A stretch of 64,000 nt of DNA. It comes from a virus. The translations under genes were made by a program, and so were the position numbers. The stretch lies in IMG/VR virus record IMGVR_UViG_3300025770_000004, positions 62,001-126,000 of that record; one strand, 5' to 3'. Below the pieces are notes generated by a model. The model had not been told where the DNA came from and searched no databases. It saw nothing but the letters and a program-made list of their open reading frames with translations. Positions 1 through 64,000 of this stretch are shown here, in pieces. The stretch's first letter is position 1; each line of letters begins with the position of its first letter.

Positions 1-846
1 ATAAACTTTGGTGCTGATGCTGAAAATCTATTATTTACAAAAAATATATTACCAATATCGAGTAATAACTTTGTTTTAGGATTACCACAACAATATGCGT
101 ATGAGATTAAGAAGTTAGGAGTTTTCTCACATGTAAATGCTTATGAGAGATTCGGAACAATATTTATTGTCGCTACACCAAATATAAGATTATTTAAGAA
201 TCGAAATGCTGATTATTTCACAATTGATATAAAAGCTTTTGAGCTTGATAGATATGAGAAATCTAAGATAGATAAATATCTTAGGACAGGAGGACAGTTA
301 CAATTAACAAGAAAATATAGAGTAGATTCACCAAAAATATCATATTATATAATGAATATATTCGTTATGAATTATTCGGATGCAACTGACGATTCGGTTA
401 ATGCACAAATATTAGATAAGATATCAGAATACTTTTTAGACTTAAAAAGAATAGATAGAATACCAAAGCTTGATATAATAAGAGAACTATCAACAATAAA
501 TGATGTACACTCTATTGATCTTCAATTCATGTGTAAAAAGAATGAGGATTACCACAAAGAAAATAAAATAAATGTTGAAAACAAATTATCAAATTTTGAT
601 TCTAAGATAAATGTTGATATATCAACACCAAAAGCTGATCCAAATTATATTTCAAATAAAGTTATTGGTTTAGATCCGGTTCTTGATGATATAATATTTG
701 AAGCAGATGAAATACCGGTTATTAGAGGTGGTTGGTATGATAGAAACGGTCTATATTATTCTGATAATATAGATGGTGGTGGTTTAAAATCAGTAAATAT
801 TATTAAAAAGGGTATTGTTGATTCAAAAAATAGAGCGGGTATATAA
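1..846 (+). CDS. Baseplate wedge (gp6/baseplate J-like) protein, C-terminal part
   Basis: The reading frame is open from the first base of the window, so only the C-terminal 281 residues are present. The central part (ISYYIMNIFVMNYSDAT, then SEYFLDLKRIDRIPKLDI and a short segment ending in HSIDLQF) has the alpha/beta pattern of the C-terminal domain of baseplate J/T4 gp6 proteins, where two copies pair to lock adjacent baseplate wedges. The tail is Gly/Tyr-rich with acidic loops. The next gene overlaps its stop by one base, consistent with a tail-gene operon. The family call is by pattern only; a different tail structural protein is possible. Confidence 0.45.
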   Translation: MNFGADAENLLFTKNILPISSNNFVLGLPQQYAYEIKKLGVFSHVNAYERFGTIFIVATPNIRLFKNRNADYFTIDIKAFELDRYEKSKIDKYLRTGGQLQLTRKYRVDSPKISYYIMNIFVMNYSDATDDSVNAQILDKISEYFLDLKRIDRIPKLDIIRELSTINDVHSIDLQFMCKKNEDYHKENKINVENKLSNFDSKINVDISTPKADPNYISNKVIGLDPVLDDIIFEADEIPVIRGGWYDRNGLYYSDNIDGGGLKSVNIIKKGIVDSKNRAGI

Positions 847-1100
847 TGTTATACGATAGACAACAACTTAGTGAACTTAATTACATGAAACACAGACATG
901 ATGATGATGATTCAAATTTTGATTATGAAAATAATTTACTTGATAAATCATTATCACCTTATATGTATGAGAATGATGTCATGAATACTTTCCTTAAAAA
1001 ATTACAACCCTTAGTTTCTATAAATTTCGACCATATGAATGTTATGAAGAATTTTAAGAACTACATGGTGGATAAATATTACTATAAACAACAAGGATAA
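846..1100 (+). CDS. Small acidic/His-rich protein, probably tail-operon member
   Basis: 84 residues, starting inside the stop region of the upstream baseplate-like gene, which suggests translational coupling. It carries a run of Asp (HRHDDDDSNFD) near residue 20 and a basic, Tyr-rich C terminus. No family recognised. The position directly after a tail gene makes a structural or assembly role plausible, but nothing in the sequence proves it. Confidence 0.6.
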   Translation: MLYDRQQLSELNYMKHRHDDDDSNFDYENNLLDKSLSPYMYENDVMNTFLKKLQPLVSINFDHMNVMKNFKNYMVDKYYYKQQG

Positions 1101-1116
1101 AAAACCATTTCAAATT

Positions 1117-1126
1117 TTAATATATA
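1117..1126 (+). promoter_or_regulatory. Late-type promoter motif TTAATATATA
   Basis: Exact TTAATATATA lies 23 bp before the start codon at 1150, after the end of the tail operon. The same 10-mer recurs before many other genes of the window, usually closer to the ATG. Confidence 0.5.
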
Positions 1127-1149
1127 ATAAACAAAAGTAATTTAAACGA

Positions 1150-1809
1150 ATGTCAGATAAGTCAAACAATAAGAAAATAGTAGGTTTCAGAAAATTCTCT
1201 GATATTAAAACCGAATCTAAAAAGATTAAGGAAATAGATCCATCATTACCCTTTAATGGATTTAAAGATTCTGATATTCCTATGAATCCAAATTTACCAC
1301 TTGACTCTAAAAAGATTGAGAAACCAGCATCTAGAAAGAATCTGATGCCAGAAGATCAAGATATTAATTTATCTAATGATGATGAAAACGAAGATTTCGG
1401 ATATGAGTTTGAAGAGGAGAATGAAAATAAAGAGGTTGAGACTTTTGGTAAAATTGCTAAATTCCCTAAGAATATTAAAGCTTCTAAAGCTTATAACTTC
1501 CTTGAAAATGTTAAAGTACCTAAGAAATCAATCTGGTATATAATGGTTGAGAAACAAGATAACGAACTTCAAATGGTTAAATATAACTATAAAGAAGGTG
1601 TTGATTTAGGTAAATTTGTAACTGAATTAAAATCTTATTATATTGATAAATATAAAAATGAACCTAAACTTAAAAAATTACTAGAATCTGTTTATGTTGA
1701 TGGTAATGATAAGTATTCAATGGTTAAAAATATACCACTTGTTACAGTTGAAGGTAAAAAGCTTATAACTATAATAACTGAGGATTTAATTAGATTACTT
1801 TCAAAATAA
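1150..1809 (+). CDS. Unknown 219-aa protein with disordered acidic N-terminal half
   Basis: Residues 1-100 are highly charged and low-complexity (Lys/Glu/Asp with Pro), ending in a strongly acidic stretch. Residues 110-219 look folded, with a SIWYIMVEKQDNE-type strand and a helical Lys/Tyr-rich C terminus. It may start with a variant of the window's recurring N-terminal signal (KIVGFRKFSDI at residues 9-19), but the fit is weak. It is preceded by a late-type promoter motif and followed after 12 bp by a gene carrying the clear signal, so the two are probably co-transcribed late. Function unknown. Confidence 0.65.
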   Translation: MSDKSNNKKIVGFRKFSDIKTESKKIKEIDPSLPFNGFKDSDIPMNPNLPLDSKKIEKPASRKNLMPEDQDINLSNDDENEDFGYEFEEENENKEVETFGKIAKFPKNIKASKAYNFLENVKVPKKSIWYIMVEKQDNELQMVKYNYKEGVDLGKFVTELKSYYIDKYKNEPKLKKLLESVYVDGNDKYSMVKNIPLVTVEGKKLITIITEDLIRLLSK

Positions 1810-1821
1810 AAATAAAAGATT

Positions 1822-2100
1822 ATGAAACATATAAATAGGTTTAATGAAAATACTAAAGTCAATCGAATTTTAGAGATGCAAGAAGAGGAAGAAGGACCAT
1901 GGAAAACCTTAGATTTTTTCACAGACTTAGATGATTTTCATAAAGAAAATGATGTACACTCATCTTGTCATACAACCTTAGATAATTTTGTCTCATTTCT
2001 GACAGATAAATATACTAGAGAAGTAATCAATACTATACTTGGTGAGGACGAAGACGACTATCCGGGTGAATATACCGATGATAATCTTGACCAAATGTGA
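1822..2100 (+). CDS. Small acidic protein with capsid-targeting-like N terminus
   Basis: 92 residues starting MKHINRFNEN, the shortest form of the N-terminal signal shared by about 20 proteins here and resembling the T4 internal-protein propeptide MKTYQEFIAE. The rest is acidic, with EEEEGPW near residue 20 and a Glu/Asp-rich tail. By analogy it may be packaged in the head and trimmed; this is inference. A short frame overlaps the stop (ATG at 2100, 11 codons) and could be a coupled micro-ORF. Confidence 0.6.
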   Translation: MKHINRFNENTKVNRILEMQEEEEGPWKTLDFFTDLDDFHKENDVHSSCHTTLDNFVSFLTDKYTREVINTILGEDEDDYPGEYTDDNLDQM

Positions 2101-2173
2101 TGTTCGAGATGGTTTGGGATAGATTTCCGATATAACTCAAACCTGTTCATCGATTAAATAAAATTAATAAGTT

Positions 2174-3430
2174 ATGAACAAAAGTTTCCACATATCAATT
2201 TACACATCTTTCCTTATTATAATTACTTTTTTTGTAGTTAAAGTTATGTTGTTATCTGGATTTATTAATTCTTCGGTATATACAGATTGGTATGAGTTTA
2301 TTAGTTTGTTATTATTTTTACCACCTTTTTGTATTATACTAAAAGAAAATATAGGTAATAACTCCAATTTCAATTCCAACATGTTAGACGCTATTAACAA
2401 ATCTAATTCTGTAATAGAATTTTGTCCTGATGGACACGTAATTAAAGCAAACCAAAATTTCCTAGACATATTTGGTTATACAATAGAAGAGGTTAAAGGT
2501 AAACATCATAGTATGTTCGTTAAACATGAATATAAAAACACACTTAAATATAAAAAGTTTTGGAAAGATTTAAGAGATGGTGAATTTAAAAGTGGTGAAT
2601 TTGTGAGAATAGATAGTGAAGGTGATGAGGTTCACATCAATGGTAATTACAACCCTATTCTAGATGGTAATGGTAAATGTTATAAGATACTAAAAGTAGT
2701 AAACAATATAACAGAAATGGTAGAACAAAAAGCTGAGATAGAAAAAACCAACTCCTACCTAGAACATGCTGCAAAAATATTAAGACACGATATGCATAGT
2801 GGGATAAACACCTATATGCCAAGAGGTTTACGTTCTTTAAAAAGAAAGATGTCTCCCGAAATTATTAAAAAATTAAAACTAGAATCCTCTTTAAAGTTAA
2901 TAGAGGAAGGGTTAAAACACTCACAAAAAGTATATACTGGTGTTAAAGAATTTACAAATCTTGTTAAAAAAGATGCTACATTAGAAAGAGAAATTTTTAA
3001 TTTAAAGGATATATTAAAATCACACCTAAGTACTACCGCATACTCAAAACAAGTTATTATAGAAAATTTAATAGAATGTAACGTTAATGAATCTTTATTT
3101 TGTACTGCTGTAGATAACCTAATAAGAAATGGGTTAAAATATAATGACAGTGATTCAAAGTTAGTTAAGATATATATGGATGAAGCGAAATACAATAAAG
3201 ATAGAGGTTCGTATAGAAATTTACTAATAATAGAAGACAATGGAAGAGGGATGTCGCAAAAGGAATTTGAAGACTTATCTAAACCATATATAAGAAAAAA
3301 TAAACAACAAGAGTCTGGAACGGGATTAGGGTTAAACATATGTTTAGCGATAATGAAAGAACATGGTTTTGGTGTTAGTAGTGAAAAAATAAAAATAGGA
3401 ACTAAAATAAAAATAGAAATACCATTATGA
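2174..3430 (+). CDS. Membrane PAS-domain sensor histidine kinase
   Basis: 418 residues. Two hydrophobic segments (about 9-30 and 40-58) anchor it in the inner membrane. A PAS domain follows (about 73-183, with GYTIEEVKGKHHSMF), then a short coiled coil and a dimerisation helix with phospho-acceptor His205 in ILRHDMHSGIN. The catalytic domain has the N box (DNLIRNG, 314-320), G1 box (EDNGRGM, 354-360) and G2 box (GTGLGL, 382-387). All residues needed for autophosphorylation are visible. The stop overlaps the start of the response regulator by 4 bp (ATGA), so the two form a cognate pair. The gene sits between tail genes and a metabolic block; a complete two-component system is very unusual in a lytic phage. 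The input signal is not predictable. Confidence 0.93.
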   Translation: MNKSFHISIYTSFLIIITFFVVKVMLLSGFINSSVYTDWYEFISLLLFLPPFCIILKENIGNNSNFNSNMLDAINKSNSVIEFCPDGHVIKANQNFLDIFGYTIEEVKGKHHSMFVKHEYKNTLKYKKFWKDLRDGEFKSGEFVRIDSEGDEVHINGNYNPILDGNGKCYKILKVVNNITEMVEQKAEIEKTNSYLEHAAKILRHDMHSGINTYMPRGLRSLKRKMSPEIIKKLKLESSLKLIEEGLKHSQKVYTGVKEFTNLVKKDATLEREIFNLKDILKSHLSTTAYSKQVIIENLIECNVNESLFCTAVDNLIRNGLKYNDSDSKLVKIYMDEAKYNKDRGSYRNLLIIEDNGRGMSQKEFEDLSKPYIRKNKQQESGTGLGLNICLAIMKEHGFGVSSEKIKIGTKIKIEIPL

Positions 3431-3858
3431 TTGATTCAATATTATTAGTAGATGATGAAGACTTATTCCACCTAGTCTTCGAAGACGCTTGCAGTCTTTT
3501 AGATATAACATTAAGCCTTACAAGTGTGTCTAGTTCAGATGATGCTAGTAATATGTTTAAAGAATGGTTTGAGAGTGGTAAAGGAAAACCTAGTTGTGCC
3601 TTTATAGATTTAAATATATTAGGTAGTTCTTTCGATGGTATAGAATTGATTAGAAAGATAAATTTTGAATACGGAAATGAGGTGGTTGTCGGAATAATAT
3701 CCTCATCCAACGAGGAATCCGAAAAAGCGAAAGCAATAGCAGCTGGTGCTCAATTTTGGATAATAAAATCTGACGAGATAGAACCTAGACTTGAAGAGTT
3801 TAGAGAGGATTTTAAAGGTTATAAATCTAAAAGTCTTCCATTTAAGGTTTATAAATAA
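3427..3858 (+). CDS. Response regulator receiver protein (single domain)
   Basis: 143 residues, receiver domain only, with no DNA-binding output domain. Acidic pocket Asp9/Asp10/Glu11 (LLVDDED), phospho-acceptor Asp61 (CAFIDLN), conserved Ser after strand 4 (GIISSS, 90-94) and Lys114 (WIIKSDE) are all in place. The loop after Asp61 is two residues longer than usual (DLNILGSSFDG). It is coupled to the kinase by an ATGA overlap. As a CheY-like protein it would act by protein-protein contact, on a host target or on a phage effector such as another signalling gene in this window; the partner is unknown. Confidence 0.93.
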   Translation: MIDSILLVDDEDLFHLVFEDACSLLDITLSLTSVSSSDDASNMFKEWFESGKGKPSCAFIDLNILGSSFDGIELIRKINFEYGNEVVVGIISSSNEESEKAKAIAAGAQFWIIKSDEIEPRLEEFREDFKGYKSKSLPFKVYK

Positions 3859-3859
3859 T

Positions 3860-4054
3860 CTACCTTCTAAAAGAATTTCCTTTAGCCTTTTCTATATCTA
3901 TAATCGGTGTCGATGGCATTTTTATTATTTGGTAATCGTCATCTTCAAATTCTTTTAATTCATCCAAAGAATTGATTCTTCTTAAAGGAATATTATCAAC
4001 GGATGAGTTATCTAAAAATTCACCAATTTTCTTTTCTGTTTTAATTATTATCAT
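3860..4054 (-). CDS. Unknown 64-aa protein
   Basis: 64 residues, mixed charge, C-terminal basic (GNSFRR). It follows the P-loop kinase gene by 2 bp in the same direction and converges with the response regulator gene, with stop codons only a base apart. No family recognised. Confidence 0.55.
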   Translation of the reverse strand: MIIIKTEKKIGEFLDNSSVDNIPLRRINSLDELKEFEDDDYQIIKMPSTPIIDIEKAKGNSFRR

Positions 4055-4056
4055 AT

Positions 4057-4632
4057 TTATTTTATTAAACTTTTTATTATAAAATCAACTCTATTATCCA
4101 TATTCTCATTAGATAAATCAATATGTTTTATATTTTCTATTTCTAAATAAGACTTTATCCAAGTTCCTAACTTCTCAATCTCACCTTTATCATGAAATCT
4201 AATACCATCATCACTATCATTAACTGACATAGCTGGTACATAAAATATTTCATCAATCGTATTTATGTGTTTTAATATTTCCTTCTGTAAATGATTTATT
4301 GATGCTATATCTTTATTAGATAGTTTAGAATCGAATAAATTTCTGAAATAGAAATAATTTAGAATCGAACTAGAATCACATATTATATAATCCTTACTAT
4401 CTAAAAACATTAATTCCTTATTCAATTGTTTATAAAAGATAACCATTTGATCATTAGGTGAATCTGGAATACCATACTCAGCAATATAATCAGTTGCAGA
4501 TTCACCTACAAAAACAGAATTAATATTTCTCTTTTTCAATTCAGTGTGTACCTCAGAAGCTAATGTTGATTTACCACTAGCAGGAGGACCCATTATCATT
4601 ATTAATTTACCCTTAAAATTTATATCTTTCAT
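4057..4632 (-). CDS. P-loop nucleoside/nucleotide kinase-like ATPase (NadR-kinase-like)
   Basis: 191 residues. A clear Walker A motif GPPASGKST (15-23) is followed by VFVGESATDYIAEYG (37-51), typical of small P-loop kinases related to the NadR ribosylnicotinamide-kinase domain and AAA_28 proteins. IICDSSS (83-89) may be the Walker B strand. The start overlaps the DHFR gene by 20 bp, so they are co-translated. With the PRPP synthetase downstream it suggests nucleotide or NAD precursor phosphorylation, but the substrate cannot be fixed from the sequence. Confidence 0.7.
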   Translation of the reverse strand: MKDINFKGKLIMIMGPPASGKSTLASEVHTELKKRNINSVFVGESATDYIAEYGIPDSPNDQMVIFYKQLNKELMFLDSKDYIICDSSSILNYFYFRNLFDSKLSNKDIASINHLQKEILKHINTIDEIFYVPAMSVNDSDDGIRFHDKGEIEKLGTWIKSYLEIENIKHIDLSNENMDNRVDFIIKSLIK

Positions 4633-5092
4633 ATTCTATAAATGAATAATTATACTCGTTTTTATCATCCTGTTCTTTATTCTCTCTTATCACTTCTACC
4701 CAATCCTCATCAATCTCAGGAAAATAAGTATCTCCTTCAAACTCCTCATCAATAAGGGTGAGATATATTTTATCAGCTATATTAATTGACTGTTTATATA
4801 TCTCACCTCCACCAATTATAAAACAATTAGAACCACATAATAATAAAGCTTCTTCTAATGAACCAACAACCTCACAATCATCCACCTCATAATCTTCTTG
4901 TCTTGTTATTATTATATTTCTTCTATTTGGTAAAGGTCTACCAATTGATTCATAAGTCTTCCTACCCATAACAATTGAATTATCAGTTGTTAGTTTCTTG
5001 AAGTGCTTCAAATCTGATGGTAAATTCCATATCAAAGAGTTATCATTACCAATGACTCTATTTTTCGAAGTTGCTACAATTATCTTAATCAT
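4613..5092 (-). CDS. folA: Dihydrofolate reductase
   Basis: 159 residues, the usual length. The N terminus has IVATSKNRVIGNDNSLIWNL with the invariant substrate-loop Trp, then the helix-C DLKHFKKLT, NADPH-binding VMGRKTYESIGRPLPNRRN, and the FIIGGGEIYKQ motif. It reduces dihydrofolate to tetrahydrofolate, needed for thymidylate synthesis during phage replication; T4 frd is the classical example. It overlaps the P-loop kinase gene. No thymidylate synthase is in this window. Confidence 0.96.
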   Translation of the reverse strand: MIKIIVATSKNRVIGNDNSLIWNLPSDLKHFKKLTTDNSIVMGRKTYESIGRPLPNRRNIIITRQEDYEVDDCEVVGSLEEALLLCGSNCFIIGGGEIYKQSINIADKIYLTLIDEEFEGDTYFPEIDEDWVEVIRENKEQDDKNEYNYSFIEYERYKF

Positions 5093-5135
5093 ATCTACTT
5101 ATTGTTACTAACATAATTTACCAGTATATGATATA

Positions 5136-6314
5136 TTATTTATTAAAGAATTGACCATTTGTTTCAATCTTCTTCAAATCATCCGGAGTAAAAGATTGTG
5201 GTTGTGTTTTAACTAAATTGACTATCTCTTGAAAATTAGCCTTAGCTTCATCCATTCTACCAGTATAAAAACTAGCCGCGGCGTGTGCCTCAGCAAACTT
5301 CCAAGTATAAAGAGCCTCATCAACAAATAATAATCTCTTAGGATAAGGATTTTTACCGTGGAAATTAACCTTACAGAACTTCGTATAAAGATAAGCCATA
5401 TGCCATTCACCAACTTGTAAGTAATAATCTATTATTGTTTTTATAGACTCACCTCTCATTGGATCCATAGAATAAGCTTTCAAACACTCTTGATGTGTTA
5501 AAGACCAAGGTTCTTCAAGAAGTCTCATAACTGTTCCTATTCTAAATTGTGAATAGTAAATTTCTTCAGCATAACCATCAGGCCTAGAAGTTCTTTCTCT
5601 ATAATATTTAAGAGATCTTCTTAACCTTTCTTCATTCTCGTCTTTGTTATTTGGTAAAGATGCTGAATCATGATATGATTGAGCTGTATAGAAAATCCAC
5701 CTTGGATCTTTTCTATCATTATCAATATAATTTTCTAATACGTGAGCATGAGATTTATATTTAGCTGGTATATCACCTTGCCAAGAGTTACCAGTCATCT
5801 TAACATCAACATGAATATTCTCAGCAAGTGCCGAGGTAATATTCTTATCTTCACATATGATAAATTCATGAACAGGACCATACCACTTAAATGGCTTAGA
5901 CACTCTAAAGAAAGTATTTCTAGTATATTTCATTTGACCGATATACGTATTCATCATATATAAATCTTTTGTGAATTGTCTCTTATCGAATTTTGGCTGT
6001 ATGATTACAGTTTCATCACAATCAAACCAATACCCGTATGTTTTATCTGCATTCCAATCCAATTCTTTAACAACCTCTCTTAGCTTCTCCATTGAATGGT
6101 TTCTACTATTTTCAAAGTTATCAAACGGTCTATCATAAACATACGTTGGTATGTTGTTATCTTCTCCGAACTTTCTTATTATATCCTGTGTACCATCAGT
6201 AGATCCGGTATCTGTTACGACAATTAGATCAGTGAATGATTTTGCACTTTCTAACATCTTTCCTATCACATGTGATTCGTCCTTACATATGAAATTAAGC
6301 GCTAATTTCCCCAT
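5136..6314 (-). CDS. Family 2 glycosyltransferase with TPR-like C terminus
   Basis: 392 residues. A GT-A fold starts at the N terminus (LALNFICKDESHVIGKML), with VTDTGSTDGTQDI near residue 35 and the metal-binding FDCDE near residue 98. The C-terminal half is helical with repeating Tyr/Ala pairs (FYTAQSYHDSA, KYYRER, AAASFYTGRMDEAKANF) like TPR units, a layout common in glycosyltransferases of T4-like phages. The donor may come from sugar nucleotides shaped by the nearby GalE; the target (virion glycoprotein, DNA base or host glycan) is unknown. Confidence 0.85.
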   Translation of the reverse strand: MGKLALNFICKDESHVIGKMLESAKSFTDLIVVTDTGSTDGTQDIIRKFGEDNNIPTYVYDRPFDNFENSRNHSMEKLREVVKELDWNADKTYGYWFDCDETVIIQPKFDKRQFTKDLYMMNTYIGQMKYTRNTFFRVSKPFKWYGPVHEFIICEDKNITSALAENIHVDVKMTGNSWQGDIPAKYKSHAHVLENYIDNDRKDPRWIFYTAQSYHDSASLPNNKDENEERLRRSLKYYRERTSRPDGYAEEIYYSQFRIGTVMRLLEEPWSLTHQECLKAYSMDPMRGESIKTIIDYYLQVGEWHMAYLYTKFCKVNFHGKNPYPKRLLFVDEALYTWKFAEAHAAASFYTGRMDEAKANFQEIVNLVKTQPQSFTPDDLKKIETNGQFFNK

Positions 6315-6344
6315 TTAAATATTATTATTTTTTATTTATATCTA

Positions 6345-6638
6345 CTATAACCGATTTGTTTCATTCAGTATAGAGTTTATTTTGATATCTCTTAATTTTG
6401 ATTTATTTATTAGATATATTTTATTTACTTTATTATGGTTTACCCAACCAACACCATCAGTGGAATGTTGAGCAATAGTTATATTATCATTTTCTATATG
6501 AGTGATTATATAAACCTCATCTCCCTTAACAGATTTTGGATAACCATTTTTTTTTCTCTTCAATAGAACGACCTCATCTCCCTTACTAAAGGAGATTATT
6601 CCTCGTTTTATCATATCTTTTATTACCCACTCATTCAT
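6345..6638 (-). CDS. Unknown 97-aa protein with possible SH3-like beta fold
   Basis: The middle (KGDEVVLLKRKKNGYPKS and KGDEVYIITHIENDN) repeats a KGDEV beta-strand start twice, as in small SH3/KOW-like barrels. The C terminus is basic. It lies 14 bp after the HAD gene on the same strand, in the metabolic operon. No specific function recognised. Confidence 0.6.
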   Translation of the reverse strand: MNEWVIKDMIKRGIISFSKGDEVVLLKRKKNGYPKSVKGDEVYIITHIENDNITIAQHSTDGVGWVNHNKVNKIYLINKSKLRDIKINSILNETNRL

Positions 6639-6652
6639 TACAAAGGTTATTT

Positions 6653-7018
6653 TTAGTCTCCGAATGTTAAAATTTCTTTATTCACTTTCTTCAAATCTCC
6701 CCACACTTCACTATATGTTATCCCGCGTACTTTACGATTATCTATCCAGATATATTCATCATCCTCACCTTTACACCTTGGTTTATCTGTTATTAGGCCA
6801 TTATATTTAAACCCATTATCATCTAACCATTTTATTGTAACATCTCTATCTTTTGATTCACGAGCCGTGAAAAATGTAATATGATGTCCATCATCATACC
6901 ACTTATTAATTTGTTCTAATGAACCCTCAATAACTTTTGCAGTTGCATATAAGTGTGAATCTTCATTACTAATATCATCACAACAGGTTCCATCTATATC
7001 TACTAAAAATACTTTCAT
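6653..7018 (-). CDS. Small HAD-superfamily phosphatase
   Basis: 121 residues without a large cap domain. HAD motif I is VDIDGT with the nucleophile Asp7 and Asp9; motif II is FFTARE with its Thr; the C-terminal acidic loop is WIDNRK. Such short HAD proteins near sugar or nucleotide genes usually remove phosphate from small metabolites. It lies directly downstream of the PRPP synthetase gene in the same operon. Substrate unknown. Confidence 0.85.
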   Translation of the reverse strand: MKVFLVDIDGTCCDDISNEDSHLYATAKVIEGSLEQINKWYDDGHHITFFTARESKDRDVTIKWLDDNGFKYNGLITDKPRCKGEDDEYIWIDNRKVRGITYSEVWGDLKKVNKEILTFGD

Positions 7019-7033
7019 ACTAATTATTATTTT

Positions 7034-8017
7034 TTACACTATATTCAATTCATGAATACTCTTTTTCTTTGAGATAAAATTAATAGACTTAGCTAAAATT
7101 CTATCACAAGAAATGATGTTTAATTTTTGACCACCCATAACACCTTCTCTGTTTTTCAATGACTCATTAAACTTTTTATCAACAACTGTTGAGATACTAT
7201 CAGAAACCATTAACTCAGTTAACATAGATGTTTCTAAATTATCAAGTGCTTTACCACTCAATACTCCATGTGTAGCTATTGCTCTAACACTCTTAGCTCC
7301 CATCTTCATAACCAATTCACTAGCTTTTTTTAATGTACCAAGTGTATCAGCCATATCATCAACGATAACAACATTTCTACCCTCAACATCACCAACCAAT
7401 TCCATAGAGTGAATTTCATTTGGTTTAATTCTTTTCTTATTAATCATTGCAAATGTTGCTTCAGGGAAAGCTTTACAGAAATCTGTTGCTCTCTTAACAG
7501 CTCCTTGATCAGGTGCAATAATAGTTAAATCATCAATTTGGTTATTTTTGATATGTTCAATGAATATCTTGTTACCATTAAGGTGAACAACCGGAACATT
7601 ATAAAATCCCTGAATAGCAGATGCGTGTAAGTCAATAGTGATAATTCTCGTCATACCAGCTTTCTCTAATATATCGGCTAATAGTTTAGAACCAATAGAT
7701 GATCTCAAATGGTCTGTTTTATCTTGTCTTGAATATCCTTGAAACGGAGAAACTAACGTAAATGATTTACACCCTGCTCTCTTAGCAGCATCTATTATTA
7801 ATAGAGTTTCCATAATTGTATCAGAAGACATTGTTGATTGAATAAAGAAAACATCTTCATCTCTAACAGTCTCTTCGAATAATGGCAATATCTCACCATC
7901 TAAGAACTTGTCTATCTTTAGTTTGCCTGGTTTGATATCGATGTCAAACTCTACACATAGTATATTACAAATACTATTTGCTAATTTCTCACTAGTTGAT
8001 CCGTTGAAAATTTTCAT
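7034..8017 (-). CDS. prs: Ribose-phosphate pyrophosphokinase (PRPP synthetase)
   Basis: 327 residues, near the bacterial length. The N-terminal half contains VSPFQGYSRQDK, the Arg/Asp loop that binds ATP, and IDLHASAIQGFYNVPV. The C-terminal half has the PRPP-binding loop VVIVDDMADTLGTLKKA. It makes PRPP from ribose 5-phosphate and ATP, feeding purine, pyrimidine and NAD synthesis. Several large phages pair prs with NAD-salvage genes; here its neighbours are a HAD phosphatase and a NadR-like kinase, and no nicotinamide phosphoribosyltransferase is in the window. Confidence 0.93.
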   Translation of the reverse strand: MKIFNGSTSEKLANSICNILCVEFDIDIKPGKLKIDKFLDGEILPLFEETVRDEDVFFIQSTMSSDTIMETLLIIDAAKRAGCKSFTLVSPFQGYSRQDKTDHLRSSIGSKLLADILEKAGMTRIITIDLHASAIQGFYNVPVVHLNGNKIFIEHIKNNQIDDLTIIAPDQGAVKRATDFCKAFPEATFAMINKKRIKPNEIHSMELVGDVEGRNVVIVDDMADTLGTLKKASELVMKMGAKSVRAIATHGVLSGKALDNLETSMLTELMVSDSISTVVDKKFNESLKNREGVMGGQKLNIISCDRILAKSINFISKKKSIHELNIV

Positions 8018-8022
8018 ATTAT

Positions 8023-8403
8023 TTATTTATTTTTTAAAAGTAAGTCAATAGCAGATTCACGTAACTGAACCACATTTGGTTTGTAACGTAACTTCACACT
8101 ATTGATGAAATGTTTTATATTTGGTGGGTAATTTATTCGCTCAACCCATTTGAACCTTTTATTACCATATCCATATCTTAGTGGTTTTCTATTTCTTGGT
8201 AGGAATAGTTTATCTATAACCTTTTCTGGTTGTGTTAATTTATTATGATATTTTTCTTTTTTCCATTGAAATAATATATCACACTGGTTTTTTTCAGAAA
8301 GAGAATTAAACCAAACGATATTAGAACCCATCCTATTTCTAAGAGAGTTTAATTCTTTTTGATGTTGTTTTCTTTTTTTCGATTTATTTGAAATCATATA
8401 CAT
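8023..8403 (-). CDS. Unknown basic 126-aa protein
   Basis: Strongly basic throughout (KSKKRKQHQKE near the N terminus, FLPRNRKPLRYGYGNKRFKW in the middle), which suggests nucleic-acid binding. It lies 5 bp after prs in reverse order of the operon. The first codons MYMIS give two possible starts. No family recognised. Confidence 0.6.
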   Translation of the reverse strand: MYMISNKSKKRKQHQKELNSLRNRMGSNIVWFNSLSEKNQCDILFQWKKEKYHNKLTQPEKVIDKLFLPRNRKPLRYGYGNKRFKWVERINYPPNIKHFINSVKLRYKPNVVQLRESAIDLLLKNK

Positions 8404-8427
8404 AAAGGTAATTAAAATTATTAGTTA

Positions 8428-9429
8428 TTACAAGTTTTTATGCCATTTCCAAGCAGATGATACCATATCTTTAATATCATATTTAGTTTCCCATCCCAAA
8501 AGTTTTTTAGCTTTTGATGAATCAGAGTATATTTGAACTATATCACCTTCTCTCGCATCACTTATTTTATAGTTTATATTAACACCATTTACCTCTTCAA
8601 ATGTTTTAATCAACTCTAAAACAGAAACACCATCACCTGATCCTAAATTAATAACATCACAAATACCAACATTTGATGACATATAATTAAGAGAGTCAAC
8701 ATGAGCTCTAGCTATATCTGAGACATGAACATAATCCCTTATACAAGAACCATCACGAGTATCATAAGTATCACCAAACACCACCATTTCTTCTCCTGTA
8801 TCAGCAGAGTTACATATAACCGGAAGTATATTATTTGGTTTTGTTATTGGATATTCTCCTATCTCTCCACTTTCGTGAGCACCAACAGGATTAAAGTATC
8901 TAAGTGATACAACACTAATATTCGAATTTGAATTACAAAAATCTGATATTATTCTCTCACCAACCAACTTAGTATAAGCGTATGGTGATTGTGGATCAGA
9001 TAACTCAGTATCTTCATTTACTGGTAATTTATCAACATCACCATAAAGAGAACAAGAAGATGAAAATACTAAACTTCTAATATCAAATCTTTTACAAGCA
9101 TCCAAAATATTTAATAAAGAATTAATGTTATTATCATAATATTCTAATGGGTTATTAACCGATTCACCAACTGCTTTAGATGCTGCAAAATGTATAACAC
9201 CATCAATCTTATGATTAGTTAATATATCATCTATTGTATCTCTACAATCTCTAGCATACACTTTTACATTATTAACCATCTTATTAAGTTTATTAATAAT
9301 CAAAGGGTTTGAATTAGAAAAGTCATCAAGTATTAAAACTTCACATTCTTCACTTCCTTCTTTCAATAATTCTAAAATTGTGTGTGATCCAATATACCCA
9401 GCACCACCAGTGACTAAAATTGTTTTCAT
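8428..9429 (-). CDS. galE: UDP-glucose 4-epimerase
   Basis: 333 residues, extended SDR fold. The NAD-binding GGAGYIGS is at 8-15, followed by VLILDDFSNS, and the catalytic YxxxK appears as YAYTK after a Ser-containing strand (FSSSCSLYG). The family-typical substrate region (RYFNPVGAHESGEIGE, RDGSCIRDYVHVSD, GSGDGVSVLEL) is complete. It interconverts UDP-glucose and UDP-galactose (or the N-acetyl forms). The start overlaps the MazG-like gene by 4 bp. Together with the family 2 glycosyltransferase it suggests that the phage modifies a glycan. Confidence 0.95.
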   Translation of the reverse strand: MKTILVTGGAGYIGSHTILELLKEGSEECEVLILDDFSNSNPLIINKLNKMVNNVKVYARDCRDTIDDILTNHKIDGVIHFAASKAVGESVNNPLEYYDNNINSLLNILDACKRFDIRSLVFSSSCSLYGDVDKLPVNEDTELSDPQSPYAYTKLVGERIISDFCNSNSNISVVSLRYFNPVGAHESGEIGEYPITKPNNILPVICNSADTGEEMVVFGDTYDTRDGSCIRDYVHVSDIARAHVDSLNYMSSNVGICDVINLGSGDGVSVLELIKTFEEVNGVNINYKISDAREGDIVQIYSDSSKAKKLLGWETKYDIKDMVSSAWKWHKNL

Positions 9430-9896
9430 CCTTCTATTATGTTTTTTAAACTAGTAGGTGAGTAGTTAATTGACTTCAATACTTTATTATCAGAGTTTCT
9501 GTAAACAACATATTTACCATTTACTTCTTTATAATTACCCTCTGTACCATCTTTCTTTTTGTAGTGTGATAATGTAGCCAAAGCTTCTTTCATTGTATCA
9601 CATGCCTTTGACATATTACTTCTTTGTACCTCATCGAATAACTCAACAAATTTATCACCTAAACCAAATTCAAGAACTGCACCAGACAATACATATTGTA
9701 AGTCACAAAGAGCATCAGCTACCTCAACAAGGTCGTTTTCTTTTATTGCTTGTGATAACTCATCTAATTCTTCTTGTAGAAGGTTTACACGTAGTTCACA
9801 TCTATCCTCACCTGGTATTTGTGGGGTATCTAAAATGGGAGCTTTGAAAGTTTTGTGGAATTCAGCCACTTGATTTAAAGAATCTATCTTTTCCAT
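9426..9896 (-). CDS. MazG-like all-alpha NTP pyrophosphohydrolase
   Basis: 156 residues. The metal-binding signature of all-alpha NTP pyrophosphatases is visible: LLQEELDELSQAI (about 34-46), then VEVADALCDLQYV about 11 residues later (ExxE...ExxD pattern). The C-terminal 50 residues are an extra, basic module (YKKKDGTEGNYKEVNGKYVV). Such enzymes hydrolyse dNTPs or modified nucleotides to monophosphates. It is the first gene of the minus-strand metabolic run, divergent from 9985. Confidence 0.88.
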   Translation of the reverse strand: MEKIDSLNQVAEFHKTFKAPILDTPQIPGEDRCELRVNLLQEELDELSQAIKENDLVEVADALCDLQYVLSGAVLEFGLGDKFVELFDEVQRSNMSKACDTMKEALATLSHYKKKDGTEGNYKEVNGKYVVYRNSDNKVLKSINYSPTSLKNIIEG

Positions 9897-9949
9897 AATT
9901 ATATAATACTTTTTGTTTATATGTTTAAATTAAATTATAGTTTAGAAAA

Positions 9950-9959
9950 CTAATATATA
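9950..9959 (+). promoter_or_regulatory. Late-type promoter motif (CTAATATATA)
   Basis: CTAATATATA differs from the recurrent TTAATATATA only at the first base. It lies 25 bp before the gene at 9985, in the 88-bp divergent gap. Confidence 0.4.
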
Positions 9960-9984
9960 GATTATATAAAAATATTATAAAATT

Positions 9985-11049
9985 ATGAAATATGTAAGAA
10001 CCTTTGAATCTTTCAAGAATAATAATAATAATAAACCAGTCAATGAAGAATTTCTTGGTGCTATTGGTAAATTCTTCGGAAAAATGTTTAAAAAAGCTGG
10101 AGAAAATATAAGAAAGACGCAGGGTGGTAATGAGATTGAGGTTATTTATAAAAAATATCTGAAGTTGATAAATGATGCTATTGTTAAACAAACTGGTTTA
10201 AACTTAGAATTAGGTAAAGTTTCTGTCAAAGAGTCTAAAGTATTCGAAGCAGAAGAAGCAGTAGCAGAAGAAGGAGAAGAAGGAGCAGTAGCAGAAGAAG
10301 GAGCAGAGGAAACTACTGATAAAAAACCAGGAGAGGCCGAAAAGAAACCAGCTGTAGATCCTAAGATATTAAAACAAAAGCAAGATATCTTAAAAAAGAT
10401 AATTGTACAAATGAAAGGTATGGCTATTAAAGAGATGGATGCTGTATTAGTAAAACAGGGTGGTGGTTCTAAGAACCCACAATTACAAATAATAATTAAT
10501 ATTAAAAAGGATCAATTCACATTGGATTTATTGAATGCTGAAATATCATCTTTAGAAAAATCAGAGGATCCAGAATCTAAGAAACTAGCCGCAGCTAAAC
10601 AAATAGAAGCTAAAACACTTGGAGAGAAACAAAGAGAAGACTGGGTTAAATTTGAAAAAACTGGAAAACCAGTTGAGTATAAAGAAGATGATGTTGTTAT
10701 TTATAAAAGAAAGGATTTCAAAGAAGAGGAATGGAATAAACTTTCAGATGAAGAAAAAACAGATGAGGATAAGTGGGATGATGTTCAAGTTGGTAGTAAA
10801 TCAATTACTAAAATTGATGGTGATAATTTCACATTCAAGAATAAAGATGATAAAGATATAACAAAACCTCTTACTGATATTTTACTTAAAGTTAAGGTTA
10901 AGGAAGAACCTAAAGAGGAAACTGATGAATCCACAGAAGAAACAACTGAGGATAAGGCTAATAAGTTAATGGATAAGGAGCAAGAAGACGCTAAAGCTGC
11001 TGGTGTAAAAGCAAAAGCTGATAGAGCATCGGAAGATTCTAAAAAATAA
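9985..11049 (+). CDS. Candidate internal head protein, paralogue of the next gene
   Basis: 354 residues starting MKYVRTFESF, an Asn run, then KPVNEEFLGAIGKFFGKMF. This is the targeting-like signal with a longer linker before the NEE element. Residues about 85-115 are an Ala/Glu/Gly low-complexity stretch (AEEGEEGAVAEEG). A C-terminal module (DDVVIYKRKDFKEEEWNKL, then a strand pair ending DILLKVKV) is shared with the next gene (GDTIVYKRDKFSADEW), showing tandem duplication and divergence. The module has the length and strand pattern of a small SH3/KOW-like barrel. A packaged, DNA-associated core protein is plausible but inferred. Confidence 0.8.
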   Translation: MKYVRTFESFKNNNNNKPVNEEFLGAIGKFFGKMFKKAGENIRKTQGGNEIEVIYKKYLKLINDAIVKQTGLNLELGKVSVKESKVFEAEEAVAEEGEEGAVAEEGAEETTDKKPGEAEKKPAVDPKILKQKQDILKKIIVQMKGMAIKEMDAVLVKQGGGSKNPQLQIIINIKKDQFTLDLLNAEISSLEKSEDPESKKLAAAKQIEAKTLGEKQREDWVKFEKTGKPVEYKEDDVVIYKRKDFKEEEWNKLSDEEKTDEDKWDDVQVGSKSITKIDGDNFTFKNKDDKDITKPLTDILLKVKVKEEPKEETDESTEETTEDKANKLMDKEQEDAKAAGVKAKADRASEDSKK

Positions 11050-11060
11050 ATATAAATAAT

Positions 11061-12173
11061 ATGAAAAAGAATTACATAAAAACATTTGAATCGTTTAGAA
11101 ATGCTCCCGTTAATGAGGAATTGTTTGGTGGTTTAATTGATTTTTTTAAGAAAATGTGGGGTAAGGCTGTACAAGATCTAGAAAAAATGGGAGGAGATAA
11201 CCCAAAAACAGAAGATATAGACACTTGGATAGAAACTAAGATATTTAACCCATCAGATGGTACTTATTTATTCAAATCTGTTATTGAAGAGTTTGAAAAG
11301 AAACCAGAAGCAAACAATGAAGATTGCTTAACCTTGGTTGATAATATTCTAGATCCTGAAACAGGAGCTCTTGGTACACAAGGACTTGAACCATTATACG
11401 AAAGTCTTAAAAAGGTTTATGGTGATAATTTAGCACCATTAGAAACTATTAAATATTATTTTGAAACAGCTAGAAACAGAGCAATAAAACAATTTAAATA
11501 TGCTGGGGGACCAGACTTGAAAATTGGAGAAGCTAAGATTGACCCGGCTTCTAAGAAGATGGATATGGCTGACACAACACATTTACCAGATTTTAAGAAG
11601 GTTTTACAAAGCGCGGGAGAAGATGGTGTGAAAAGAAAAGAAGCAGCTCTTGGATGGGTTAATAAAACACTAACACCGACATTATTAAAATACGTAGAGG
11701 AAGTTGATTCTTCAAAAGTTGAAGAATACTTGGATTCTAAAGGTATAGAAGCATCATCAGAAGGACCAGGTGAACTTAAATCTGGAGATACAATTGTTTA
11801 TAAAAGAGATAAATTCAGTGCGGATGAGTGGGAAAAGTTAAGTGATGATGATAAGAAAAAAACTGATGAAGGACCAATGCAAGACTTACAAGATAAGGAA
11901 ATGATTGGTGTTAAAAAGGTTAAAGATGTTTCTGGTGATGATATATCTTTCGAAGATGCTGATTTTAAAAAGACAAAGGAAGATATCTTAATGAAAATTG
12001 AGGTTGACCAAAGTGAAGAAGCTAAAAAAGCAGCAGAATCTTTGGGTAATATAAAGGATGATGCTGATAAAATGAAAACTGTCGCTGATTTAGCTGATAT
12101 GTTACAAGATGATTCTAAAAAAGACCAAGTAGAAGAAATCAAAAAGATAATAACAGGTGAGGAAGAAGGTTAA
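11061..12173 (+). CDS. Candidate internal head protein, paralogue of the previous gene
   Basis: 370 residues. The N terminus MKKNYIKTFESFRNAPVNEE is followed by LFGGLIDFFKKMWGKAV, aligning with the previous gene (PVNEEF, IGKFFGKMF). The middle (about 60-200) is unrelated to its neighbour, while the C-terminal module TIVYKRDKFSADEWEKLS to ILMKIEVDQ is shared. An acidic helical tail follows. It lies 11 bp downstream of its paralogue and runs 17 bp into the next gene. Probably a late operon. Confidence 0.8.
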   Translation: MKKNYIKTFESFRNAPVNEELFGGLIDFFKKMWGKAVQDLEKMGGDNPKTEDIDTWIETKIFNPSDGTYLFKSVIEEFEKKPEANNEDCLTLVDNILDPETGALGTQGLEPLYESLKKVYGDNLAPLETIKYYFETARNRAIKQFKYAGGPDLKIGEAKIDPASKKMDMADTTHLPDFKKVLQSAGEDGVKRKEAALGWVNKTLTPTLLKYVEEVDSSKVEEYLDSKGIEASSEGPGELKSGDTIVYKRDKFSADEWEKLSDDDKKKTDEGPMQDLQDKEMIGVKKVKDVSGDDISFEDADFKKTKEDILMKIEVDQSEEAKKAAESLGNIKDDADKMKTVADLADMLQDDSKKDQVEEIKKIITGEEEG

Positions 12174-12582
12174 GAAATTCAAAGTATTTGAGTCGAGCCA
12201 CAATTATCTAAGTAATGATGATGTTAATGATTTATTCATTGAAATTATTGATGATGGATTCGATATAAAATTTTTTGATACTGCTTCACATGGATCTTAT
12301 TTCTTTGAATTTAGAAAAAATTTAGAAGAATCGATACTTGATCCGATTGATGTTGGTAGTGCTTATGGAATAACAAATATAAGTGAGATAACAAATCAAA
12401 TGAATTTTCTAAAAACAATCGAAGAAATTAAACAAAGGTTAGAATCCATAGGATATAAAATTGGGTTTGAATTTGAATTCAATTTCGGATTAGGACCAAT
12501 GTTATACTTTGTGTGCCATATGCAATATATTTCAGATGTTGATACCACATTAGATAGTCAGAACAGACGGCAATTTTGGTGA
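12157..12582 (+). CDS. Unknown protein with targeting-like N terminus, GTG start
   Basis: The frame opens with GTG at 12157, inside the end of the previous gene, and encodes (M)RKKVKKFKVFESSHNYLSN, which matches the signal (hydrophobic-x-x-F-x-x-F-E-S). No ATG is available in frame near this point. The body (141 aa) has alternating strands and helices and a Phe-rich segment (GFEFEFNFGLG). Function unknown; late packaging is inferred from the N terminus. Confidence 0.6.
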   Translation: MRKKVKKFKVFESSHNYLSNDDVNDLFIEIIDDGFDIKFFDTASHGSYFFEFRKNLEESILDPIDVGSAYGITNISEITNQMNFLKTIEEIKQRLESIGYKIGFEFEFNFGLGPMLYFVCHMQYISDVDTTLDSQNRRQFW

Positions 12583-12629
12583 TTTCATTCGCTATATGTA
12601 TCAGTAATGACTAATGTATATTTAGTTTC

Positions 12630-12639
12630 TTAATATATA
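12630..12639 (+). promoter_or_regulatory. Late-type promoter motif TTAATATATA
   Basis: Exact 10-mer ending 4 nt (AGTT) before the ATG at 12644. Confidence 0.55.
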
Positions 12640-12643
12640 AGTT

Positions 12644-13522
12644 ATGAGCACTTTATACAGAAGAAAACAAGAAAAAATTTATAAAAAAATTGATAGTATC
12701 GCTACTAAAGGTAGAGATAATGTTTTTGAATACACTAAATATATTGATGAGTTGGTATCGAATGGTGATTATGCTGAACTTGAACAAGTTTTATATGATT
12801 ATTATTATATTGATATAATCGATGCTGCTGATGTAGATGTTGTTAAAAAGAAAACTTGGGATCCTATTTTATTCCAAACAACATCCTCATTTCTAAAAAA
12901 ATTATCTAACCTTTATAACAAAAATAATGTTTATCAAAGCTCATTTGATATACTAACATCTGATGCAAATGCTATACAGATGAATTTATCTAATCCATTA
13001 TCAAGCACATTCTCACAAACTGGATACACACAATCAATATCATTTACACGACAAGAGGATGTAGTTAGTATTAATGTTTTAAATTCGGATACTTATCTTA
13101 TTCAAATATCAAGAGCTGAATGGGTGGATGATTTACCAACGAATATTGAAATATTACAAAATATAAATATTGGTACTCAATCATCAATAGAAACTCAAAT
13201 ACCAACAACACACTCTAGAGAATACCTGATAAAAACATACGAAAGATCTAGTTTCTTAGAATTAAATTATAAATTAGATGTTGTTAAAAACAATATCATT
13301 GGTCAAATAAGAGAGATTGATACATATACAGCAAATGCTAAATATTATTTAGAGAACCAACAATATGCTAGAATAGTTGGTGAGGTTATTTATTACTTAG
13401 AAGTAACAGAACTAAATGGAGAAACAACATTAATAGATGCAAATAATACATCATTATCATTCGATCAAAACCTATTAAATAGGTATAAGACAGCTTTAGA
13501 TATTTTAATACCCAACATTTAA
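12644..13522 (+). CDS. Unknown structural-type protein, 292 aa
   Basis: N-terminal third helical and charged (YRRKQEKIYKKIDSIATKG), middle third Ser/Thr/Asn-rich and beta-like (residues about 110-190), C terminus helical with Tyr repeats. There are no catalytic motifs or signal peptide. With its late-type promoter and the coiled-coil gene behind it, a virion component is plausible, but no family was recognised. Confidence 0.65.
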   Translation: MSTLYRRKQEKIYKKIDSIATKGRDNVFEYTKYIDELVSNGDYAELEQVLYDYYYIDIIDAADVDVVKKKTWDPILFQTTSSFLKKLSNLYNKNNVYQSSFDILTSDANAIQMNLSNPLSSTFSQTGYTQSISFTRQEDVVSINVLNSDTYLIQISRAEWVDDLPTNIEILQNINIGTQSSIETQIPTTHSREYLIKTYERSSFLELNYKLDVVKNNIIGQIREIDTYTANAKYYLENQQYARIVGEVIYYLEVTELNGETTLIDANNTSLSFDQNLLNRYKTALDILIPNI

Positions 13523-13560
13523 GATTATTATACTATAATATGTAAATAAAATTTTAAATT

Positions 13561-14022
13561 ATGGAAACCAGAATAGTAGATTTCGAAATCTTAACAAAAC
13601 ATTACATAAACTACCAAGACGGTGTTAAAGAAATAAATACCGAAAGAGAAAGATTTGTAGATAAAATGACACCATTAAAAACAGAAATGGAATCAATTAT
13701 CAGAACCTCTAATAGTGGAGTGGTTGTCGATCAAAAAACACAAAAAACAAGAGCTGAAAGGTTTCAACAATTACAAGAAGAAGCTGTTGAAATTGATGGA
13801 GAATTCAAAAATTCGATGAAAAAATTACGTGATGATCTTAACACTAAAATATATGAAGAATTATCCGTAATTATATCAGAATGGGGTAGTAATAACAAAA
13901 TTGATTTAATTACTGGTAAAATGGAAGTTGTTTATTCAAATCCTAAATTTGAGGTTACTGATAATATATTAACTTTACTAAAGAAGAAGGAATTATTTAT
14001 TGAAATGTTAGAGACTGTTTAA
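13561..14022 (+). CDS. Unknown coiled-coil protein, 153 aa
   Basis: Residues 20-115 are a long charged helix with heptad-like spacing (ERERFVDKM, MESIIRTSN, AERFQQLQEEAVEIDGEF, MKKLRDDLNTKIYEEL). It ends at the bidirectional terminator at 14041. Resembles a scaffold or chaperone-like phage protein in composition only. Confidence 0.65.
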   Translation: METRIVDFEILTKHYINYQDGVKEINTERERFVDKMTPLKTEMESIIRTSNSGVVVDQKTQKTRAERFQQLQEEAVEIDGEFKNSMKKLRDDLNTKIYEELSVIISEWGSNNKIDLITGKMEVVYSNPKFEVTDNILTLLKKKELFIEMLETV

Positions 14023-14040
14023 TTAATTAAAACATCAAAT

Positions 14041-14070
14041 AAAAAAGAGACTTAAACAGTCTCTTTTTTT
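14041..14070. terminator. Bidirectional intrinsic terminator
   Basis: A 12-bp perfect stem (14041-14052 with 14058-14069; GAGACT paired with AGTCTC, flanked by A and T runs), loop TAAAC. U tracts result on both strands. It separates the convergent genes ending at 14022 and 14052 and overlaps the stop of the latter. Confidence 0.9.
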
Positions 14071-14885
14071 ATTTGATTAAGTTTTCTCCTGTCTTTCATA
14101 AATTCCTTGAAATAATATTTTATATCATCCGAATTCATCTTGAAACATTGTGGATCATTATCCATCTCATTACTAATCCATATCTCACAACCATCAGGCA
14201 TGATATCATACCTTGCTTTTATAGCATATGAATAAGCAGCACATTGCTTTTTATAAGATATTATCCATTTATCTGGTTTTCTTTTCTTAGACGTTTTGAA
14301 ATCAATAACTTTCTTATGTCCGTTTTCAATAACAACACTAAAATTATCAACAGTACCAGCATAAGATAAATCCTCACCTTTGTATATAAAATAGTTCCAT
14401 AAGAATTTCTCTTGGAATATTCCCTTTTTGATATTATCAAAGAATCCAGTGTGGTAGAAGTTGAAAAATAATTGTGTTCCTACTATGATTGCTCTAGTAT
14501 CATGTTGATTAACCTCACCGTCAGTCCGAGCTGTCTCCAACATCAATTGCAATCTCTTGTGTTTATCCATATCTGGTAGCTCACAATATAGCTCACAAAG
14601 TCTGTGCATAACATTACCACGTTCTGTAGCGTCAACACTTATCTTATAAGCTTCGGCATCCCCAACACGATCTTTCCACTTTTTTAAAAAAGTTTTATCT
14701 TGTGTCTCTGATAAAATTGTTGTTATACTTGGGAAAGCACCAATTATAACACCATCTTTTGTTGTTACTTCATAATGTCTTTTACCATTGATATTTACCC
14801 TTCTGATAGAATCCGTTTGTTCCGGTAAGATTATTTCTTCCGGAACATCACCATTTATATCGGGTATTGATGAAAATATATCCAT
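14052..14885 (-). CDS. PD-(D/E)XK exonuclease, Cas4/RecB-like
   Basis: 277 residues. The RecB-family nuclease motifs appear in order: His94 in RGNVMHRL, Asp180 in YAGTVDNF, Asp195-x-Lys197 in VIDFKTSK, and the QCAAYSYA helix after it. All catalytic residues are present; no Cys residues typical of an iron-sulfur Cas4 cluster are arranged around the core, so it is closer to phage RecB-like exonucleases. A role in phage DNA recombination or host DNA degradation is likely. The upstream ATG is followed (minus strand) by a TATATA element 6 nt before the start. Confidence 0.85.
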   Translation of the reverse strand: MDIFSSIPDINGDVPEEIILPEQTDSIRRVNINGKRHYEVTTKDGVIIGAFPSITTILSETQDKTFLKKWKDRVGDAEAYKISVDATERGNVMHRLCELYCELPDMDKHKRLQLMLETARTDGEVNQHDTRAIIVGTQLFFNFYHTGFFDNIKKGIFQEKFLWNYFIYKGEDLSYAGTVDNFSVVIENGHKKVIDFKTSKKRKPDKWIISYKKQCAAYSYAIKARYDIMPDGCEIWISNEMDNDPQCFKMNSDDIKYYFKEFMKDRRKLNQIKKETV

Positions 14886-14999
14886 ATGTATTATATACAG
14901 ATAATAATCAAAGTTGTTTGAAACGTTAAGGTGTATTAAAATCCTTCAAATATAGGTGGAGGTACAAAACCCTCTCTGTCGGTTAGTCTATCCGCCGGC

Positions 15000-16283
15000 T
15001 CAACATCGAATTCTAAGTGTGTCAATCTGATCACTATCAGATCTACCTTCGATAATTTCCATAATTTCCCCTCCTGTTAACAGATCACTTCTGACCAACC
15101 CGCTGTCACGTTTCTTTTTGCGAGCCAGATATCTATTTCTTTCTTCTAATCTTTGTTTGTTGTATGATATTCTATCATCAATTCTTTCTCTATTATTATT
15201 ATACTCATTTTCTCTGTTGAATATATAATCTTGGGCGTCTTCGCAGTATATTGCATCAACATTTAAGATATATTTATCATTAGATTCTGAGTAGTTACAG
15301 TTATCGTGGTGTGTGTAAATTGATTGATATTCTAACCAAACAGTATCACCAGGATATCTAAATACCTTAGAGATTGCATCATATCTCAGATAATCACTTT
15401 CTTGTTTATAACCATCAGTAGAACAAAGTGTTCTATAATCAACACACGTTGGTTGATAATTATATAAAGTACCATTAGTTCCTAAGAACTTAAATGTATC
15501 CATATATGGGTAATAGTCATATGAGCTGTATCTTAATTTCAATTCTAACTTCAACTCAACTCGTTTTTGTCCAAATTGTTCGAACAAAATTGTGTTATAC
15601 CAATTTTGTTCTTTCTTATGTAAGAAATCATTTTTAACCGCCCACTGCTTAAAATAAGAAGAGTATTTTTCATCACAAATTGTATAGATTCTATCCATCA
15701 ATTTATAAGATTCGAAACTCCACAATAAAGCTCTACCGATAAGTTTACCTTCTGGATTAAACATTGCCACCATAGAAACTTCCTTATTATCAACATATAT
15801 ATCAAGAAATTTCTGACAATGCTCATGTTTCATACAAGAGATACCAAGTGGTCCTCTATCAGAAGCATAAGATTCCCAGTAATAAAGGTCTTTTATTCGG
15901 TGTCCAGTCACCACCTCGAATTTAAATGCTGGTTTTGAAACTTCCGCTTTGAAAAGGTTAGAGAATTTCTCAACCTCCTTTGATGGTATATTTTTGAATA
16001 TCTTGGTGATAAAAGATCCAGGTTTTGCGTGATATCTACGAGAAGAACTCCAATATTCACCTTCGGATAATGATTCAATTCTATCTGTTGTTAGATAAGA
16101 TATTCTACGTTTATCTTGTGATGATAGAGATATGTAATTCACGAAATCCTCCGCTACATCAACCTTATCATGTCTTTTTTTCAATAAAAGTTGAGCTACT
16201 AATGAATCGTGCTCGATTTCTTGTAAAACTTTTTTCAAATTATTTGAGATATAAATATCAACTGTTTTTCTTTCGTATGGCAT
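15000..16283 (-). CDS. Unknown 427-aa protein; possible C-terminal frameshift
   Basis: A large mixed alpha/beta protein rich in Tyr and Arg, with the segment SMVAMFNPEGKLIGRALLW (about 165-185) recalling the strand-turn-strand of GNAT-like folds; this is weak. The last 70 residues are an Arg/Glu-rich helix (DRISYNKQRLEERNRYLARK). The frame ends LRIRC, but shifting one base gives a protein-like acidic, proline-rich continuation (LEFDVEPADR ... PPPIFEGF) that runs on to a stop at 14936. Either the true product is longer through a frameshift, or a short gene overlaps. Function unknown. Confidence 0.7.
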   Translation of the reverse strand: MPYERKTVDIYISNNLKKVLQEIEHDSLVAQLLLKKRHDKVDVAEDFVNYISLSSQDKRRISYLTTDRIESLSEGEYWSSSRRYHAKPGSFITKIFKNIPSKEVEKFSNLFKAEVSKPAFKFEVVTGHRIKDLYYWESYASDRGPLGISCMKHEHCQKFLDIYVDNKEVSMVAMFNPEGKLIGRALLWSFESYKLMDRIYTICDEKYSSYFKQWAVKNDFLHKKEQNWYNTILFEQFGQKRVELKLELKLRYSSYDYYPYMDTFKFLGTNGTLYNYQPTCVDYRTLCSTDGYKQESDYLRYDAISKVFRYPGDTVWLEYQSIYTHHDNCNYSESNDKYILNVDAIYCEDAQDYIFNRENEYNNNRERIDDRISYNKQRLEERNRYLARKKKRDSGLVRSDLLTGGEIMEIIEGRSDSDQIDTLRIRC

Positions 16284-16294
16284 AATTTTTTTTA

Positions 16295-16302
16295 CAAATA
16301 TA
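16295..16302 (-). promoter_or_regulatory. Host-type promoter -7 box TATATTTG
   Basis: The minus strand reads TATATTTG 12 bp before the start codon at 16283, matching the Bacteroidota -7 consensus TAnnTTTG. No TTTG -33 box is visible at the usual distance. Confidence 0.4.
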
Positions 16303-16319
16303 ATTAATTAATTCTTATT

Positions 16320-16781
16320 TTATATATTATTGAAGGTCAAAATTCGAACTTCTTTTGTGTTGTGTAATTTTTTTATTGAATAGTATAATCTTCTACCTTC
16401 GCTTGTTAAGTCTCTAAAAGTAGCACACCAAGGAATATCTTCCTCCCTAAAATCAAATGTTGATGTGTCCCACCCTACACAAATACATGCTGTTAGTGGT
16501 ATTGAAGATACAAAATCTTTCTCATTTTTAATGAAGGTGTTTGGGAAATATCTACCGGTATCAATCAAAGATTTTGAAAAATCTTTACTTCTCATTGATA
16601 CATCATCCGATACAAAATTTCCTCTAAGGTTAAGGTTAATATTAGATAAATCATATCCTTTATTGAGGAAATCTTCTGAATCAAAAGCTACCAAGTAAAT
16701 AAATGTTTTACCATTGGATCTACTGAAATATTTACCTTCTATCGGAAAGGTCACAAAACCACTATTATCTTCTCTTAACAT
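16320..16781 (-). CDS. Unknown 153-aa protein
   Basis: Mixed alpha/beta protein with KTFIYLVAFDSEDF (30-43) and ACICVGWDTSTFDF (about 103-116) strands. It lies 3 bp downstream of the next gene in the operon (16785-17651). No family recognised. Confidence 0.6.
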   Translation of the reverse strand: MLREDNSGFVTFPIEGKYFSRSNGKTFIYLVAFDSEDFLNKGYDLSNINLNLRGNFVSDDVSMRSKDFSKSLIDTGRYFPNTFIKNEKDFVSSIPLTACICVGWDTSTFDFREEDIPWCATFRDLTSEGRRLYYSIKKLHNTKEVRILTFNNI

Positions 16782-16784
16782 AAA

Positions 16785-17651
16785 TTAAATTCCTAATGAT
16801 TCTAAAACTGCATTTCTAACTGACCATTGAGTCATTTTCATAATTCTATCAGTTTCATTCTTTATTATATGAGAATCTTGTTTATTGAAAATTCTAAGAT
16901 AAACTTGGAATGACCAAAAAGCATCAAGGTAAAAATCTTTATCATTTGGCACCTCTGATAAATCCTCAGAATGTGTATATAACATCGTTCTCTGTTCTTT
17001 TGTTATACTAACCCCCGTAAATGGAGTAGTTCTCACAGAGTTCTTAAATGCGTCAAATTTAAGGTGGTTGATTCTTGGTATATCTTCTTTGTCTCCTAAA
17101 ATAACTTCTCTTAATTTAGAGAATGATATTCTATGACCGACTAATGATTTTAATGATTTTATTTGTTCATCGAATGTTTCATCATTCAACCCAAGCGTTG
17201 CTTCTTCAGCCGCTTGTGTAACACCTTTAAGATGTTTTTTAGTTAGACCAATGTTTTTTGAACTGTTAACTACATGGAACTTAGATGTTTCTGAGTAAAG
17301 TCCTACGTTGAAGCTCAATCTTCTTGATTTATCACTTGAGTTTAGTATATAAAATGATTTATAAAATTCAACACCACCAACATCAATCTTATCAGAAATT
17401 AGCTTAAGGTATTGTTGACCACCCTTAATTGATAGTTGGTAATTCGTGATGGTAAAATTATTCTCAATATCATTAATCTTATCTTTAAGATATTTAACAA
17501 TATCAAATATCTCATATCGGTTAGACACATTAGCAGTTTTGATCACGCGACCACCATACTTGGTAATTATCTGATTATTAATCCTTTCAATAGATAACTG
17601 GTCTATCTGGTTAAATAATTCTTTTTTATTGTAGCTTCTAAATCCTCTCAT
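16785..17651 (-). CDS. Unknown 288-aa protein, weakly DUF932-like
   Basis: I place the start at the ATG at 17651 (MRGFRSYNKKELF). The longer frame begins at 17669, but those codons overlap the -7 box of a good promoter (17667-17674) and could not be in its mRNA. The protein is alpha/beta with a central SFNVGLYSETSKFHVVNSS and a helical second half, loosely like DUF932 phage/plasmid proteins. First gene of a minus-strand operon of two or three genes. Function unknown. Confidence 0.65.
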   Translation of the reverse strand: MRGFRSYNKKELFNQIDQLSIERINNQIITKYGGRVIKTANVSNRYEIFDIVKYLKDKINDIENNFTITNYQLSIKGGQQYLKLISDKIDVGGVEFYKSFYILNSSDKSRRLSFNVGLYSETSKFHVVNSSKNIGLTKKHLKGVTQAAEEATLGLNDETFDEQIKSLKSLVGHRISFSKLREVILGDKEDIPRINHLKFDAFKNSVRTTPFTGVSITKEQRTMLYTHSEDLSEVPNDKDFYLDAFWSFQVYLRIFNKQDSHIIKNETDRIMKMTQWSVRNAVLESLGI

Positions 17652-17666
17652 ATTTTTTCGTTTTAA

Positions 17667-17697
17667 CAAATATACATATTATTATTCGTTTTTCAAA
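17667..17697 (-). promoter_or_regulatory. Host-type promoter TTTG-N19-TATATTTG
   Basis: On the minus strand, TTTG (17697-17694) is followed after 19 nt by TATATTTG (17674-17667). This fits the Bacteroidota primary-sigma consensus and sets the start of the downstream gene at 17651. Confidence 0.65.
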
Positions 17698-17704
17698 ATT
17701 TAAT

Positions 17705-17714
17705 TTAATATATA
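17705..17714 (+). promoter_or_regulatory. Late-type promoter motif TTAATATATA
   Basis: Exact 10-mer ending 6 nt before the ATG at 17721. It lies back to back with the host-type promoter for the opposite strand. Confidence 0.55.
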
Positions 17715-17720
17715 ATAACA

Positions 17721-18449
17721 ATGAAGTATTTGAACAAATATAACAAATTTTCCTTAAATGAGAGCAAATTCGAGGAAGAAAATATAAATCAATTATTACC
17801 TGACTTGGTTGATATAGTCCAAGATATTGCTGATAAGGGATATCTTATTTGGTTTGAATCACCTAATGGTAAAATATCAATAAGTGATTATATTGATAAT
17901 GGTGATGTATCTGACTTCAAACCAACATTCAAAGCTGGTAATAAAATTAAAAATAAATTAAATATAGTTATAAATTCAAATTCTGCTAGTAAACATATGG
18001 GTAATGAAGAGTTTGGTGATATAGTAAGTGAAATGACAACCGCCATTGATAGACTAGCTGATATTGGGTGGATATTTGATAATTTTAATGTATCAACACC
18101 TAGATCATCAAACAAAGATAATACAAATTTTAGATTTACTAATATAAAATATTCATTTAATAAACCAGATGAAGTAACCGATGATGAATTACCAAGTGTG
18201 GAAGAGATAAAGGCTAAGTTCGCTAACTTTGGATTAAATGCTGAAGATATTGAGTATGAAGTTGATGATAATATGTGTCACGTTGGTGCTGAATCATTTG
18301 AATATGATGGTAGTATACCAGATGATATCGAAGATAAATTAGATAGAATGATAGAAGTACTTGGATTTGATTATTACGAACATGAATTAACCGGAACTGA
18401 TTGGTTAAGTGTTAAGTTCTGGATAAACCCAGATCCAAATCCAGAATAA
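17721..18449 (+). CDS. Unknown protein with capsid-targeting-like N terminus
   Basis: 242 residues beginning MKYLNKYNKFSLNESKFEEE, a clear copy of the signal with the acidic NES/EE element a T4-type head protease could cut after. The body has two alpha/beta units; the second (about 150-235) contains EEIKAKFANFGL and ends GTDWLSVKFWINPDPNPE. Late-type promoter immediately upstream. Its stop lies one base from the stop of the convergent cyclase gene. Function after delivery unknown. Confidence 0.75.
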   Translation: MKYLNKYNKFSLNESKFEEENINQLLPDLVDIVQDIADKGYLIWFESPNGKISISDYIDNGDVSDFKPTFKAGNKIKNKLNIVINSNSASKHMGNEEFGDIVSEMTTAIDRLADIGWIFDNFNVSTPRSSNKDNTNFRFTNIKYSFNKPDEVTDDELPSVEEIKAKFANFGLNAEDIEYEVDDNMCHVGAESFEYDGSIPDDIEDKLDRMIEVLGFDYYEHELTGTDWLSVKFWINPDPNPE

Positions 18450-18450
18450 T

Positions 18451-19137
18451 TTATCTAAATTTCATTTTATAAGCAGCATCAACAGTAACACCTTTTAAAT
18501 CAATCTTGGATAAATCAGCCTTATCTAAGTTACCAACTTCCTTTTTTATTATACTTAATAATTTTTTTGAAATTGGTTTAACTGATGTGAAAGCTACTCC
18601 TCTAGCATCAGATACTTTAGATTCCATTCTAGAAGCGGTATTAACAGCATTCCCGAAGAAATCTTTTAAGTCAACCTTTTGTAATCTATAAGATCTGGCT
18701 TCCATATTACCAGAACAAACACCTATTCTTAGTTTATATTTTTTCTCTAATTTAGTTAAATCTTTTGAGAATTTAAGAGCATTTACTAAAGATTTATCAC
18801 TACTTTCAAAGTATACCATAAAAGCGTCACCGATTGTTTTAACAACCCATCCACCATATTTTTCAGATAAATTATTTACAAGTTCATGATGATCTAATAA
18901 TTGCTTTGACATACTTAGTGGATCATCAGACCACATCTTAGAAGAACCAACAACATCACTAAATAGCATAGTTGGCATGTTTTCAGTTTTTTCTATACCG
19001 GATTCTTGTTCATCATCCCATTCTTTTTGAGCTTGGTTCAAAACTCTCTCTGATCGTTTTGGTTGCTCTTTCGATTCAACTTCCTTTTCATCAGCTTCGT
19101 TTATACTAAAAGATTTATATTTATCTAAATGTTCCAT
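18451..19137 (-). CDS. Class III adenylyl cyclase with capsid-targeting-like N terminus
   Basis: I start at the ATG at 19137 rather than the preceding TTG. The N terminus MEHLDKYKSFSINEADE is the targeting-like signal, followed by a charged linker (18-52). The catalytic domain has the metal-binding Asp61 in LFSDVVGSS and Asp104 in KTIGDAF, and the transition-state pair Asn166/Arg170 in NAVNTASRMES. Lys100 and Asp159 (KDFFG) occupy the positions that select ATP over GTP in class III cyclases, so cAMP is the expected product. Dimerisation is required for activity in this family. Late-type promoter 5 nt upstream. If packaged, it would raise cyclic nucleotide levels, or feed another response, at the moment of infection; that role is inference. 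Confidence 0.88.
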   Translation of the reverse strand: MEHLDKYKSFSINEADEKEVESKEQPKRSERVLNQAQKEWDDEQESGIEKTENMPTMLFSDVVGSSKMWSDDPLSMSKQLLDHHELVNNLSEKYGGWVVKTIGDAFMVYFESSDKSLVNALKFSKDLTKLEKKYKLRIGVCSGNMEARSYRLQKVDLKDFFGNAVNTASRMESKVSDARGVAFTSVKPISKKLLSIIKKEVGNLDKADLSKIDLKGVTVDAAYKMKFR

Positions 19138-19142
19138 CAAAG

Positions 19143-19152
19143 TATATATTAA
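19143..19152 (-). promoter_or_regulatory. Late-type promoter motif TTAATATATA
   Basis: The minus strand carries the exact 10-mer 5 nt before the cyclase ATG at 19137. Confidence 0.55.
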
Positions 19153-19170
19153 AAATCCTTATTACTTATT

Positions 19171-19180
19171 TTAATATATA
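19171..19180 (+). promoter_or_regulatory. Late-type promoter motif TTAATATATA
   Basis: Exact 10-mer ending 5 nt (ACTTG) before the ATG at 19186; divergent from the cyclase promoter, 18 bp away. Confidence 0.55.
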
Positions 19181-19185
19181 ACTTG

Positions 19186-19794
19186 ATGAAACATATAAGA
19201 TTATTTGAAAAATTCTATGAAGATGAATTCCCGGATATTTTCGGAAATTCATTACTCAGGGGAGTTAAAGTTGATAAAGAAGAATATATTGATGATCCTA
19301 AATTAAGGAATGTATCAACAGGTCAATCTATGGATGAAGACTATGTTTCTTTTCTTAATAATTATAAAAACCTTGGTTTACAAAATCCTACAAAATCTAT
19401 TCATTTTTATTTAAATCCAACAGAAAGCCAAACAAAATACTTATCTTGGTATGGAAATCCATACAAACCAATTCCAAATAAGGATGCTAAATTCTCATTT
19501 AGTAGGGAATTAAGAAATGGTGGGTTGGGATCTACTTGGTGGTTTGTAGAAAGAACAATAGAGGAATTTTTGGATATAGATAACCCACTTTGGAGTGGTT
19601 ATTGGGATTTTCCTGACATGGAGGAAAATAAATCTGATTTTTTAAAAGAAATTTCTAATTATCAGAACCTATTAATAAAAGGTGGTGTTGTTGGTAATTT
19701 AACGTATGATGAGCTTTTAGATTTATCAAAAAAAGGAGAAAGTAATTTACAAATATGGACAGAAAGTAGTGTTCTTCATAAACATATTATTTAG
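19186..19794 (+). CDS. Unknown protein with capsid-targeting-like N terminus
   Basis: 202 residues from the ATG at 19186 (a TTG one codon earlier is unlikely). It begins MKHIRLFEKFYEDEFPDIFG. The body contains FYLNPTESQTKYLSWYGNP and GGLGSTWWFVERTIEEFLD, aromatic-rich motifs I do not recognise. The mix of conserved-looking Trp/Tyr and a Gly-rich turn would fit an enzyme, but no catalytic signature is evident. Probably packaged by analogy with its N terminus. Confidence 0.7.
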   Translation: MKHIRLFEKFYEDEFPDIFGNSLLRGVKVDKEEYIDDPKLRNVSTGQSMDEDYVSFLNNYKNLGLQNPTKSIHFYLNPTESQTKYLSWYGNPYKPIPNKDAKFSFSRELRNGGLGSTWWFVERTIEEFLDIDNPLWSGYWDFPDMEENKSDFLKEISNYQNLLIKGGVVGNLTYDELLDLSKKGESNLQIWTESSVLHKHII

Positions 19795-19796
19795 AA

Positions 19797-20141
19797 TTAT
19801 TTATATAAAAACTTTTGATATTTTTCTTCGCTCTTTAGATCAATCTCCATTGTAACTTCCTTCAGTGGTGAAGTAAATGTTATTGTGACAAGTGATATTT
19901 GTTCCGATTCAATACCATTTAATAACTCATCTAATATAATATCTCTCTCATCCTCTTTCCCTAATTTAAGACCTGTATCAACATACAGATTTATTTTCCA
20001 AGGCAATCTTTTATTAACAAATGATAATACAGATTGTCTATAAACCGATGGTTGTCTAATTTGCCTTTTATAAAGAAAAAGTGAGAATATTATAACTCTA
20101 ATTATGTATTGATGATATATTTCATTAATATCCAGTTTCAT
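19797..20141 (-). CDS. Unknown 114-aa protein, possible membrane association
   Basis: Residues 11-25 (YIIRVIIFSLFLYKR) form a short hydrophobic stretch followed by basic residues; the rest is soluble alpha/beta ending in a Lys-rich helix. It shares a palindromic promoter-like element (20144-20157) with the divergent gene. No family recognised. Confidence 0.5.
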   Translation of the reverse strand: MKLDINEIYHQYIIRVIIFSLFLYKRQIRQPSVYRQSVLSFVNKRLPWKINLYVDTGLKLGKEDERDIILDELLNGIESEQISLVTITFTSPLKEVTMEIDLKSEEKYQKFLYK

Positions 20142-20143
20142 AT

Positions 20144-20157
20144 TTAATATATATTAT
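20144..20157. promoter_or_regulatory. Back-to-back late-type promoter element
   Basis: The plus strand reads TTAATATATA (20144-20153), 5 nt before the ATG at 20159. The minus strand reads ATAATATATA (20157-20148), 6 nt before the ATG of the divergent gene at 20141. One 14-bp palindromic block can therefore serve both. Confidence 0.5.
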
Positions 20158-20158
20158 T

Positions 20159-20791
20159 ATGATTCAAGGCTGGAGCAAATTCAATGAAAATAATGATGAG
20201 ATACCATCATATTTAGATATGAAAGATAGATTAGCTGCTGAAAATACACCTCAGATTAAAAAAGTTATTGATGATGTTAGAAATTGTTTTATATCATTTG
20301 AGGATAAAGGTATTATAAATGGTTATAAATTTGGTGGTATTTATAACCCAAAGAAAGATACACCTAGAGATTTAAATATAAATTATTCACCATCAATATC
20401 TGGAAATAAATTTCACAGAGAACCATCAAAGAAAGATTTAGAATCGATATCTGAATTTTTTGTACCTAAATACTATGCTGAGTTTGAAAATACTTTTATA
20501 TCAATCGGTGTTGATTTTACTTATGATGGTACACATGGTGGTTGGTTAAATGAAAATGGTATAGATTCGATTGATGATATAATTGAAGCTAAGAATAGAT
20601 TGAAATTAATGGGTTATGAAATGAAAATTTGTTTTTGGCAAACAAAGTTCGATACAGCCTTACGAGAGGTAGATCCATTAGAGATTAGAGTTTATTTTAA
20701 AATGGATTGTACTTGGGGAACCTTTATAACATCTTCTGGTGAAGTGATAAAAAACTCAGATGACTTCAATAATCATCTCAACGGAGATTGA
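20159..20791 (+). CDS. Unknown protein with targeting-like N terminus
   Basis: 210 residues starting MIQGWSKFNENND, a shortened signal (aromatic-x-x-F-N-E-N). The C-terminal half has WLNENGIDSIDDIIEAKNRL followed by MGYEMKICFW and IRVYFKMDC strands, an alpha/beta layout also seen in the gene at 17721. No catalytic motif recognised. Confidence 0.65.
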   Translation: MIQGWSKFNENNDEIPSYLDMKDRLAAENTPQIKKVIDDVRNCFISFEDKGIINGYKFGGIYNPKKDTPRDLNINYSPSISGNKFHREPSKKDLESISEFFVPKYYAEFENTFISIGVDFTYDGTHGGWLNENGIDSIDDIIEAKNRLKLMGYEMKICFWQTKFDTALREVDPLEIRVYFKMDCTWGTFITSSGEVIKNSDDFNNHLNGD

Positions 20792-20809
20792 TAGGGAAGT
20801 TCGTTAGAA

Positions 20810-21022
20810 TCAGTTATCTAATATCTGACTTATCTTGTATTGTCTTTCCTCAAGTATTTTATAATCTTCTATTGGTATTATCTCGTCTTCATTAAATAAT
20901 GATTCATTCATTTTACTACCAACACACCAAATACACTTATAAATTCCGTCACTAATACTAAAAACCGACATTTTATTCCCACCGGTTGTTTTTATAACTA
21001 AGTCTCCTGATTTATATTTCAT
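20810..21022 (-). CDS. Unknown 70-aa protein, SH3-like
   Basis: Starts MKYKSGDLVIKTTGGNKMSV, the strand-turn pattern of small SH3-like barrels (KxGDxV), with one Cys in YKCIWCVGS. Similar small proteins occur at 6345 and 42220. Function unknown. Confidence 0.6.
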   Translation of the reverse strand: MKYKSGDLVIKTTGGNKMSVFSISDGIYKCIWCVGSKMNESLFNEDEIIPIEDYKILEERQYKISQILDN

Positions 21023-21085
21023 AAAATAAAATGTTATTTTATTATTTATTAATTAACTAAGTACCTCATCTATTTTTTATCACGT

Positions 21086-21499
21086 TCATACTCCCAAATC
21101 ACTAAGATTTTTTAACCTTCTTAATTGTTTAACGTTATCTAATCTCAATAGATACATTTCATCATATCTAGCGATTGCATTTACAGAATTAATTTCAATT
21201 TTTAAAAGCTCATCTAAATATTCTTTTTCAATTTCATTGATATCTATATCATTGATATCTAATTCATTTTTTTCAAGAACTTGATAAAATTCAATCATAT
21301 CATTAAGTAATTTACTTTCTTGATCTCCTCGCGTGGCAAAACATGGGACACCCATCGAATTAAGTTCTTGTATAAATTCAGCACTTAATTTTATCCTAGT
21401 ATCATATATAACAAAGTCTTCATCATAATACATTATATAGATAATTGGTGCAAACGATCCCTCATCTGGATAAGTCTTGGATTTAAGAATCCTTTTCAT
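21086..21499 (-). CDS. Unknown 137-aa protein
   Basis: The C-terminal half is an acidic helix rich in Ile/Asp/Glu with internal repeats (ELDINDIDINEIEKEYLDEL). It starts one base before the end of the methylase gene, so it is co-transcribed with it. No family recognised. Confidence 0.6.
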   Translation of the reverse strand: MKRILKSKTYPDEGSFAPIIYIMYYDEDFVIYDTRIKLSAEFIQELNSMGVPCFATRGDQESKLLNDMIEFYQVLEKNELDINDIDINEIEKEYLDELLKIEINSVNAIARYDEMYLLRLDNVKQLRRLKNLSDLGV

Positions 21500-22375
21500 T
21501 TATATCTCAAATGTTTCTTCTTCCTCTTCTGAGGATTCCAAATCATCTTTAGGTATACCATAATTCATTATCAGAATTTCTGTTCCCTTTGTTTGTGCCT
21601 TACCAGACTTTGCCATAGAAGCTTTATGAAAGTCTTTCTGCTCCCATCTATAATCACCTCTCACGAACCATTCTTCTAATTGATCAAAGTGGTAGTAACT
21701 CAATGAGAATTTACCAGTTGTTGCTTTTAATGAATCAGCTAATCTTTCATGTGTATCTAAACCGAAATCATGATTAGCATAATACTTTTCTGTTTTATAG
21801 TAAGGTGGGTCACAATAAAAATATGTTGATGGTGAATCATACTTCTCAATAACATCTTGGAAGTCCATATTCTCACAAACAGTAATCTTATCAAAATAAC
21901 CTTTCCACTTATCATTGGTTAACTTACCTTTGAATGAATCAAACTTAGATTTATATTTACCCTTTAAGTCAATAAACTTACCTTTCTCTGGATTAGTACC
22001 AGACCAAACTTGACTAAGAACATACGCATATTTTGCAGCTGTATGATAATCAGGTTCAGATAAATCAACTTGGAAATCGGGATGAAATATTTCACTCTGA
22101 CATCTATTGAATAATTCCTTATCCTGTGATTTATAATCTTTAATCACATCATAAAAATCATCATAGTTTACAATACAATTAAATAGGTTAACATTTAATG
22201 GATTAAAGTCATTATAAACAACTCTCTTTAAATTTTTGAATTGTGGAACATCTAACTTAAAGAATACCCAAAACATACCCGAAAAGGGTTCTACGTAAGT
22301 CTCTACGTCATTTGGAATGTAATTCCTTATCCATGTACCAATGCGACTCTTTCCGCCAATATAACTTAATGCCAT
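21500..22375 (-). CDS. DNA adenine methyltransferase (D12 class, Dam-like)
   Basis: 291 residues. The SAM-binding motif appears as LSYIGGKSRIGTWI at the N terminus (F/YxGGK variant) with YVEPFSGMFWVF, and the catalytic DPPY is in YFYCDPPYYKTEKYY. GTEILIMNYG near the C terminus is typical of D12 methylases. It would methylate adenine N6, probably at a short site, protecting phage DNA from host nucleases. The C terminus is Glu-rich (SSEEEEETFEI). Confidence 0.92.
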   Translation of the reverse strand: MALSYIGGKSRIGTWIRNYIPNDVETYVEPFSGMFWVFFKLDVPQFKNLKRVVYNDFNPLNVNLFNCIVNYDDFYDVIKDYKSQDKELFNRCQSEIFHPDFQVDLSEPDYHTAAKYAYVLSQVWSGTNPEKGKFIDLKGKYKSKFDSFKGKLTNDKWKGYFDKITVCENMDFQDVIEKYDSPSTYFYCDPPYYKTEKYYANHDFGLDTHERLADSLKATTGKFSLSYYHFDQLEEWFVRGDYRWEQKDFHKASMAKSGKAQTKGTEILIMNYGIPKDDLESSEEEEETFEI

Positions 22376-22404
22376 AACTTTTTATTTATTTTTATAATGT
22401 TGAA

Positions 22405-23016
22405 TTACTCACCCTCTTTTAATTCATTGATCCTATCTCGAATCTCTGCTGCTATCTCATACTCTTCATTATCAATAGCGCTATTCATCATTATTTCAAG
22501 GTCCTCAATAGATACAATTCTCTCTGGCTTCGGTTCAAAAATATCATTAAGTTCTGAGTCAATTTCATCATCCCCAAATTCATAAATACTGCCTTCTTCA
22601 TCCTCACTTGATATAACTATACCCGCAGATTCTAATATATCAGTTGTTACAAAAATAGGACACTTGTAAATTACGGATAAAGCCATAGCATCACCAGCAG
22701 TACATTCAATCTCAAATTCCTCTATACCATTTGATGTAACAAGTTTAGTATAAAAAACACCCTCTAATAAAGAATGTATATAAACCTCTTGTATATCAAT
22801 ACCATATGAATCACTCATTGATTTTATCAAATCATGTGTTAATGGTCTAGGTGATTTAATACCCTCTAACTCAAGAGCTATTCTCTGAGCTTCTAGTGGT
22901 TTAATTATCAATGGTAATTTTCGACTACCATTTTTATCAGAAAGTACCAAAACATAAGATCCAACTTGGCTCTGACTATATGATAATCCTAATATTTTTA
23001 ATTCTCTTCTCTTCAT
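22405..23016 (-). CDS. Bifunctional nuclease (DUF151) with C-terminal UVR domain
   Basis: 203 residues. Residues 1-135 match the DUF151/BFN family (VLVLSDKNGSRKLPLIIKP, LEGIKSPRPLTHDL, GDAMALSVIYKCPIF). Residues about 168-200 form a UvrB/UvrC-type helix pair (IEDLEIMMNSAIDNEEYEIA, then IRDRINEL). This two-domain layout is common in Bacteroidota chromosomes and rare in phages, so recent acquisition from the host is likely. BFN proteins have reported DNase/RNase activity; a role in DNA repair or nucleic-acid turnover is inferred. It overlaps the next gene by 4 bp. Confidence 0.87.
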   Translation of the reverse strand: MKRRELKILGLSYSQSQVGSYVLVLSDKNGSRKLPLIIKPLEAQRIALELEGIKSPRPLTHDLIKSMSDSYGIDIQEVYIHSLLEGVFYTKLVTSNGIEEFEIECTAGDAMALSVIYKCPIFVTTDILESAGIVISSEDEEGSIYEFGDDEIDSELNDIFEPKPERIVSIEDLEIMMNSAIDNEEYEIAAEIRDRINELKEGE

Positions 23017-23396
23017 CTATTTAATAGTTTATTTATTTTAAAATGTCTTTCATATTCATCGTTACAAGCTTCGTTAATAATTATCATCTTAAATAGACTC
23101 TCATTTGAGTTAAACTCAACATAATCAATAACGGGTAATTGATCTATATAATCAGTTATTATAAATTTATATGTATTTTTTGATTTTTGTTTTTCGAAAT
23201 CCGAAAGTTCTTTTATTAAATAGCAAAATTTTCTATCCTTTATATCAATAAAAAACTTTATCAAATCATCATCCTCAAATAAATTCAATATCTTATTGTT
23301 ATTAATACAAGTTATGTACAGTCCGATTCCCGTTGATCGGCAATAGTCAACCCATCCCATCTTTCTTAAAAGGTATTTATTTATCTCAAACATCAA
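23013..23396 (-). CDS. Unknown 127-aa protein
   Basis: Alpha/beta, with Cys-containing strands near the N terminus (WVDYCRSTGIGLYITCINNN). It overlaps both neighbours by 4 bp, so it is translationally coupled to the RNase H-like gene upstream and the DUF151 gene downstream. No family recognised. Confidence 0.6.
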   Translation of the reverse strand: MMFEINKYLLRKMGWVDYCRSTGIGLYITCINNNKILNLFEDDDLIKFFIDIKDRKFCYLIKELSDFEKQKSKNTYKFIITDYIDQLPVIDYVEFNSNESLFKMIIINEACNDEYERHFKINKLLNR

Positions 23397-24043
23397 TCTT
23401 TTAATAATAAATCTGCTGCTGAAGTTGCAGCGAATGCTTGCGGTTTACTCCAAGTTCTAAAACCCATACCTCTCAACCAAGGAACGTAAGCCTTATAAGC
23501 AGCATATGATTTATTCTTACGAACTCCCTTTTCATTCATATTACCCTCAAATGGATTGAAGTCAACGTGTAAGTCAACTAATCTAGGTTGTAATCTATCA
23601 AGTGGGGTTATAACAAGGTTAGTCATAACTCCATCTTCATGATGTGTTTCAACATTAGAATACTCACCAACACATTTTAATAAGTGATACTTATATCTCT
23701 TTATCTCATTATCGGTTAAATCTTTTCTAATATAAAAATCAGATAATTCCTTATCAAGATAAGTTCCAATATCATGTAACCATTGAGCTTCTTTATATAA
23801 CCTTTCTTGATTATCCCTAATCTTACTACATTCCTCTCTAAAGAAAACAACGTGTGCTCCCCTTTTAATATCCGAATTGTAAATCATTATAGTATTTGCA
23901 TAGACTGTCTTTCTACGCTTTTGTATTGAGTCACAACCAACTGTTATAGTTGATGTAGGATCGTTTTTAACGATCTCTCTAAGATATTCTATTATATCAG
24001 GTATATAATCACCACCAAATCTCTTGAATCTATTTTTAAACAT
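23393..24043 (-). CDS. RNase H-like (DUF458/YkuK-type) protein
   Basis: 216 residues. ITVGCDSIQKRRKTVYANTIMIY (33-55) is the first beta-hairpin of an RNase H fold with the leading Asp; LVDLHVDFNPFEG (about 160-172) supplies further acidic residues, and AYVPWLRGMGFRTWSKP the C-terminal helix. This matches the DUF458/YkuK family, predicted nucleases. It is in a coupled cluster with the DUF151 nuclease, suggesting joint nucleic-acid processing. Confidence 0.65.
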   Translation of the reverse strand: MFKNRFKRFGGDYIPDIIEYLREIVKNDPTSTITVGCDSIQKRRKTVYANTIMIYNSDIKRGAHVVFFREECSKIRDNQERLYKEAQWLHDIGTYLDKELSDFYIRKDLTDNEIKRYKYHLLKCVGEYSNVETHHEDGVMTNLVITPLDRLQPRLVDLHVDFNPFEGNMNEKGVRKNKSYAAYKAYVPWLRGMGFRTWSKPQAFAATSAADLLLKD

Positions 24044-24269
24044 TCTTTATTTTTTTTACTAGTAATATAGACTGCCGAACTATCTCTGGTGGGAAAACAA
24101 CAAATGATCCATCCTCACACGTTAATTCAAACCCTGATCCATTATAAAAACTCTTAGACATCTGTAATAGATTTTTGTACTGATCTTCACTAAGAACTGA
24201 TTTCTTACCAAGAAATTCACCAAAGTGATTCTTTAAAACTATTTGTATCTCGACTTTATCATCATTCAT
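24036..24269 (-). CDS. Unknown 77-aa protein
   Basis: Small beta-rich protein (VEIQIVLKNHFGEFL, FELTCEDGSFVVFPPE). It heads the coupled cluster with the RNase H-like gene (8-bp overlap) and has a TATATA element just before its ATG. No family recognised. Confidence 0.55.
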   Translation of the reverse strand: MNDDKVEIQIVLKNHFGEFLGKKSVLSEDQYKNLLQMSKSFYNGSGFELTCEDGSFVVFPPEIVRQSILLVKKIKNV

Positions 24270-24304
24270 ATATTATATATCATTTTATTTTTATTTGTTT
24301 GAGC

Positions 24305-24335
24305 AAAAAAAAGGGGATATCCAACCGATACCCCC
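24305..24335 (-). terminator. Intrinsic terminator of the MoxR gene
   Basis: The minus strand forms a 9-bp stem (GGGGGTATC with GATATCCCC, one G-U pair), loop GGTTG, followed by eight T. It lies 24 bp after the stop at 24360. Confidence 0.9.
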
Positions 24336-24359
24336 CTGTTGTGAATCTTATTACTAAGA

Positions 24360-25496
24360 TTATTTACTACCCGGTTTGTTGATTTTCTTAATAGTTCTCA
24401 ACAATTCCTCGAACTCTAAAAGGAAGTTCTTTAATTTTGGATTTGTAACATCAGCTACGTTATCCAAGATGTAAAGTAAGTAAGCCGTTTTTTCATCATC
24501 ACCAACATTCTCAAGAAACTTAACAATGTTTTTAAGTTGTTTATTAGTTAATTTAGTGATTTCGATCTCTTTTAATGATTGAATTAATTCGGAGTTTTTA
24601 TCACGGTTGTATTTAGCCAAGTCTTTCTTAATACCATCATAGTTGTTAAGAACATCTTCAATAGAGATATTTAACATATCCTCACAGTACTGTACGAACT
24701 TCATAGACGAGTTACCAAGGTAACCAGTTGCGACTTCTTTCACTAATGGAAGGAAATCTTTAGGAGAAGCATCTTCACCAAAGTTGGTAATGATGAACTC
24801 AGACAACATCGTCCAAGAACGGGGAGTAGCGTATGCTTTAGCGTTATCACTAGTTTTATACATTTGCTCAGGGTGTGCTTTGATGAATGACGTAATTAAA
24901 CGGTGAACATTCTCTTCAGCGAAATTTTCAATCCACTCGTCAACACCAAGTACGTGGTTGATATGAACTAAACGGTTGTTAAGTGCCGCATCGAACTCTT
25001 CAACATCTGTCCCATCTTCGTCTCCAAGGTTACCAGAAGACATCATAAGGACATTATCATTAAATTCAAACTCTGTTCCAATCTGACGCTCAAGTAAGAT
25101 TTGTAGAGCCGCGTTTCGAACTTGTTGAGAAGCTCTGTTCAACTCTTCAAAGTGAATAATCGTTGGTTGTTTGTTAGATTCAATTGCCCATCTAGGAACA
25201 ACGAAGTCCAAACATTTAACTTTTTTACCATCAACCTCAATCTCTGAGACATCTGGATAAAGTCCTACATCAGTTTCATCAACCATTGATAATCTGATAT
25301 CCATATATCGGAAACCTAATTTATCACAGATTGAACGACCAATCGCAGACTTCGCAACTCCTGGTTTAGAAATGATGTTAAGAACACCATACTTGGCCCA
25401 CATAACAGAGAAGTATTTTCTTTCTTTAGGAGTTAAAAGAGATAATTTCTCTTGTAATTCTGGACTTACTTGTTTTGATTTTGAAATTTTCGACAT
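24360..25496 (-). CDS. MoxR-type AAA+ ATPase
   Basis: 378 residues. Walker A is SKPGVAKSAIG (43-53), Walker B IIHFEELNRA (113-122), sensor 1 lies in VLMMSSGNLGDED, and the arginine-rich region follows in FDAALNNRLVHINHV. The C-terminal lid continues to residue 370. MoxR ATPases act as chaperones that remodel partner proteins carrying von Willebrand factor A (vWA) domains; such a partner with a metallopeptidase-like domain is at 35795. The pair could mature or disassemble a large complex. It is transcribed alone with its own terminator. Confidence 0.9.
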   Translation of the reverse strand: MSKISKSKQVSPELQEKLSLLTPKERKYFSVMWAKYGVLNIISKPGVAKSAIGRSICDKLGFRYMDIRLSMVDETDVGLYPDVSEIEVDGKKVKCLDFVVPRWAIESNKQPTIIHFEELNRASQQVRNAALQILLERQIGTEFEFNDNVLMMSSGNLGDEDGTDVEEFDAALNNRLVHINHVLGVDEWIENFAEENVHRLITSFIKAHPEQMYKTSDNAKAYATPRSWTMLSEFIITNFGEDASPKDFLPLVKEVATGYLGNSSMKFVQYCEDMLNISIEDVLNNYDGIKKDLAKYNRDKNSELIQSLKEIEITKLTNKQLKNIVKFLENVGDDEKTAYLLYILDNVADVTNPKLKNFLLEFEELLRTIKKINKPGSK

Positions 25497-25554
25497 ATTT
25501 TTATTATTTTTAATTTTAACTTTTACGAATATACTAATTATTAATTTATACTAC

Positions 25555-25731
25555 CTAATTAATTTGAATTAATTTTTTTCTAATTTCTGTTCCCAAAGTT
25601 CGGTCATTAGGAATACTCTTAACAAATTCATCAATAGGAAAAGATTTCCTAACTATATTACCTAAATCCTCATCATTTGGATACGATTTAGCAAATTGTT
25701 TCAATATATGTGTATTTTTAAATAAATTCAT
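25555..25731 (-). CDS. Unknown 58-aa protein
   Basis: A clean small frame from ATG at 25731 to TAG at 25555 fills most of the 285-bp gap between MoxR and 25782. It encodes a charged helical protein (FKNTHILKQFAKSYPNDE and FPIDEFVKSIPNDRTLG), with two NDE/NDR turns. It follows the terminator hairpin at 25747. Natural-looking composition; function unknown. Confidence 0.6.
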   Translation of the reverse strand: MNLFKNTHILKQFAKSYPNDEDLGNIVRKSFPIDEFVKSIPNDRTLGTEIRKKLIQIN

Positions 25732-25746
25732 TTTATTTTATTTTTA

Positions 25747-25777
25747 AAGAGAGTGTTATATATTATAACACTCTCTT
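25747..25777 (-). terminator. Terminator hairpin after 25782-26399
   Basis: A perfect 14-bp stem (25747-25760 with 25764-25777, GAGAGTGTTATA paired with TATAACACTCTC), loop TAT, directly after the stop at 25782. The minus-strand T run after it is short, so termination may be partial. Confidence 0.75.
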
Positions 25778-25781
25778 AGTT

Positions 25782-26399
25782 TTATCCTTTAATTACTTCT
25801 ACGTTTTTCAAAGCGATTACTGGTCTAACTGACTCCATTACTTCACCAATTTCTCCGTAAGTTTTGAAGTTATCGATGGTTCCCTTAGCCACAGAGAATT
25901 TAGTAGTTGCTTTGATGATTTTTTCTTTGTCTTTATCTGCAATTTCCACAGAATCCATAATCAACTGAGAAAGAACTTCTCCATACTTCTCAATCATTTT
26001 TGAATCGAAAGAGAAAGTAGTATCTTCGTTAACAATTTCTTCTCCGTAAGTCTCACGTAACTCTTCAGATCTTTCCTCATTGATAGTGATATACTTATCA
26101 GTAGGAAGGAACATTACTTGTGCAACATCGTCAGAATCATTAATTTGTTCTAACATCACAGATCCTGGGTTTTTACCCGTTTCGGTGTAAAGTTCAGCCC
26201 ATTTTTCTTTTCCAAGGTCTTTTAGTTCATCAGAAATCATATCTGCTTTCGCCTTAGATGATTTCATAGTTGATTGAAGTGCCTCTAGTTTTGTAACTTT
26301 ATCGAAGAATGTTGTATCCTCGATAGTAATTCTTACTTTTTCAGCTTTTGCTTTAGTAGTTTTAGCTGGTGATTTCTTTGCTTTTGTAAATAATGACAT
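25782..26399 (-). CDS. Unknown highly charged 205-aa protein
   Basis: The N terminus is a basic tail (KAKKSPAKTTKAKAEKVR) like those of DNA-associated proteins. Residues 30-70 are helical, and the rest is acidic and alpha/beta (FSFDSKMIEKYGEVLSQLI). It has its own promoter and terminator, so it is a single-gene unit and may be well expressed. No family recognised. Confidence 0.65.
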   Translation of the reverse strand: MSLFTKAKKSPAKTTKAKAEKVRITIEDTTFFDKVTKLEALQSTMKSSKAKADMISDELKDLGKEKWAELYTETGKNPGSVMLEQINDSDDVAQVMFLPTDKYITINEERSEELRETYGEEIVNEDTTFSFDSKMIEKYGEVLSQLIMDSVEIADKDKEKIIKATTKFSVAKGTIDNFKTYGEIGEVMESVRPVIALKNVEVIKG

Positions 26400-26449
26400 A
26401 GTTTTTGTTTTTTTTTATGTAGTGATTAATAATATTGTTTCTTGTCTTA

Positions 26450-26481
26450 CAAATATACGGAACTTTATCTCTTCTACCAAA
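26450..26481 (-). promoter_or_regulatory. Host-type promoter TTTG-N20-TATATTTG
   Basis: Minus strand: TTTG (26481-26478), 20-nt spacer, TATATTTG (26457-26450), 51 bp before the start at 26399. A second TATATTTG without a -33 box lies at 26558-26551. Confidence 0.65.
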
Positions 26482-26590
26482 CCTTTTTTAAGTTATTTTA
26501 ACTTTTTTATTCTGATTTTGACAAATGATATATCCCTCATATTGTTATTACAAATATAATCATAATATTATAACACACCTAATTAAATGG

Positions 26591-26881
26591 TTATATTTTT
26601 CTAATTAAATTCCCGTATTCATCACGTTGCTCATTTCCATTTCTAGTACGAACAATGATATCTTTATCAACAAATCTAGCCTCAATAGCATTTTCGCAGA
26701 TTTTTCGAATAGGATTTCCATATCCATCTCTTGTTTGTACGATACCATCTAAATCAGTAACAATAAATATATTTCTAGACTCATCAAATGATGCAAATGA
26801 TGTATTATCAGCAATCTTTCTTCCTTTATTACCATACTTATCACAAGTATAGAGTGTTATTCCGTCAATTTTAAATTCCAT
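26591..26881 (-). CDS. Unknown 96-aa protein with YGN repeats
   Basis: I start at ATG 26881 (MEFKIDGITLY); the upstream in-frame ATG adds only a hydrophobic stretch that looks untranslated. Three copies of a short repeat are visible: DKYGNKGRKI, RDGYGNPIRKI and RDEYGNLIRKI, each ending a beta-hairpin-like unit of about 30 residues. It looks like a small repeated beta protein. Function unknown. Confidence 0.6.
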   Translation of the reverse strand: MEFKIDGITLYTCDKYGNKGRKIADNTSFASFDESRNIFIVTDLDGIVQTRDGYGNPIRKICENAIEARFVDKDIIVRTRNGNEQRDEYGNLIRKI

Positions 26882-27013
26882 AGTTATTTCTTTTATAGTG
26901 ATTAATAATACAATATACACATTATTTATTAAACTACCAAATTAATATATAGATATGTATGAGACTCATATAATAGAGGGTGATATGAAGAGGAAGAAAA
27001 GAAAGATGTAACT

Positions 27014-27388
27014 ATGGATCACATACTAATTGTTGAAGATGATATAAACATCCGAGAAACATTACAAGAAATATTTGAATTATCAGGATACAAAGTTTCA
27101 ACTGCTACTAATGGTAGATTAGGTTATGATGCAATTATGAAAGATTGTCCAGACTTGGTTATTTGTGACGTTGCTATGCCTGAATTAGACGGGTTTGAAT
27201 TACTCTGGGAGTTACAATTGATTTGGACAACGGAAGTAATTCCTCCTTTCCTATTTGTAACAGCAAAAGTAGATACTTTGGACCTTCAAAAAGGAATGAA
27301 TTTAGGAGCCGCTGATTACATATTTAAACCATTTGATCACACAGATATTCTTCGATCTGTTCGACTTCTGTTAGACAAGAAGAGATAA
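27014..27388 (+). CDS. Orphan response regulator (receiver only)
   Basis: 124 residues, a near-canonical CheY-like receiver: acidic pocket Glu8/Asp9/Asp10 (LIVEDD), phospho-acceptor Asp52 (VICDVAMPELDGFELL), Thr83 (LFVTAK) and Lys105 (YIFKPF). It is more host-like than the receiver at 3427 and unlikely to be a recent duplicate of it. No kinase is adjacent; the neighbouring convergent genes encode a SiaC-like regulator and a T9SS protein. A micro-ORF (26955-27011, 18 residues, basic end) precedes it by 2 bp. Confidence 0.94.
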   Translation: MDHILIVEDDINIRETLQEIFELSGYKVSTATNGRLGYDAIMKDCPDLVICDVAMPELDGFELLWELQLIWTTEVIPPFLFVTAKVDTLDLQKGMNLGAADYIFKPFDHTDILRSVRLLLDKKR

Positions 27389-27470
27389 AAATGATTAAAA
27401 ATACCAACTTGTTTAACACCGGAGTTCATTTCTGGTCAAAGTGAAGAATGGTTAGAATATTACAAGACTA

Positions 27471-27851
27471 TTAGATTGATCTAAGATCCAACACACCTAT
27501 TAAATTAAAATTTGATTTAGGGAGGGATGATTTTAAATAATTACCTTCTTCTAACATACTTTCATCATCTTCTTCATAATACCAATTAACCTCCGTCTCC
27601 ATAGCTGATTCATATAACTCTTTTACCAAATGGAAAAGGTATTTAGTTGAAACTGAATTTAATATTTCTAATGCTATTCTGATTGTGATTTTAGATTTTC
27701 CCAAATCACTTTTACATTTATCAATCTCTTCCACTATCGGATCATAAAATAATGATGGGTGTTCTGGGTAAGATTTACCTATAATAGTAAGTGTACAGTT
27801 TTCTTTATCTAACTTTACGTATGGAGTACTTTGATCGCCCTTGATTATCAT
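27471..27851 (-). CDS. SiaC-family (DUF1987) regulatory phosphoprotein
   Basis: 126 residues covering the whole family: STPYVKLDKENCTLTI, GKSYPEHPSLFYDP (26-39), ILNSVSTKYLFHL (63-75) and VNWYYEEDDESMLEEG (88-103). In Pseudomonas, SiaC is phosphorylated by SiaB, dephosphorylated by SiaA and binds the diguanylate cyclase SiaD; the phospho-site region corresponds to Ser68/Thr69 here. The gene shares one base with the T9SS protein gene, so they are co-transcribed. A phage copy could titrate or rewire the host partner switch. The family call is firm; the role is inferred. Confidence 0.87.
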   Translation of the reverse strand: MIIKGDQSTPYVKLDKENCTLTIIGKSYPEHPSLFYDPIVEEIDKCKSDLGKSKITIRIALEILNSVSTKYLFHLVKELYESAMETEVNWYYEEDDESMLEEGNYLKSSLPKSNFNLIGVLDLRSI

Positions 27852-28822
27852 TATTTTATGATTATTTTTTTACTGTATAATAAATTTTCAGAAGTAGCAA
27901 CTACTAAATATGTGCCTGATGTAAGGTGATGAGGAATATCAATAACAACCAACCCATCTTTACAATCAACAAATTTTATTATAGAATATGCTTCATTACC
28001 TCTTATGTCTCTAAGAACAACTAGAATTCCCTGCTTATCTCGATGTAAACTTTCAAATGAAAGACTAATACATTCTCCTTTATTTACTGGGTTGGGGTAG
28101 ATGTTCATAATACCCTCACCTTTTATAGCGTTTTCAACAGGAATAATATTAAATGTCTCTTGCTTACCATCAAAATCGACTTGAGTGAGGCGATAGTAAA
28201 ATAGCCCCATTAGTGGGTTGTTATCAATTTCAAAATAATTGATTATGATATTACTATTACCTGCTCCCTTGGCTTCAATTACCTTACTCCATATAAATGT
28301 ATCTTTACTTTTCTCAACAATAAAATAGTCATTGTTTATTTCGGATGCAGTTGTCCATGATATTTCTACTCTATCTTCATTTACAATAGCATTAAATTCT
28401 ACTAATTCAATTGGTAAAAACCCGCTATTACTAACAATGGTTGGGCCTATTAAGGGAGGATCTGTTCCACTCCACCAAGTAGTTCCACCTATCGTTAATC
28501 TAGAACCAGAATTACCACCGGTTAATGTTCCTCCAGTATAAATTTCAACAATACCATCACTATCCATGTTGATTTTCTTTCCATTACTGAACTGCATTGT
28601 TCCATAAACTTCAATCCTCATATCAACATAGGTAGGGCTGTTTAAATCAACTACAACAGTCATAGAAGAAGGGATAACCATAGTATCCCCATCCGATGCA
28701 GGTATATACCCACAATCCCAAGATGAAGCACTACTCCAATTACCATTATCTACAACCAGTGTGCACATAGCTGGTATAGTATTTGTTATTGATAGTAATA
28801 TGGTTATTAATAGATTTTTCAT
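27851..28822 (-). CDS. Secreted protein with type IX secretion C-terminal signal
   Basis: 323 residues. An N-terminal signal peptide (MKNLLITILLSITNTIPAMC) is followed by a beta-helix-like stretch (about 20-130, NGNWSSASSWDCGYIP, then Gly/Thr repeats). Next come a Bacteroidota linker domain (LPIELVEFNA to VDFDGKQETF) and the T9SS sorting domain: IYPNPV at about 240 and the closing GTYLVVATSENLLYSKK. The T9SS is exclusive to Bacteroidota and exports such proteins to the surface. A phage gene of this type implies host-surface modification or a captured host gene. Confidence 0.9.
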   Translation of the reverse strand: MKNLLITILLSITNTIPAMCTLVVDNGNWSSASSWDCGYIPASDGDTMVIPSSMTVVVDLNSPTYVDMRIEVYGTMQFSNGKKINMDSDGIVEIYTGGTLTGGNSGSRLTIGGTTWWSGTDPPLIGPTIVSNSGFLPIELVEFNAIVNEDRVEISWTTASEINNDYFIVEKSKDTFIWSKVIEAKGAGNSNIIINYFEIDNNPLMGLFYYRLTQVDFDGKQETFNIIPVENAIKGEGIMNIYPNPVNKGECISLSFESLHRDKQGILVVLRDIRGNEAYSIIKFVDCKDGLVVIDIPHHLTSGTYLVVATSENLLYSKKIIIK

Positions 28823-28893
28823 GTGATGTGGTGTTTAGATATAAATATTGATTTAGTTGTTAATATTTTATGTGTATTTTAACACATTTCATG

Positions 28894-29262
28894 TTATCTT
28901 AATGAATTTAGGACTAATAGTGTGTTATATATCTCCACTACTCTAACCTTTAAAACACCCATTTGACTCTGGTGATATGGTCGACCTTTTTTATTTATAA
29001 GTGCTGTTACATAAAGAAACTCTCCTCTTTTAACTTGTTTATCACCCAACTCAGCATTGATTATAATAGCTTCGTTTGTTGGTTTGTTAGCTGATACATC
29101 AATCACATTACAAATCTCCCACTCACCATCAAGAATAGTATTCTTAACTTCATCCGATACTTGGTCATTCAATTCTGTTATATCATTTGATAAATCTGAC
29201 TCCTTATCTTTATTGAATTCCATTGAAGAATCTTTATCTGTTATGTCGGTGAACTTTTTCAT
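28894..29262 (-). CDS. Unknown 122-aa protein
   Basis: The first 45 residues are acidic and disordered (DITDKDSSMEFNKDKESDL). The rest is a beta-rich domain (EAIIINAELGDKQVKRGEFL, VLKVRVVEIYNTLLVL). The minus strand carries CTAATATATA 4 nt before its ATG, a late-type context. No family recognised. Confidence 0.6.
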   Translation of the reverse strand: MKKFTDITDKDSSMEFNKDKESDLSNDITELNDQVSDEVKNTILDGEWEICNVIDVSANKPTNEAIIINAELGDKQVKRGEFLYVTALINKKGRPYHQSQMGVLKVRVVEIYNTLLVLNSLR

Positions 29263-29322
29263 ATACTATATATTAGTTTATTCAACTCGATATTTGATCA
29301 CCAATATCAGACTTGTTGATGT

Positions 29323-29571
29323 TTAATAATCTTCATTAAGAAAATCATCTTTATCAATATCATTCTCTCTTTCAGTGTATTCAATAACATCGTTTTTATC
29401 TAGAAGCTTTAATAACTTATCTAACTCATCATCAGATAAATCTAAATCTTCTATTTCTAGTATATCATATTCTATATCATAATATAATTTTCCTGCTAAT
29501 TTAAGTAGTTCTAACCTACCTACTACTCTTTCTCTATCTATGCACTCATCTAAGCTGTAAAGTAACTCCAT
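29323..29571 (-). CDS. Unknown acidic 82-aa protein
   Basis: Very acidic and Leu-rich (IEDLDLSDDELDKLLKLLD), helical, ending DKDDFLNEDY. It lies one base after the 2H phosphoesterase gene, in the same direction. Such small acidic proteins in phages often bind host enzymes or mimic DNA, but nothing here shows that. Confidence 0.6.
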   Translation of the reverse strand: MELLYSLDECIDRERVVGRLELLKLAGKLYYDIEYDILEIEDLDLSDDELDKLLKLLDKNDVIEYTERENDIDKDDFLNEDY

Positions 29572-29572
29572 A

Positions 29573-30310
29573 TTATTTATTCAATTTTTTAGCAATTTCT
29601 GTCTCTGACATACGAGGTAATTCCTCTTCGATTGGATATTTTGTAACTATCCAAAATTTCTCACCATCATCCATATAAGTTATATCTATATAATACCCAG
29701 AACATTTTACTTTCAAGTGTGAATCACTTATAGACACAGGAATAATCTCTGATTTTGGGTCGAGTTGGTAGTTTTCAATCTTTCTTATAAAATTCCAATT
29801 ATCACTCTTATAAAATTCCTGCTTCAAAAGTTTCAGAAACTTACCCTCTTTTTTTACTATCTCATTTTTTCTAACACCAAAAACATCTTTGTGTTTAAAT
29901 CCTAAAGTTATATGAAAGTCGTGATCTTTTAACCCATATCTAGTTCTAATAGCATCTAATTTATCACTTTTACAAACAATAAAATAAGCTCTGTTTGTAT
30001 TTCGTTCAGCGGTACCAATACCCATGAATTTCAAATCATCTATCTCATAGTTGAAAACTGAGTCAAGTGATGATACAAACTTATCCATACCAACTTCTTT
30101 AGAAAGTTTATTATAATCCATTACGTTAATAACGGTCATGTGATGTGATCCACCATCTCTTTTTTGTTGGTTCTCTGTAAAGTTTTCGAAATCAGAACCA
30201 ATAATTTCTTTTAATTGGTTTAAGTATGTTTCTATTGTTCCTTTATCGAATTTGATAGCCAGGTAGTTATTACCAACGACATCTTTTACATATGTAACGA
30301 AGTTTATCAT
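29573..30310 (-). CDS. 2H phosphoesterase-like protein
   Basis: 245 residues. Two H-x-T motifs at a 2H-like distance, HHMTVI (His57, Thr59) and DFHITLGF (His133, Thr135), with matching strands around them, define the 2H superfamily. Members open 2',3'-cyclic phosphates in RNA repair; the phage anti-CBASS protein Acb1 is also a 2H enzyme that cuts cyclic oligonucleotides. The C-terminal 90 residues are an extra alpha/beta module. The gene lies just downstream of the CCA-adding enzyme, which favours RNA metabolism, but an anti-signalling role is possible. Confidence 0.72.
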   Translation of the reverse strand: MINFVTYVKDVVGNNYLAIKFDKGTIETYLNQLKEIIGSDFENFTENQQKRDGGSHHMTVINVMDYNKLSKEVGMDKFVSSLDSVFNYEIDDLKFMGIGTAERNTNRAYFIVCKSDKLDAIRTRYGLKDHDFHITLGFKHKDVFGVRKNEIVKKEGKFLKLLKQEFYKSDNWNFIRKIENYQLDPKSEIIPVSISDSHLKVKCSGYYIDITYMDDGEKFWIVTKYPIEEELPRMSETEIAKKLNK

Positions 30311-30356
30311 ATGAGTATATATTGTAAAAAATTATTAAAAAAATATTAATTTGAAA

Positions 30357-31559
30357 TTATAGAATATTCTTGAATTTTTCAATCTCCAATCTCTTGATTT
30401 CCTTACCCAAGTTAGATCCCTTGAACCCTTGTAACATCAAATCTTTTGCAGAGACAGATGGTTTGTATTCAACAAACTTGATAAAATAATCATCTGTTAT
30501 GTTATTAACATCTAACCACTCTAAAATGGTTGTATCATCAATAGCGCATTGTTGTTTCTTTTTGAAAGTTTCAAATACCTTATCAGTATCGAATTTTAAG
30601 AAGTCAATTAAGAATATTATCTTAGATACTAAGTTATCTACACCAGTAACATCTGAACAAGAATCCATTTTATACTCTTGTATCAATTTAGTAGCCAAAC
30701 CACTAGTAGATTCGTTCTTAAATAGGTTAGATATAACAACAGCAAAGTTTTTACTATCAACCAACTCTGTGTTGATGTTAGCTCCAGGAAATACTTGATC
30801 CCACATATCAAACTTAGTAAAGAAGTTTAAGTAGTATCTGTAATCTTTAGCTTGCTTCCAAGCTTTAGTCATTTCTTCCCAAACTCTTTCTTGTGATATT
30901 CTTTTCATGTCTCCTGTCTCAGGATCGATGTTCTCAAGTTGTTTTCTCTTCTCTATTGCACGTTCTGTATCTTTGTGTAATGGATGTTCATATCTAGATG
31001 CAAATCTAAATGCTCGAAGAATACGAAGCGAATCTTCATCAAACCTCTCTATTGGCTCACCAACCATTCTAGTGATACCAGATTCTAAATCTGCCTTACC
31101 GCCAGTTAAATCTATAATTTCTTTCTTATCTAAGTCATAGAAAAGAGCGTTGTAAGTTATATCTCTACGCTTAACATCATCTTCAATAGTAACACCAAGT
31201 TTAACCTCAGGATTTCTACCTTTACTTATATCTTCTCTGAATGTAGCCACTTCCATTCCTTCTGGAATTTCATCTGTATAAACAACTACAACACCAAATG
31301 CCTTACCTTGTAAGTTAGTTCTGTATTTACCTTTAACAATCTCTAACACTTCATCCGGAAGTGCATCAGTTGCTAAATCAAAATCTTTTGGGGTGTCATT
31401 TGTTAAAAAATCACGAACTGATCCTCCAACAAGGTATAATTTCTTACCACTTGATTGGAAAAGTTTATGCAAATCTTTAACTGAATCTGGAATTATGTTC
31501 CACATATCTTGTTCTGTTTTAGTTGATTCTAAAAATTTTTTGTATTTTTTGATTATCAT
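30357..31559 (-). CDS. CCA-adding/poly(A) polymerase-type tRNA nucleotidyltransferase with targeting-like N terminus
   Basis: 400 residues. The N terminus MIIKKYKKFLESTKTE fits the targeting-like signal. Class II nucleotidyltransferase motifs follow: LYLVGGSVRDFL (41-52), DFDLAT (59-64, catalytic Asp59/Asp61), VKRRDITYNAL, GEPIERFDEDSLRILRAFRF and the helical neck and body. It would add or repair tRNA 3' CCA ends, or tail RNA. It closes the operon of four tandem signal-bearing paralogues (16 bp after the last). A tRNA end-repair enzyme with a packaging signal would act from the first minute of infection, for instance against host tRNA-cutting defences; that is inference. Confidence 0.88.
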   Translation of the reverse strand: MIIKKYKKFLESTKTEQDMWNIIPDSVKDLHKLFQSSGKKLYLVGGSVRDFLTNDTPKDFDLATDALPDEVLEIVKGKYRTNLQGKAFGVVVVYTDEIPEGMEVATFREDISKGRNPEVKLGVTIEDDVKRRDITYNALFYDLDKKEIIDLTGGKADLESGITRMVGEPIERFDEDSLRILRAFRFASRYEHPLHKDTERAIEKRKQLENIDPETGDMKRISQERVWEEMTKAWKQAKDYRYYLNFFTKFDMWDQVFPGANINTELVDSKNFAVVISNLFKNESTSGLATKLIQEYKMDSCSDVTGVDNLVSKIIFLIDFLKFDTDKVFETFKKKQQCAIDDTTILEWLDVNNITDDYFIKFVEYKPSVSAKDLMLQGFKGSNLGKEIKRLEIEKFKNIL

Positions 31560-31574
31560 TTGTAAATATAAGTT

Positions 31575-32363
31575 TTAATCTTTATATAATCTATTAATAT
31601 TTATTCTTCCTAACCTTTCTAGCCAAATTTGGAATTCATCAAAATCAAGATAGTTATTATCTGATATTAGAAAGTCAATAATTTCTTCCTTTAATCCGCC
31701 AGGTTGTTTACTAGTTTCTTTATAAACGATATTACCCTTAAATATATCTATTAAACCCTTTCTAAACCTAGATGCTGATTTTCTATCAGTAAAGTAGAAA
31801 GGAACATCAAAATAATCCATAGAAACCTTACCTAAGGGGTTAACCACATGTGGTATTTTAGATGAGTACTTATCCTTTTGGTATATTTGATAAACTTTTT
31901 CCATATCATGCACATCCAAATCCTCAGGAATATTACCCAAATGTATTGATATCTCACCTATTCCATAGGATCCATTAAGTTTTTCATTAATCTCTCCAGA
32001 ACTAGCAGAATCATGTTTTTTGAAAGAATCATCTACTGGTAAAATACTAATATTAAAATAAAGCCAAAGATCAATAACATCACCACAAATCCAGTTGTAA
32101 TATCTATCATTGAATTGATCCTCATCGAATTGTAAATCTATATAAAACTCACCAGTATATGTTGAGCCATAATTGCTATCAATAGTTAACTCAAAGGTTC
32201 CTAAACTTTCAATTCCTTTCCTAAGAGAATTGTATGCACTTTTTTTGGCCCAGTCTTTTAATTTAGATACTCTATTTTTATGACCTAGTTTACCTAGCTT
32301 ACGAGCGGCATCTAAGTAAGTCTTACCATCTAACTCTTCATTATATTTTCTTAAATATCTCAT
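31575..32363 (-). CDS. Tandem-paralogue protein 4 (targeting-like N terminus)
   Basis: 262 residues starting MRYLRKYNEELDGKTYLDAA, then LGKLGHKNRVSKLKDW. This head region is shared with the three upstream genes. The body keeps the family's GEFYIDLQFDED strand and the C-terminal DRKSASRFRKGLIDIF helix. It starts one base inside the upstream gene's stop. The last member of the array before the CCA enzyme. Confidence 0.75.
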   Translation of the reverse strand: MRYLRKYNEELDGKTYLDAARKLGKLGHKNRVSKLKDWAKKSAYNSLRKGIESLGTFELTIDSNYGSTYTGEFYIDLQFDEDQFNDRYYNWICGDVIDLWLYFNISILPVDDSFKKHDSASSGEINEKLNGSYGIGEISIHLGNIPEDLDVHDMEKVYQIYQKDKYSSKIPHVVNPLGKVSMDYFDVPFYFTDRKSASRFRKGLIDIFKGNIVYKETSKQPGGLKEEIIDFLISDNNYLDFDEFQIWLERLGRININRLYKD

Positions 32364-33265
32364 TAATCTCTATATAAATTATTTAGACCCATACGTTTAA
32401 TCGCTTTCTCAAAATAATTATAATCACTTTCCTTTAGATTACATTCTTTATCACCAAATGGCCAATAATATTCAAAATTACCTTTTTTTATTATTTCATA
32501 ATCATCTCTATCGAAAACAATACCGTTCCCAACAACGTTTTTTGGAACCCTAGTCAAGTAATAACCATCTTTATCATTATAACGTTTAATCATATCACTA
32601 ATTATTGATTTAACACCACTAAATGCTTTACTAAAATCATTATCAACACCACTCAATGAGTATATTAAGTATCTTTTGAATTTCATAGCTTCAGACCTAC
32701 TTGAAAATAAAAAATTACCATCCTCTCTTTCTTCCCAAAAGAATGCTGATTTTTCTTGATCTAAAGTAGTTTTATCATTATTTAATCTAATTGTGAAAAT
32801 AACTGGCCAGATTTGATTATTCCATTCATTTTCCCATTCTTCTTTATCAAACTTTAATTGTGTTTCTTCATCAGCTGGAAAAAGTGATAAACCAAATGAA
32901 AATTGCATCGTTGATTTATTATCCTGTTCATATTCCATAAAATATTCACCATCATAAGCCCAGTCTTCTTCAAAATAAGCTCCTAAGTAAAAATTACCTT
33001 CAAGATAAGGACCTTGTGAGAAATCTCTACTTTTCGTGGCACTATTCCACTTATCTCTGAAAATTTTCATACTAAATGGTGGTGTCTTTTCAAGCTTAGC
33101 TCTTAATTCATTCGCAGCTTTTATTTTTTCTCTTTTCTTGGTTTCTTCTCCCCATTTTGTTAAAACACTAGATCTTCTATTATGACCCATTTTTTTAAGA
33201 GCATTCGCCGCTTTAGTATAAGTATAAGAGTTTAATTCTTCGTTAAATCGTTTTAAGTATTTCAT
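32363..33265 (-). CDS. Tandem-paralogue protein 3 (targeting-like N terminus)
   Basis: 300 residues starting MKYLKRFNEELNSYTYTKAA, then LKKMGHNRRSSVLTKW. The longest of the four. It shares EGNFYLGAYFEEDW and SRSEAMKFKRYLIYSL with its neighbours. It overlaps both neighbours by a base, so translation is coupled along the array. No enzyme motif recognised. Confidence 0.75.
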   Translation of the reverse strand: MKYLKRFNEELNSYTYTKAANALKKMGHNRRSSVLTKWGEETKKREKIKAANELRAKLEKTPPFSMKIFRDKWNSATKSRDFSQGPYLEGNFYLGAYFEEDWAYDGEYFMEYEQDNKSTMQFSFGLSLFPADEETQLKFDKEEWENEWNNQIWPVIFTIRLNNDKTTLDQEKSAFFWEEREDGNFLFSSRSEAMKFKRYLIYSLSGVDNDFSKAFSGVKSIISDMIKRYNDKDGYYLTRVPKNVVGNGIVFDRDDYEIIKKGNFEYYWPFGDKECNLKESDYNYFEKAIKRMGLNNLYRD

Positions 33266-34008
33266 TATTTATATAGTGTATTTATTGATATAGTATTTAT
33301 AAACTCAGCAACATCTTCTAATTTAAATCCATAATCTGATGAGAATCCAGCTTCGCTTAAAATAACTTGTTCAAATGCTTGATACACATATTCAACATCA
33401 TTTCTACCACTTGGATAATTGAATGATGGATCAGTAAACATCTTCTTTAAGATATTTCTAAATCTATTTGCGGTTCCTCTATCACCTAAAGAAATATCAC
33501 CTGATATGTGTTTGTCATAATTATGAATTTCAAATTTCTTGAAATTAACTTTATCATCTTCTATTTCATAATCTAAACCAACAGACAATCCCCAGAAAAA
33601 ACCATTACCCATATCATTATCCGGAAATTTATCTTTACATTCTTTTAAAAGTTCTTCTGTTGTTGGAATAATACCAACAAAGAACCATATACCACCAGAT
33701 TTATTAGAGGTTTCTTCATTGTCATATAATGAATCCACAAAACTATCACCATCAAAAATAATATCTAAGAAAAAATCACCACTTATGTCACCTTTCTCTG
33801 TTTTAATATTCAATTTATATGTTCCAAATTTACTATATTCTTCTAAGTTATTTTTCCATTTAGTGATATTGACATCATCTTCTATTTTATAAGACCAATC
33901 CTTTAATTCCTTAGCTCTACCAGTATGACCCATTTTATCAAGTTTATGAGCCGCTCTTCTATATGTTTGAGGTTTTAACTCTTCGTTAAATCGTTTTAAG
34001 TATTTCAT
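33265..34008 (-). CDS. Tandem-paralogue protein 2 (targeting-like N terminus)
   Basis: 247 residues starting MKYLKRFNEELKPQTYRRAA, then LDKMGHTGRAKELKDW. It has SGDFFLDIIFDGDSF and GDRGTANRFRNILKKMF in the family's conserved positions. Identity between array members is high in the first 45 residues and low elsewhere, suggesting selection on the head region for a common destination and divergence in the body. Confidence 0.75.
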   Translation of the reverse strand: MKYLKRFNEELKPQTYRRAAHKLDKMGHTGRAKELKDWSYKIEDDVNITKWKNNLEEYSKFGTYKLNIKTEKGDISGDFFLDIIFDGDSFVDSLYDNEETSNKSGGIWFFVGIIPTTEELLKECKDKFPDNDMGNGFFWGLSVGLDYEIEDDKVNFKKFEIHNYDKHISGDISLGDRGTANRFRNILKKMFTDPSFNYPSGRNDVEYVYQAFEQVILSEAGFSSDYGFKLEDVAEFINTISINTLYK

Positions 34009-34035
34009 ATCTTTATATCTTTATTTATTACCATA

Positions 34036-34863
34036 TCAATGCATCTCATTATCCCAACCATAATTATTATACCATAATTGCTCTGGGTTTGATCTTCCTA
34101 TTGATTCATCATATAGATAGTTGGTTCTGATATTTTTAAATGCTTTAATTGCTTTTTCAAAATCTTTTGCAGAAGCTCCTATGATAGAGAATATCTCAAA
34201 TATTTTATCATGATGTTCTTCTATAGCAGGACCAAGTACATCTCTTTTAAATTTATTGGCTGATTTTCTATCACTAAATATACCAAAGTAGTGATCATCT
34301 AAAGGTCTTTGTATAGAAATCTGTGGATAATGATAACCATCCATGTGTTGATATAAATCAAGAGCATTTTTTACTATCGGATCGTCATCTACACCTTCAA
34401 AATCTTCTTTTTCTACCCACTCAGCTATTTGAAAGTTTATAGAAAATAATGGAACTTTCCATCTTTTTAATCTATCATGTACTTTTAAAGATTCACCTGC
34501 GGTTTTGAATGTGAAATTTATGGTGAATGATAAAGAAGAAACTCCATCATACCAATCTTTAACTAATTCTTCTGGACCCTTATTGGAAAGTTTATGTTTA
34601 ATGTCATTAGCTTTCGGTCCTCCTCGAGTTATCTTAAAAACGTTGTAAATAAAATCAGACTTTGGATTAGTAAACACTAAAGGTTTTTTACTAATGGCAC
34701 TATTTGTGTTTCCCCACCAAACATTATAGAATCCGAAATCTTTTTCATCAGCATAATCAATTAGTTTTTGACCTCTTGATATCTTATTGATATTTATAAG
34801 ATGATCTCCAGCTGATCTATATGTATTTGAGTTTAATTCTTCAAATCTTTTAATCCATTCCAT
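34036..34863 (-). CDS. Tandem-paralogue protein 1 (targeting-like N terminus)
   Basis: 275 residues starting MEWIKRFEELNSNTYRSAGD, the most divergent of the four. The C-terminal family element appears as FSDRKSANKFKRDVLGPAI. It has ATAATATATA (minus strand) 5 nt before its ATG, the only promoter-like element for the whole array and the CCA gene. Confidence 0.72.
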   Translation of the reverse strand: MEWIKRFEELNSNTYRSAGDHLININKISRGQKLIDYADEKDFGFYNVWWGNTNSAISKKPLVFTNPKSDFIYNVFKITRGGPKANDIKHKLSNKGPEELVKDWYDGVSSLSFTINFTFKTAGESLKVHDRLKRWKVPLFSINFQIAEWVEKEDFEGVDDDPIVKNALDLYQHMDGYHYPQISIQRPLDDHYFGIFSDRKSANKFKRDVLGPAIEEHHDKIFEIFSIIGASAKDFEKAIKAFKNIRTNYLYDESIGRSNPEQLWYNNYGWDNEMH

Positions 34864-35003
34864 AACATTATATATTATTTTTTATATATAGAAAGATGAA
34901 AAAGTGCAATAAATGTGGTGAAGTTATGTAACTCAATATGTTTCATAAACAAAAATATACAACACGTTTGTAGAAAAGTGAATAAAAAATATTAAATTCA
35001 AAC

Positions 35004-35258
35004 ATGAAATGGATTAAATTATTTGAGGATTTTAAGCAAAATAACGAAGAAGGATCTTTGATAACACAAGATGATATCATAAAATGTATTAAAGGAGAAG
35101 GTGTTGTTTATGCAACAGCTATTAAGGATTTACCTGGTATAGAAGAAGAGGATCCTTTGAGAGCTGTTAGTGTAGATGAGGATGGATTAGTCACCATAGA
35201 ATATGATAATAATGAATATGGGATAGACTTACGTAATATCAAGAAGATTGAGTTTTAA
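35004..35258 (+). CDS. Small protein with capsid-targeting-like N terminus
   Basis: 84 residues starting MKWIKLFEDFKQNNEEGS, one of the cleanest signal copies. The mature part is a small acidic alpha/beta unit (TQDDIIKCIKGEGVVYATAI). No TTAATATATA is present upstream. It ends at the bidirectional terminator. Function unknown. Confidence 0.7.
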   Translation: MKWIKLFEDFKQNNEEGSLITQDDIIKCIKGEGVVYATAIKDLPGIEEEDPLRAVSVDEDGLVTIEYDNNEYGIDLRNIKKIEF

Positions 35259-35285
35259 GATGAAATAAATTAAAAATTTGTATAT

Positions 35286-35318
35286 AAAAAGACCTAGAGA
35301 AATCTAGGTCTTTTTTTT
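35286..35318. terminator. Bidirectional intrinsic terminator
   Basis: GACCTAGA, GAAA loop, TCTAGGTC, flanked by A5 on the left and T8 on the right. It lies between the convergent genes ending at 35258 and 35336. Confidence 0.92.
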
Positions 35319-35335
35319 CACATTAATTTTAAAAT

Positions 35336-35734
35336 CTACTTAGAATGACTAGCTTCTAATATAGGTAGACCAGCTTCTGTTGGGATATAGATTTTTTCAC
35401 CGTCCATCTTGTCAATATTCCTTACCCAAAGGTAATGAATATACATCGCTGTTAATTTTCCATTCTCTATTTCGATAGCTTCAGCCATACCAGTTGCTCG
35501 TATAACCTCTGCTTGTGATTTAAGCTTCTGTACTTCTAGGTCTGCTTTACCTTCCTCGATGGCAATCTTTCTATTTTCTTCAGCTTCAGCCATAGCAGCC
35601 TTACCGTAGTTTTGGGCCTTTTCAATCGAAATTGATGATCTCCATACGTTATACTTGGGTAACCCAATCATTAGTCCAATTATTATCACTATTATCATTG
35701 TTGATACTGATAAAAACCATTTAAATTCACTCAT
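35336..35734 (-). CDS. Short SPFH/band-7-like membrane protein
   Basis: 132 residues. One N-terminal membrane segment (about 8-26, VSTMIIVIIIGLMIGLP), then an Ala/Glu/Lys-rich coiled coil (YGKAAMAEAEENRKIAIEE, LKSQAEVIRATGMAEAIEIE) with the motif typical of the C-terminal part of flotillin/prohibitin proteins. The SPFH domain itself is missing, so it is a short version, as in some T4-like phages. Likely membrane-bound, perhaps influencing FtsH-type proteolysis or lysis timing; that is inference. Confidence 0.72.
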   Translation of the reverse strand: MSEFKWFLSVSTMIIVIIIGLMIGLPKYNVWRSSISIEKAQNYGKAAMAEAEENRKIAIEEGKADLEVQKLKSQAEVIRATGMAEAIEIENGKLTAMYIHYLWVRNIDKMDGEKIYIPTEAGLPILEASHSK

Positions 35735-35794
35735 TTTTATTTTAATTTAATTTATGTTTATACAGATTTATACCTGGATATTTTTAATTTTATT

Positions 35795-37279
35795 TTAGTC
35801 GTTTCTTTCGACAAGTATTTGTTTTACTTTTCCATTAGATCTCGTGATAGGTACTTTAACTCCAATTGAAATCAGTAGTACTTTACCTTTAATTCTTGTT
35901 AGGTCAAGTGAATCACAATAACCATCTGTTAATACAACAGTGTTGAAGTCGTTGAAGTCTGCCGCCACCATATCAATTGCTGGTTGTAGTATTGTTCCAC
36001 CAAGTCCTTTAATTTTAAGTGTTTCTAACCCTCTTTTCTTCTTTATGGTTTCAACCCACTTAACTTCGGTATCAGCCTCAATTAAGTTGATTTCAATATC
36101 ATTTCTATATACATAAGAAAGAACTTTCTCAAACGTACCACCCATTGAACCAGAGGTATCAAGGATACAGTTTATCTTAGTCTTAACTTTACGATTTCCT
36201 TTAAGACCCTTAATCTGTCGTCTGTTTGGTTTAACAATCGTCTTTTGTTTCTTAGTACCGAAAATCACATTAGAAACTGCTCTCTTTATATCTTTTAAGT
36301 AATCTTTTCTTCTCTTACGAAGTTTGTTAAGTGTTTGTTCAACGTTACCCGCTGATAACCCACGAGCCGCAAGTCTTTCCATAACGTCTTTAACCATTCC
36401 TTCTCTCATTTCTTCCGGGACATCATCAGCAATGTGTTTATCCATATACTCACCATTCCCATCTTCCATATCTTGGAAAATTTGTTCTTTAGACCAAGTA
36501 TCTAATGACTCAGAATCTTTTGATGGGTTTTGTCCATAAGGTCCGTAAGCGTCTTTACCACCAGAATCTTTACCACCCTTGTTTCCAGTTCCATCACAAT
36601 CAGGACAAGATTCTCCTTCTCCGTCACCTTGACCTTCGTCTTGACCCTTTTCTTTAGACTCACCTTCTCCGTCACCTTCACCAGGCTTCTGACCTTCGCC
36701 TTTTTCTTTAGACTTTTCTCCTTTTTCGTCTTTATCTTCTTTCTTTCCAGATCCATCACAAGATTTACACTTGTCTTGTTCTTTCTTTTCTTTATCCCAT
36801 TTCTCTTTCTCGTCTTTCAACCATTCGTATAACTCTTCAAAGATAAGTTTACCAGGGTAATCTTTAGGTACAAAAAGTGCCATATTCTTACCATCTTTCG
36901 ACTTAGGAATCTCAACAAATGAGTGTGGAATATCTTCCCAAATAACGTGATTAATAATCATATCTTGTGCGATGTTAGACATCTTGTGGTCGTATTGACC
37001 ACTAACAGTACGTTGTGGGTGATTGAATAATAAGTGGAAATCCTCATGTATAGTAATGAAGTTTACTTCTTTTTGTGACATATCCTCTAAGAATTTAGGA
37101 GAATAAAAGAAGTTCATACCTTTTGAAGATACGTTTACGGCGCAAGTACCGATAGAATCTTGTTCAACAAAATTGATATGTAAGTTAAACTCACCGTAGT
37201 ATGGTAAATTTACTTTAGTATCAATTAACATTGTTTGGATACCATTTAAAAGTTTTTCGTGTATGTTTTTTATAATCAT
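35795..37279 (-). CDS. vWA-domain protein with metallopeptidase-like N terminus (MoxR partner)
   Basis: 494 residues. The N-terminal domain (1-150) carries HEDFH (78-82), the zinc HExxH motif of the DUF2201-type putative metallopeptidase. The low-complexity middle (155-245) holds two DnaJ-like CxxCxGxG units, CKSCDGSG (171-178) and CPDCDGTG (225-232), which can bind one zinc. The C-terminal vWA-like domain has the MIDAS motif DTSGS (374-378) and VVLTDGYCD. Bacterial genomes pair this protein with a MoxR ATPase; that partner is at 24360. Client unknown. Confidence 0.85.
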   Translation of the reverse strand: MIIKNIHEKLLNGIQTMLIDTKVNLPYYGEFNLHINFVEQDSIGTCAVNVSSKGMNFFYSPKFLEDMSQKEVNFITIHEDFHLLFNHPQRTVSGQYDHKMSNIAQDMIINHVIWEDIPHSFVEIPKSKDGKNMALFVPKDYPGKLIFEELYEWLKDEKEKWDKEKKEQDKCKSCDGSGKKEDKDEKGEKSKEKGEGQKPGEGDGEGESKEKGQDEGQGDGEGESCPDCDGTGNKGGKDSGGKDAYGPYGQNPSKDSESLDTWSKEQIFQDMEDGNGEYMDKHIADDVPEEMREGMVKDVMERLAARGLSAGNVEQTLNKLRKRRKDYLKDIKRAVSNVIFGTKKQKTIVKPNRRQIKGLKGNRKVKTKINCILDTSGSMGGTFEKVLSYVYRNDIEINLIEADTEVKWVETIKKKRGLETLKIKGLGGTILQPAIDMVAADFNDFNTVVLTDGYCDSLDLTRIKGKVLLISIGVKVPITRSNGKVKQILVERND

Positions 37280-37300
37280 CTTAACTATTTATTGTTTTTA

Positions 37301-37308
37301 CAAATATA
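37301..37308 (-). promoter_or_regulatory. Host-type promoter -7 box TATATTTG
   Basis: Minus strand TATATTTG 22 bp before the start at 37279; a second weaker box (AATATTTG) follows directly upstream. No clear -33 TTTG. Confidence 0.4.
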
Positions 37309-37356
37309 CAAATATTATTCTAATAATCTAGGTTTAAGTTAATATCTTTTCAAGTT

Positions 37357-38628
37357 TTAAGTTGTGATATCATCTTTACCAATATCATCTTCGGATAAAT
37401 CATTTAAGACTGATGTGTCATAAGAATTCGAATTGCAGAATTTATCAAAATCTGGCTCTTGTTCAAAACCGGTACGTATCATTTTACCAACAAGTTGATG
37501 CCAATTTAATTCACCTCTATATTCAAATTCTCCATTCCCAATTAATGTGAATTTACCAGACGAGTCGATATCAATAACATTTGATAAAATTTCTTTACTA
37601 AATTCAGATTCATTGTTTTCAAAATCATCCTTTGTATTAATTCTTATTTTATAGAATCCACCGGTTAAATACTTAAACAAAACATCTTTTTTAAGATTCA
37701 TTAAATCAGCAATCTTATCAGCTATTTCTTTTGTGTTTTCGTCAAGGCCAGTTTCATTCTTTTGTTCTTCTGATACAAAGAATACAAATCCATTTGAATC
37801 TTCTCCACCAGACATACTATCGAGTCTTGTCTCAAGTATACCAAGTGCATCTTGTGTTTCTTTTAACTTAGACTCAGAGAATGAAATCTCTTTTTGATAT
37901 TTTCTAACATCATCTTGTTTATCAGATACTCTAGTTTTTAATTCAGTTACTTTTTCATCATTCATTCTTTCGAATTGCTCTTCCATATAACTCTTAGGTT
38001 TTACTTCTTCAACAATTTCATTTACTTCTTCATCAATTTCATTTACTTCTTCATCAGTCATATCCTCAACCATTGAGTTCATAACCATGTCTGTTGTGTG
38101 TTCTTCGTCAAATTCTTCAACATCTTCCTCAACATCTTTAGTCATGTTAAGTAGTGCATCAAGAGCACTAAGACCCTTATTGGAAAGTATTACTTCCTCT
38201 GTTTCTTTATCCATATCTTCAAAAAATGATTTTAGTTTATCAATTGGTTTTTGGTGTTCTACTTCTAAGTAACAAAGATTACCATCAACATCAGCAAATT
38301 CTAGACCATTAACAACGAACTTCTGTGCGTATCCTGTTACATCTATTACATCAATATCATCAAGTAATCTTTGACGCTGAGCTGCGTCTGTTTGTTTAGT
38401 ACCTTCTTCTTCAAATTTTATAGTACCTTCATCACAAATCGTTAATTTGAAAATAACTCCTTCTAAAACTCCTGAGAGTTTCTCTCCTTTTAGAAAGGCA
38501 ATATCACGAATTAAACGAACTCTCGCTCCATTAATTGCTGATACGAAAGTTAAGAATTTTCTCTTTGGTTTAAATTCACCAATCACTATTGGTGTTTCTT
38601 TCTCACTATTTTGTTTATTTTCTTCCAT
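37357..38628 (-). CDS. Unknown acidic 423-aa protein
   Basis: An N-terminal beta domain (about 20-130, PKRKFLTFVSAINGARVRLI) is followed by a very acidic linker containing an exact local duplication (EIDEEVNEIVEEV, about 197-210), a coiled coil (RVSDKQDDVRKYQKEISF, 235-270) and a C-terminal alpha/beta domain. Good promoter upstream. No family recognised; the architecture suggests a scaffold or assembly factor. Confidence 0.7.
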   Translation of the reverse strand: MEENKQNSEKETPIVIGEFKPKRKFLTFVSAINGARVRLIRDIAFLKGEKLSGVLEGVIFKLTICDEGTIKFEEEGTKQTDAAQRQRLLDDIDVIDVTGYAQKFVVNGLEFADVDGNLCYLEVEHQKPIDKLKSFFEDMDKETEEVILSNKGLSALDALLNMTKDVEEDVEEFDEEHTTDMVMNSMVEDMTDEEVNEIDEEVNEIVEEVKPKSYMEEQFERMNDEKVTELKTRVSDKQDDVRKYQKEISFSESKLKETQDALGILETRLDSMSGGEDSNGFVFFVSEEQKNETGLDENTKEIADKIADLMNLKKDVLFKYLTGGFYKIRINTKDDFENNESEFSKEILSNVIDIDSSGKFTLIGNGEFEYRGELNWHQLVGKMIRTGFEQEPDFDKFCNSNSYDTSVLNDLSEDDIGKDDITT

Positions 38629-38647
38629 GTTATAATTTATAATTATA

Positions 38648-38679
38648 CAAATATACTCAATTTATATTAAAATACCAAA
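38648..38679 (-). promoter_or_regulatory. Host-type promoter TTTG-N20-TATATTTG
   Basis: Minus strand TTTG (38679-38676), 20-nt spacer, TATATTTG (38655-38648), 20 bp before the start at 38628. Confidence 0.65.
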
Positions 38680-39075
38680 TTATACGACACTATTAATGAT
38701 ATCAATTTTAGCATCTCTTACTTCTTCTTTACTGAAAGGTGATGGTAATGAATCACCATTTTGACAAATTAAGTTATCAGTTTCGATATATTTATCACCA
38801 GTTTCTTTTATTAATTCTTTTAGAACTTCATCTTCTGTTTCTTTATCATCTTGTATATCAAATATTTGCATACACTGATCTTTGAAATCTATGAAGTTGT
38901 GTACAACAACAGGGTCTTCATCTGAATGTTTATCCAAACAAACTAATAACAAAAGATATTGTTCTCTTTTTGATAATCTTTTCATGTTCTCTACTTGAGT
39001 CACAACATTAAAATTTGTATAAATATCAACGAATTCATTTGATACTTTTATTTTTTGCACTTCTTTACTATCCAT
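38680..39075 (-). CDS. Unknown 131-aa protein
   Basis: Helical, acidic, with KRLSKREQYLLLLVCLDKH (about 33-51) and a Glu/Asp-rich second half. Its last codons overlap the promoter of the next gene. No family recognised. Confidence 0.6.
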   Translation of the reverse strand: MDSKEVQKIKVSNEFVDIYTNFNVVTQVENMKRLSKREQYLLLLVCLDKHSDEDPVVVHNFIDFKDQCMQIFDIQDDKETEDEVLKELIKETGDKYIETDNLICQNGDSLPSPFSKEEVRDAKIDIINSVV

Positions 39076-39124
39076 AATTTACTTTTTTGTTTTTGTTTCT
39101 AATTTGTCTCTAAATTCACACATG

Positions 39125-39442
39125 CTATATTCCTAATTTCTCAAGTTTGTAATTTCGATAATCTTGTTTTGAAACCGATCCTAATTCAAAAGCTCTTTGG
39201 AAGAATACCTCAAATACACTTTCATACATTCCATATTCTTTATCATCTAAGTAAGGTGCTTGTTTAGCAGCCATAGCTCTGTTGATAGCTTTCCATTCAT
39301 CAGTTATTCTATTTGCTTGTGTCGTTGATAAAGCAATAGCCTTATCTTTATTACCGTTACTCTTAGTAACGATATCTTTAACTCTTTTTGAGTTCTTATT
39401 AAATTCGGTCTTAGTTTGACCGTTCCATTCACCCTTTTTCAT
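39125..39442 (-). CDS. Unknown basic 105-aa protein
   Basis: Helical and basic: KTEFNKNSKRVKDIVTKSNG, ANRITDEWKAINRAMAAKQ and a Tyr/Lys-rich end. The composition would suit a small DNA-binding or assembly protein. Promoter immediately upstream. No family recognised. Confidence 0.6.
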   Translation of the reverse strand: MKKGEWNGQTKTEFNKNSKRVKDIVTKSNGNKDKAIALSTTQANRITDEWKAINRAMAAKQAPYLDDKEYGMYESVFEVFFQRAFELGSVSKQDYRNYKLEKLGI

Positions 39443-39465
39443 TATTAATAATTTAAGTTATTGAA

Positions 39466-39496
39466 CAAATATAAGGATAAAAATCAATTAAACAAA
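39466..39496 (-). promoter_or_regulatory. Host-type promoter TTTG-N19-TATATTTG
   Basis: Minus strand TTTG (39496-39493), 19-nt spacer, TATATTTG (39473-39466), 24 bp before the start at 39442. Confidence 0.65.
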
Positions 39497-40252
39497 TCAA
39501 TTTAAAATATCATCAATTCTATTATTTCGACTATGGCATAATTCATCTTCATCACACAATATAGATTCTCCATATTGTATAATACTTGAGTTAGTATTTA
39601 ACATTTCAGAAACATAATATTTTATCTCAAATATATCATTTGTGTTTTTTGAAAAATCATATTCTAATATTAAATAATCTTTTGATTTATCTTTTATTTT
39701 TGAAACAATTGATCCAATAGGGTATTGTAATAAGCAATGTTCTTTATTATCATCATATCCCCATATCATTTGGAAATAGTTTATAGTATCCGTTATACAA
39801 GAAACATAAGCCATTATACTAGTTAACTCACCAGAGAACTTATAAGTATATCTGGTGAATGTTCTATTTATAACTTCATGTTGTTCTGATTTTTTACTTA
39901 CCAAGACACCGACATCAGGTTTAATTAATTTCCTTGTCTCATTAGTCATTTTGTCCGATGAATTATCATTATTCGTAATAGATAAATTTGTCAAGAATTC
40001 AGCACTTAAAGTCTTTTCAAGAATATCAAAAAAAGATTCAGTTCTGTTAGAACTAACAGAGAATGTTAAGTTATATTTAATGTTTGGTTCTGGTACTTGT
40101 TCCATAGACTGACCACCCCAAGGATCACTTACATCTTTAAATATTAGTATATCAGGAACAGATGAATAACGACCATCGTATGATTTTATGATATAATTTT
40201 TCACAATATCATTCCATTTCATTATTTCTTTATCAGTTAAGAATTTTTTCAT
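39497..40252 (-). CDS. Unknown 251-aa protein
   Basis: Alpha/beta protein with paired strands (IKYNLTFSVSSNR, RYTYKFSGELTSIMAYVSCI) and a C-terminal acidic end with two Cys. It begins four bases before the end of the upstream gene (40249). The last member of a coupled minus-strand run starting at 42155. No family recognised. Confidence 0.6.
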   Translation of the reverse strand: MKKFLTDKEIMKWNDIVKNYIIKSYDGRYSSVPDILIFKDVSDPWGGQSMEQVPEPNIKYNLTFSVSSNRTESFFDILEKTLSAEFLTNLSITNNDNSSDKMTNETRKLIKPDVGVLVSKKSEQHEVINRTFTRYTYKFSGELTSIMAYVSCITDTINYFQMIWGYDDNKEHCLLQYPIGSIVSKIKDKSKDYLILEYDFSKNTNDIFEIKYYVSEMLNTNSSIIQYGESILCDEDELCHSRNNRIDDILN

Positions 40253-40485
40253 TTTAATATTTTCTCAATTTTACTACTTCTAATTTCATCAATTCCGATA
40301 AAATACTTATCGAAATCCTTTTTCGATAAGGGATAAAACTTTTGAATATGGTTTTCCATCAATATATAAATATGAATACCATTTTCCACCTCATAATCTT
40401 CTGGTGTTATTGTTTGATAATACTTATCTCTACCCCACCTAATTTCATCATTGTTTATAAATGTCCTTTTACAATAAGCTTTCAA
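40249..40485 (-). CDS. Unknown 78-aa protein
   Basis: Beta-rich start (KAYCKRTFINNDEIRWGRD) and YTI/YILM strands, then a short basic end. It overlaps both neighbours by 4 bp. Similar in layout to the small SH3-like proteins at 42220 and 46452 (Cys-containing KxxCxxxF start). Confidence 0.55.
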   Translation of the reverse strand: MKAYCKRTFINNDEIRWGRDKYYQTITPEDYEVENGIHIYILMENHIQKFYPLSKKDFDKYFIGIDEIRSSKIEKILK

Positions 40486-40775
40486 CCATTGATATTATTT
40501 TTTGGATCAACATTATACATTAGTTGATTTAATTTAGTATCTCTCATTAGTTGTATAAAAAATCTTTCAAGATCACCTTCTGAAAGAAACTCAACAATTA
40601 AAGAATTTCCTGTTTGTTCTACAAAAACAAGCGTATTTTTTCTTTGGTAGATACTACTATAAATAGTAACACCAGGTATTATTACGAAGCTATCAACATC
40701 AGTACTATCATCAGTTTCTTTATAATACCTTTTAATTGATATTACTTTACTAGTATTATTTGATATTCTTATCAT
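40482..40775 (-). CDS. Unknown 97-aa protein
   Basis: Beta-rich (KVISIKRYYKETDDS, FVIIPGVTIYSSIYQRK, SLIVEFLSEGDLERFF). It overlaps the methyltransferase gene by 20 bp and the next gene by 4 bp. No family recognised. Confidence 0.55.
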   Translation of the reverse strand: MIRISNNTSKVISIKRYYKETDDSTDVDSFVIIPGVTIYSSIYQRKNTLVFVEQTGNSLIVEFLSEGDLERFFIQLMRDTKLNQLMYNVDPKNNING

Positions 40776-41568
40776 AATCTTTTATTCTTTTTTCAGCAAT
40801 AGTTATATAATTAGGTTGTAATTCAAATCCAATATAATTCCTATTCAATTCTTTTGCGGCTATAGCTGTTGTACCAGTTCCCATAAATGGATCCAAAACA
40901 ACATCACCTTCTTTGGTTGATCCATTTATAAAATACTTGACCAACTCGATGGGATAAACCGCAACGTGACTATCAGCAATCTTTTTAGACTCTGATGATA
41001 TATTTATAAGTGTTGTTGGTAATGCTCCTTTTGGATTTGGTGCCCAAGATTTATATTCATCACAATCTCCATCCCTAGCATATCTCTTCTTTAGTGGTTT
41101 CTTCATCCTTTTGATAGAAGTTTCAGAATATTCTGTTCTCATTTCATCTATATTGAAATAGAAACTTTTATCTTTAGCAAACCAGAATAAATATTCAACT
41201 CTATCACCAAACCTATATCTATTAGGAAGACCTTTCATTTTATTCCAAAACAACCTCTCGAATAATTTTAAGTCTGTTCTCTTATGTAACTCTGATATTA
41301 AATCAAAAACATAAGGGTGTCTAAATCTTTTTTCTACTTTATCGTTTATATTTAAAATAAAAGAACCAGTGGGTTTCATAACTCTACATATTTCACTACA
41401 ATAAGGTAAAAACCACTCTACATAATCATCAGCAAGTATTCCCTTAAAATCAATATAAGTTTTTAAATCAGCATAAGGTGGCGATGTGATAATTAGATCT
41501 ACCGAATTATCAGACATACTCTTTAATAATTGTAAAGAATCACCTTTGTATATTTTATTACTATCCAT
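40756..41568 (-). CDS. DNA N4-cytosine/N6-adenine methyltransferase (beta class)
   Basis: 270 residues. Catalytic motif IV TSPPY (29-33) comes first and the SAM-binding motif I DPFMGTGTTAIAA near residue 232 comes last, the permuted (beta) order of N4/N6 amino-methyltransferases. YIGFELQPNY follows motif I. TSPPY is more often seen in N4-cytosine enzymes, but the target base cannot be decided. No cognate endonuclease is adjacent, so it is a solitary, probably protective, methylase and the second one in the window. Confidence 0.9.
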   Translation of the reverse strand: MDSNKIYKGDSLQLLKSMSDNSVDLIITSPPYADLKTYIDFKGILADDYVEWFLPYCSEICRVMKPTGSFILNINDKVEKRFRHPYVFDLISELHKRTDLKLFERLFWNKMKGLPNRYRFGDRVEYLFWFAKDKSFYFNIDEMRTEYSETSIKRMKKPLKKRYARDGDCDEYKSWAPNPKGALPTTLINISSESKKIADSHVAVYPIELVKYFINGSTKEGDVVLDPFMGTGTTAIAAKELNRNYIGFELQPNYITIAEKRIKDYDKNIK

Positions 41569-42155
41569 TAAAGGTCTTTGCTTTTCTTATCTAAGTATTC
41601 TTTTTCTTCATCAGATAATGCATCCAATCCCTTTTTATTGATTTTATCAAGTATTAAATCAATATCAAAATCAGGAGTCTCGGAGTAATCACTACTCACA
41701 ATTTCTTTAACCGATTCGAATTTTATTATCTCTGGATCAATTTCTGGAATAGAATCAACCACATCTTGGTTGTCATGATATTCTGACTCTATTGTCATTT
41801 TAACTTTAGTTATTTCCTTAACAATACTATTAATTATTTCTGGTATACTTCCTTTCTCTAATCTATTAGATAGTATAAATTTACCGATCTTCATAGTTAT
41901 ATTAACTCGTACCTTAGATAACTCAAAAGTTAATCTGTCTTCAAATAACATCTTAGAACTCTTTTCATACATATCTTCATATAGTTCTTGTTTATCATCA
42001 ACCTTAGGTACAAAAAACCCATAGGAGTAATAAAACTCTATTTTTGATTCATCGATTTCTTTTTTAATAAAAACTTTCTGAGCAGTGTCTATCCATTCTT
42101 GTACGAATGGGAAATCTTTTAGTACATCTTCTCTATTTGTGTCAATTATAAACAT
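41568..42155 (-). CDS. Unknown protein with Bacteroidota LDKIxKKGxxxLSxEE tail
   Basis: 195 residues. The first 130 are alpha/beta without recognised motifs. The last 35 (FDIDLILDKINKKGLDALSD, then EEKEYLDK) match a short C-terminal module common on rhomboid-family and other membrane proteins of Bacteroidota. The same module ends the protein at 47711, and a rhomboid protease is at 45908. The gene shares one base with the methyltransferase gene. The tail identification is from memory of the family; the function of the module is not known to me. Confidence 0.65.
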   Translation of the reverse strand: MFIIDTNREDVLKDFPFVQEWIDTAQKVFIKKEIDESKIEFYYSYGFFVPKVDDKQELYEDMYEKSSKMLFEDRLTFELSKVRVNITMKIGKFILSNRLEKGSIPEIINSIVKEITKVKMTIESEYHDNQDVVDSIPEIDPEIIKFESVKEIVSSDYSETPDFDIDLILDKINKKGLDALSDEEKEYLDKKSKDL

Positions 42156-42219
42156 ATTATTCTTATATTTTTTTATCCTATATTATCTTATATTGTCTAA
42201 ACCTTATTTAGTTTCTCTA

Positions 42220-42426
42220 TCATACATGTTTAAAGTTTTTATTAACCCAATCTAATGGGAAGGAATTATATTCATTCGCGTATAAGTTATGATTTAAACA
42301 AACCATAACTTCAACATCCTCATTATCTACATAAAGTACATCATATGTTTTACTCTTTTCAAAAAGAGGTTGTTTTAAAAAGTTATTTACTTCATTAATA
42401 CAGATTAATTTATCACCTTTCTTCAT
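42220..42426 (-). CDS. Unknown 68-aa SH3-like protein
   Basis: MKKGDKLICINEVNNFL start with KxGDxLxCI, then TYDVLYVDNEDVEVMV strands and a Trp near the end: a small beta barrel of the kind often encoded in several copies by T4-like phages. It lies directly downstream of the structured RNA, separated by its U tract. Confidence 0.65.
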   Translation of the reverse strand: MKKGDKLICINEVNNFLKQPLFEKSKTYDVLYVDNEDVEVMVCLNHNLYANEYNSFPLDWVNKNFKHV

Positions 42427-42438
42427 ATATTTTTTATT

Positions 42439-42674
42439 AAAAAATTAGTATAAGTTGAGCTTACCCAACATTTTGCTTTATGCTATCATCTATCTATTGC
42501 CACAAACCCGACCATCAAAGGGGAACCGATACCCTAGGTCTGTACGTGTCGCTACTTCCGTGGTAAAAACGACTATCCGAAGACTGTCTCCCACGTTAGG
42601 TTCAGTAGTGTCGAGGTTTCTCCAGTATATTCCACCCTTTCGGGACCGGCGATAGCTTCTCTGACTTATACTAA
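42439..42674 (-). ncRNA. Structured noncoding RNA, about 235 nt, unknown class
   Basis: The segment is far richer in G+C than its surroundings and lacks a plausible reading frame. The minus-strand RNA folds well. An 11-nt perfect inverted repeat closes it (42664-42674 with 42445-42455). Inside are: a 6-bp GCUAUC/GAUAGC helix (42651-42656 with 42482-42487); a hairpin CCC-GAAA-GGG (42635-42644); a composite arm CUACU/AGUAG (42604-42608 with 42552-42556) and CGUGG/CCACG (42591-42595 with 42559-42563) capped by a canonical C(UUCG)G tetraloop (42571-42588); GACC/GGUC with inner AGGG/CCCU-type pairing (42510-42540); and a 3' hairpin GUUGGG-UAAG-CUCAAC. G-U pairs occur only on the minus strand, which fixes the orientation. 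A run of six U follows, as in a terminator. Confidence 0.8.
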
Positions 42675-42679
42675 TCTTT

Positions 42680-43180
42680 TTAATCCAACACTAACATCAG
42701 ATTATATTCTCTTTGTAATTTAGTTTTCCAATTCGTTACTTTGTTTCTAATTAACTGATGTAGTGAATTGTATTCTTTTTTATTAATTTCTTTTTCGTCA
42801 CCAATATGTTTATTAAATAACATAACCAAATCTTCTGGTGTCATTTGCTTTGTAAATTGCTGCTCATGGAGATGGTATCGTCTACCAACTGGGTCTAAAA
42901 GGTTAATTTCATTGATGAAGTTAATAACTGGTAATATTTCATTCCAGTGTTCTCCTTTTTTATCCCATTTTGTAAACCATCTTCTTATATTTAAATGAAA
43001 ATAAATCATATTTTCAGAAAAAAACTCAAATGATAAATTTACTGATTTTGGTTTTACACCAATATATTTATTCCATTTTTCAATTAGATAATCTCTATCA
43101 CACTCAAACACTTTTATATCCATAGTTTGGTGGAAATGAAATGTGAAGTAAATAAGATTATCTAATTGCTCTTTTGTCAT
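42680..43180 (-). CDS. Unknown 166-aa protein
   Basis: I start at ATG 43180 (MTKEQLDNLIYFTFHF); the in-frame ATG at 43189 overlaps the promoter -7 box and cannot be in its mRNA. His/Phe/Tyr-rich N terminus (FHFHQTMDIKVFECDRDYLI), later a basic helix (LHQLIRNKVTNWKTKLQREY). The stop lies 5 bp before the structured RNA, so the two may share a transcript. No family recognised. Confidence 0.6.
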   Translation of the reverse strand: MTKEQLDNLIYFTFHFHQTMDIKVFECDRDYLIEKWNKYIGVKPKSVNLSFEFFSENMIYFHLNIRRWFTKWDKKGEHWNEILPVINFINEINLLDPVGRRYHLHEQQFTKQMTPEDLVMLFNKHIGDEKEINKKEYNSLHQLIRNKVTNWKTKLQREYNLMLVLD

Positions 43181-43186
43181 ATCTAA

Positions 43187-43217
43187 CAAATATAGTCAAA
43201 ATTGAAAGAAAAACAAA
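43187..43217 (-). promoter_or_regulatory. Host-type promoter TTTG-N19-TATATTTG
   Basis: Minus strand TTTG (43217-43214), 19-nt spacer, TATATTTG (43194-43187). It sets the downstream start at 43180 and may also drive the structured RNA. Confidence 0.65.
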
Positions 43218-43254
43218 GGTTTTTTATATATAATTAAAATTTGAAAAATTTATT

Positions 43255-44088
43255 ATGAAAATCAAACATAAATGTATAAAAGAGTTTCAATACTTGAGCC
43301 CTGATAAGAAAATTTTTATATTGAAGTTAGGTACTATATTAAACGAATACGTTTATAACGTAAAAGGAGAAGATGTAAAGATAGATAGAGATATAATCGA
43401 CAACAACCCTGACTTTTTTGAATTGGTCGATTGGAAGGCAGAACTACACTCACTTATAAAAATAAATAAGTTACCATCACCAAAGACCTTGGCTAATAAA
43501 TTGATTCCATTCATGGAGGATATGATATTATCATCTATGAGTAAAGATGATGGTATACAAGTCGATGAATATCGTTTAAAGGAAATAGAAAATAAAGAAT
43601 CTGAATTAAATAGTAGAGAAAAAGTGATTGAGAGTAAAGAAGAAGAAATTGATATTAGACTCAATAGAGTTGAAAAGAGAGAGAATGAATATAAAGAGGA
43701 TATCAAATCATTAGATAAAAAAGAAGATGATTTAAGAAATAAATATAAAGAAGTAAAAGATAGAGAATTAGATGTTCAAGATAAACTACAAGATATAAAC
43801 GAAAAGGAAAGAAACCTTGATAGAACTATACTAGAATCATCAAAAGACATTGATGGAAAGTATATAGAGTTAAAATCAAAAATTGATAAAGATTTGAAAA
43901 TTGTAACAGAAAAAGAAAAGAATTTAGAAATTAATATAAAAGATATTAAGAATAGAGAAGATATACTTTTGTATAAAGAAGAAGAAATTAAAGATGCCCT
44001 TAGGGATATAGAAATAAAAGAAGAAGAATTAAGAATTAAAACAACACCAGTACCAAGAAATCATGCGGGAAGAAGAGGTGTTCCATAA
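43255..44088 (+). CDS. Long coiled-coil protein, 277 aa
   Basis: Residues 1-95 are globular (KHKCIKEFQYLSPDKKIFIL start). Residues 108-262 form a nearly unbroken charged coiled coil with internal repeats of the form I-x-x-K-E-x-x-I/L (for example ENKESELNSREKVIESKEEE and DIKNREDILLYKEEEI). The end is basic (PRNHAGRRGVP). TTATATATAA lies upstream. Likely a structural or tether protein; no family recognised. Confidence 0.7.
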   Translation: MKIKHKCIKEFQYLSPDKKIFILKLGTILNEYVYNVKGEDVKIDRDIIDNNPDFFELVDWKAELHSLIKINKLPSPKTLANKLIPFMEDMILSSMSKDDGIQVDEYRLKEIENKESELNSREKVIESKEEEIDIRLNRVEKRENEYKEDIKSLDKKEDDLRNKYKEVKDRELDVQDKLQDINEKERNLDRTILESSKDIDGKYIELKSKIDKDLKIVTEKEKNLEINIKDIKNREDILLYKEEEIKDALRDIEIKEEELRIKTTPVPRNHAGRRGVP

Positions 44089-44161
44089 AAAATCCATATG
44101 TGATAAACAGTAAAAAACCGAGTAATATTATAGTATAGGGTATCATGATGTTACATGAAGT

Positions 44162-44386
44162 TTAGATAGAAAATAAAAAATAGTCTATATCTACACCAAT
44201 TGTATTTTTTATTTTTCTAAGATCTGATTTTTCGATATTATCAAAAGATTGGTACACGTTAATTATATCGTCACCATTTTGCTTATCTTGTATGAATTTA
44301 GAGATAGAGTCACAAAATTTATTTAACTTCGAGATACCATCATATTTTTCGAGTACTGACCATAATATTTCCTTTCTATCTTTCAT
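44162..44386 (-). CDS. Unknown 74-aa protein
   Basis: Helical, mixed charge (RKEILWSVLEKYDGISKL, ISKFIQDKQNGDDIIN). In the same direction as, and 39 bp after, the next gene. No family recognised. Confidence 0.55.
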   Translation of the reverse strand: MKDRKEILWSVLEKYDGISKLNKFCDSISKFIQDKQNGDDIINVYQSFDNIEKSDLRKIKNTIGVDIDYFLFSI

Positions 44387-44425
44387 ACTATAAAGATAAG
44401 GAAAACTATTGAATTATCAAAGGAT

Positions 44426-44797
44426 TTAGACAGTAACCTCAATGAAAATATTCGAGGATAATTTCTTTTCTGATAACTTATCTTTCAAATTAACAAGACC
44501 AAACATCTTAGATCTTTGATAAGTTGGGAACTTACTTGTATTTTTAATAATCCATTCCATATCATGCAACCTCTTAGTTGAGTATATAACATAATAAGTT
44601 GTATATCTTTTTTTGAAATTAATTTGAATCCAGTTTTTTAATAAGTATTTTTTACTTACTCTTATAAAATCCGGTCTTTTTTGGAATCTATCAATACTAT
44701 CTTTAAGATTATTAATCACAACAGAGTATGATTCACCTTCAACTAAAAGCTTTTTTATTTTTTGGTCTATAAATTTTTCTATTCTACTTGGATTCAT
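44426..44797 (-). CDS. Unknown basic 123-aa protein
   Basis: Basic with aromatic strands (LLKNWIQINFKKRYTTYYVI) and a helical start (RIEKFIDQKIKKLLVEGE). The charge suggests nucleic-acid binding. No family recognised. Confidence 0.55.
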   Translation of the reverse strand: MNPSRIEKFIDQKIKKLLVEGESYSVVINNLKDSIDRFQKRPDFIRVSKKYLLKNWIQINFKKRYTTYYVIYSTKRLHDMEWIIKNTSKFPTYQRSKMFGLVNLKDKLSEKKLSSNIFIEVTV

Positions 44798-44888
44798 AGT
44801 ATAAAAGTAAGGAAATATTATTTAGTATTGATACTTATCTGGTAAAATTATAAGATAAATTTAAGATAAGGATATATTGTCAAGAATT

Positions 44889-45293
44889 TTACTCACCTAA
44901 CTCAGTCTTGGATGGGAATGGATTAAAGTTATATTTATTACCGATAATTTTCAATAATGGAGTTATAGCAACCGACCCACCTGGTATTCCTTGTATTGCA
45001 ATAAGTGGGAATATCTTAGCAACATCACCAGCTTGTTTTTTAAAGAATGATTTCTCTTGGTCACTAACCTCTTGTCCTTTAATCATTTTTCTTAAAATAC
45101 CAATTGCTTGACTAGTTTCTTTACCTTCACGTTTAGTAGCTTCCCAAAAACTCTTAGTAAAATCAACACTATCTCTATATAATCCTTTAATACTAAAGTC
45201 TTTTACTTTCTGTTTAGTACTATTATAAGCTTTCTTAATACTATCTGAAAAATTCTCGTTTACAAATTCATCATATTTTTTTAAATGATTCAT
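44889..45293 (-). CDS. LETM1-like domain protein with capsid-targeting-like N terminus
   Basis: 134 residues. MNHLKKYDEFVNENFSDSIK is a clean signal copy. The rest (about 45-130) has the pattern of the LETM1-like C-terminal domain found in flavobacterial proteins: FWEATKREGKETSQAIGIL, then a helix ending KGQEVSDQEKSFFKKQ, then AIQGIPGGSVAITPLLKIIG and NFNPFPS. In mitochondria LETM1 domains sit at the inner membrane; the bacterial role is unclear. Exact TTAATATATA stands 4 nt before the ATG. A delivered membrane-active protein is a possibility. Confidence 0.68.
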   Translation of the reverse strand: MNHLKKYDEFVNENFSDSIKKAYNSTKQKVKDFSIKGLYRDSVDFTKSFWEATKREGKETSQAIGILRKMIKGQEVSDQEKSFFKKQAGDVAKIFPLIAIQGIPGGSVAITPLLKIIGNKYNFNPFPSKTELGE

Positions 45294-45297
45294 AAAT

Positions 45298-45307
45298 TAT
45301 ATATTAA
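45298..45307 (-). promoter_or_regulatory. Late-type promoter motif TTAATATATA
   Basis: Minus strand exact 10-mer, 4 nt (ATTT) before the ATG at 45293. Confidence 0.55.
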
Positions 45308-45344
45308 ATATACAATCCATAATAAAAATATTTCCTAATTAGAG

Positions 45345-45911
45345 TTAATTAGACCACCCTCTTTTTTCGATTTTTCGATAATTGGGTTCATCTTTTATTT
45401 CCTTTAAGTATTCCTTTAACTTCAATAAGTAAGTATCATTAGTGTCTCCATAAAAAGGAGGTATTTTAATAACGTTACCATACGAATCAATATGTTCTGG
45501 TTTATCATCAACCATCAATACTTTATTCATATCATATCCCTTCTTACTTAGCTTAGTAATGTTTTTCTTATATACATAGTGACCCATTCCCCATCCTTCA
45601 CCATAATCATATTTCGGAGTACAGTTTTTCTCAGTGTAAAAGAATTCTAATTTTGTTGTATCAAGTTCCATTTCGTTTAAAATGAATTCAGCATATTCTT
45701 TCCCAGCCGCTGTCCAAACAGCAACATTAAAGTTTTCAAATGCGAATTCTAGGAATTCTAGTAAGTGAGGCCGAAACATAGTTCTATACACACCATCTAA
45801 AACCTCAAATGAGTTTTTTATGAAGTCGTAACTTTGAGTACTAAATTCACTTTTATAAACTGAGTGAAATAAACATTCGTCTAGGTCTAGTATTAATAAT
45901 TTGTTTTTCAT
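45345..45911 (-). CDS. FCP1/NIF-type HAD phosphatase
   Basis: 188 residues. Catalytic DLDEC (Asp9, Asp11) in LLILDLDECLFHS, VAVWTAAGKEYAEFIL as motif II, a Lys-containing segment, and VLMVDDKPEHIDSYGN as the C-terminal acidic motif. The absence of a large cap and the RPHLLEFLEFA helix match the NLI-interacting factor/FCP1 branch, protein or small-molecule phosphatases. It overlaps the rhomboid gene by 4 bp. Confidence 0.85.
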   Translation of the reverse strand: MKNKLLILDLDECLFHSVYKSEFSTQSYDFIKNSFEVLDGVYRTMFRPHLLEFLEFAFENFNVAVWTAAGKEYAEFILNEMELDTTKLEFFYTEKNCTPKYDYGEGWGMGHYVYKKNITKLSKKGYDMNKVLMVDDKPEHIDSYGNVIKIPPFYGDTNDTYLLKLKEYLKEIKDEPNYRKIEKRGWSN

Positions 45912-46474
45912 TTTTTTATGAATTTATTTCCTAAGTAAAATAACCCTCCAGTTAGTGATCCACCTATATGAGCAAAGTGTGCTATATGGTCAGTAGGATA
46001 CATTAATCCGAAATATAATTCAGATATTAGTATTAATGGTATAATTATTTTTGCTTTTATTGGTAGTATAAAGAATAAGTAAAATTTCTGTTCTGGGTTA
46101 AGAATAGCGGCGATTAATAGTACACCAAAGATTGCACCTGACGCACCAACCACCGGAGATTGACTCCCGGTTATGATTATATGCAGAAAGGCTGCTCCTA
46201 GTCCTGATAGTAAGTAGAATACTATAAATTTATTACTACCAAAGAAATTCTCAACATTAGATCCAAAGGATAAAAAAGCCAACATATTAAAAATTATATG
46301 TGTTGGTGATGCATGTAGAAACATATGTGTTATATATTGGTGTGTTTGGAATAATTCGCTACCATTTGGGAAAAGAGCGAATTGATCATAAAATGAAAAC
46401 TCCATAGAATATGATATGATAAAAATTATCACATTTAATAATGCAATCTGTTTAACTATTTTCGTTAGTTTCAT
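45908..46474 (-). CDS. Rhomboid-family intramembrane serine protease
   Basis: 188 residues with about six membrane segments. The rhomboid signature is complete: HMFLHASPTHIIFNM (helix 2 His and Asn), catalytic Ser112 in VVGASGAIFG and catalytic His169 in AHIGGSLTGG. It would cleave membrane proteins within the bilayer. The C terminus stops at the last helix (FIKK) and lacks the Bacteroidota LDKIxKKG tail, which instead is found on two other proteins of this window (41568, 47711). It is coupled to an FCP1-like phosphatase. Rhomboids are very rare in phages; envelope remodelling or superinfection control are possible roles. Confidence 0.92.
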   Translation of the reverse strand: MKLTKIVKQIALLNVIIFIISYSMEFSFYDQFALFPNGSELFQTHQYITHMFLHASPTHIIFNMLAFLSFGSNVENFFGSNKFIVFYLLSGLGAAFLHIIITGSQSPVVGASGAIFGVLLIAAILNPEQKFYLFFILPIKAKIIIPLILISELYFGLMYPTDHIAHFAHIGGSLTGGLFYLGNKFIKK

Positions 46475-46718
46475 TAAATAATTGTTTTAGTTTTTTTTCT
46501 CTTAATTCTTCTCTATCATCAAATCTTTTTCGGAATTTATCTTCCATCATTGGTAAACTATCAGTAAGCTGCATACGATTTAAGTAGAGAGAGTCACTAT
46601 GTACAGAATAAATAATAAATCCAGTTTCTTCATGTGTGTTGGTTGTATATTCATATACCTGACCAACTTCCCAAATAAAATCATTTATCTTAAACGATTC
46701 AATACATCTACATTTCAT
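46452..46718 (-). CDS. Unknown 88-aa protein, SH3-like start
   Basis: MKCRCIESFKINDFIWEVGQ has the KCxxxF start of the small barrels at 40249 and 42220. The C-terminal half is a basic/acidic helix (FRKRFDDREELREKKLKQLF). It overlaps the rhomboid gene by 23 bp and follows the zinc-ribbon gene directly. Confidence 0.6.
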   Translation of the reverse strand: MKCRCIESFKINDFIWEVGQVYEYTTNTHEETGFIIYSVHSDSLYLNRMQLTDSLPMMEDKFRKRFDDREELREKKLKQLFNETNENS

Positions 46719-46883
46719 CTAGTCTCTATTATCAATAACAACTCTTTTACAAGCATCACAAACTACTACAATACCAGATTTAGTTCTTCTAGCTTCTGTA
46801 TCACATTTACCCTGACATAATGCTTCTCCAATAGGAGTATAACCATCAGTGGGTCCTTTTCTTTTAGTTCTTATTTTTTCCAT
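46719..46883 (-). CDS. 54-aa zinc-ribbon-like protein
   Basis: A complete frame from ATG 46883 to TAG at 46719, directly abutting the next gene. It encodes a basic N terminus (MEKIRTKRKGPTDGYTPIGE), then ALCQGKCDTEARR and VVVCDACKRVVI. Four Cys as CxxxC and CxxC 16 residues apart fit a small zinc ribbon. Its promoter box lies 5 bp upstream. Confidence 0.75.
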   Translation of the reverse strand: MEKIRTKRKGPTDGYTPIGEALCQGKCDTEARRTKSGIVVVCDACKRVVIDNRD

Positions 46884-46888
46884 TTAAA

Positions 46889-46896
46889 CAAATATA
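46889..46896 (-). promoter_or_regulatory. Host-type promoter -7 box TATATTTG
   Basis: Minus strand TATATTTG 5 bp before the ATG at 46883; ATTG rather than TTTG lies about 20 nt further upstream. It would give a leaderless or very short-leader mRNA for the zinc-ribbon gene. Confidence 0.45.
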
Positions 46897-46906
46897 CGAA
46901 ATTATA

Positions 46907-46916
46907 TTAATATATA
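46907..46916 (+). promoter_or_regulatory. Late-type promoter motif TTAATATATA
   Basis: Exact 10-mer, 4 nt (CAAT) before the ATG at 46921; divergent from the host-type box 10 bp away. Confidence 0.55.
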
Positions 46917-46920
46917 CAAT

Positions 46921-47388
46921 ATGAAGTATATTAAATTATTCGAGGACTTTACTGATGATATGAATTTTCATGATATTAAAGATATATTTGGTAATGTCTG
47001 TGATTTTGGTATGAGATTTCACGATGTTAATCTTGTAAATATAGCATCAATGGGCGGCAAAGACATTATTGAGGACCACAATGAATTAGATATGACTAAT
47101 ATAAAACGCGGTCTGATGATAGATCTAATTATGATTAGAGAAGCACATAAAAACTCGGAATTTAATTTTAGTAATGATTTTTATGAAGAATTAAAATTAA
47201 CAATTGATCACTTTGAGAGTAGATATAATTGTAAGTTATCTAATATTTATCTAGTGAAAAATAATGTTGTGTGGGTAAGTAATGTTGATAACTTCAAGAA
47301 ATATATTGAATCTATGTCAGAAGCAGCACTTAGTTGGATTTCTTCTATTGATATAGCTTTTGAATTAAATGATACCGTTGATAATTAA
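46921..47388 (+). CDS. Unknown protein with capsid-targeting-like N terminus
   Basis: 155 residues starting MKYIKLFEDFTDDMNFHD. The body is alpha/beta with two Met/Asp-rich stretches and SEAALSWISSIDIAFEL near the end. Its end overlaps the convergent gene by 24 bp. Function unknown. Confidence 0.72.
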   Translation: MKYIKLFEDFTDDMNFHDIKDIFGNVCDFGMRFHDVNLVNIASMGGKDIIEDHNELDMTNIKRGLMIDLIMIREAHKNSEFNFSNDFYEELKLTIDHFESRYNCKLSNIYLVKNNVVWVSNVDNFKKYIESMSEAALSWISSIDIAFELNDTVDN

Positions 47389-47718
47389 ATCTCTACGTAT
47401 TGATATTAGTTGTGTGAGAGATTCTTCATCTTTTGGATCATAAGGACTTTTTTTCTCTAAAATCATTTCTAGGTTCCTTATCTGTTTATTAATAACAGAT
47501 ATACCCAATTCTTTCTTATTGTAGTTTAACCAATCTTCCTTTATATAATTTGGCATATTAGAAACATCTTTGAGTTTTTGATCATCATCTTTGATATAAA
47601 AATAATTACCATTAAACTCAACAATGAGTGTCAACATCATTATTAGTGTGTGGTGTTCATACTCACCTACCTGTGAAATTATTACCCATGGTTCAATATT
47701 TATTTCTATATTATCCAT
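47365..47718 (-). CDS. Unknown 117-aa protein
   Basis: Beta-rich first half (EINIEPWVIISQVGEYEHHT, LTLIVEFNGNYFYIKD) and helical second half. It overlaps the upstream gene by 8 bp and the convergent gene by 24 bp. No family recognised. Confidence 0.55.
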   Translation of the reverse strand: MDNIEINIEPWVIISQVGEYEHHTLIMMLTLIVEFNGNYFYIKDDDQKLKDVSNMPNYIKEDWLNYNKKELGISVINKQIRNLEMILEKKSPYDPKDEESLTQLISIRRDLIINGII

Positions 47719-48340
47719 TATTTCTACTATAATCTTCTAGAAATAACTTTTCACTATCAGAAAGACTTTCCATTCCTTCTTTACTAATCTTATCTAATAC
47801 ATCATCGATATCAAACCGAGAATCATTATCCATTTGTATCTTTTCTATATCAGAATCATGTTCATCAATACCGGAGTCCTTAAACGCTTTTTCAAAATCA
47901 AACGTTTTTTCAAAATCTGGTCTATAAAATTTCAAACCTAATATATCAACAACATCTTCAATTTGTTTCTTATATCTCTTTTCGATTATGAATGAAATTT
48001 CATCAATAATATCTTTTTCAATAGAGTCTGATGTGTAGATACATTTGGATTCTTGAAATATAGATATTCTATTACTGATATTACTATCCATTATATAAAC
48101 AATATCAACATCACCGTGATCTTCTAATGAAGATTTTATAAAAACCGTATTATTCACTCGGTTTTTAAATGAAGATTTTCCTCTTGTTATATTCAGTTGT
48201 ATTTGTTTGAATTGTTTAGTAATGCTTGATAATAAATGATCTTTCTTATTCTTCTCTGACCAATCACTAATATATTTATGTATTATACCACCAAGTGTAA
48301 TACCGCTGAAAAATACCATTATAATTTGAAAAATACCCAT
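47711..48340 (-). CDS. Membrane-anchored unknown with LDKIxKxGxxSLSxSE tail
   Basis: 209 residues. One N-terminal membrane segment (about 4-22, FQIIMVFFSGITLGGIIHK), a cytoplasmic alpha/beta domain, and a last segment DIDDVLDKISKEGMESLSDS with EKLFLEDYS that matches the tail of the protein at 41568. In Bacteroidota this module often ends rhomboid proteins. The two proteins also share short regions upstream (an FDFEKAFK/DIDLIL-like acidic linker). Function unknown. Confidence 0.68.
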   Translation of the reverse strand: MGIFQIIMVFFSGITLGGIIHKYISDWSEKNKKDHLLSSITKQFKQIQLNITRGKSSFKNRVNNTVFIKSSLEDHGDVDIVYIMDSNISNRISIFQESKCIYTSDSIEKDIIDEISFIIEKRYKKQIEDVVDILGLKFYRPDFEKTFDFEKAFKDSGIDEHDSDIEKIQMDNDSRFDIDDVLDKISKEGMESLSDSEKLFLEDYSRNNG

Positions 48341-48438
48341 ATGTGTTATTATTTATTTAATTTGTAAACTTACTTTCTGATTTTTTGATTTAGATTAATC
48401 TAACTTCATATTCTTAGAAATGTATTTTATCATTGTCA

Positions 48439-48446
48439 CAAATATA
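48439..48446 (-). promoter_or_regulatory. Possible host-type -7 box TATATTTG
   Basis: Minus strand TATATTTG between the topoisomerase gene and 47711-48340, 98 bp before that start; no clear -33 box. Confidence 0.3.
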
Positions 48447-48461
48447 AGAATAATATTTGAA

Positions 48462-49805
48462 TTATTTGAATTTCTTTTTTAGATCACTCAAATCCAATCG
48501 ATACATATCTTTTGGATCGGTATTCTCTAAAATTTGAATCTCTTCTTTCTTAGCAGAGAAATCCATTTTTAATTTTTCAAATAATTCTTTTGTTAGTGAA
48601 TATATAGGCATCCTTAAAAGGTAATCATATGAATCATCAATTTGTTCTAACCCCATATCCACAATTTGTGAAATTATTTCGGATTTAGCAACATTATTTA
48701 TCTTTAACTTTTCATCAAGTATAGCTTTTATGAACCTTCCTCTATTAGAAAGTATTTTTAATTCTCTATTTAACTTTTCTAGTAGAAATTCTTTTCTGGT
48801 GTGATAATAAGTAAGTCTGAAATTGACAAAATATTCAACTATCTCTTCACAGGTTTCAAATATTTTTAATTTACCAAACTCATCGAGTGTGGAGAATATC
48901 TCAGTAGATGATTCTTCTAATTTTAATAACTTTCTTAGTTTTGTATCATCCAAATCGGCTAATACACTTCTGTTGAATTTAATAGTATAATCTATATTAT
49001 CTTTACAATTATCATCATAAGAAACAATGTCTTTATTATCAGATATTTTATCTAAATGATCTTCATATTTCTCATAAGTCATTGATGGTGGTAATTCAGT
49101 TATCCTTACTGTTGATGTGTTAACTCTTTCGAATTCACCTCTTATTATCCATCTCTTATTATTCTCTTCATCTTGTATGAACTCACCAGTAAATTCAGCG
49201 TATGAAGGTTTTATAGACTTTATTTTCTTACCATCTAACACCTTAACACAAGAGTTTATTAGTTGTTCTACGTTTCTGTTTAATACGTTTGATGCAAATC
49301 CAACAGCAATACCTGATGATCCATTTAATAAAACAGTTGGTATTATTGGTAAAAAGAATTCTGGTTCAATTGTTTCTCCTTCTTCCTCTTTATAATTTAG
49401 AAGTTCAAAATCTTTATAAATTAATCTAAAGTTTTCGTTTAATTTAGTACCAATGTATCTAGGAGCTCCTGGTTGAGGAGATCTAAGTGAGCCATATTGA
49501 CCATCTTCTTCTAATAAAGCTGCGTTGTTCTTGAATTTTTGAGCCATCGTTACAATAGAATTCTCAAGTGATGTATTACCATGATGATAAAAAGCATCAG
49601 ATGCTACTTTACCAGCTAATTGAAAGACTTTTAGTGTTTTCTCGCCTCCTGTTTTCCATATTTGGTTAGATATGTGTATTACTTTTCGTTGAGTTGGTTT
49701 GAATCCATCAATGACGGAAGGCATCGCCCTCCCCTCAATAGAGTACATCGCAAACTCTTTGTATTCATCAGATAAAAATTCTGAGATCGATTTTTCTGTC
49801 ATCAT
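48462..49805 (-). CDS. 52: Type II DNA topoisomerase, medium (GyrA/ParC-like, T4 gp52-type) subunit
   Basis: 447 residues, the length of T4 gp52 rather than host GyrA, with no C-terminal beta-pinwheel. GRAMPSVIDGFKPTQRKVI (25-43) is the winged-helix start; the catalytic Arg116-Tyr117 is in PQPGAPRYIGTKL; LPIIPTVLLNGSSGIAVGFA follows. It forms the DNA-cleaving part with the ATPase subunit at 51021. The two genes are divergent and separated by two signal-bearing genes, unlike an operon. ACTATATATA lies before its ATG. Confidence 0.95.
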   Translation of the reverse strand: MMTEKSISEFLSDEYKEFAMYSIEGRAMPSVIDGFKPTQRKVIHISNQIWKTGGEKTLKVFQLAGKVASDAFYHHGNTSLENSIVTMAQKFKNNAALLEEDGQYGSLRSPQPGAPRYIGTKLNENFRLIYKDFELLNYKEEEGETIEPEFFLPIIPTVLLNGSSGIAVGFASNVLNRNVEQLINSCVKVLDGKKIKSIKPSYAEFTGEFIQDEENNKRWIIRGEFERVNTSTVRITELPPSMTYEKYEDHLDKISDNKDIVSYDDNCKDNIDYTIKFNRSVLADLDDTKLRKLLKLEESSTEIFSTLDEFGKLKIFETCEEIVEYFVNFRLTYYHTRKEFLLEKLNRELKILSNRGRFIKAILDEKLKINNVAKSEIISQIVDMGLEQIDDSYDYLLRMPIYSLTKELFEKLKMDFSAKKEEIQILENTDPKDMYRLDLSDLKKKFK

Positions 49806-49842
49806 AGTTTTATATATAGTAAAAAGTATATTTTGTTTTTGT

Positions 49843-50508
49843 ATGAAGAGTATTAAGAAATATGATGAATTTTTAATTCAAGAAAAATATGATAAGAACA
49901 TTAAGGCCGAATTAAAAAGGTTAGGTGTTACTAAGAAAGATATAAAAACACATTTATATCACGCTCATAGAGGTAATCTTGGTCAGTATTTAAATGAGAA
50001 TGGAACATCTTTCACATTTGGTATGTTGAATGCATTATTCAAAGATGCTCAAGTAGCCAAGAAAAGATCAGCTATGAAAGTTGGTGTTATTAAAATGGTG
50101 CATAGAATTACACCCATGGCTTTAGCTCCTTTCTTCCCAATAATAGCAATCGCAGGGTTTTTATTCGGATCAACTAGAGCATTTAATAAAATTATGAAAC
50201 CAATCTTAGAAGATCCAGGTAACAATTACAATTCCTTTTTGAAAAAGGTTATAAAGAGTTCAATGAAATTGGCAGAAGGTGAAATATCACCAAAGGATAG
50301 ATTTACTAGAGCTTTTGTTGTTTCTGATAGATTAGTACAAGCTATAAAACCTACTGTACTCCACGAGTTCTCAATAGAATTATCAGATAGAATGGAACAT
50401 ATGGATCCATCTATGGAGGTTCCAGAACATTATATCGAGAATGAATTGAAAATGTATTTAAATGAAAGATTTGAAATCAAGCCTAAAATTCCATTGATGA
50501 ATATCTAA
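49843..50508 (+). CDS. Unknown protein with targeting-like N terminus and hydrophobic centre
   Basis: The start is at ATG 49843; the longer frame from 49699 would run through the opposite topoisomerase gene. 221 residues starting MKSIKKYDEFLIQEKYDKN. Residues about 87-112 (ITPMALAPFFPIIAIAGFLFGS) form a hydrophobic hairpin. The layout (charged, hydrophobic, then helical) is close to that of the LETM1-like protein at 44889. A delivered membrane-inserting protein is plausible; no firm family. Confidence 0.7.
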   Translation: MKSIKKYDEFLIQEKYDKNIKAELKRLGVTKKDIKTHLYHAHRGNLGQYLNENGTSFTFGMLNALFKDAQVAKKRSAMKVGVIKMVHRITPMALAPFFPIIAIAGFLFGSTRAFNKIMKPILEDPGNNYNSFLKKVIKSSMKLAEGEISPKDRFTRAFVVSDRLVQAIKPTVLHEFSIELSDRMEHMDPSMEVPEHYIENELKMYLNERFEIKPKIPLMNI

Positions 50509-50518
50509 AGTATGTTGA

Positions 50519-50932
50519 ATGAAACACATAAACACATATAAAATATTTGAATCATTTAATAAAGTTCCTAAAAATCTTTATAATGTATATGGTGATGTAA
50601 TTGTTGATATGAATGATTGTTTTGAATTCATTGAAGATAAATTATCAGAACTAGATGATATTGGATATGAAACAATTGCTAGTTTCTCACCAATGACAAT
50701 GGCTAAAGCAAGAAAAACACCAGAGTTATACATAAATATTAATAAAACTGAAGATGGTGATTTCCACGAAAAATATCTTGTCGATTCTAATATAGAAGAT
50801 ATAACCGGATATATGAATTCAAGAGGATTCAAAGTGAATAATTGTTTCGATAATAGCAATCCGGATCCTATTAAATTTGAATTCACATACAGGAAAGCTT
50901 CGTATCAAATAAGCTTCATCAAAGGTGAGTAA
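50519..50932 (+). CDS. Unknown protein with capsid-targeting-like N terminus
   Basis: 137 residues starting MKHINTYKIFESFNKVPKNL. The body is alpha/beta with an acidic helix (MNDCFEFIEDKLSELDDIGY) and DITGYMNSRGFKVNNCFDNS, a layout shared with the proteins at 17721 and 20159. It follows the previous gene by 10 bp. Confidence 0.7.
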   Translation: MKHINTYKIFESFNKVPKNLYNVYGDVIVDMNDCFEFIEDKLSELDDIGYETIASFSPMTMAKARKTPELYININKTEDGDFHEKYLVDSNIEDITGYMNSRGFKVNNCFDNSNPDPIKFEFTYRKASYQISFIKGE

Positions 50933-51020
50933 TTTCTAAAAATACATCATTCGAATTACTAAACTTCCAAAACAAAGTTTTTATTTTACTATATATAAAC
51001 TAAATTCAAGTAAATTAAAA

Positions 51021-52865
51021 ATGTCGATAGATAAGAAATTCAAGAAGTTAGATGATATAGACCACGTTATACTAAGACCTGGAATGTATATCGGTTCTAT
51101 AAAACCACACACATCTAACAAATGGTTAATCGAAGGAGAGAAGGCAATTCAAAAAGAAATAACATACAATCCGGGATTTCTAAAAATATTTGATGAGATA
51201 ATTACTAATTCAGTTGATGAGAGTAAAAGAAAAGGATCCAAACTTAATATAATTAAAGTAACAATAGATAAGGATAAGAATTCAATATCTATTTGGGATA
51301 ATGGTGGTATACCAGTTGTTAAACACAAAGAACATAAAGAGTGGATTCCGGAGATGATATTCTCAAACCTTAAAGCTGGTTCTAATTTCAATGATGATGA
51401 AGAAAGATCTTGGGCTGGTACTAATGGTGTTGGATCTACACTAACAAACATATACTCAAATGAGTTCACTATTGAGACTTGTGATGGTAAAAATCAATTT
51501 AGTCAGACATTTACTAACAATATGAGAGAAAGAACTTCTCCTAAGATTAAAAAGGCTACCAGGAGTCATACTAAAATATCATTCAATCCAGATTTTGAGA
51601 AATTCACGATGGATGGTTTAGATGAATCACACTATCAATTATTGGAAAAAAGAGTTTATGATTTAGCCGCATGTAACACTAAGATTAAAATCTATTTCAA
51701 TGGTAAAGTTATTAATTTCAAATCATATGAAGATTATATAAAATTATATGTTGATGACTTTTTCTTTGAAACTAAAAAGGGTAATAGTTGGTCTGTTGGT
51801 ATTGCTTTATCAGAAAATGGATTCCAACAAGTTAGTTTTGCTAACTCAACAGAAACTTATGATGGTGGTACGCACGTAGATTATATTATGAATCAAATTA
51901 TATTAGATCTTAGAGCCTATTTCTTGAAGAAACATAAGACTGATGTTAAACCGTCAGAATTAAAGAACCATATGTTCTTATTCTTAGACTCTACTGTTAT
52001 TAACCCATCATTCTCATCACAGACGAAAGAAAAGTTAATTACTGAGATTAAAGATTTTGGAACTTCCTTTGAAGTTAGTAAGAAGATGGTTCAATCTATA
52101 TTGAAATCCGAAATAGTTAACTCTATATTAGATTGGATAGAACAAAAGAAAAATGCAGATGAGAATAAATTACAAAGAAATCTAAATAAAAAGTTATCTA
52201 AGATAAAGGTTGAAAAACTTATTGATGCTAAGGGTAAGGATAGATGGAAGTATTCACTAGGGTTATTTGAGGGAGATTCTGCTGCTGGTGCTTTTAGAAA
52301 GTATAGAGATTCTCAATCAATGGGAGCCTTTGCATTGAAAGGTAAGTTTATAAACGTGTCTGATATATCAAGTCAGAAATTAGTTCAGAATACAGAGGCG
52401 GTTAACTTAATGGCCTCTATTGGGTTGAAATTGGGCCATGATATTGAATTAAAATCACTTAGGTATGGCCGAGTTCTTTTATATGTTGATGCTGATGTTG
52501 ATGGAAATGCAATTGCCGCATTATTGATAAACTTCTTTTATAAGTATTGGCCAGATATGTTCGAAAGACGTATGTTATATAAGGTTGAAACACCAATCGT
52601 GGTAGCTATACCAAGAGCTAAGAAAGAAAAGAAAATTCTATTCTATAATCAAAGTGAATATAATGAATGGGAGAAGAATAAAGACTTAAAGAAATATGAT
52701 ATTAAGTATAAGAAAGGTTTAGCAGCTCTAGTTGATGATGAGTATGAAGATATTATAAACAGACCTAGGTTAACACTTATAACCAAAGATGATGTTTCAA
52801 AAGACTCTCTTAATATTTGGTTTGGTAAAAACTCTGATCTAAGAAAAACAGAGTTATTAAAATAA
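51021..52865 (+). CDS. 39: Type II DNA topoisomerase, large (GyrB/ParE-like, T4 gp39/60-type) subunit
   Basis: 614 residues, uninterrupted (in T4 this subunit is split into gp39 and gp60). The GHKL ATPase has DEIITNSVDES, IWDNGGIPVV and AGTNGVGSTLTNIYSNEF; the transducer follows; the TOPRIM domain carries GLFEGDSAAGAF and VDADVDGNAIAALLINFF. It powers strand passage for the subunit at 48462. ACTATATATA is found 33 bp... upstream of the start, within a noncoding gap of 88 bp. Confidence 0.95.
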   Translation: MSIDKKFKKLDDIDHVILRPGMYIGSIKPHTSNKWLIEGEKAIQKEITYNPGFLKIFDEIITNSVDESKRKGSKLNIIKVTIDKDKNSISIWDNGGIPVVKHKEHKEWIPEMIFSNLKAGSNFNDDEERSWAGTNGVGSTLTNIYSNEFTIETCDGKNQFSQTFTNNMRERTSPKIKKATRSHTKISFNPDFEKFTMDGLDESHYQLLEKRVYDLAACNTKIKIYFNGKVINFKSYEDYIKLYVDDFFFETKKGNSWSVGIALSENGFQQVSFANSTETYDGGTHVDYIMNQIILDLRAYFLKKHKTDVKPSELKNHMFLFLDSTVINPSFSSQTKEKLITEIKDFGTSFEVSKKMVQSILKSEIVNSILDWIEQKKNADENKLQRNLNKKLSKIKVEKLIDAKGKDRWKYSLGLFEGDSAAGAFRKYRDSQSMGAFALKGKFINVSDISSQKLVQNTEAVNLMASIGLKLGHDIELKSLRYGRVLLYVDADVDGNAIAALLINFFYKYWPDMFERRMLYKVETPIVVAIPRAKKEKKILFYNQSEYNEWEKNKDLKKYDIKYKKGLAALVDDEYEDIINRPRLTLITKDDVSKDSLNIWFGKNSDLRKTELLK

Positions 52866-52883
52866 TCAAACAATTAAGTATAT

Positions 52884-52893
52884 TTAATATATA
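52884..52893 (+). promoter_or_regulatory. Late-type promoter motif TTAATATATA
   Basis: Exact 10-mer, 6 nt (TTCTAT) before the ATG at 52900. Confidence 0.55.
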
Positions 52894-52899
52894 TTCTAT

Positions 52900-53925
52900 A
52901 TGAAGATATTTACATTTTTAGTTTTATTACTACCATTTATTCTTAATTCACAAACAGTTATTTGGTCAGAAGATTTCGAATCATATACAGACGGTACACA
53001 AAATACTACCAAGTGGACTACATCTGCTAATAATTGTGATGCTGATGGAGCTCCCGGTACAGTTGGTAATAATTATTGGGGAACAAGAACAACCTTTGGT
53101 GATAAAGAATTTTGTTGTGAGGATATTGAGGGTTTAACTTGTTGTGTTAATAGCCAAGGTGAATCTGATAATATTTGGATATCAGAAGATATTAATATAA
53201 TAGGATATACTACTATGTCTATATCCATCTCAATGAGAGCTGAGGGTAACATGGAGTGTAATAGTTGTGGTTCTGGTGAGGACCTACTAAATGCCGAATA
53301 TCAAATTGATGGCGGTGTTTGGATAAACTTTATGGCAGTCTGTGGGGCTGTTAATGGTTATTCACAAATAGATTGTATAGATATTGGAACAGGATCTATA
53401 TTGAAAATTAGAGTATTATTAGGTAATCAAGCTGATACCGAAGAATATTACTTTGATGATATCTTTGTTTATGAAACAACTTGCTCTATTGCTCTACCAA
53501 TTGAATTATTATCTTTTACTGGTGAATACAACGAGAATAACGGCCTTGATGAGTTAAAATGGTTAACTGCATCTGAATCTAACAATGATAGATTTGAAAT
53601 CTATTCATCTATTAACGGAGAACAATGGAATTTTGTTGGTCAGGTTGCTGGTGCCGGTAACTCTAGTGAAACACTATCATATTATTATGATAATAAAACA
53701 ACCACAGACTTAGTTTATTACCGATTAAAACAAATAGATTATAATGGAGATTTCGAATACTTTAATATAATATCAATAAACAAAGATTCTGAAAGTCCAA
53801 TATCCATAAAGTACTATAATATTTTGGGTAAAGAATTGAAATATGAACCAAATACAGGATATTCCATACAAGTGATTTCATATAAATATAGAACAGAGTA
53901 TAATAGGGTTTATAACAATAATTAA
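52900..53925 (+). CDS. Secreted Bacteroidota-type protein, divergent T9SS-like C terminus
   Basis: 341 residues. Signal peptide MKIFTFLVLLLPFILNSQT. A jelly-roll-like domain (about 20-195) is rich in Cys (FCCEDIEGLTCC, MECNSCG) and acidic residues. Then comes the Bacteroidota linker domain: ALPIELLSFTGEYNENNG, LKWLTASESNNDRFEI and VYYRLKQIDYNGDFEYF, clearly related to residues 140-230 of the protein at 27851. The end (YYNILGKELKYEPNTGYSIQ) resembles a second type of T9SS-associated C terminus but lacks YPNP. Late-type promoter. A virion-associated or exported adhesin-like role is possible. Confidence 0.82.
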   Translation: MKIFTFLVLLLPFILNSQTVIWSEDFESYTDGTQNTTKWTTSANNCDADGAPGTVGNNYWGTRTTFGDKEFCCEDIEGLTCCVNSQGESDNIWISEDINIIGYTTMSISISMRAEGNMECNSCGSGEDLLNAEYQIDGGVWINFMAVCGAVNGYSQIDCIDIGTGSILKIRVLLGNQADTEEYYFDDIFVYETTCSIALPIELLSFTGEYNENNGLDELKWLTASESNNDRFEIYSSINGEQWNFVGQVAGAGNSSETLSYYYDNKTTTDLVYYRLKQIDYNGDFEYFNIISINKDSESPISIKYYNILGKELKYEPNTGYSIQVISYKYRTEYNRVYNNN

Positions 53926-53992
53926 ATTATTACATATTCGAAATATACATTTTGAATAATGAGTGAGATAACATGATTCTGATTTCATGATA

Positions 53993-54002
53993 TTAATATA
54001 TA
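53993..54002 (+). promoter_or_regulatory. Late-type promoter motif TTAATATATA
   Basis: Exact 10-mer, 5 nt (ATGTT) before the ATG at 54008. This placement also shows that the upstream in-frame ATG at 53987 is not the start. Confidence 0.55.
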
Positions 54003-54007
54003 ATGTT

Positions 54008-55633
54008 ATGAAAAAAATACTAAGGTATAATAGGTTTATTAAAGAAGCTACTCTTAGTGGTGATAAAAAAATGCCTTATAGCCTTTCTAGAAAGGGGAAA
54101 TCAGTGGCGATGAAAAAATTAGTAAATGAGATAGAAACATCTAACATTAATAATTTTGATATAAAATTAGATTTATCAAAGGGGGATATCCCAGGTGATG
54201 ATGAAAAGGTTATTTGGATAAGAAATTCAACTGTTACTGAAATAAATTTCTCAGACTTAAAATTAAAATTAGAAGTTGAATCAAATGATGATTTAATGAT
54301 ATATCATACCGATTCTGATGATATTAACATTGACTGGGCTGTAGCCAAGAGAGGATCAATATCCAATATGGTTAGACAATATGATCGTGTTGGTCCTTCT
54401 AAAAGAGGTAACCATTTTAGAGAAACTGCCTTTCTAATAACATTAGCTATTAGAGCTTGGTTAAACGCTGGTGTTAAGTTAAACATACAAACACATCATG
54501 GTAAAATACTTATGAGGTATGAGACTAGAAAGGATATAAGATTTGCTAGTATATCAAATAATAAATCTATGGATGATATTAATAACTCATATGATATATT
54601 TACAACAGGTAAAAAAATCATGGAAGGTATGGAAAATCAATGTGATTTTCTACTGGGATATGATAAAAGCGGTAATAGAATTAAAGATGGATACCTTAGT
54701 GAGGATGATATAAGTAATATTTCTTATATAGTGAAGAATAGTAAAGATCTACTTATTAATAAATTTGCTCATTTTATATTTAAAGAAGAAATACAAAATA
54801 AAAAAGGAATAATACTCGAGGCTGGTGAGTTATTAGGTGATTATAATTTTTATGATATACCAGAGCTTTCAAATATGGCTAAATGGAACCCAAGCGATTT
54901 CTGGATAGTTTTTAAGGGAAATGAATCTTTATCTAATTATAATTCATATTATGATATGGATAATATTGATGATCTTAATGATTTCTTAGGTGAGTCTGTT
55001 ATTCATCGAAAAGGATTAGTTGGAGTATCACTTAAGCAAACGATAAATACTCCAAAATTAATGATAGTTAATTCTGGTAATAAAGATATAGATAATAAGT
55101 TAAAAGCTGATAACCTGGATAAAGTGGTAAAGCCTTCTAGAAAAACAGCTAATATAGACTTTTCCTGGAAATTTGAGAACGAGGCCGATGTTGCTAATAA
55201 TTGGAAAGATGGTTCAGGTATAGATTGTAGAACATTTGATAGTAATCAAACATCAAACATATCACTTGAGCTTAAGAGTAAGGGTGGGTATGTTAGTGGT
55301 AAAGCTGGATCAATGATAAATCATTTAATGCCAGATAATTTGTATCAAATCAAGGAGTTTATAAGAAAGAAAAAGGATAAATCTGAAATAAGAGAATATT
55401 TAGTTGGTGAGATGTTTGTGGTTGAAAATGATTACCTCAGCGGTATATTCAATCAAGATTTATCTGGTGATGGAGAAAAGTCAAATGCGGAGAATTCAAG
55501 ACTACAATCAATAGTATTCATAGATTGGTTATATAATCTACCACAAGAAATAAGAGATGATTATATAACAAAAATAGTTGATTTTGCTAAATCAGAATCT
55601 ATTTGGTCAGCACCACACTTAGTAGTTAAATAA
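54008..55633 (+). CDS. Large unknown protein with targeting-like N terminus
   Basis: 541 residues from ATG 54008, starting MKKILRYNRFIKEATLSGDK; FIKEA closely matches the FIAEA cleavage context of T4 internal proteins. The largest signal-bearing protein here. The body is alpha/beta with RETAFLITLAIRAWLNAGVK (about 135-155) and WKDGSGIDCRTFDSNQTS (about 395-412), and appears to be one or two enzymatic-size domains, but I recognise no family. Confidence 0.75.
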   Translation: MKKILRYNRFIKEATLSGDKKMPYSLSRKGKSVAMKKLVNEIETSNINNFDIKLDLSKGDIPGDDEKVIWIRNSTVTEINFSDLKLKLEVESNDDLMIYHTDSDDINIDWAVAKRGSISNMVRQYDRVGPSKRGNHFRETAFLITLAIRAWLNAGVKLNIQTHHGKILMRYETRKDIRFASISNNKSMDDINNSYDIFTTGKKIMEGMENQCDFLLGYDKSGNRIKDGYLSEDDISNISYIVKNSKDLLINKFAHFIFKEEIQNKKGIILEAGELLGDYNFYDIPELSNMAKWNPSDFWIVFKGNESLSNYNSYYDMDNIDDLNDFLGESVIHRKGLVGVSLKQTINTPKLMIVNSGNKDIDNKLKADNLDKVVKPSRKTANIDFSWKFENEADVANNWKDGSGIDCRTFDSNQTSNISLELKSKGGYVSGKAGSMINHLMPDNLYQIKEFIRKKKDKSEIREYLVGEMFVVENDYLSGIFNQDLSGDGEKSNAENSRLQSIVFIDWLYNLPQEIRDDYITKIVDFAKSESIWSAPHLVVK

Positions 55634-55662
55634 ACTTTTTTATTAAAATTGTTATAATTTAC

Positions 55663-56046
55663 ATGGGATTCATAAATGTAAATAGTCAGCAAGTACATAC
55701 ATCTAATATCAACCTCGTAGGTACGTCTAGTATTTATGGGGGAATTGGTATTTACACAAACTCAACCACTACACCAGGACGAATATTGGCATCATCCGGT
55801 GGTGCTACATTATATTCACACAAAGCTAAATATATTATATTAGGCGAAGAAGTGGAAGTGGATGGATATCAAGACTCAACAACCGCAATTATAATATCAT
55901 CTATAAATATAATGGGTAAGCCATTCTATGATGATTTGAAAAAACAAAATGTTCATCTTCCAGTTGAAATAGAAGAATTCCTAGAACAAAGATTCATAAT
56001 ACTAGAGAGAGACAAGAAGATCGAGGATATACTTAAAAATTCATAA
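55663..56046 (+). CDS. Unknown 127-aa protein
   Basis: The N-terminal half is Ser/Thr/Gly-rich (NLVGTSSIYGGIGIYTNS), beta-like; the C-terminal half a charged helix (EIEEFLEQRFIILERDKKIE). Its end overlaps the convergent homing endonuclease gene by 14 bp. Possibly a small fibre or decoration protein; unproven. Confidence 0.6.
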   Translation: MGFINVNSQQVHTSNINLVGTSSIYGGIGIYTNSTTTPGRILASSGGATLYSHKAKYIILGEEVEVDGYQDSTTAIIISSINIMGKPFYDDLKKQNVHLPVEIEEFLEQRFIILERDKKIEDILKNS

Positions 56047-57532
56047 TAAATTTTAGCTTACCACAATCATATATTCTATATATACCAATATTTTTCATGA
56101 ACTCTGATTCCGTGATTGATTTACCCTTTATACCTAATTTATCTTTCTTATAATTTGATTTATGTTTTCTAACTCCACCAACTATATAAGTATAATCCGG
56201 GTAGCTTTTATTAACCAATTCAAATCCAATTGATTTATAAAGACCACCATCTGATAGTGAATAATCAGCATAACTTATCATATAGTCATATCTGTACTTG
56301 GATTTAAATAAGCTTATTATTTTTGAAGCTCCTCCTATGACTGATGTGTTTAACTTATTACAAAATCTAGTTATATTAAACCCATTTTTCATTCTTTTTC
56401 TTCCTTCGATATCATTAAATGACATTATTGATACCAATTCACCATTATAATATAAACCAATTGATTTTTTGATATTATTATTAAACCCTTGAATATGGTT
56501 GGTATTCAAAAAATCTTTAACTTCTGTTATATTATTAATTTCACATGCTTTACATTTTCGTGCAAATATTCTATTAGATTTTTTTACTTTATTTAAAATA
56601 ATTGATTTCATTATTTCTCTCCTTTTCAACCAATCATCTTCCCATATGTGTATAATCCTGATACCCCTTTCCTTGAAATGTTCGGTTTTGTGTAGGTGAT
56701 AATTTTTATTTTTATGTTCTTCTGAGTGCCAATATAATCCATTGAATTCAAATCCTATATTCAAATCCGGTAGATAAATATCTATCTCCAAAACATCCCT
56801 ATATGATTGAATTATTCTCCCATCATAATTATCATTTATTAGATCATATACTTCATTCTCACCCTCGGATGTTAGTTTGTTTATATGATTACATGTAGTG
56901 CATATTGTTGATCCTCTATAATATCTACTATAAAATAAATTTGTAGTTATATTAAACTCATGACCAACTCCACATTTAATTTTGTGATATTTATCTACTT
57001 TGTTATATTCGATATAACCATCTTGTGTATAGATAAACTTATTATCCTTTATATAAGTTGGATTATCAACTCCCCAATTCAATAATGTTGTTTCTTTCTT
57101 TTTACATTTAATTGAATCTAATTGTGAAATGTTACAAACACCATATTTATCCTTAACGGTTTTTTTGGATTTTTCATTATTGTTAAAATAACAACCATGT
57201 TTGGATATCATAGTTTCTTTTCGCTTCTTTATGTTTGTGAAATTTTCATCATCATATTTAATCTTATTAGTCATTCTCCTTTTGATGTGTTTGCATTTTT
57301 GACAAGAATAAAATCCATATTTCAAACAATCATTATAATTTCTATATGTTGTTTCTTTCTCCATTGAGCAAATATCACACATTACACCAACATCAAAATA
57401 CGAACTCTTTGGTATTTTATCTATTGGTATTAATACCTCATCATCAATTTTAAACTTCCTATTCATTTTTTTATTATAATATCCAAGATTACCTCTGTTC
57501 ATTTTTACTTTTATCTCAATAGTTAACAACAT
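56033..57532 (-). CDS. Homing-endonuclease-like protein with zinc fingers and Vsr-type PD-(D/E)XK nuclease
   Basis: 499 residues. Zinc-binding Cys pairs (CDIC and CQKC near 50-80; ICTTCNH near 210) are followed by repeated YG/WG-N modules (TMISKHGCYFNN, VKDKYGVCNISQL, LLNWGVDNPTYI) typical of DNA-reading regions in phage endonucleases. Then comes the nuclease: VLEIDIYLPDLNIGFEFNG with YWHSE and IRIIHIWEDDW, the Vsr/EDxHD-like arrangement. The C-terminal 150 residues (ARKCKACEINNITEVKDFL to a GFELVNKSYPDY end) are the usual partner domain. A free-standing mobile gene is likely, inserted between 55663 and RNase H with opposite orientation. Confidence 0.82.
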   Translation of the reverse strand: MLLTIEIKVKMNRGNLGYYNKKMNRKFKIDDEVLIPIDKIPKSSYFDVGVMCDICSMEKETTYRNYNDCLKYGFYSCQKCKHIKRRMTNKIKYDDENFTNIKKRKETMISKHGCYFNNNEKSKKTVKDKYGVCNISQLDSIKCKKKETTLLNWGVDNPTYIKDNKFIYTQDGYIEYNKVDKYHKIKCGVGHEFNITTNLFYSRYYRGSTICTTCNHINKLTSEGENEVYDLINDNYDGRIIQSYRDVLEIDIYLPDLNIGFEFNGLYWHSEEHKNKNYHLHKTEHFKERGIRIIHIWEDDWLKRREIMKSIILNKVKKSNRIFARKCKACEINNITEVKDFLNTNHIQGFNNNIKKSIGLYYNGELVSIMSFNDIEGRKRMKNGFNITRFCNKLNTSVIGGASKIISLFKSKYRYDYMISYADYSLSDGGLYKSIGFELVNKSYPDYTYIVGGVRKHKSNYKKDKLGIKGKSITESEFMKNIGIYRIYDCGKLKFIMNF

Positions 57533-57576
57533 AATTGACCTTTTTTCATATATATATTAAATAATACTTTTACGCT

Positions 57577-58557
57577 ATGAGATGTGACTTAATCATCGAT
57601 GGAAATTATATTCTTAGTCGTTTAGTTTTCACTTTACACAAAAATAATTTACTTTACGGAGCATTACATAAAGCATTAGAAAATGCTATGTTAAAATATA
57701 AGAAATGGTATCCGTTTGCTAACGTTTACCTAGTTTCTGATTCCAAAGAAAAATCTTGGAGAAAGAAATACATAGACGAGTATAAAGGCACCCGAAAGAA
57801 AAATACTGATATTGATTGGAAGTTTGTTTATGAGGCTTATGGTGAATTCAAAGAATCAATGGAGGGTACTTTCAAAATATTAGAAGCACCACATATAGAG
57901 GGTGATGACTGGATAGCTTATTTAGTTGAGAAGGCTAATGAAGAAGGAAGATCTACTATAATAGTATCGAATGATTATGATATTAAACAAATGGTTAAGC
58001 ATAGTTTTGATCCACTTTGGGTTAATATGATGACTAATGAAATGTATAATAAAGAAAAGTTATTCTTACCAGAGAACTATCAAAACTTTATTAACAAAGT
58101 GCAGAAAATACCAAATGATAATATATTTGATATAAATGATAATACTGAATTTTTAAGATTTATAAATGGCTTTATTAAGAAGTATGAAGTTGTTGAGATA
58201 AATTATATGAAATCTTTAATGGTTAAGATTATATCTGGTGATAAGTCGGATAACATTGGATCTGTTTGGTCTGTTATTAAAAATGGTAAGAAGAGAGGTA
58301 TTGGATATAAAGGAGCACAGACTATTTATGATGACTATTTACTTGAGTTTGGTGAGATGAGTTTTACTGACCCTGATATGAATGAAAATATAGCAGATTT
58401 AATCTGTGAGAAAAAGAAATTAAGTAAGACTAAAATAGATGAGATAGTTGAAAATATTGAATCTAATTTTACACTTATAGATTTGAGAATATCTAATCTT
58501 CCAACGGAAGTTGTTAATAAAATGATTATTACATATAATGATAAATACAAAAAGTGA
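57577..58557 (+). CDS. rnh: RNase H / 5'-3' exonuclease (FEN-like, T4 Rnh-type)
   Basis: 326 residues. N-terminal acidic LIIDGNYILSR (Asp8), YLVSDSKEKSWRKKYIDEYK as the arch and basic region, IEGDDWIAYLV and VSNDYDIKQM as further metal ligands, and ISGDKSDNIGSVW with the helix-three-turn-helix GIGYKGAQTIYDDYL. This is the FEN family, matching T4 RNase H, which removes lagging-strand RNA primers. It starts a plus-strand run of small genes, like the replication gene runs of T4. Confidence 0.93.
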   Translation: MRCDLIIDGNYILSRLVFTLHKNNLLYGALHKALENAMLKYKKWYPFANVYLVSDSKEKSWRKKYIDEYKGTRKKNTDIDWKFVYEAYGEFKESMEGTFKILEAPHIEGDDWIAYLVEKANEEGRSTIIVSNDYDIKQMVKHSFDPLWVNMMTNEMYNKEKLFLPENYQNFINKVQKIPNDNIFDINDNTEFLRFINGFIKKYEVVEINYMKSLMVKIISGDKSDNIGSVWSVIKNGKKRGIGYKGAQTIYDDYLLEFGEMSFTDPDMNENIADLICEKKKLSKTKIDEIVENIESNFTLIDLRISNLPTEVVNKMIITYNDKYKK

Positions 58558-58927
58558 AATACTTGACAAATGGATTCCTATAACGCAGGGTTTAGGAATT
58601 GTCAACAAAAATTTAGCAGAGATAATTAGTTTTTTTTGTGAAGATTATTGTGTTAGTAATCCTGATAAAGATGATTTACCAGAAAAGATAAATCATCTTT
58701 TAACAAAATTAAAAAAATCTAAAAAGAGTGAAATTAAAAGGACCTTGTATAATCCAATAAGCGGAGAGATTGAATATGAATTGGAAAATGGATTTATTAT
58801 AACAGAGAAAAACAAATTCAAAAGGGAACCAACAACAGAAGAATTAGTAGATTTATTTGGTGTTGATTTTATTAGAGAATTAGATAAACAGAAGTGGAGA
58901 GAACACTCATTAAATAAAATATTATGA
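58538..58927 (+). CDS. Unknown 129-aa protein downstream of rnh
   Basis: Helical, basic centre (LLTKLKKSKKSEIKRTL), acidic end with EELVDLFGVDFIRELD. It overlaps rnh by 20 bp and the next gene by 4 bp. In T4 the gene after rnh encodes DsbA, followed by gp33; no clear similarity is visible, so only the position suggests a replication or transcription role. Confidence 0.6.
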   Translation: MINTKSEILDKWIPITQGLGIVNKNLAEIISFFCEDYCVSNPDKDDLPEKINHLLTKLKKSKKSEIKRTLYNPISGEIEYELENGFIITEKNKFKREPTTEELVDLFGVDFIRELDKQKWREHSLNKIL

Positions 58928-59121
58928 AACTATTTTTAGAATTATTAAAGGATAAACAAGATAAATATTGGGTTACTGAAAAATGTTGGTATGATTATGA
59001 AAAACCGATGAATGGTAGTGATGCTGGTTATGGTGTATTTGATACTTTTGATTTAGCTATTAAATGTATAAATGATACTAAATTGAAAACAAACAAAGAG
59101 GTTGTAATAATATACAAGTAA
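58924..59121 (+). CDS. Unknown 65-aa protein
   Basis: Small Trp/Tyr-rich protein (DKYWVTEKCWYDYEKPMNG) with a basic C terminus. ATGA overlap with the upstream gene and 1 bp before the next. No family recognised. Confidence 0.55.
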   Translation: MKLFLELLKDKQDKYWVTEKCWYDYEKPMNGSDAGYGVFDTFDLAIKCINDTKLKTNKEVVIIYK

Positions 59122-59122
59122 T

Positions 59123-59515
59123 ATGGCAGAATTAGTTGATGTTGCTAACGCAATGTTTAGAAATAAAAGTGATTGGGTTAATATTACGGATGATGAAAAG
59201 GATAAAAACTTCTTTATATTCAATCGGTATTTTTCTAAAAAGTTTCCAGATAAATCACAACTTCTTAACTCAAAAAGTATAGATAAAGTATCCTCTATGG
59301 ACTTATGGTATTATTTTATGTTAAATAAATCATACCCTAATTGGTTTTGGTCTAAAAGTAAAAAAGAGAAGCCAGTTATACCAAACAAAGACTTCAAACT
59401 ACTTTTAATGAAATTAAAGATTAAGGATTTAGACCTACACTATTTAATTGAAAACCATTTTGATTTTATTAAAGAGGAATTAAAATATTATAAAGCTCTT
59501 GATAAGATCGGATAA
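59123..59515 (+). CDS. Unknown 130-aa protein, possibly replication-related
   Basis: The start ELVDVANAMFRNKSDWVNIT is followed by NFFIFNRYFSKKFPDKSQLL and LWYYFMLNKSYPNWFWSKSK. This aromatic-rich helical pattern recalls small clamp-loader-type proteins of large T4-like phages (gp62 role), but the resemblance is loose. Its neighbours are RNase H and NusG. Function not assigned. Confidence 0.6.
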   Translation: MAELVDVANAMFRNKSDWVNITDDEKDKNFFIFNRYFSKKFPDKSQLLNSKSIDKVSSMDLWYYFMLNKSYPNWFWSKSKKEKPVIPNKDFKLLLMKLKIKDLDLHYLIENHFDFIKEELKYYKALDKIG

Positions 59516-59540
59516 AATAATATTATTTAAGGAAGAGGAA

Positions 59541-59819
59541 ATGGGAAGGTTTGATAACCTAGTTTTCTTTAATTATTTAAAGGGTGATAAGTTTTATTTT
59601 TGTATGGTTGAGTTTGATAGTGTAGATTTTGAAATATATCAAAAATCAGATGAGAATAAAAAAGATTCAATTTTAATAAAATATATTGAACTTAATAAGG
59701 TTTCTAAAATAGAAGAAGTTACAAGTAATGAAGAATTCCAGAAATGGTTATCAAAAAATAGTGAAGCTAAAGAGAAATTAAGAGACTTTAAGATAAATAA
59801 ATTAATACAAATATTATGA
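59541..59819 (+). CDS. Unknown 92-aa protein
   Basis: I choose the ATG at 59541 (MGRFDNLVFFNYL), preceded by purine-rich AAGGAAGAGGAA; the ATG at 59499 would overlap the previous gene and adds an unlikely N terminus. Alternating strands and charged helices. It overlaps the NusG region by 4 bp. No family recognised. Confidence 0.55.
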   Translation: MGRFDNLVFFNYLKGDKFYFCMVEFDSVDFEIYQKSDENKKDSILIKYIELNKVSKIEEVTSNEEFQKWLSKNSEAKEKLRDFKINKLIQIL

Positions 59820-59842
59820 GAACTAGAACAAAAGAAAAAACA

Positions 59843-60355
59843 ATGAATTGGTATATTATCAGAACACAGGGTAATAAAGAAAGAAAAGTTTGTGAGAGAA
59901 TACAAAAAGAACCGGAATTACAAAAGGCTGTTAGTCAAGTACTTGTGCCAATGGAAACTGTTGTGAATCTTAAAAATGGTAAAAAAGTTGTCAGAGATAA
60001 AATAATGTTTCCTGGTTATATTTTTGTTGAAGCCAATTCTATTGGTGAGTTGAAATACTTTCTAAGTGGTTGTGACGGAGCAACCGGATTTTTAACAGAA
60101 AGAGATGGTAGTATAAATCCTATGAAAGAAAAAGAGATAAAAAGAATGATAGGTCAACAAGAAGAACAAAAAGAAATGGATATTAGTGATATGTTTATTG
60201 TTGGTGAGGATGTCTCAATAACAGATGGCCCATTTGATACAATGATTGGTACCATTGAAGCTATTAATGGTGATAGGATTACAGTATCCGTTGCTATTTT
60301 TGGTAGAAAAACACCTATGGATCTTAATATAATGCAAATAGACAAAAAGAAATAA
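59843..60355 (+). CDS. nusG: NusG-like transcription factor
   Basis: 170 residues from ATG 59843 (MNWYIIRTQGNKERKVCERI); an upstream ATG at 59816 adds nine basic residues outside the fold. The NGN domain ends with KIMFPGYIFVEAN, and the KOW domain contains GEDVSITDGPFDTMIGTIEA with VSVAIFGRKTPMDLN. Full-length NusG proteins bind RNA polymerase and suppress pausing; a phage copy could redirect host polymerase to long phage operons. Fits the replication/transcription gene run. Confidence 0.93.
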   Translation: MNWYIIRTQGNKERKVCERIQKEPELQKAVSQVLVPMETVVNLKNGKKVVRDKIMFPGYIFVEANSIGELKYFLSGCDGATGFLTERDGSINPMKEKEIKRMIGQQEEQKEMDISDMFIVGEDVSITDGPFDTMIGTIEAINGDRITVSVAIFGRKTPMDLNIMQIDKKK

Positions 60356-60361
60356 ATATCA

Positions 60362-60535
60362 TTGTCTAAAAATTTATTTGATAAAATATTAAAAACTGCT
60401 TCTAAAATAAACAAATATTCGAGAAGAGGAGTTGGTAATTACATAGTTACTAGTCAGGTTGTTAGTGACATGATTAATGGGCTTGATAAAAGATCTGAGA
60501 GGATGTATAAAATTAAAAATATATTCAATGAATAA
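60362..60535 (+). CDS. Small ORF resembling a segment of T4-type major capsid proteins
   Basis: 57 codons with a TTG start at 60362 (no ATG available), filling the gap after nusG. The product contains KILKTASKINKYSRRGVGNY followed by IVTSQVVSDMI. That stretch resembles the RxGxGNFIIxSxxV segment of T4 gp23-type major capsid proteins. It could be a gene fragment, a true small protein, or coincidence. The next gene starts inside its last codons. Confidence 0.45.
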   Translation: MSKNLFDKILKTASKINKYSRRGVGNYIVTSQVVSDMINGLDKRSERMYKIKNIFNE

Positions 60536-60689
60536 CTTTAAGTGGGAATTAATGAAAGAGCTTATGATAACTGGTAATCAATATATCAGTACTGATTGGG
60601 CTATTAAGAATATATTAAACTTATCCAGAGAAGTTAGAAAAGAGAAAATTAAAAGAATATTTAATAAAAATCGAAGTAATGGATACTAA
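60528..60689 (+). CDS. Unknown basic 53-aa protein
   Basis: I start at ATG 60528 (MNNFKWELMKELMITGNQYI), overlapping the end of the previous frame; the ATG at 60477 lies in another gene's frame region. Helical, basic end (KEKIKRIFNKNRSNGY), like a small helix-turn-helix (TDWAIKNILNLSREVR). It overlaps the dCMP deaminase gene by 11 bp. Confidence 0.55.
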   Translation: MNNFKWELMKELMITGNQYISTDWAIKNILNLSREVRKEKIKRIFNKNRSNGY

Positions 60690-61101
60690 GCAAGAAAGAT
60701 ATGATAAAACATATTTAGAGATGGCTAAAGAGTGGTCCAATCTCTCTCATTGTACACGTAAACAAGTAGGTGCTCTTATTGTAAAGAATGGTATGATTAT
60801 ATCAGATGGTTATAATGGTACACCCACAGGGTTCGATAACGCTTGTGAAATAGATGATGGTACTACAAGTTGGAGTGTTATACACGGAGAAGCAAACGCC
60901 ATTCTGAAATGTGCTAGACATGGACATTCATGTGATGGTGCTACTTTATATCAAACACATTCACCTTGTAAAGATTGTTCTAAATTGATTTTACAATCTG
61001 GTATAAAAAGATTGGTTTATGTTATAGAATATAAAGATACATCCGGTTTGGATTTCCTAAAGGAAGCTGGAATAGAAATAAAAAAATATGATGTTTGGTG
61101 A
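60679..61101 (+). CDS. cd: dCMP deaminase
   Basis: 140 residues. Zinc and catalytic residues: His69 and Glu71 in VIHGEANAI, Cys97 and Cys100 in SPCKDC. LSHCTRKQVGALIVKNG at 22-38 is the family start. It deaminates dCMP to dUMP for thymidylate synthesis, working with the phage DHFR. It overlaps its neighbours by 11 and 14 bp. Confidence 0.95.
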   Translation: MDTKQERYDKTYLEMAKEWSNLSHCTRKQVGALIVKNGMIISDGYNGTPTGFDNACEIDDGTTSWSVIHGEANAILKCARHGHSCDGATLYQTHSPCKDCSKLILQSGIKRLVYVIEYKDTSGLDFLKEAGIEIKKYDVW

Positions 61102-61576
61102 TTTTATTAAAAGTGTGAATCCAAAAAGAGAATTATCAGTATATCCAATATCTGAGTATAATTTAGAAGCTCTTAAATATTTAGTTGAAAATTGTGAGGT
61201 TTGTAATGATAGTTCTAATGTTAATGTGAATTTAGCAACATTCAATACTTCTTTATGGTTAGATGATTTACTTGATAAGTATTGGGATAAGATATCATAT
61301 GTTTGTAAATCACCCGTTTTTAACATAATGAAATTGGAAGGTAATAAAATCATAACAAGAACATATGAGACACGTGCCTATACATTCAAAACCGAATCAG
61401 ATTTGCATAAGTTCTTTGAAGAGGGTAAGTGGAAAAAATTCGCAATCTACACCATTTCAAAATTCGCCGATTTATCTAAAATGAGTAGTTTTTATGTTAT
61501 TCGATATGCTGATATAACTGAGAAATATGAAGTTAGGGATAATAAACTAAGTTCAATATTAGGAGATGACAGTTAG
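61088..61576 (+). CDS. Unknown 162-aa protein
   Basis: Alpha/beta, with ENCEVCNDSSN near the N terminus and YTFKTESDLHKFFEEGKWKK (about 97-116) further on. It overlaps the deaminase by 14 bp and the next gene by 11 bp. No family recognised. Confidence 0.6.
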   Translation: MMFGDFIKSVNPKRELSVYPISEYNLEALKYLVENCEVCNDSSNVNVNLATFNTSLWLDDLLDKYWDKISYVCKSPVFNIMKLEGNKIITRTYETRAYTFKTESDLHKFFEEGKWKKFAIYTISKFADLSKMSSFYVIRYADITEKYEVRDNKLSSILGDDS

Positions 61577-61799
61577 AATATATGGGGAAATATATGAGAT
61601 CGATATAAGCTTTTTTGATAAGATAAAAATATTAAAAGCAACTGAATACACAAGTAGTGTTTTTATTGATTATGTGAAAATTGATTGGGTTTGTAAAGGT
61701 GTAACTTATTACAGAGACAAGAAAATAACATTATCAATGGATAAGGATGATTACTTAAAAGTTAAAAGACATATGAAAATAAAATCATTAGGTATTTAA
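61566..61799 (+). CDS. Unknown 77-aa protein
   Basis: Beta-rich start (VRIYGEIYEIDISFFDKI), basic C terminus. The last gene of the plus-strand run; it converges with the UV endonuclease gene two bases away. No family recognised. Confidence 0.55.
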   Translation: MTVRIYGEIYEIDISFFDKIKILKATEYTSSVFIDYVKIDWVCKGVTYYRDKKITLSMDKDDYLKVKRHMKIKSLGI

Positions 61800-61801
61800 C
61801 A

Positions 61802-62725
61802 TCATCCTTTTAGAACCTGAAATTGTTTCCTGTATTTTATAACTGCGAGGTCTTTAGCCTTAGCTTCAATCTCTGTATCAAAATCTAATCCATAAGTTTT
61901 TATCTCTTCATAAATATAATCTGAGTGAGCTGTTTTTCTACCTGTTTTATCTTCTAATGTTTTTGATGAACTCATGTGAGTCATTACTCTCGTATTCCAA
62001 GTTGAGTATGCTAGTTTTATAGCGTCTTCCATACTTTGGTCTTGAGGTCCATATAAAAAGTGATGTTGGTCAAAAACAACTGGTATACCTATTTTCTTAT
62101 GTAACCAATCATGTAACATCTTAACTGAGTATTGATTTGGTGAATCATCATTCTCAATAGTTAATCTTTTTTTACAAGATTCAGTTAACTCACTAAATCT
62201 ATCTACGAATCTTTGAGCAGCTTCTTCTCTAGTTGGTTTTGTTGTGTTGATGTGTATATTAATTGGGTAAAATGTGTTTTGTTCTAAACCCATCAAATCC
62301 ATTATCTCAGCATGTTTATTTAACTCTTTGATAGTTTTTAAAACAACTGCCTCATTCTCAGAAGCTAATACATTAAAAGGACCTGGATGATATGAAACTC
62401 TTATACTATTAGACTTAACTTTATCACCGATATCTAATAACAAAGATTGTATTTTGTTAAAATTTGGTAAATCTTCAAATTCATACTCAGACATCCAAGG
62501 AAATGAATCCGATGATAATCGGTAGATATAAATATCTTGGCTCAGATTATAATCCAATACCTTTAAAGTATCTTTGAGATTCTCAATTACTAATTCAGAA
62601 ACATAAGATATGCCTTTTGAAAGAAATGTTCTACGAATCATTCCTCGGTTAACTTTAATGTGTTCTTTTGCTTTTTTATTTAAATTACAACCTAATGGTA
62701 TGCAACAATATCCTATATTACTCAT
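61802..62725 (-). CDS. uvsE: UV damage endonuclease (UVDE)
   Basis: 307 residues, the usual bacterial length. A TIM barrel with the UVDE start IGYCCIPLGCNL, then SSDSFPWMSEYEF, RVSYHPGPFNVL (His ligand), LTIENDDSPNQYS, VVFDQHHFLYGP and KTAHSDYIYEEI with further metal-binding His/Asp/Glu residues. It nicks 5' to UV photoproducts and starts excision repair independent of UvrABC. In T4 the analogous role is played by the unrelated DenV. A single gene, divergent from 62797. Confidence 0.95.
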   Translation of the reverse strand: MSNIGYCCIPLGCNLNKKAKEHIKVNRGMIRRTFLSKGISYVSELVIENLKDTLKVLDYNLSQDIYIYRLSSDSFPWMSEYEFEDLPNFNKIQSLLLDIGDKVKSNSIRVSYHPGPFNVLASENEAVVLKTIKELNKHAEIMDLMGLEQNTFYPINIHINTTKPTREEAAQRFVDRFSELTESCKKRLTIENDDSPNQYSVKMLHDWLHKKIGIPVVFDQHHFLYGPQDQSMEDAIKLAYSTWNTRVMTHMSSSKTLEDKTGRKTAHSDYIYEEIKTYGLDFDTEIEAKAKDLAVIKYRKQFQVLKG

Positions 62726-62782
62726 TTTATAAATATAGTGATTAAATATTAATATAACAAATGATAAAAAGGTTATATTATT

Positions 62783-62792
62783 TTAATATATA
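62783..62792 (+). promoter_or_regulatory. Late-type promoter motif TTAATATATA
   Basis: Exact 10-mer, 4 nt (TGAT) before the ATG at 62797. The upstream in-frame ATG at 62761 precedes the motif and is unlikely to be used. Confidence 0.55.
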
Positions 62793-62796
62793 TGAT

Positions 62797-63366
62797 ATGA
62801 TAGTTAGAAAATATTTAGATTTTATAAAAGAAGAGTTATTTGCTGAAACTCCTGAGAGTTATATAGCAACGGCATTATCACAAATCAAATTAAAGATAGA
62901 TAAAATGTTTGTTTTTCAAGATGGTGATATAGATAACCCAGAAGAAGAAGCAGAAGAAGATCCAACAAAGATTAAAAAAATATCAATGAAGGATAGTAAT
63001 AAAATGACCTTTGAAGATTTGGGTGTTTCTTTACTAAGTTCAGAAGTATCAAAATATTCTAAAATGTATGACTCATTAACAATTAAATTTATGGATGATG
63101 AAAATACATATACTCTTATATTAATGATAGATATTAAAGAAGCTATACCTAAAGATCCAGAGAAAAATTTCGATAGTGATGATATAGAAAAATGTTATAT
63201 TAAATTTAAGAAATATAGCTTAGATAAACTTACTGAAATAATTGGTCAAATTAGTAAAAATATTGATATCAAAGATATAGATGAGGAGTTCTTAATCGAT
63301 TTAAAGATAGAACTTGATGATAAATTTGGTGATGATAGTGATGAGTTTGCAATCGAGACTGAGTAA
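62797..63366 (+). CDS. Unknown acidic protein with capsid-targeting-like N terminus
   Basis: 189 residues from ATG 62797, starting MIVRKYLDFIKEELFAETPE; DFIKEE matches the T4 propeptide pattern. An acidic loop (NPEEEAEEDPTK, about 48-59) separates the head from an alpha/beta body with LTIKFMDDENTYTLILMID. Very acidic C terminus. Function unknown. Confidence 0.72.
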   Translation: MIVRKYLDFIKEELFAETPESYIATALSQIKLKIDKMFVFQDGDIDNPEEEAEEDPTKIKKISMKDSNKMTFEDLGVSLLSSEVSKYSKMYDSLTIKFMDDENTYTLILMIDIKEAIPKDPEKNFDSDDIEKCYIKFKKYSLDKLTEIIGQISKNIDIKDIDEEFLIDLKIELDDKFGDDSDEFAIETE

Positions 63367-63458
63367 TATTTTCACACATAAAATTCTACAATCGTTGATA
63401 ATTATCATTATTTTTAATCATATACATTAGGAAGCACATTTTTTTTAATAAATAACCT

Positions 63459-63977
63459 ATGGCTTTACACGTTGTTTCATCATATCAAACTATAACAGAA
63501 TTTAAAAGATCAAGTTATTTTAGGATAAATCTTGGATTAGTTGCTACTGTTGAGAAAAATGGTAAAAGAACTTTTAACCCAAACGATAAATTCACTTATT
63601 TCTATTTTAATCAATACAAAGCTACGATATATGGCCAAGGAAATGTTGGTGATATAAAATTCTATGCTGATCATTTTATAAAAGATGATACCTTCGCTGT
63701 TTATTATGGTGATACCTTCGAGGAATTTTTATATACTTTCGATAAAATTATGGTAATCAAAAATAATATAGATTTTTATCTAGGACACATTCTAAAGAAT
63801 GTTGAAGATCAGTATGAGGAAAGGGTTAAGAATGAAGAGCTTAAGAAGCTTGAAGTTAAGGCAGATGGTATTGCTGAAAATATACTTCAAAACCCAGGAA
63901 ATGTTACTTATGCTGATTTGAAAGCATATTTAGATAATAAGCAAAAAGAAAGATATAAAAATAATAATAGTTTATGA
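63459..63977 (+). CDS. Unknown 172-aa structural-type protein
   Basis: The N-terminal two thirds are aromatic and beta-rich (SSYFRINLGLVATVEKNG, KFTYFYFNQYKATIYGQG); the last third is a charged helix (EDQYEERVKNEELKKLEV). It overlaps the next start by 4 bp. Possibly a head or tail component; no family recognised. Confidence 0.6.
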   Translation: MALHVVSSYQTITEFKRSSYFRINLGLVATVEKNGKRTFNPNDKFTYFYFNQYKATIYGQGNVGDIKFYADHFIKDDTFAVYYGDTFEEFLYTFDKIMVIKNNIDFYLGHILKNVEDQYEERVKNEELKKLEVKADGIAENILQNPGNVTYADLKAYLDNKQKERYKNNNSL

Positions 63978-64000
63978 AACTAAAGAGAATTTTAATGCTG
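63974..64000 (+). CDS. Start of a gene cut by the window end
   Basis: An ATGA overlap with the previous stop opens a frame beginning MKLKRILML that runs off the window. Only nine codons are visible, so no assignment is possible. Confidence 0.45.

Follow-up and report, generated by a model that had tools for sequence, protein, structure and literature searches.

Compact and divergent RNase P RNAs predicted in large phages

Introduction

The window, as we call the 64,000-nucleotide stretch of a 312.7-kb viral sequence analysed here, encodes on its minus strand an RNA that, judged from its sequence and those of its relatives, represents a divergent and miniaturised form of RNase P RNA with a near-complete catalytic domain and a remnant of the specificity domain. 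We consider it very probable that this is the RNA subunit of an RNase P, acquired by large phages and reduced, which would mature the 5' ends of phage tRNAs. Counting the copy in the window there are 25 distinct RNAs of this kind; the 24 others come from large phages and viral contigs, with one from a metagenome-assembled genome.

Nearly all cells have RNase P, whose RNA was the first to be demonstrated to act as a true enzyme with multiple turnover. To our knowledge, phages have been thought to borrow the RNase P of their host, and we know of no earlier description of its protein, RnpA, in phages. A search for earlier reports of an RNase P RNA in a phage returned none; it did not cover most subscription journals or bioRxiv, so that priority is unproven. 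Searched by term, RNase P is not mentioned in the huge-phage paper that describes Mahaphages (PMC7162821), in two overviews of jumbo phages (PMC7824862, PMC13282480) or in the paper on phage DLP_6 (PMC5349666). The novelty moves from a new class of RNA to the carriage of an RNase P RNA by phages.

The RNA and its limits in the window

The RNA sits between the stop of an ORF at 43189-42680 (-) and the start of another at 42426-42220 (-). A reading of this region from sequence only had described a compact GC-rich island, and G+C content is indeed 45% at 42445-42674 compared with 29% for the window, which places it in the top 0.005% of 230-nt windows. The closing inverted repeat noticed then is an exact 11-bp helix (UUAGUAUAAGU/ACUUAUACUAA), and both of the tetraloops, CCC-GAAA-GGG and C-UUCG-G, were found. 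The extent of 235 nt (42439-42674) is correct for the island, but the RNA proper runs from 42674 to 42445 and positions 42444-42439 are a run of U. The six U are present as described. By contrast, the final hairpin proposed to precede them, GUUGGGUAAGCUCAAC, is the P4 3' strand plus J4/1 in the supported structure, so that it can be an alternative or terminator fold only.

That a compact, conserved and structured RNA is encoded on the minus strand was upheld. The parts of the same statement that placed it in no known class and set it apart from RNase P were not, given the architecture of the homologues, the covariation and the Rfam matches of relatives. An Rfam scan of the window at gathering thresholds gave no match, the window copy had no RNase P match even at E=10, and a search of the window's own genome with RF00010 was also negative, but relatives do match RNase P models. 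An Rfam hit as the test of novelty would therefore miss the RNase P identity, because the window copy lies below the reach of Rfam. Two matches in the scan of the RNA to E=10, mir-7360 and TCV_H5, were put down to chance. Neither ARAGORN nor Rfam detected a tmRNA or a tRNA in the 64-kb window. MFE folding of the minus strand gave z=-0.37, with 68 of 200 shuffled sequences folding as well, and the plus strand was uninformative (z=-1.44); MFE gives the RNA no support, probably owing to the pseudoknot in its actual fold.

Two copies of CGACAC(G)UAC had been pointed out, and both are present, one in P4/P5 and the other in J5/15-P15. Their resemblance is probably coincidental. We dropped the idea of a protein-binding motif, since the elements that hold the two copies are unrelated and relatives do not keep both. 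A group I intron core built from GGAUAGUC and ACAGACC was also discarded; the order of the segments does not fit and there is no Rfam intron match.

Homologues and identification as RNase P RNA

The 634-kb phage LR745206 has a copy that is ~90% identical by BLAST over a 320-nt query consisting of the RNA and its edges. The protein encoded by the gene flanking the RNA has only 62% amino acid identity to that of the window, which indicates that the RNA is conserved beyond chance. Another copy is on contig L004, and the 642-kb phage LR756502 has a much diverged one after the same upstream gene as in the window. This diverged copy reads GUGAGGAAGUUCAACAC ... CAAUAGACAAAUGAUGU ... ACAGAAAGUUGACUA, which are the signatures that RNase P RNA has at CR-I, CR-IV and CR-V. 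More copies were found in LR756511, in contigs L007, L010 and L011, in the 735-kb phage LR756501 and in the cultured Stenotrophomonas phage DLP_6, where the RNA occupies 105,777-106,015. Scanning viral contigs with a pattern for the 3' core yielded 24 contigs, 22 of them new, all of which match the HMM at E<=2.5e-15. Contig L008 (5001-5850) has the same upstream gene as the window with no RNase P RNA after it, and this state may reflect either loss or gain of the RNA within the group.

An HMM made from seven members with the window clade left out found a single place in the window, the RNA itself (E=8.4e-26). Rfam RNase P models matched twelve homologues at the predicted place, all below the gathering score; no member, that of the window included, reaches this score, which is a criterion of the database and not a biological one. 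The best of the twelve, at 70.8 bits with bact_a (E=1.7e-19), was L020, a contig assigned by binning to a metagenome-assembled genome of Planctomycetia, where the compact RNA lies beside three tRNAs. DLP_6 scored 54.7 bits with the same class A model (E=1e-14), L011 46.8 bits with arch (E=1.4e-10) and L010 38.6, and L003 gave 32.4 bits (E=7.6e-6). The other scores were 44.1 (L031), 40.7 (L047), 37.7 (L044), 36.7 (L042), 27.0 (L036), 25.4 (L040) and 22.3 bits (L030). The archaeal model (RF00373) is the best one for eight of the twelve, perhaps because it is short. Unlike archaeal RNase P RNA, the phage RNAs have a bacterial core motif and, where a phage-encoded partner was found, it is the bacterial-type RnpA.

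We also searched in the reverse direction, with a 26-nt core motif of the phage RNAs against 257 Gb of prokaryote genomes. Twelve contigs contained the motif and 10 of them have RNaseP_bact_a above the gathering score at that very spot; carriers of this rnpB motif include Lacihabitans, Alistipes, Spirosoma and Cyclobacteriaceae. As for the remaining two, L018 is cut by the edge of the locus and L020 is the further compact member described above. Together, these data demonstrate homology to RNase P RNA.

Covariation and secondary structure

Ten members were aligned by hand over six helices (P2, P3, P4, P5, P15 and P16), and 292 of 300 cells were paired. When the 3' strands were shuffled among eight representatives, the observed pairing was never reached in 5000 trials. 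Similar results were obtained with MAFFT alignments, which were made without fitting to the structure. With ten sequences 90.7% of cells were paired compared with 71.4% after shuffling (0 of 500 shuffles did as well) and 33 pairs had double changes. With 24 sequences pairing was 94.4% versus 69.4%, with 186 double-change cells versus 52, and it fell to 30-44% when the partners were slid. The covariation with homologues that the earlier reading had called for is thus present, and it establishes the secondary structure. Support is strongest for the P2/P4 pseudoknot, which is a hallmark of RNase P and has double changes in 10 of its 14 pairs. P1 was paired in 84% of cells in the ten-sequence alignment. 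The elements are listed in the table.

Table. Elements of the window RNA and genes considered with it (window coordinates unless another record is named)
Feature	Location	Strand	Evidence or remarks
RNase P RNA (rnpB-like), 230 nt	42445..42674	(-)	24 other distinct homologues; leave-clade-out HMM; covariation
U6 tract, likely transcript end	42439..42444	(-)	sequence; kept in LR745206 and L004
P1 5' strand UUAGUAUAAGU	42664..42674	(-)	11 bp with 42445-42455; double changes in 7/11 pairs
P1 3' strand ACUUAUACUAA	42445..42455	(-)	alignment of ten
P2 5' strand GCUAUC	42651..42656	(-)	paired to 42482-42487 in 99.3% of cells (24 sequences); double changes in 5/6 pairs
P2 3' strand GAUAGC, pseudoknot with P4	42482..42487	(-)	alignment of 24
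P3 stem CCGGU/ACUGG (42649-42645/42626-42622), inner CCC-GAAA-GGG hairpin	42622..42649	(-)	alignment, pairing
CR-I / J3-4 AGAA (AGGA in most other phages)	42618..42621	(-)	alignment
P4 5' strand ACCUCGACA, one bulged pyrimidine	42609..42617	(-)	paired to 42463-42470 in 98.4% of cells (24 sequences)
P4 3' strand UGUUGGGU	42463..42470	(-)	alignment of 24
P5 5' strand CUAC	42605..42608	(-)	pairs with 42552-42555; double changes in all four pairs
P5 3' strand GUAG	42552..42555	(-)	alignment of 24
Reduced specificity (S) domain of ~49 nt, with a GUGG/CCAC helix plus a GAC-A-GUC(UUCG)GAU-A-GUC hairpin	42556..42604	(-)	pairing
P15 (CAC/GUG), P16 (GACC/GGUC), P17-like AGGG/CCCU hairpin, L15	42501..42548	(-)	helices 97%, 97% and 88% paired
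P15 strands	42548-42546/42503-42501	(-)	alignment of 24
P16 strands	42540-42537/42513-42510	(-)	alignment of 24
L15 GGGUUU, containing GGU	42504..42509	(-)	GGU here in 24/24 aligned members
CR-IV UAGAUAGAU	42488..42496	(-)	pattern UAGANANAUG invariant in 24 members
J2/4, CR-V: AUAAAGCAAAA (AUAGAACAGAA in many others)	42471..42481	(-)	window clade departs from ACAGAA
Upstream gene, no known family	42680..43189	(-)	precedes the RNA in five phages
tRNA nucleotidyltransferase / poly(A) polymerase family protein	30357..31559	(-)	PF01743, 106 bits
rnpA	LR745206 76444-76752 (L016)		PF00825, TIGR00188
rnpA	LR756502 525189-525473 (L015)		PF00825, TIGR00188

The consensus of RNase P RNA is GGAAAGUC in CR-I and ACAGAA..GGCUUA in CR-V, and most members are near it (GGAAGUUC and ACAGAA..GGCUA). 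In the window clade the same regions read GAAACCUC and GCAAAA..GGGUAA, so that near-constant bases are changed in CR-V (ACAGAA to GCAAAA), in CR-I (GGAAG to GAAAC) and at the P4 3' end (GGCU to GGGU). Before the P2 3' strand, CR-IV is UAGAUAGAUGA in the window and AGAUGAAUGA in the RNase P consensus. The second pair of P4 is swapped in the window clade from G-C to C-G on both sides at once, which points to selection rather than decay. One nucleotide of P4 is unpaired in the hand-aligned members; it is U in LR745206 and most others, and C in the window and L004 (or U if the register is shifted by one base). We take the bulged pyrimidine of the window RNA to be at the position of the universal U69 bulge. 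The GGU of L15 would be the expected contact to the RCC at the tRNA 3' end, by analogy with bacterial RNase P.

The S domain, together with the base changes confined to the window clade, distinguishes the window RNA from bacterial RNase P RNA. In the 49 nt between the P5 strands of the window RNA, CR-II and CR-III of the bacterial type were not recognisable by eye. A specificity domain with CR-II and CR-III is not universal, being missing from known truncated RNase P RNAs. The GUGG/CCAC helix is 81% paired in 24 sequences, with covariation, and the hairpin has an A-U to G-C swap in LR745206. In P3, L004 has CCC-GUAA-GGG in place of CCC-GAAA-GGG and an extra hairpin inserted.

Gene setting: tRNAs, RnpA and nucleotidyltransferase

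The gene directly before the RNA is the same in the window, LR745206, LR756502, L004 and L007. Its product has no Pfam match, and relatives that a single-protein search did not return were found by an alignment-based search. In other carriers the RNA is mostly within or near tRNA arrays: it lies between tRNA-Gln and tRNA-Pro in L011 and directly precedes tRNA-Arg, inside the array, in DLP_6. Five named phage records have 34-62 tRNAs each and the record of the window has 6; the nearest complete relative of the window has 56.

LR745206 and LR756502 also encode RnpA. Both proteins are over the PF00825 cut-off and score 44.3 and 52.5 bits, respectively, with the TIGR00188 equivalog model (cut-off 38.35 bits). 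The best PDB match of the phage RnpA is an RNase P protein, and its motif is KRAVDRNR(V/I)KRLMRE. The nearest complete relative of the window is one of these two phages. RnpA was not found in the window's own 312.7-kb record, which is the available genome fragment, or in most carriers. A ClpP-like gene adjoins rnpA in LR745206 and likewise has no match in the window's record; since both neighbours are absent, the record may lack this region of the genome.

A nucleotidyltransferase gene lies 11 kb from the RNA in the window, and eight of nine carriers have one (seven over the cut-off). The window protein is a plausible partner for 3' ends in the maturation of phage tRNAs. CCA was encoded in none of 11 tRNAs in the stretch of LR745206 that was checked and in all 15 in that of DLP_6. 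Adjoining the nucleotidyltransferase gene in the window is one for a 2H-SAK phosphoesterase (29573-30310, -), possibly an RNA end-processing enzyme. Elsewhere in the window, two signal-peptide proteins (27851-28822, -; 52900-53925, +) have C-termini that by eye are like the sorting domains of Bacteroidota type IX secretion, which suggests a host in the Bacteroidota.

Discussion

From these observations we infer how the RNA would act. It may be transcribed with the upstream gene, or just after it, and end at P1 and the U6 tract. P4 and the conserved junctions would fold into the active site, a precursor tRNA would be held at its CCA end by the GGU of L15, and its 5' leader would be cut off by the RNA. 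The likely protein partner is RnpA, encoded by the phage in the case of the nearest complete relative and elsewhere perhaps supplied by the host. The substrates would be the tRNAs of the phage itself during infection, and those lacking an encoded CCA could have their 3' ends finished by the phage nucleotidyltransferase.

The main doubt about this model comes from the core changes in the window clade, which leave room for an RNA that does not cut. Such a descendant of RNase P could be a decoy or inhibitor that binds host RnpA or precursor tRNAs without cleaving them and so blocks the maturation of host tRNAs. Several of the altered bases are near the active site, the specificity domain is reduced, and the many carriers without RnpA would have an RNA that must share that of the host. 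We think a decoy unlikely, because the core of other members is near-canonical (GAGGAAGUUCG, ACAGAA and GGCUA), the large tRNA sets of the carriers themselves require RNase P, two carriers encode their own RnpA and P4 of the window clade is fully paired through its double change. The departures in CR-I and CR-V, as well as the lack of an Rfam score for the window copy, would also fit a decaying relic, a phage rnpB whose activity was lost in the window clade. Decay seems very unlikely to us when the RNA is so much closer to that of LR745206 than is the protein of the adjacent gene, and when changes within the clade are compensatory or in loops (G-U to G-C in P4, A-U to G-C in the S hairpin, and GGG/CCC to GGA/UCC in the P17-like hairpin).

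The identity of the RNA is a separate matter. Without an Rfam match, the window copy viewed by itself might belong to an unrelated new class that merely resembles RNase P, an idea that we find barely credible given an unbroken chain of homologues to Rfam-matched RNAs and to bacterial rnpB, and a topology that is identical down to the pseudoknot. RNase P RNA is normally cellular, and a host rnpB could in principle enter a viral record by an error of assembly or binning. We attach next to no weight to this, since the RNA is embedded in a virus record of 312.7 kb, is syntenic across independent phage assemblies and is present in a cultured phage, DLP_6. The phage RNAs are also without the large bacterial specificity domain, being 199-274 nt long in the ten members measured compared with about 340-400 nt for the bacterial matches.

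A phage-borne RNase P RNA remains our preferred reading, and it can be compared with known systems. The phage RNAs resemble bacterial class A (RF00010; rnpB or M1 RNA) in the order P1-P2-P3-P4-P5-P15-P16 with the P2/P4 pseudoknot, in the GGU of L15, in the CR-I and CR-V motifs of most members and in a core motif that recurs exactly in the rnpB genes of Lacihabitans, Alistipes, Spirosoma and other taxa. They differ in being encoded by phages, in their size, in scoring below the Rfam cut-off and in an S domain of about 45-110 nt (ten members); the departures in CR-I and CR-V are confined to the window clade. Type T and other truncated RNase P RNAs, known from Pyrobaculum and mitochondria, have lost most of the S domain and retained the catalytic domain. 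Going by descriptions of these RNAs, they belong to other lineages, and the phage RNAs are set apart by having kept, between the P5 strands, a small hairpin domain. The nearest precedent in the papers searched is a report on Mycobacterium austroafricanum, in which extra copies of RNase P RNA are described and horizontal transfer is suspected; one copy has an altered specificity domain (PMC9569102). Unlike the RNAs studied here, those copies are in bacterial genomes, and in that report a phage origin is ascribed to an extra tmRNA only (PMC9569102).

We lean towards the broader view that large phages have an RNase P of their own, in the form of a distinct class of RNAs with a minimised specificity domain that occurs across tRNA-rich phages of different hosts. 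Some Mahaphages would add a phage RnpA and nucleotidyltransferase to make up their own line of tRNA maturation, to which the rewired catalytic core of the window clade may be adapted. Huge phages could then carry, besides tRNAs and tmRNA, a key RNA-processing ribozyme of roughly 200-275 nt, a point relevant to the question of why tRNAs are retained by phages when the translation of the host is under attack. With about two dozen minimal RNase P RNAs available from nature, one may ask how little specificity domain suffices, and DLP_6, a cultured phage, can serve as a test case. Rfam cut-offs appear to have concealed an entire class of phage RNAs.

As RNAs for translation carried by the same type of genome, these RNAs are like phage tmRNA with SmpB and the tRNA arrays; unlike tmRNA, RNase P is an RNA-processing ribozyme. 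At the edge of the stretch examined, DLP_6 has the 3' portion of a gene for a tmRNA-like or permuted tmRNA (L013, 1-94); the DLP_6 paper does not mention a tmRNA (PMC5349666). The 105-kb viral contig L011 has 52 tRNA matches, and between 5067 and 13265 it brings together a GOLLD RNA, a tmRNA, the RNase P RNA, a group I intron and a long tRNA array, so that tmRNA and GOLLD are near the RNase P RNA.
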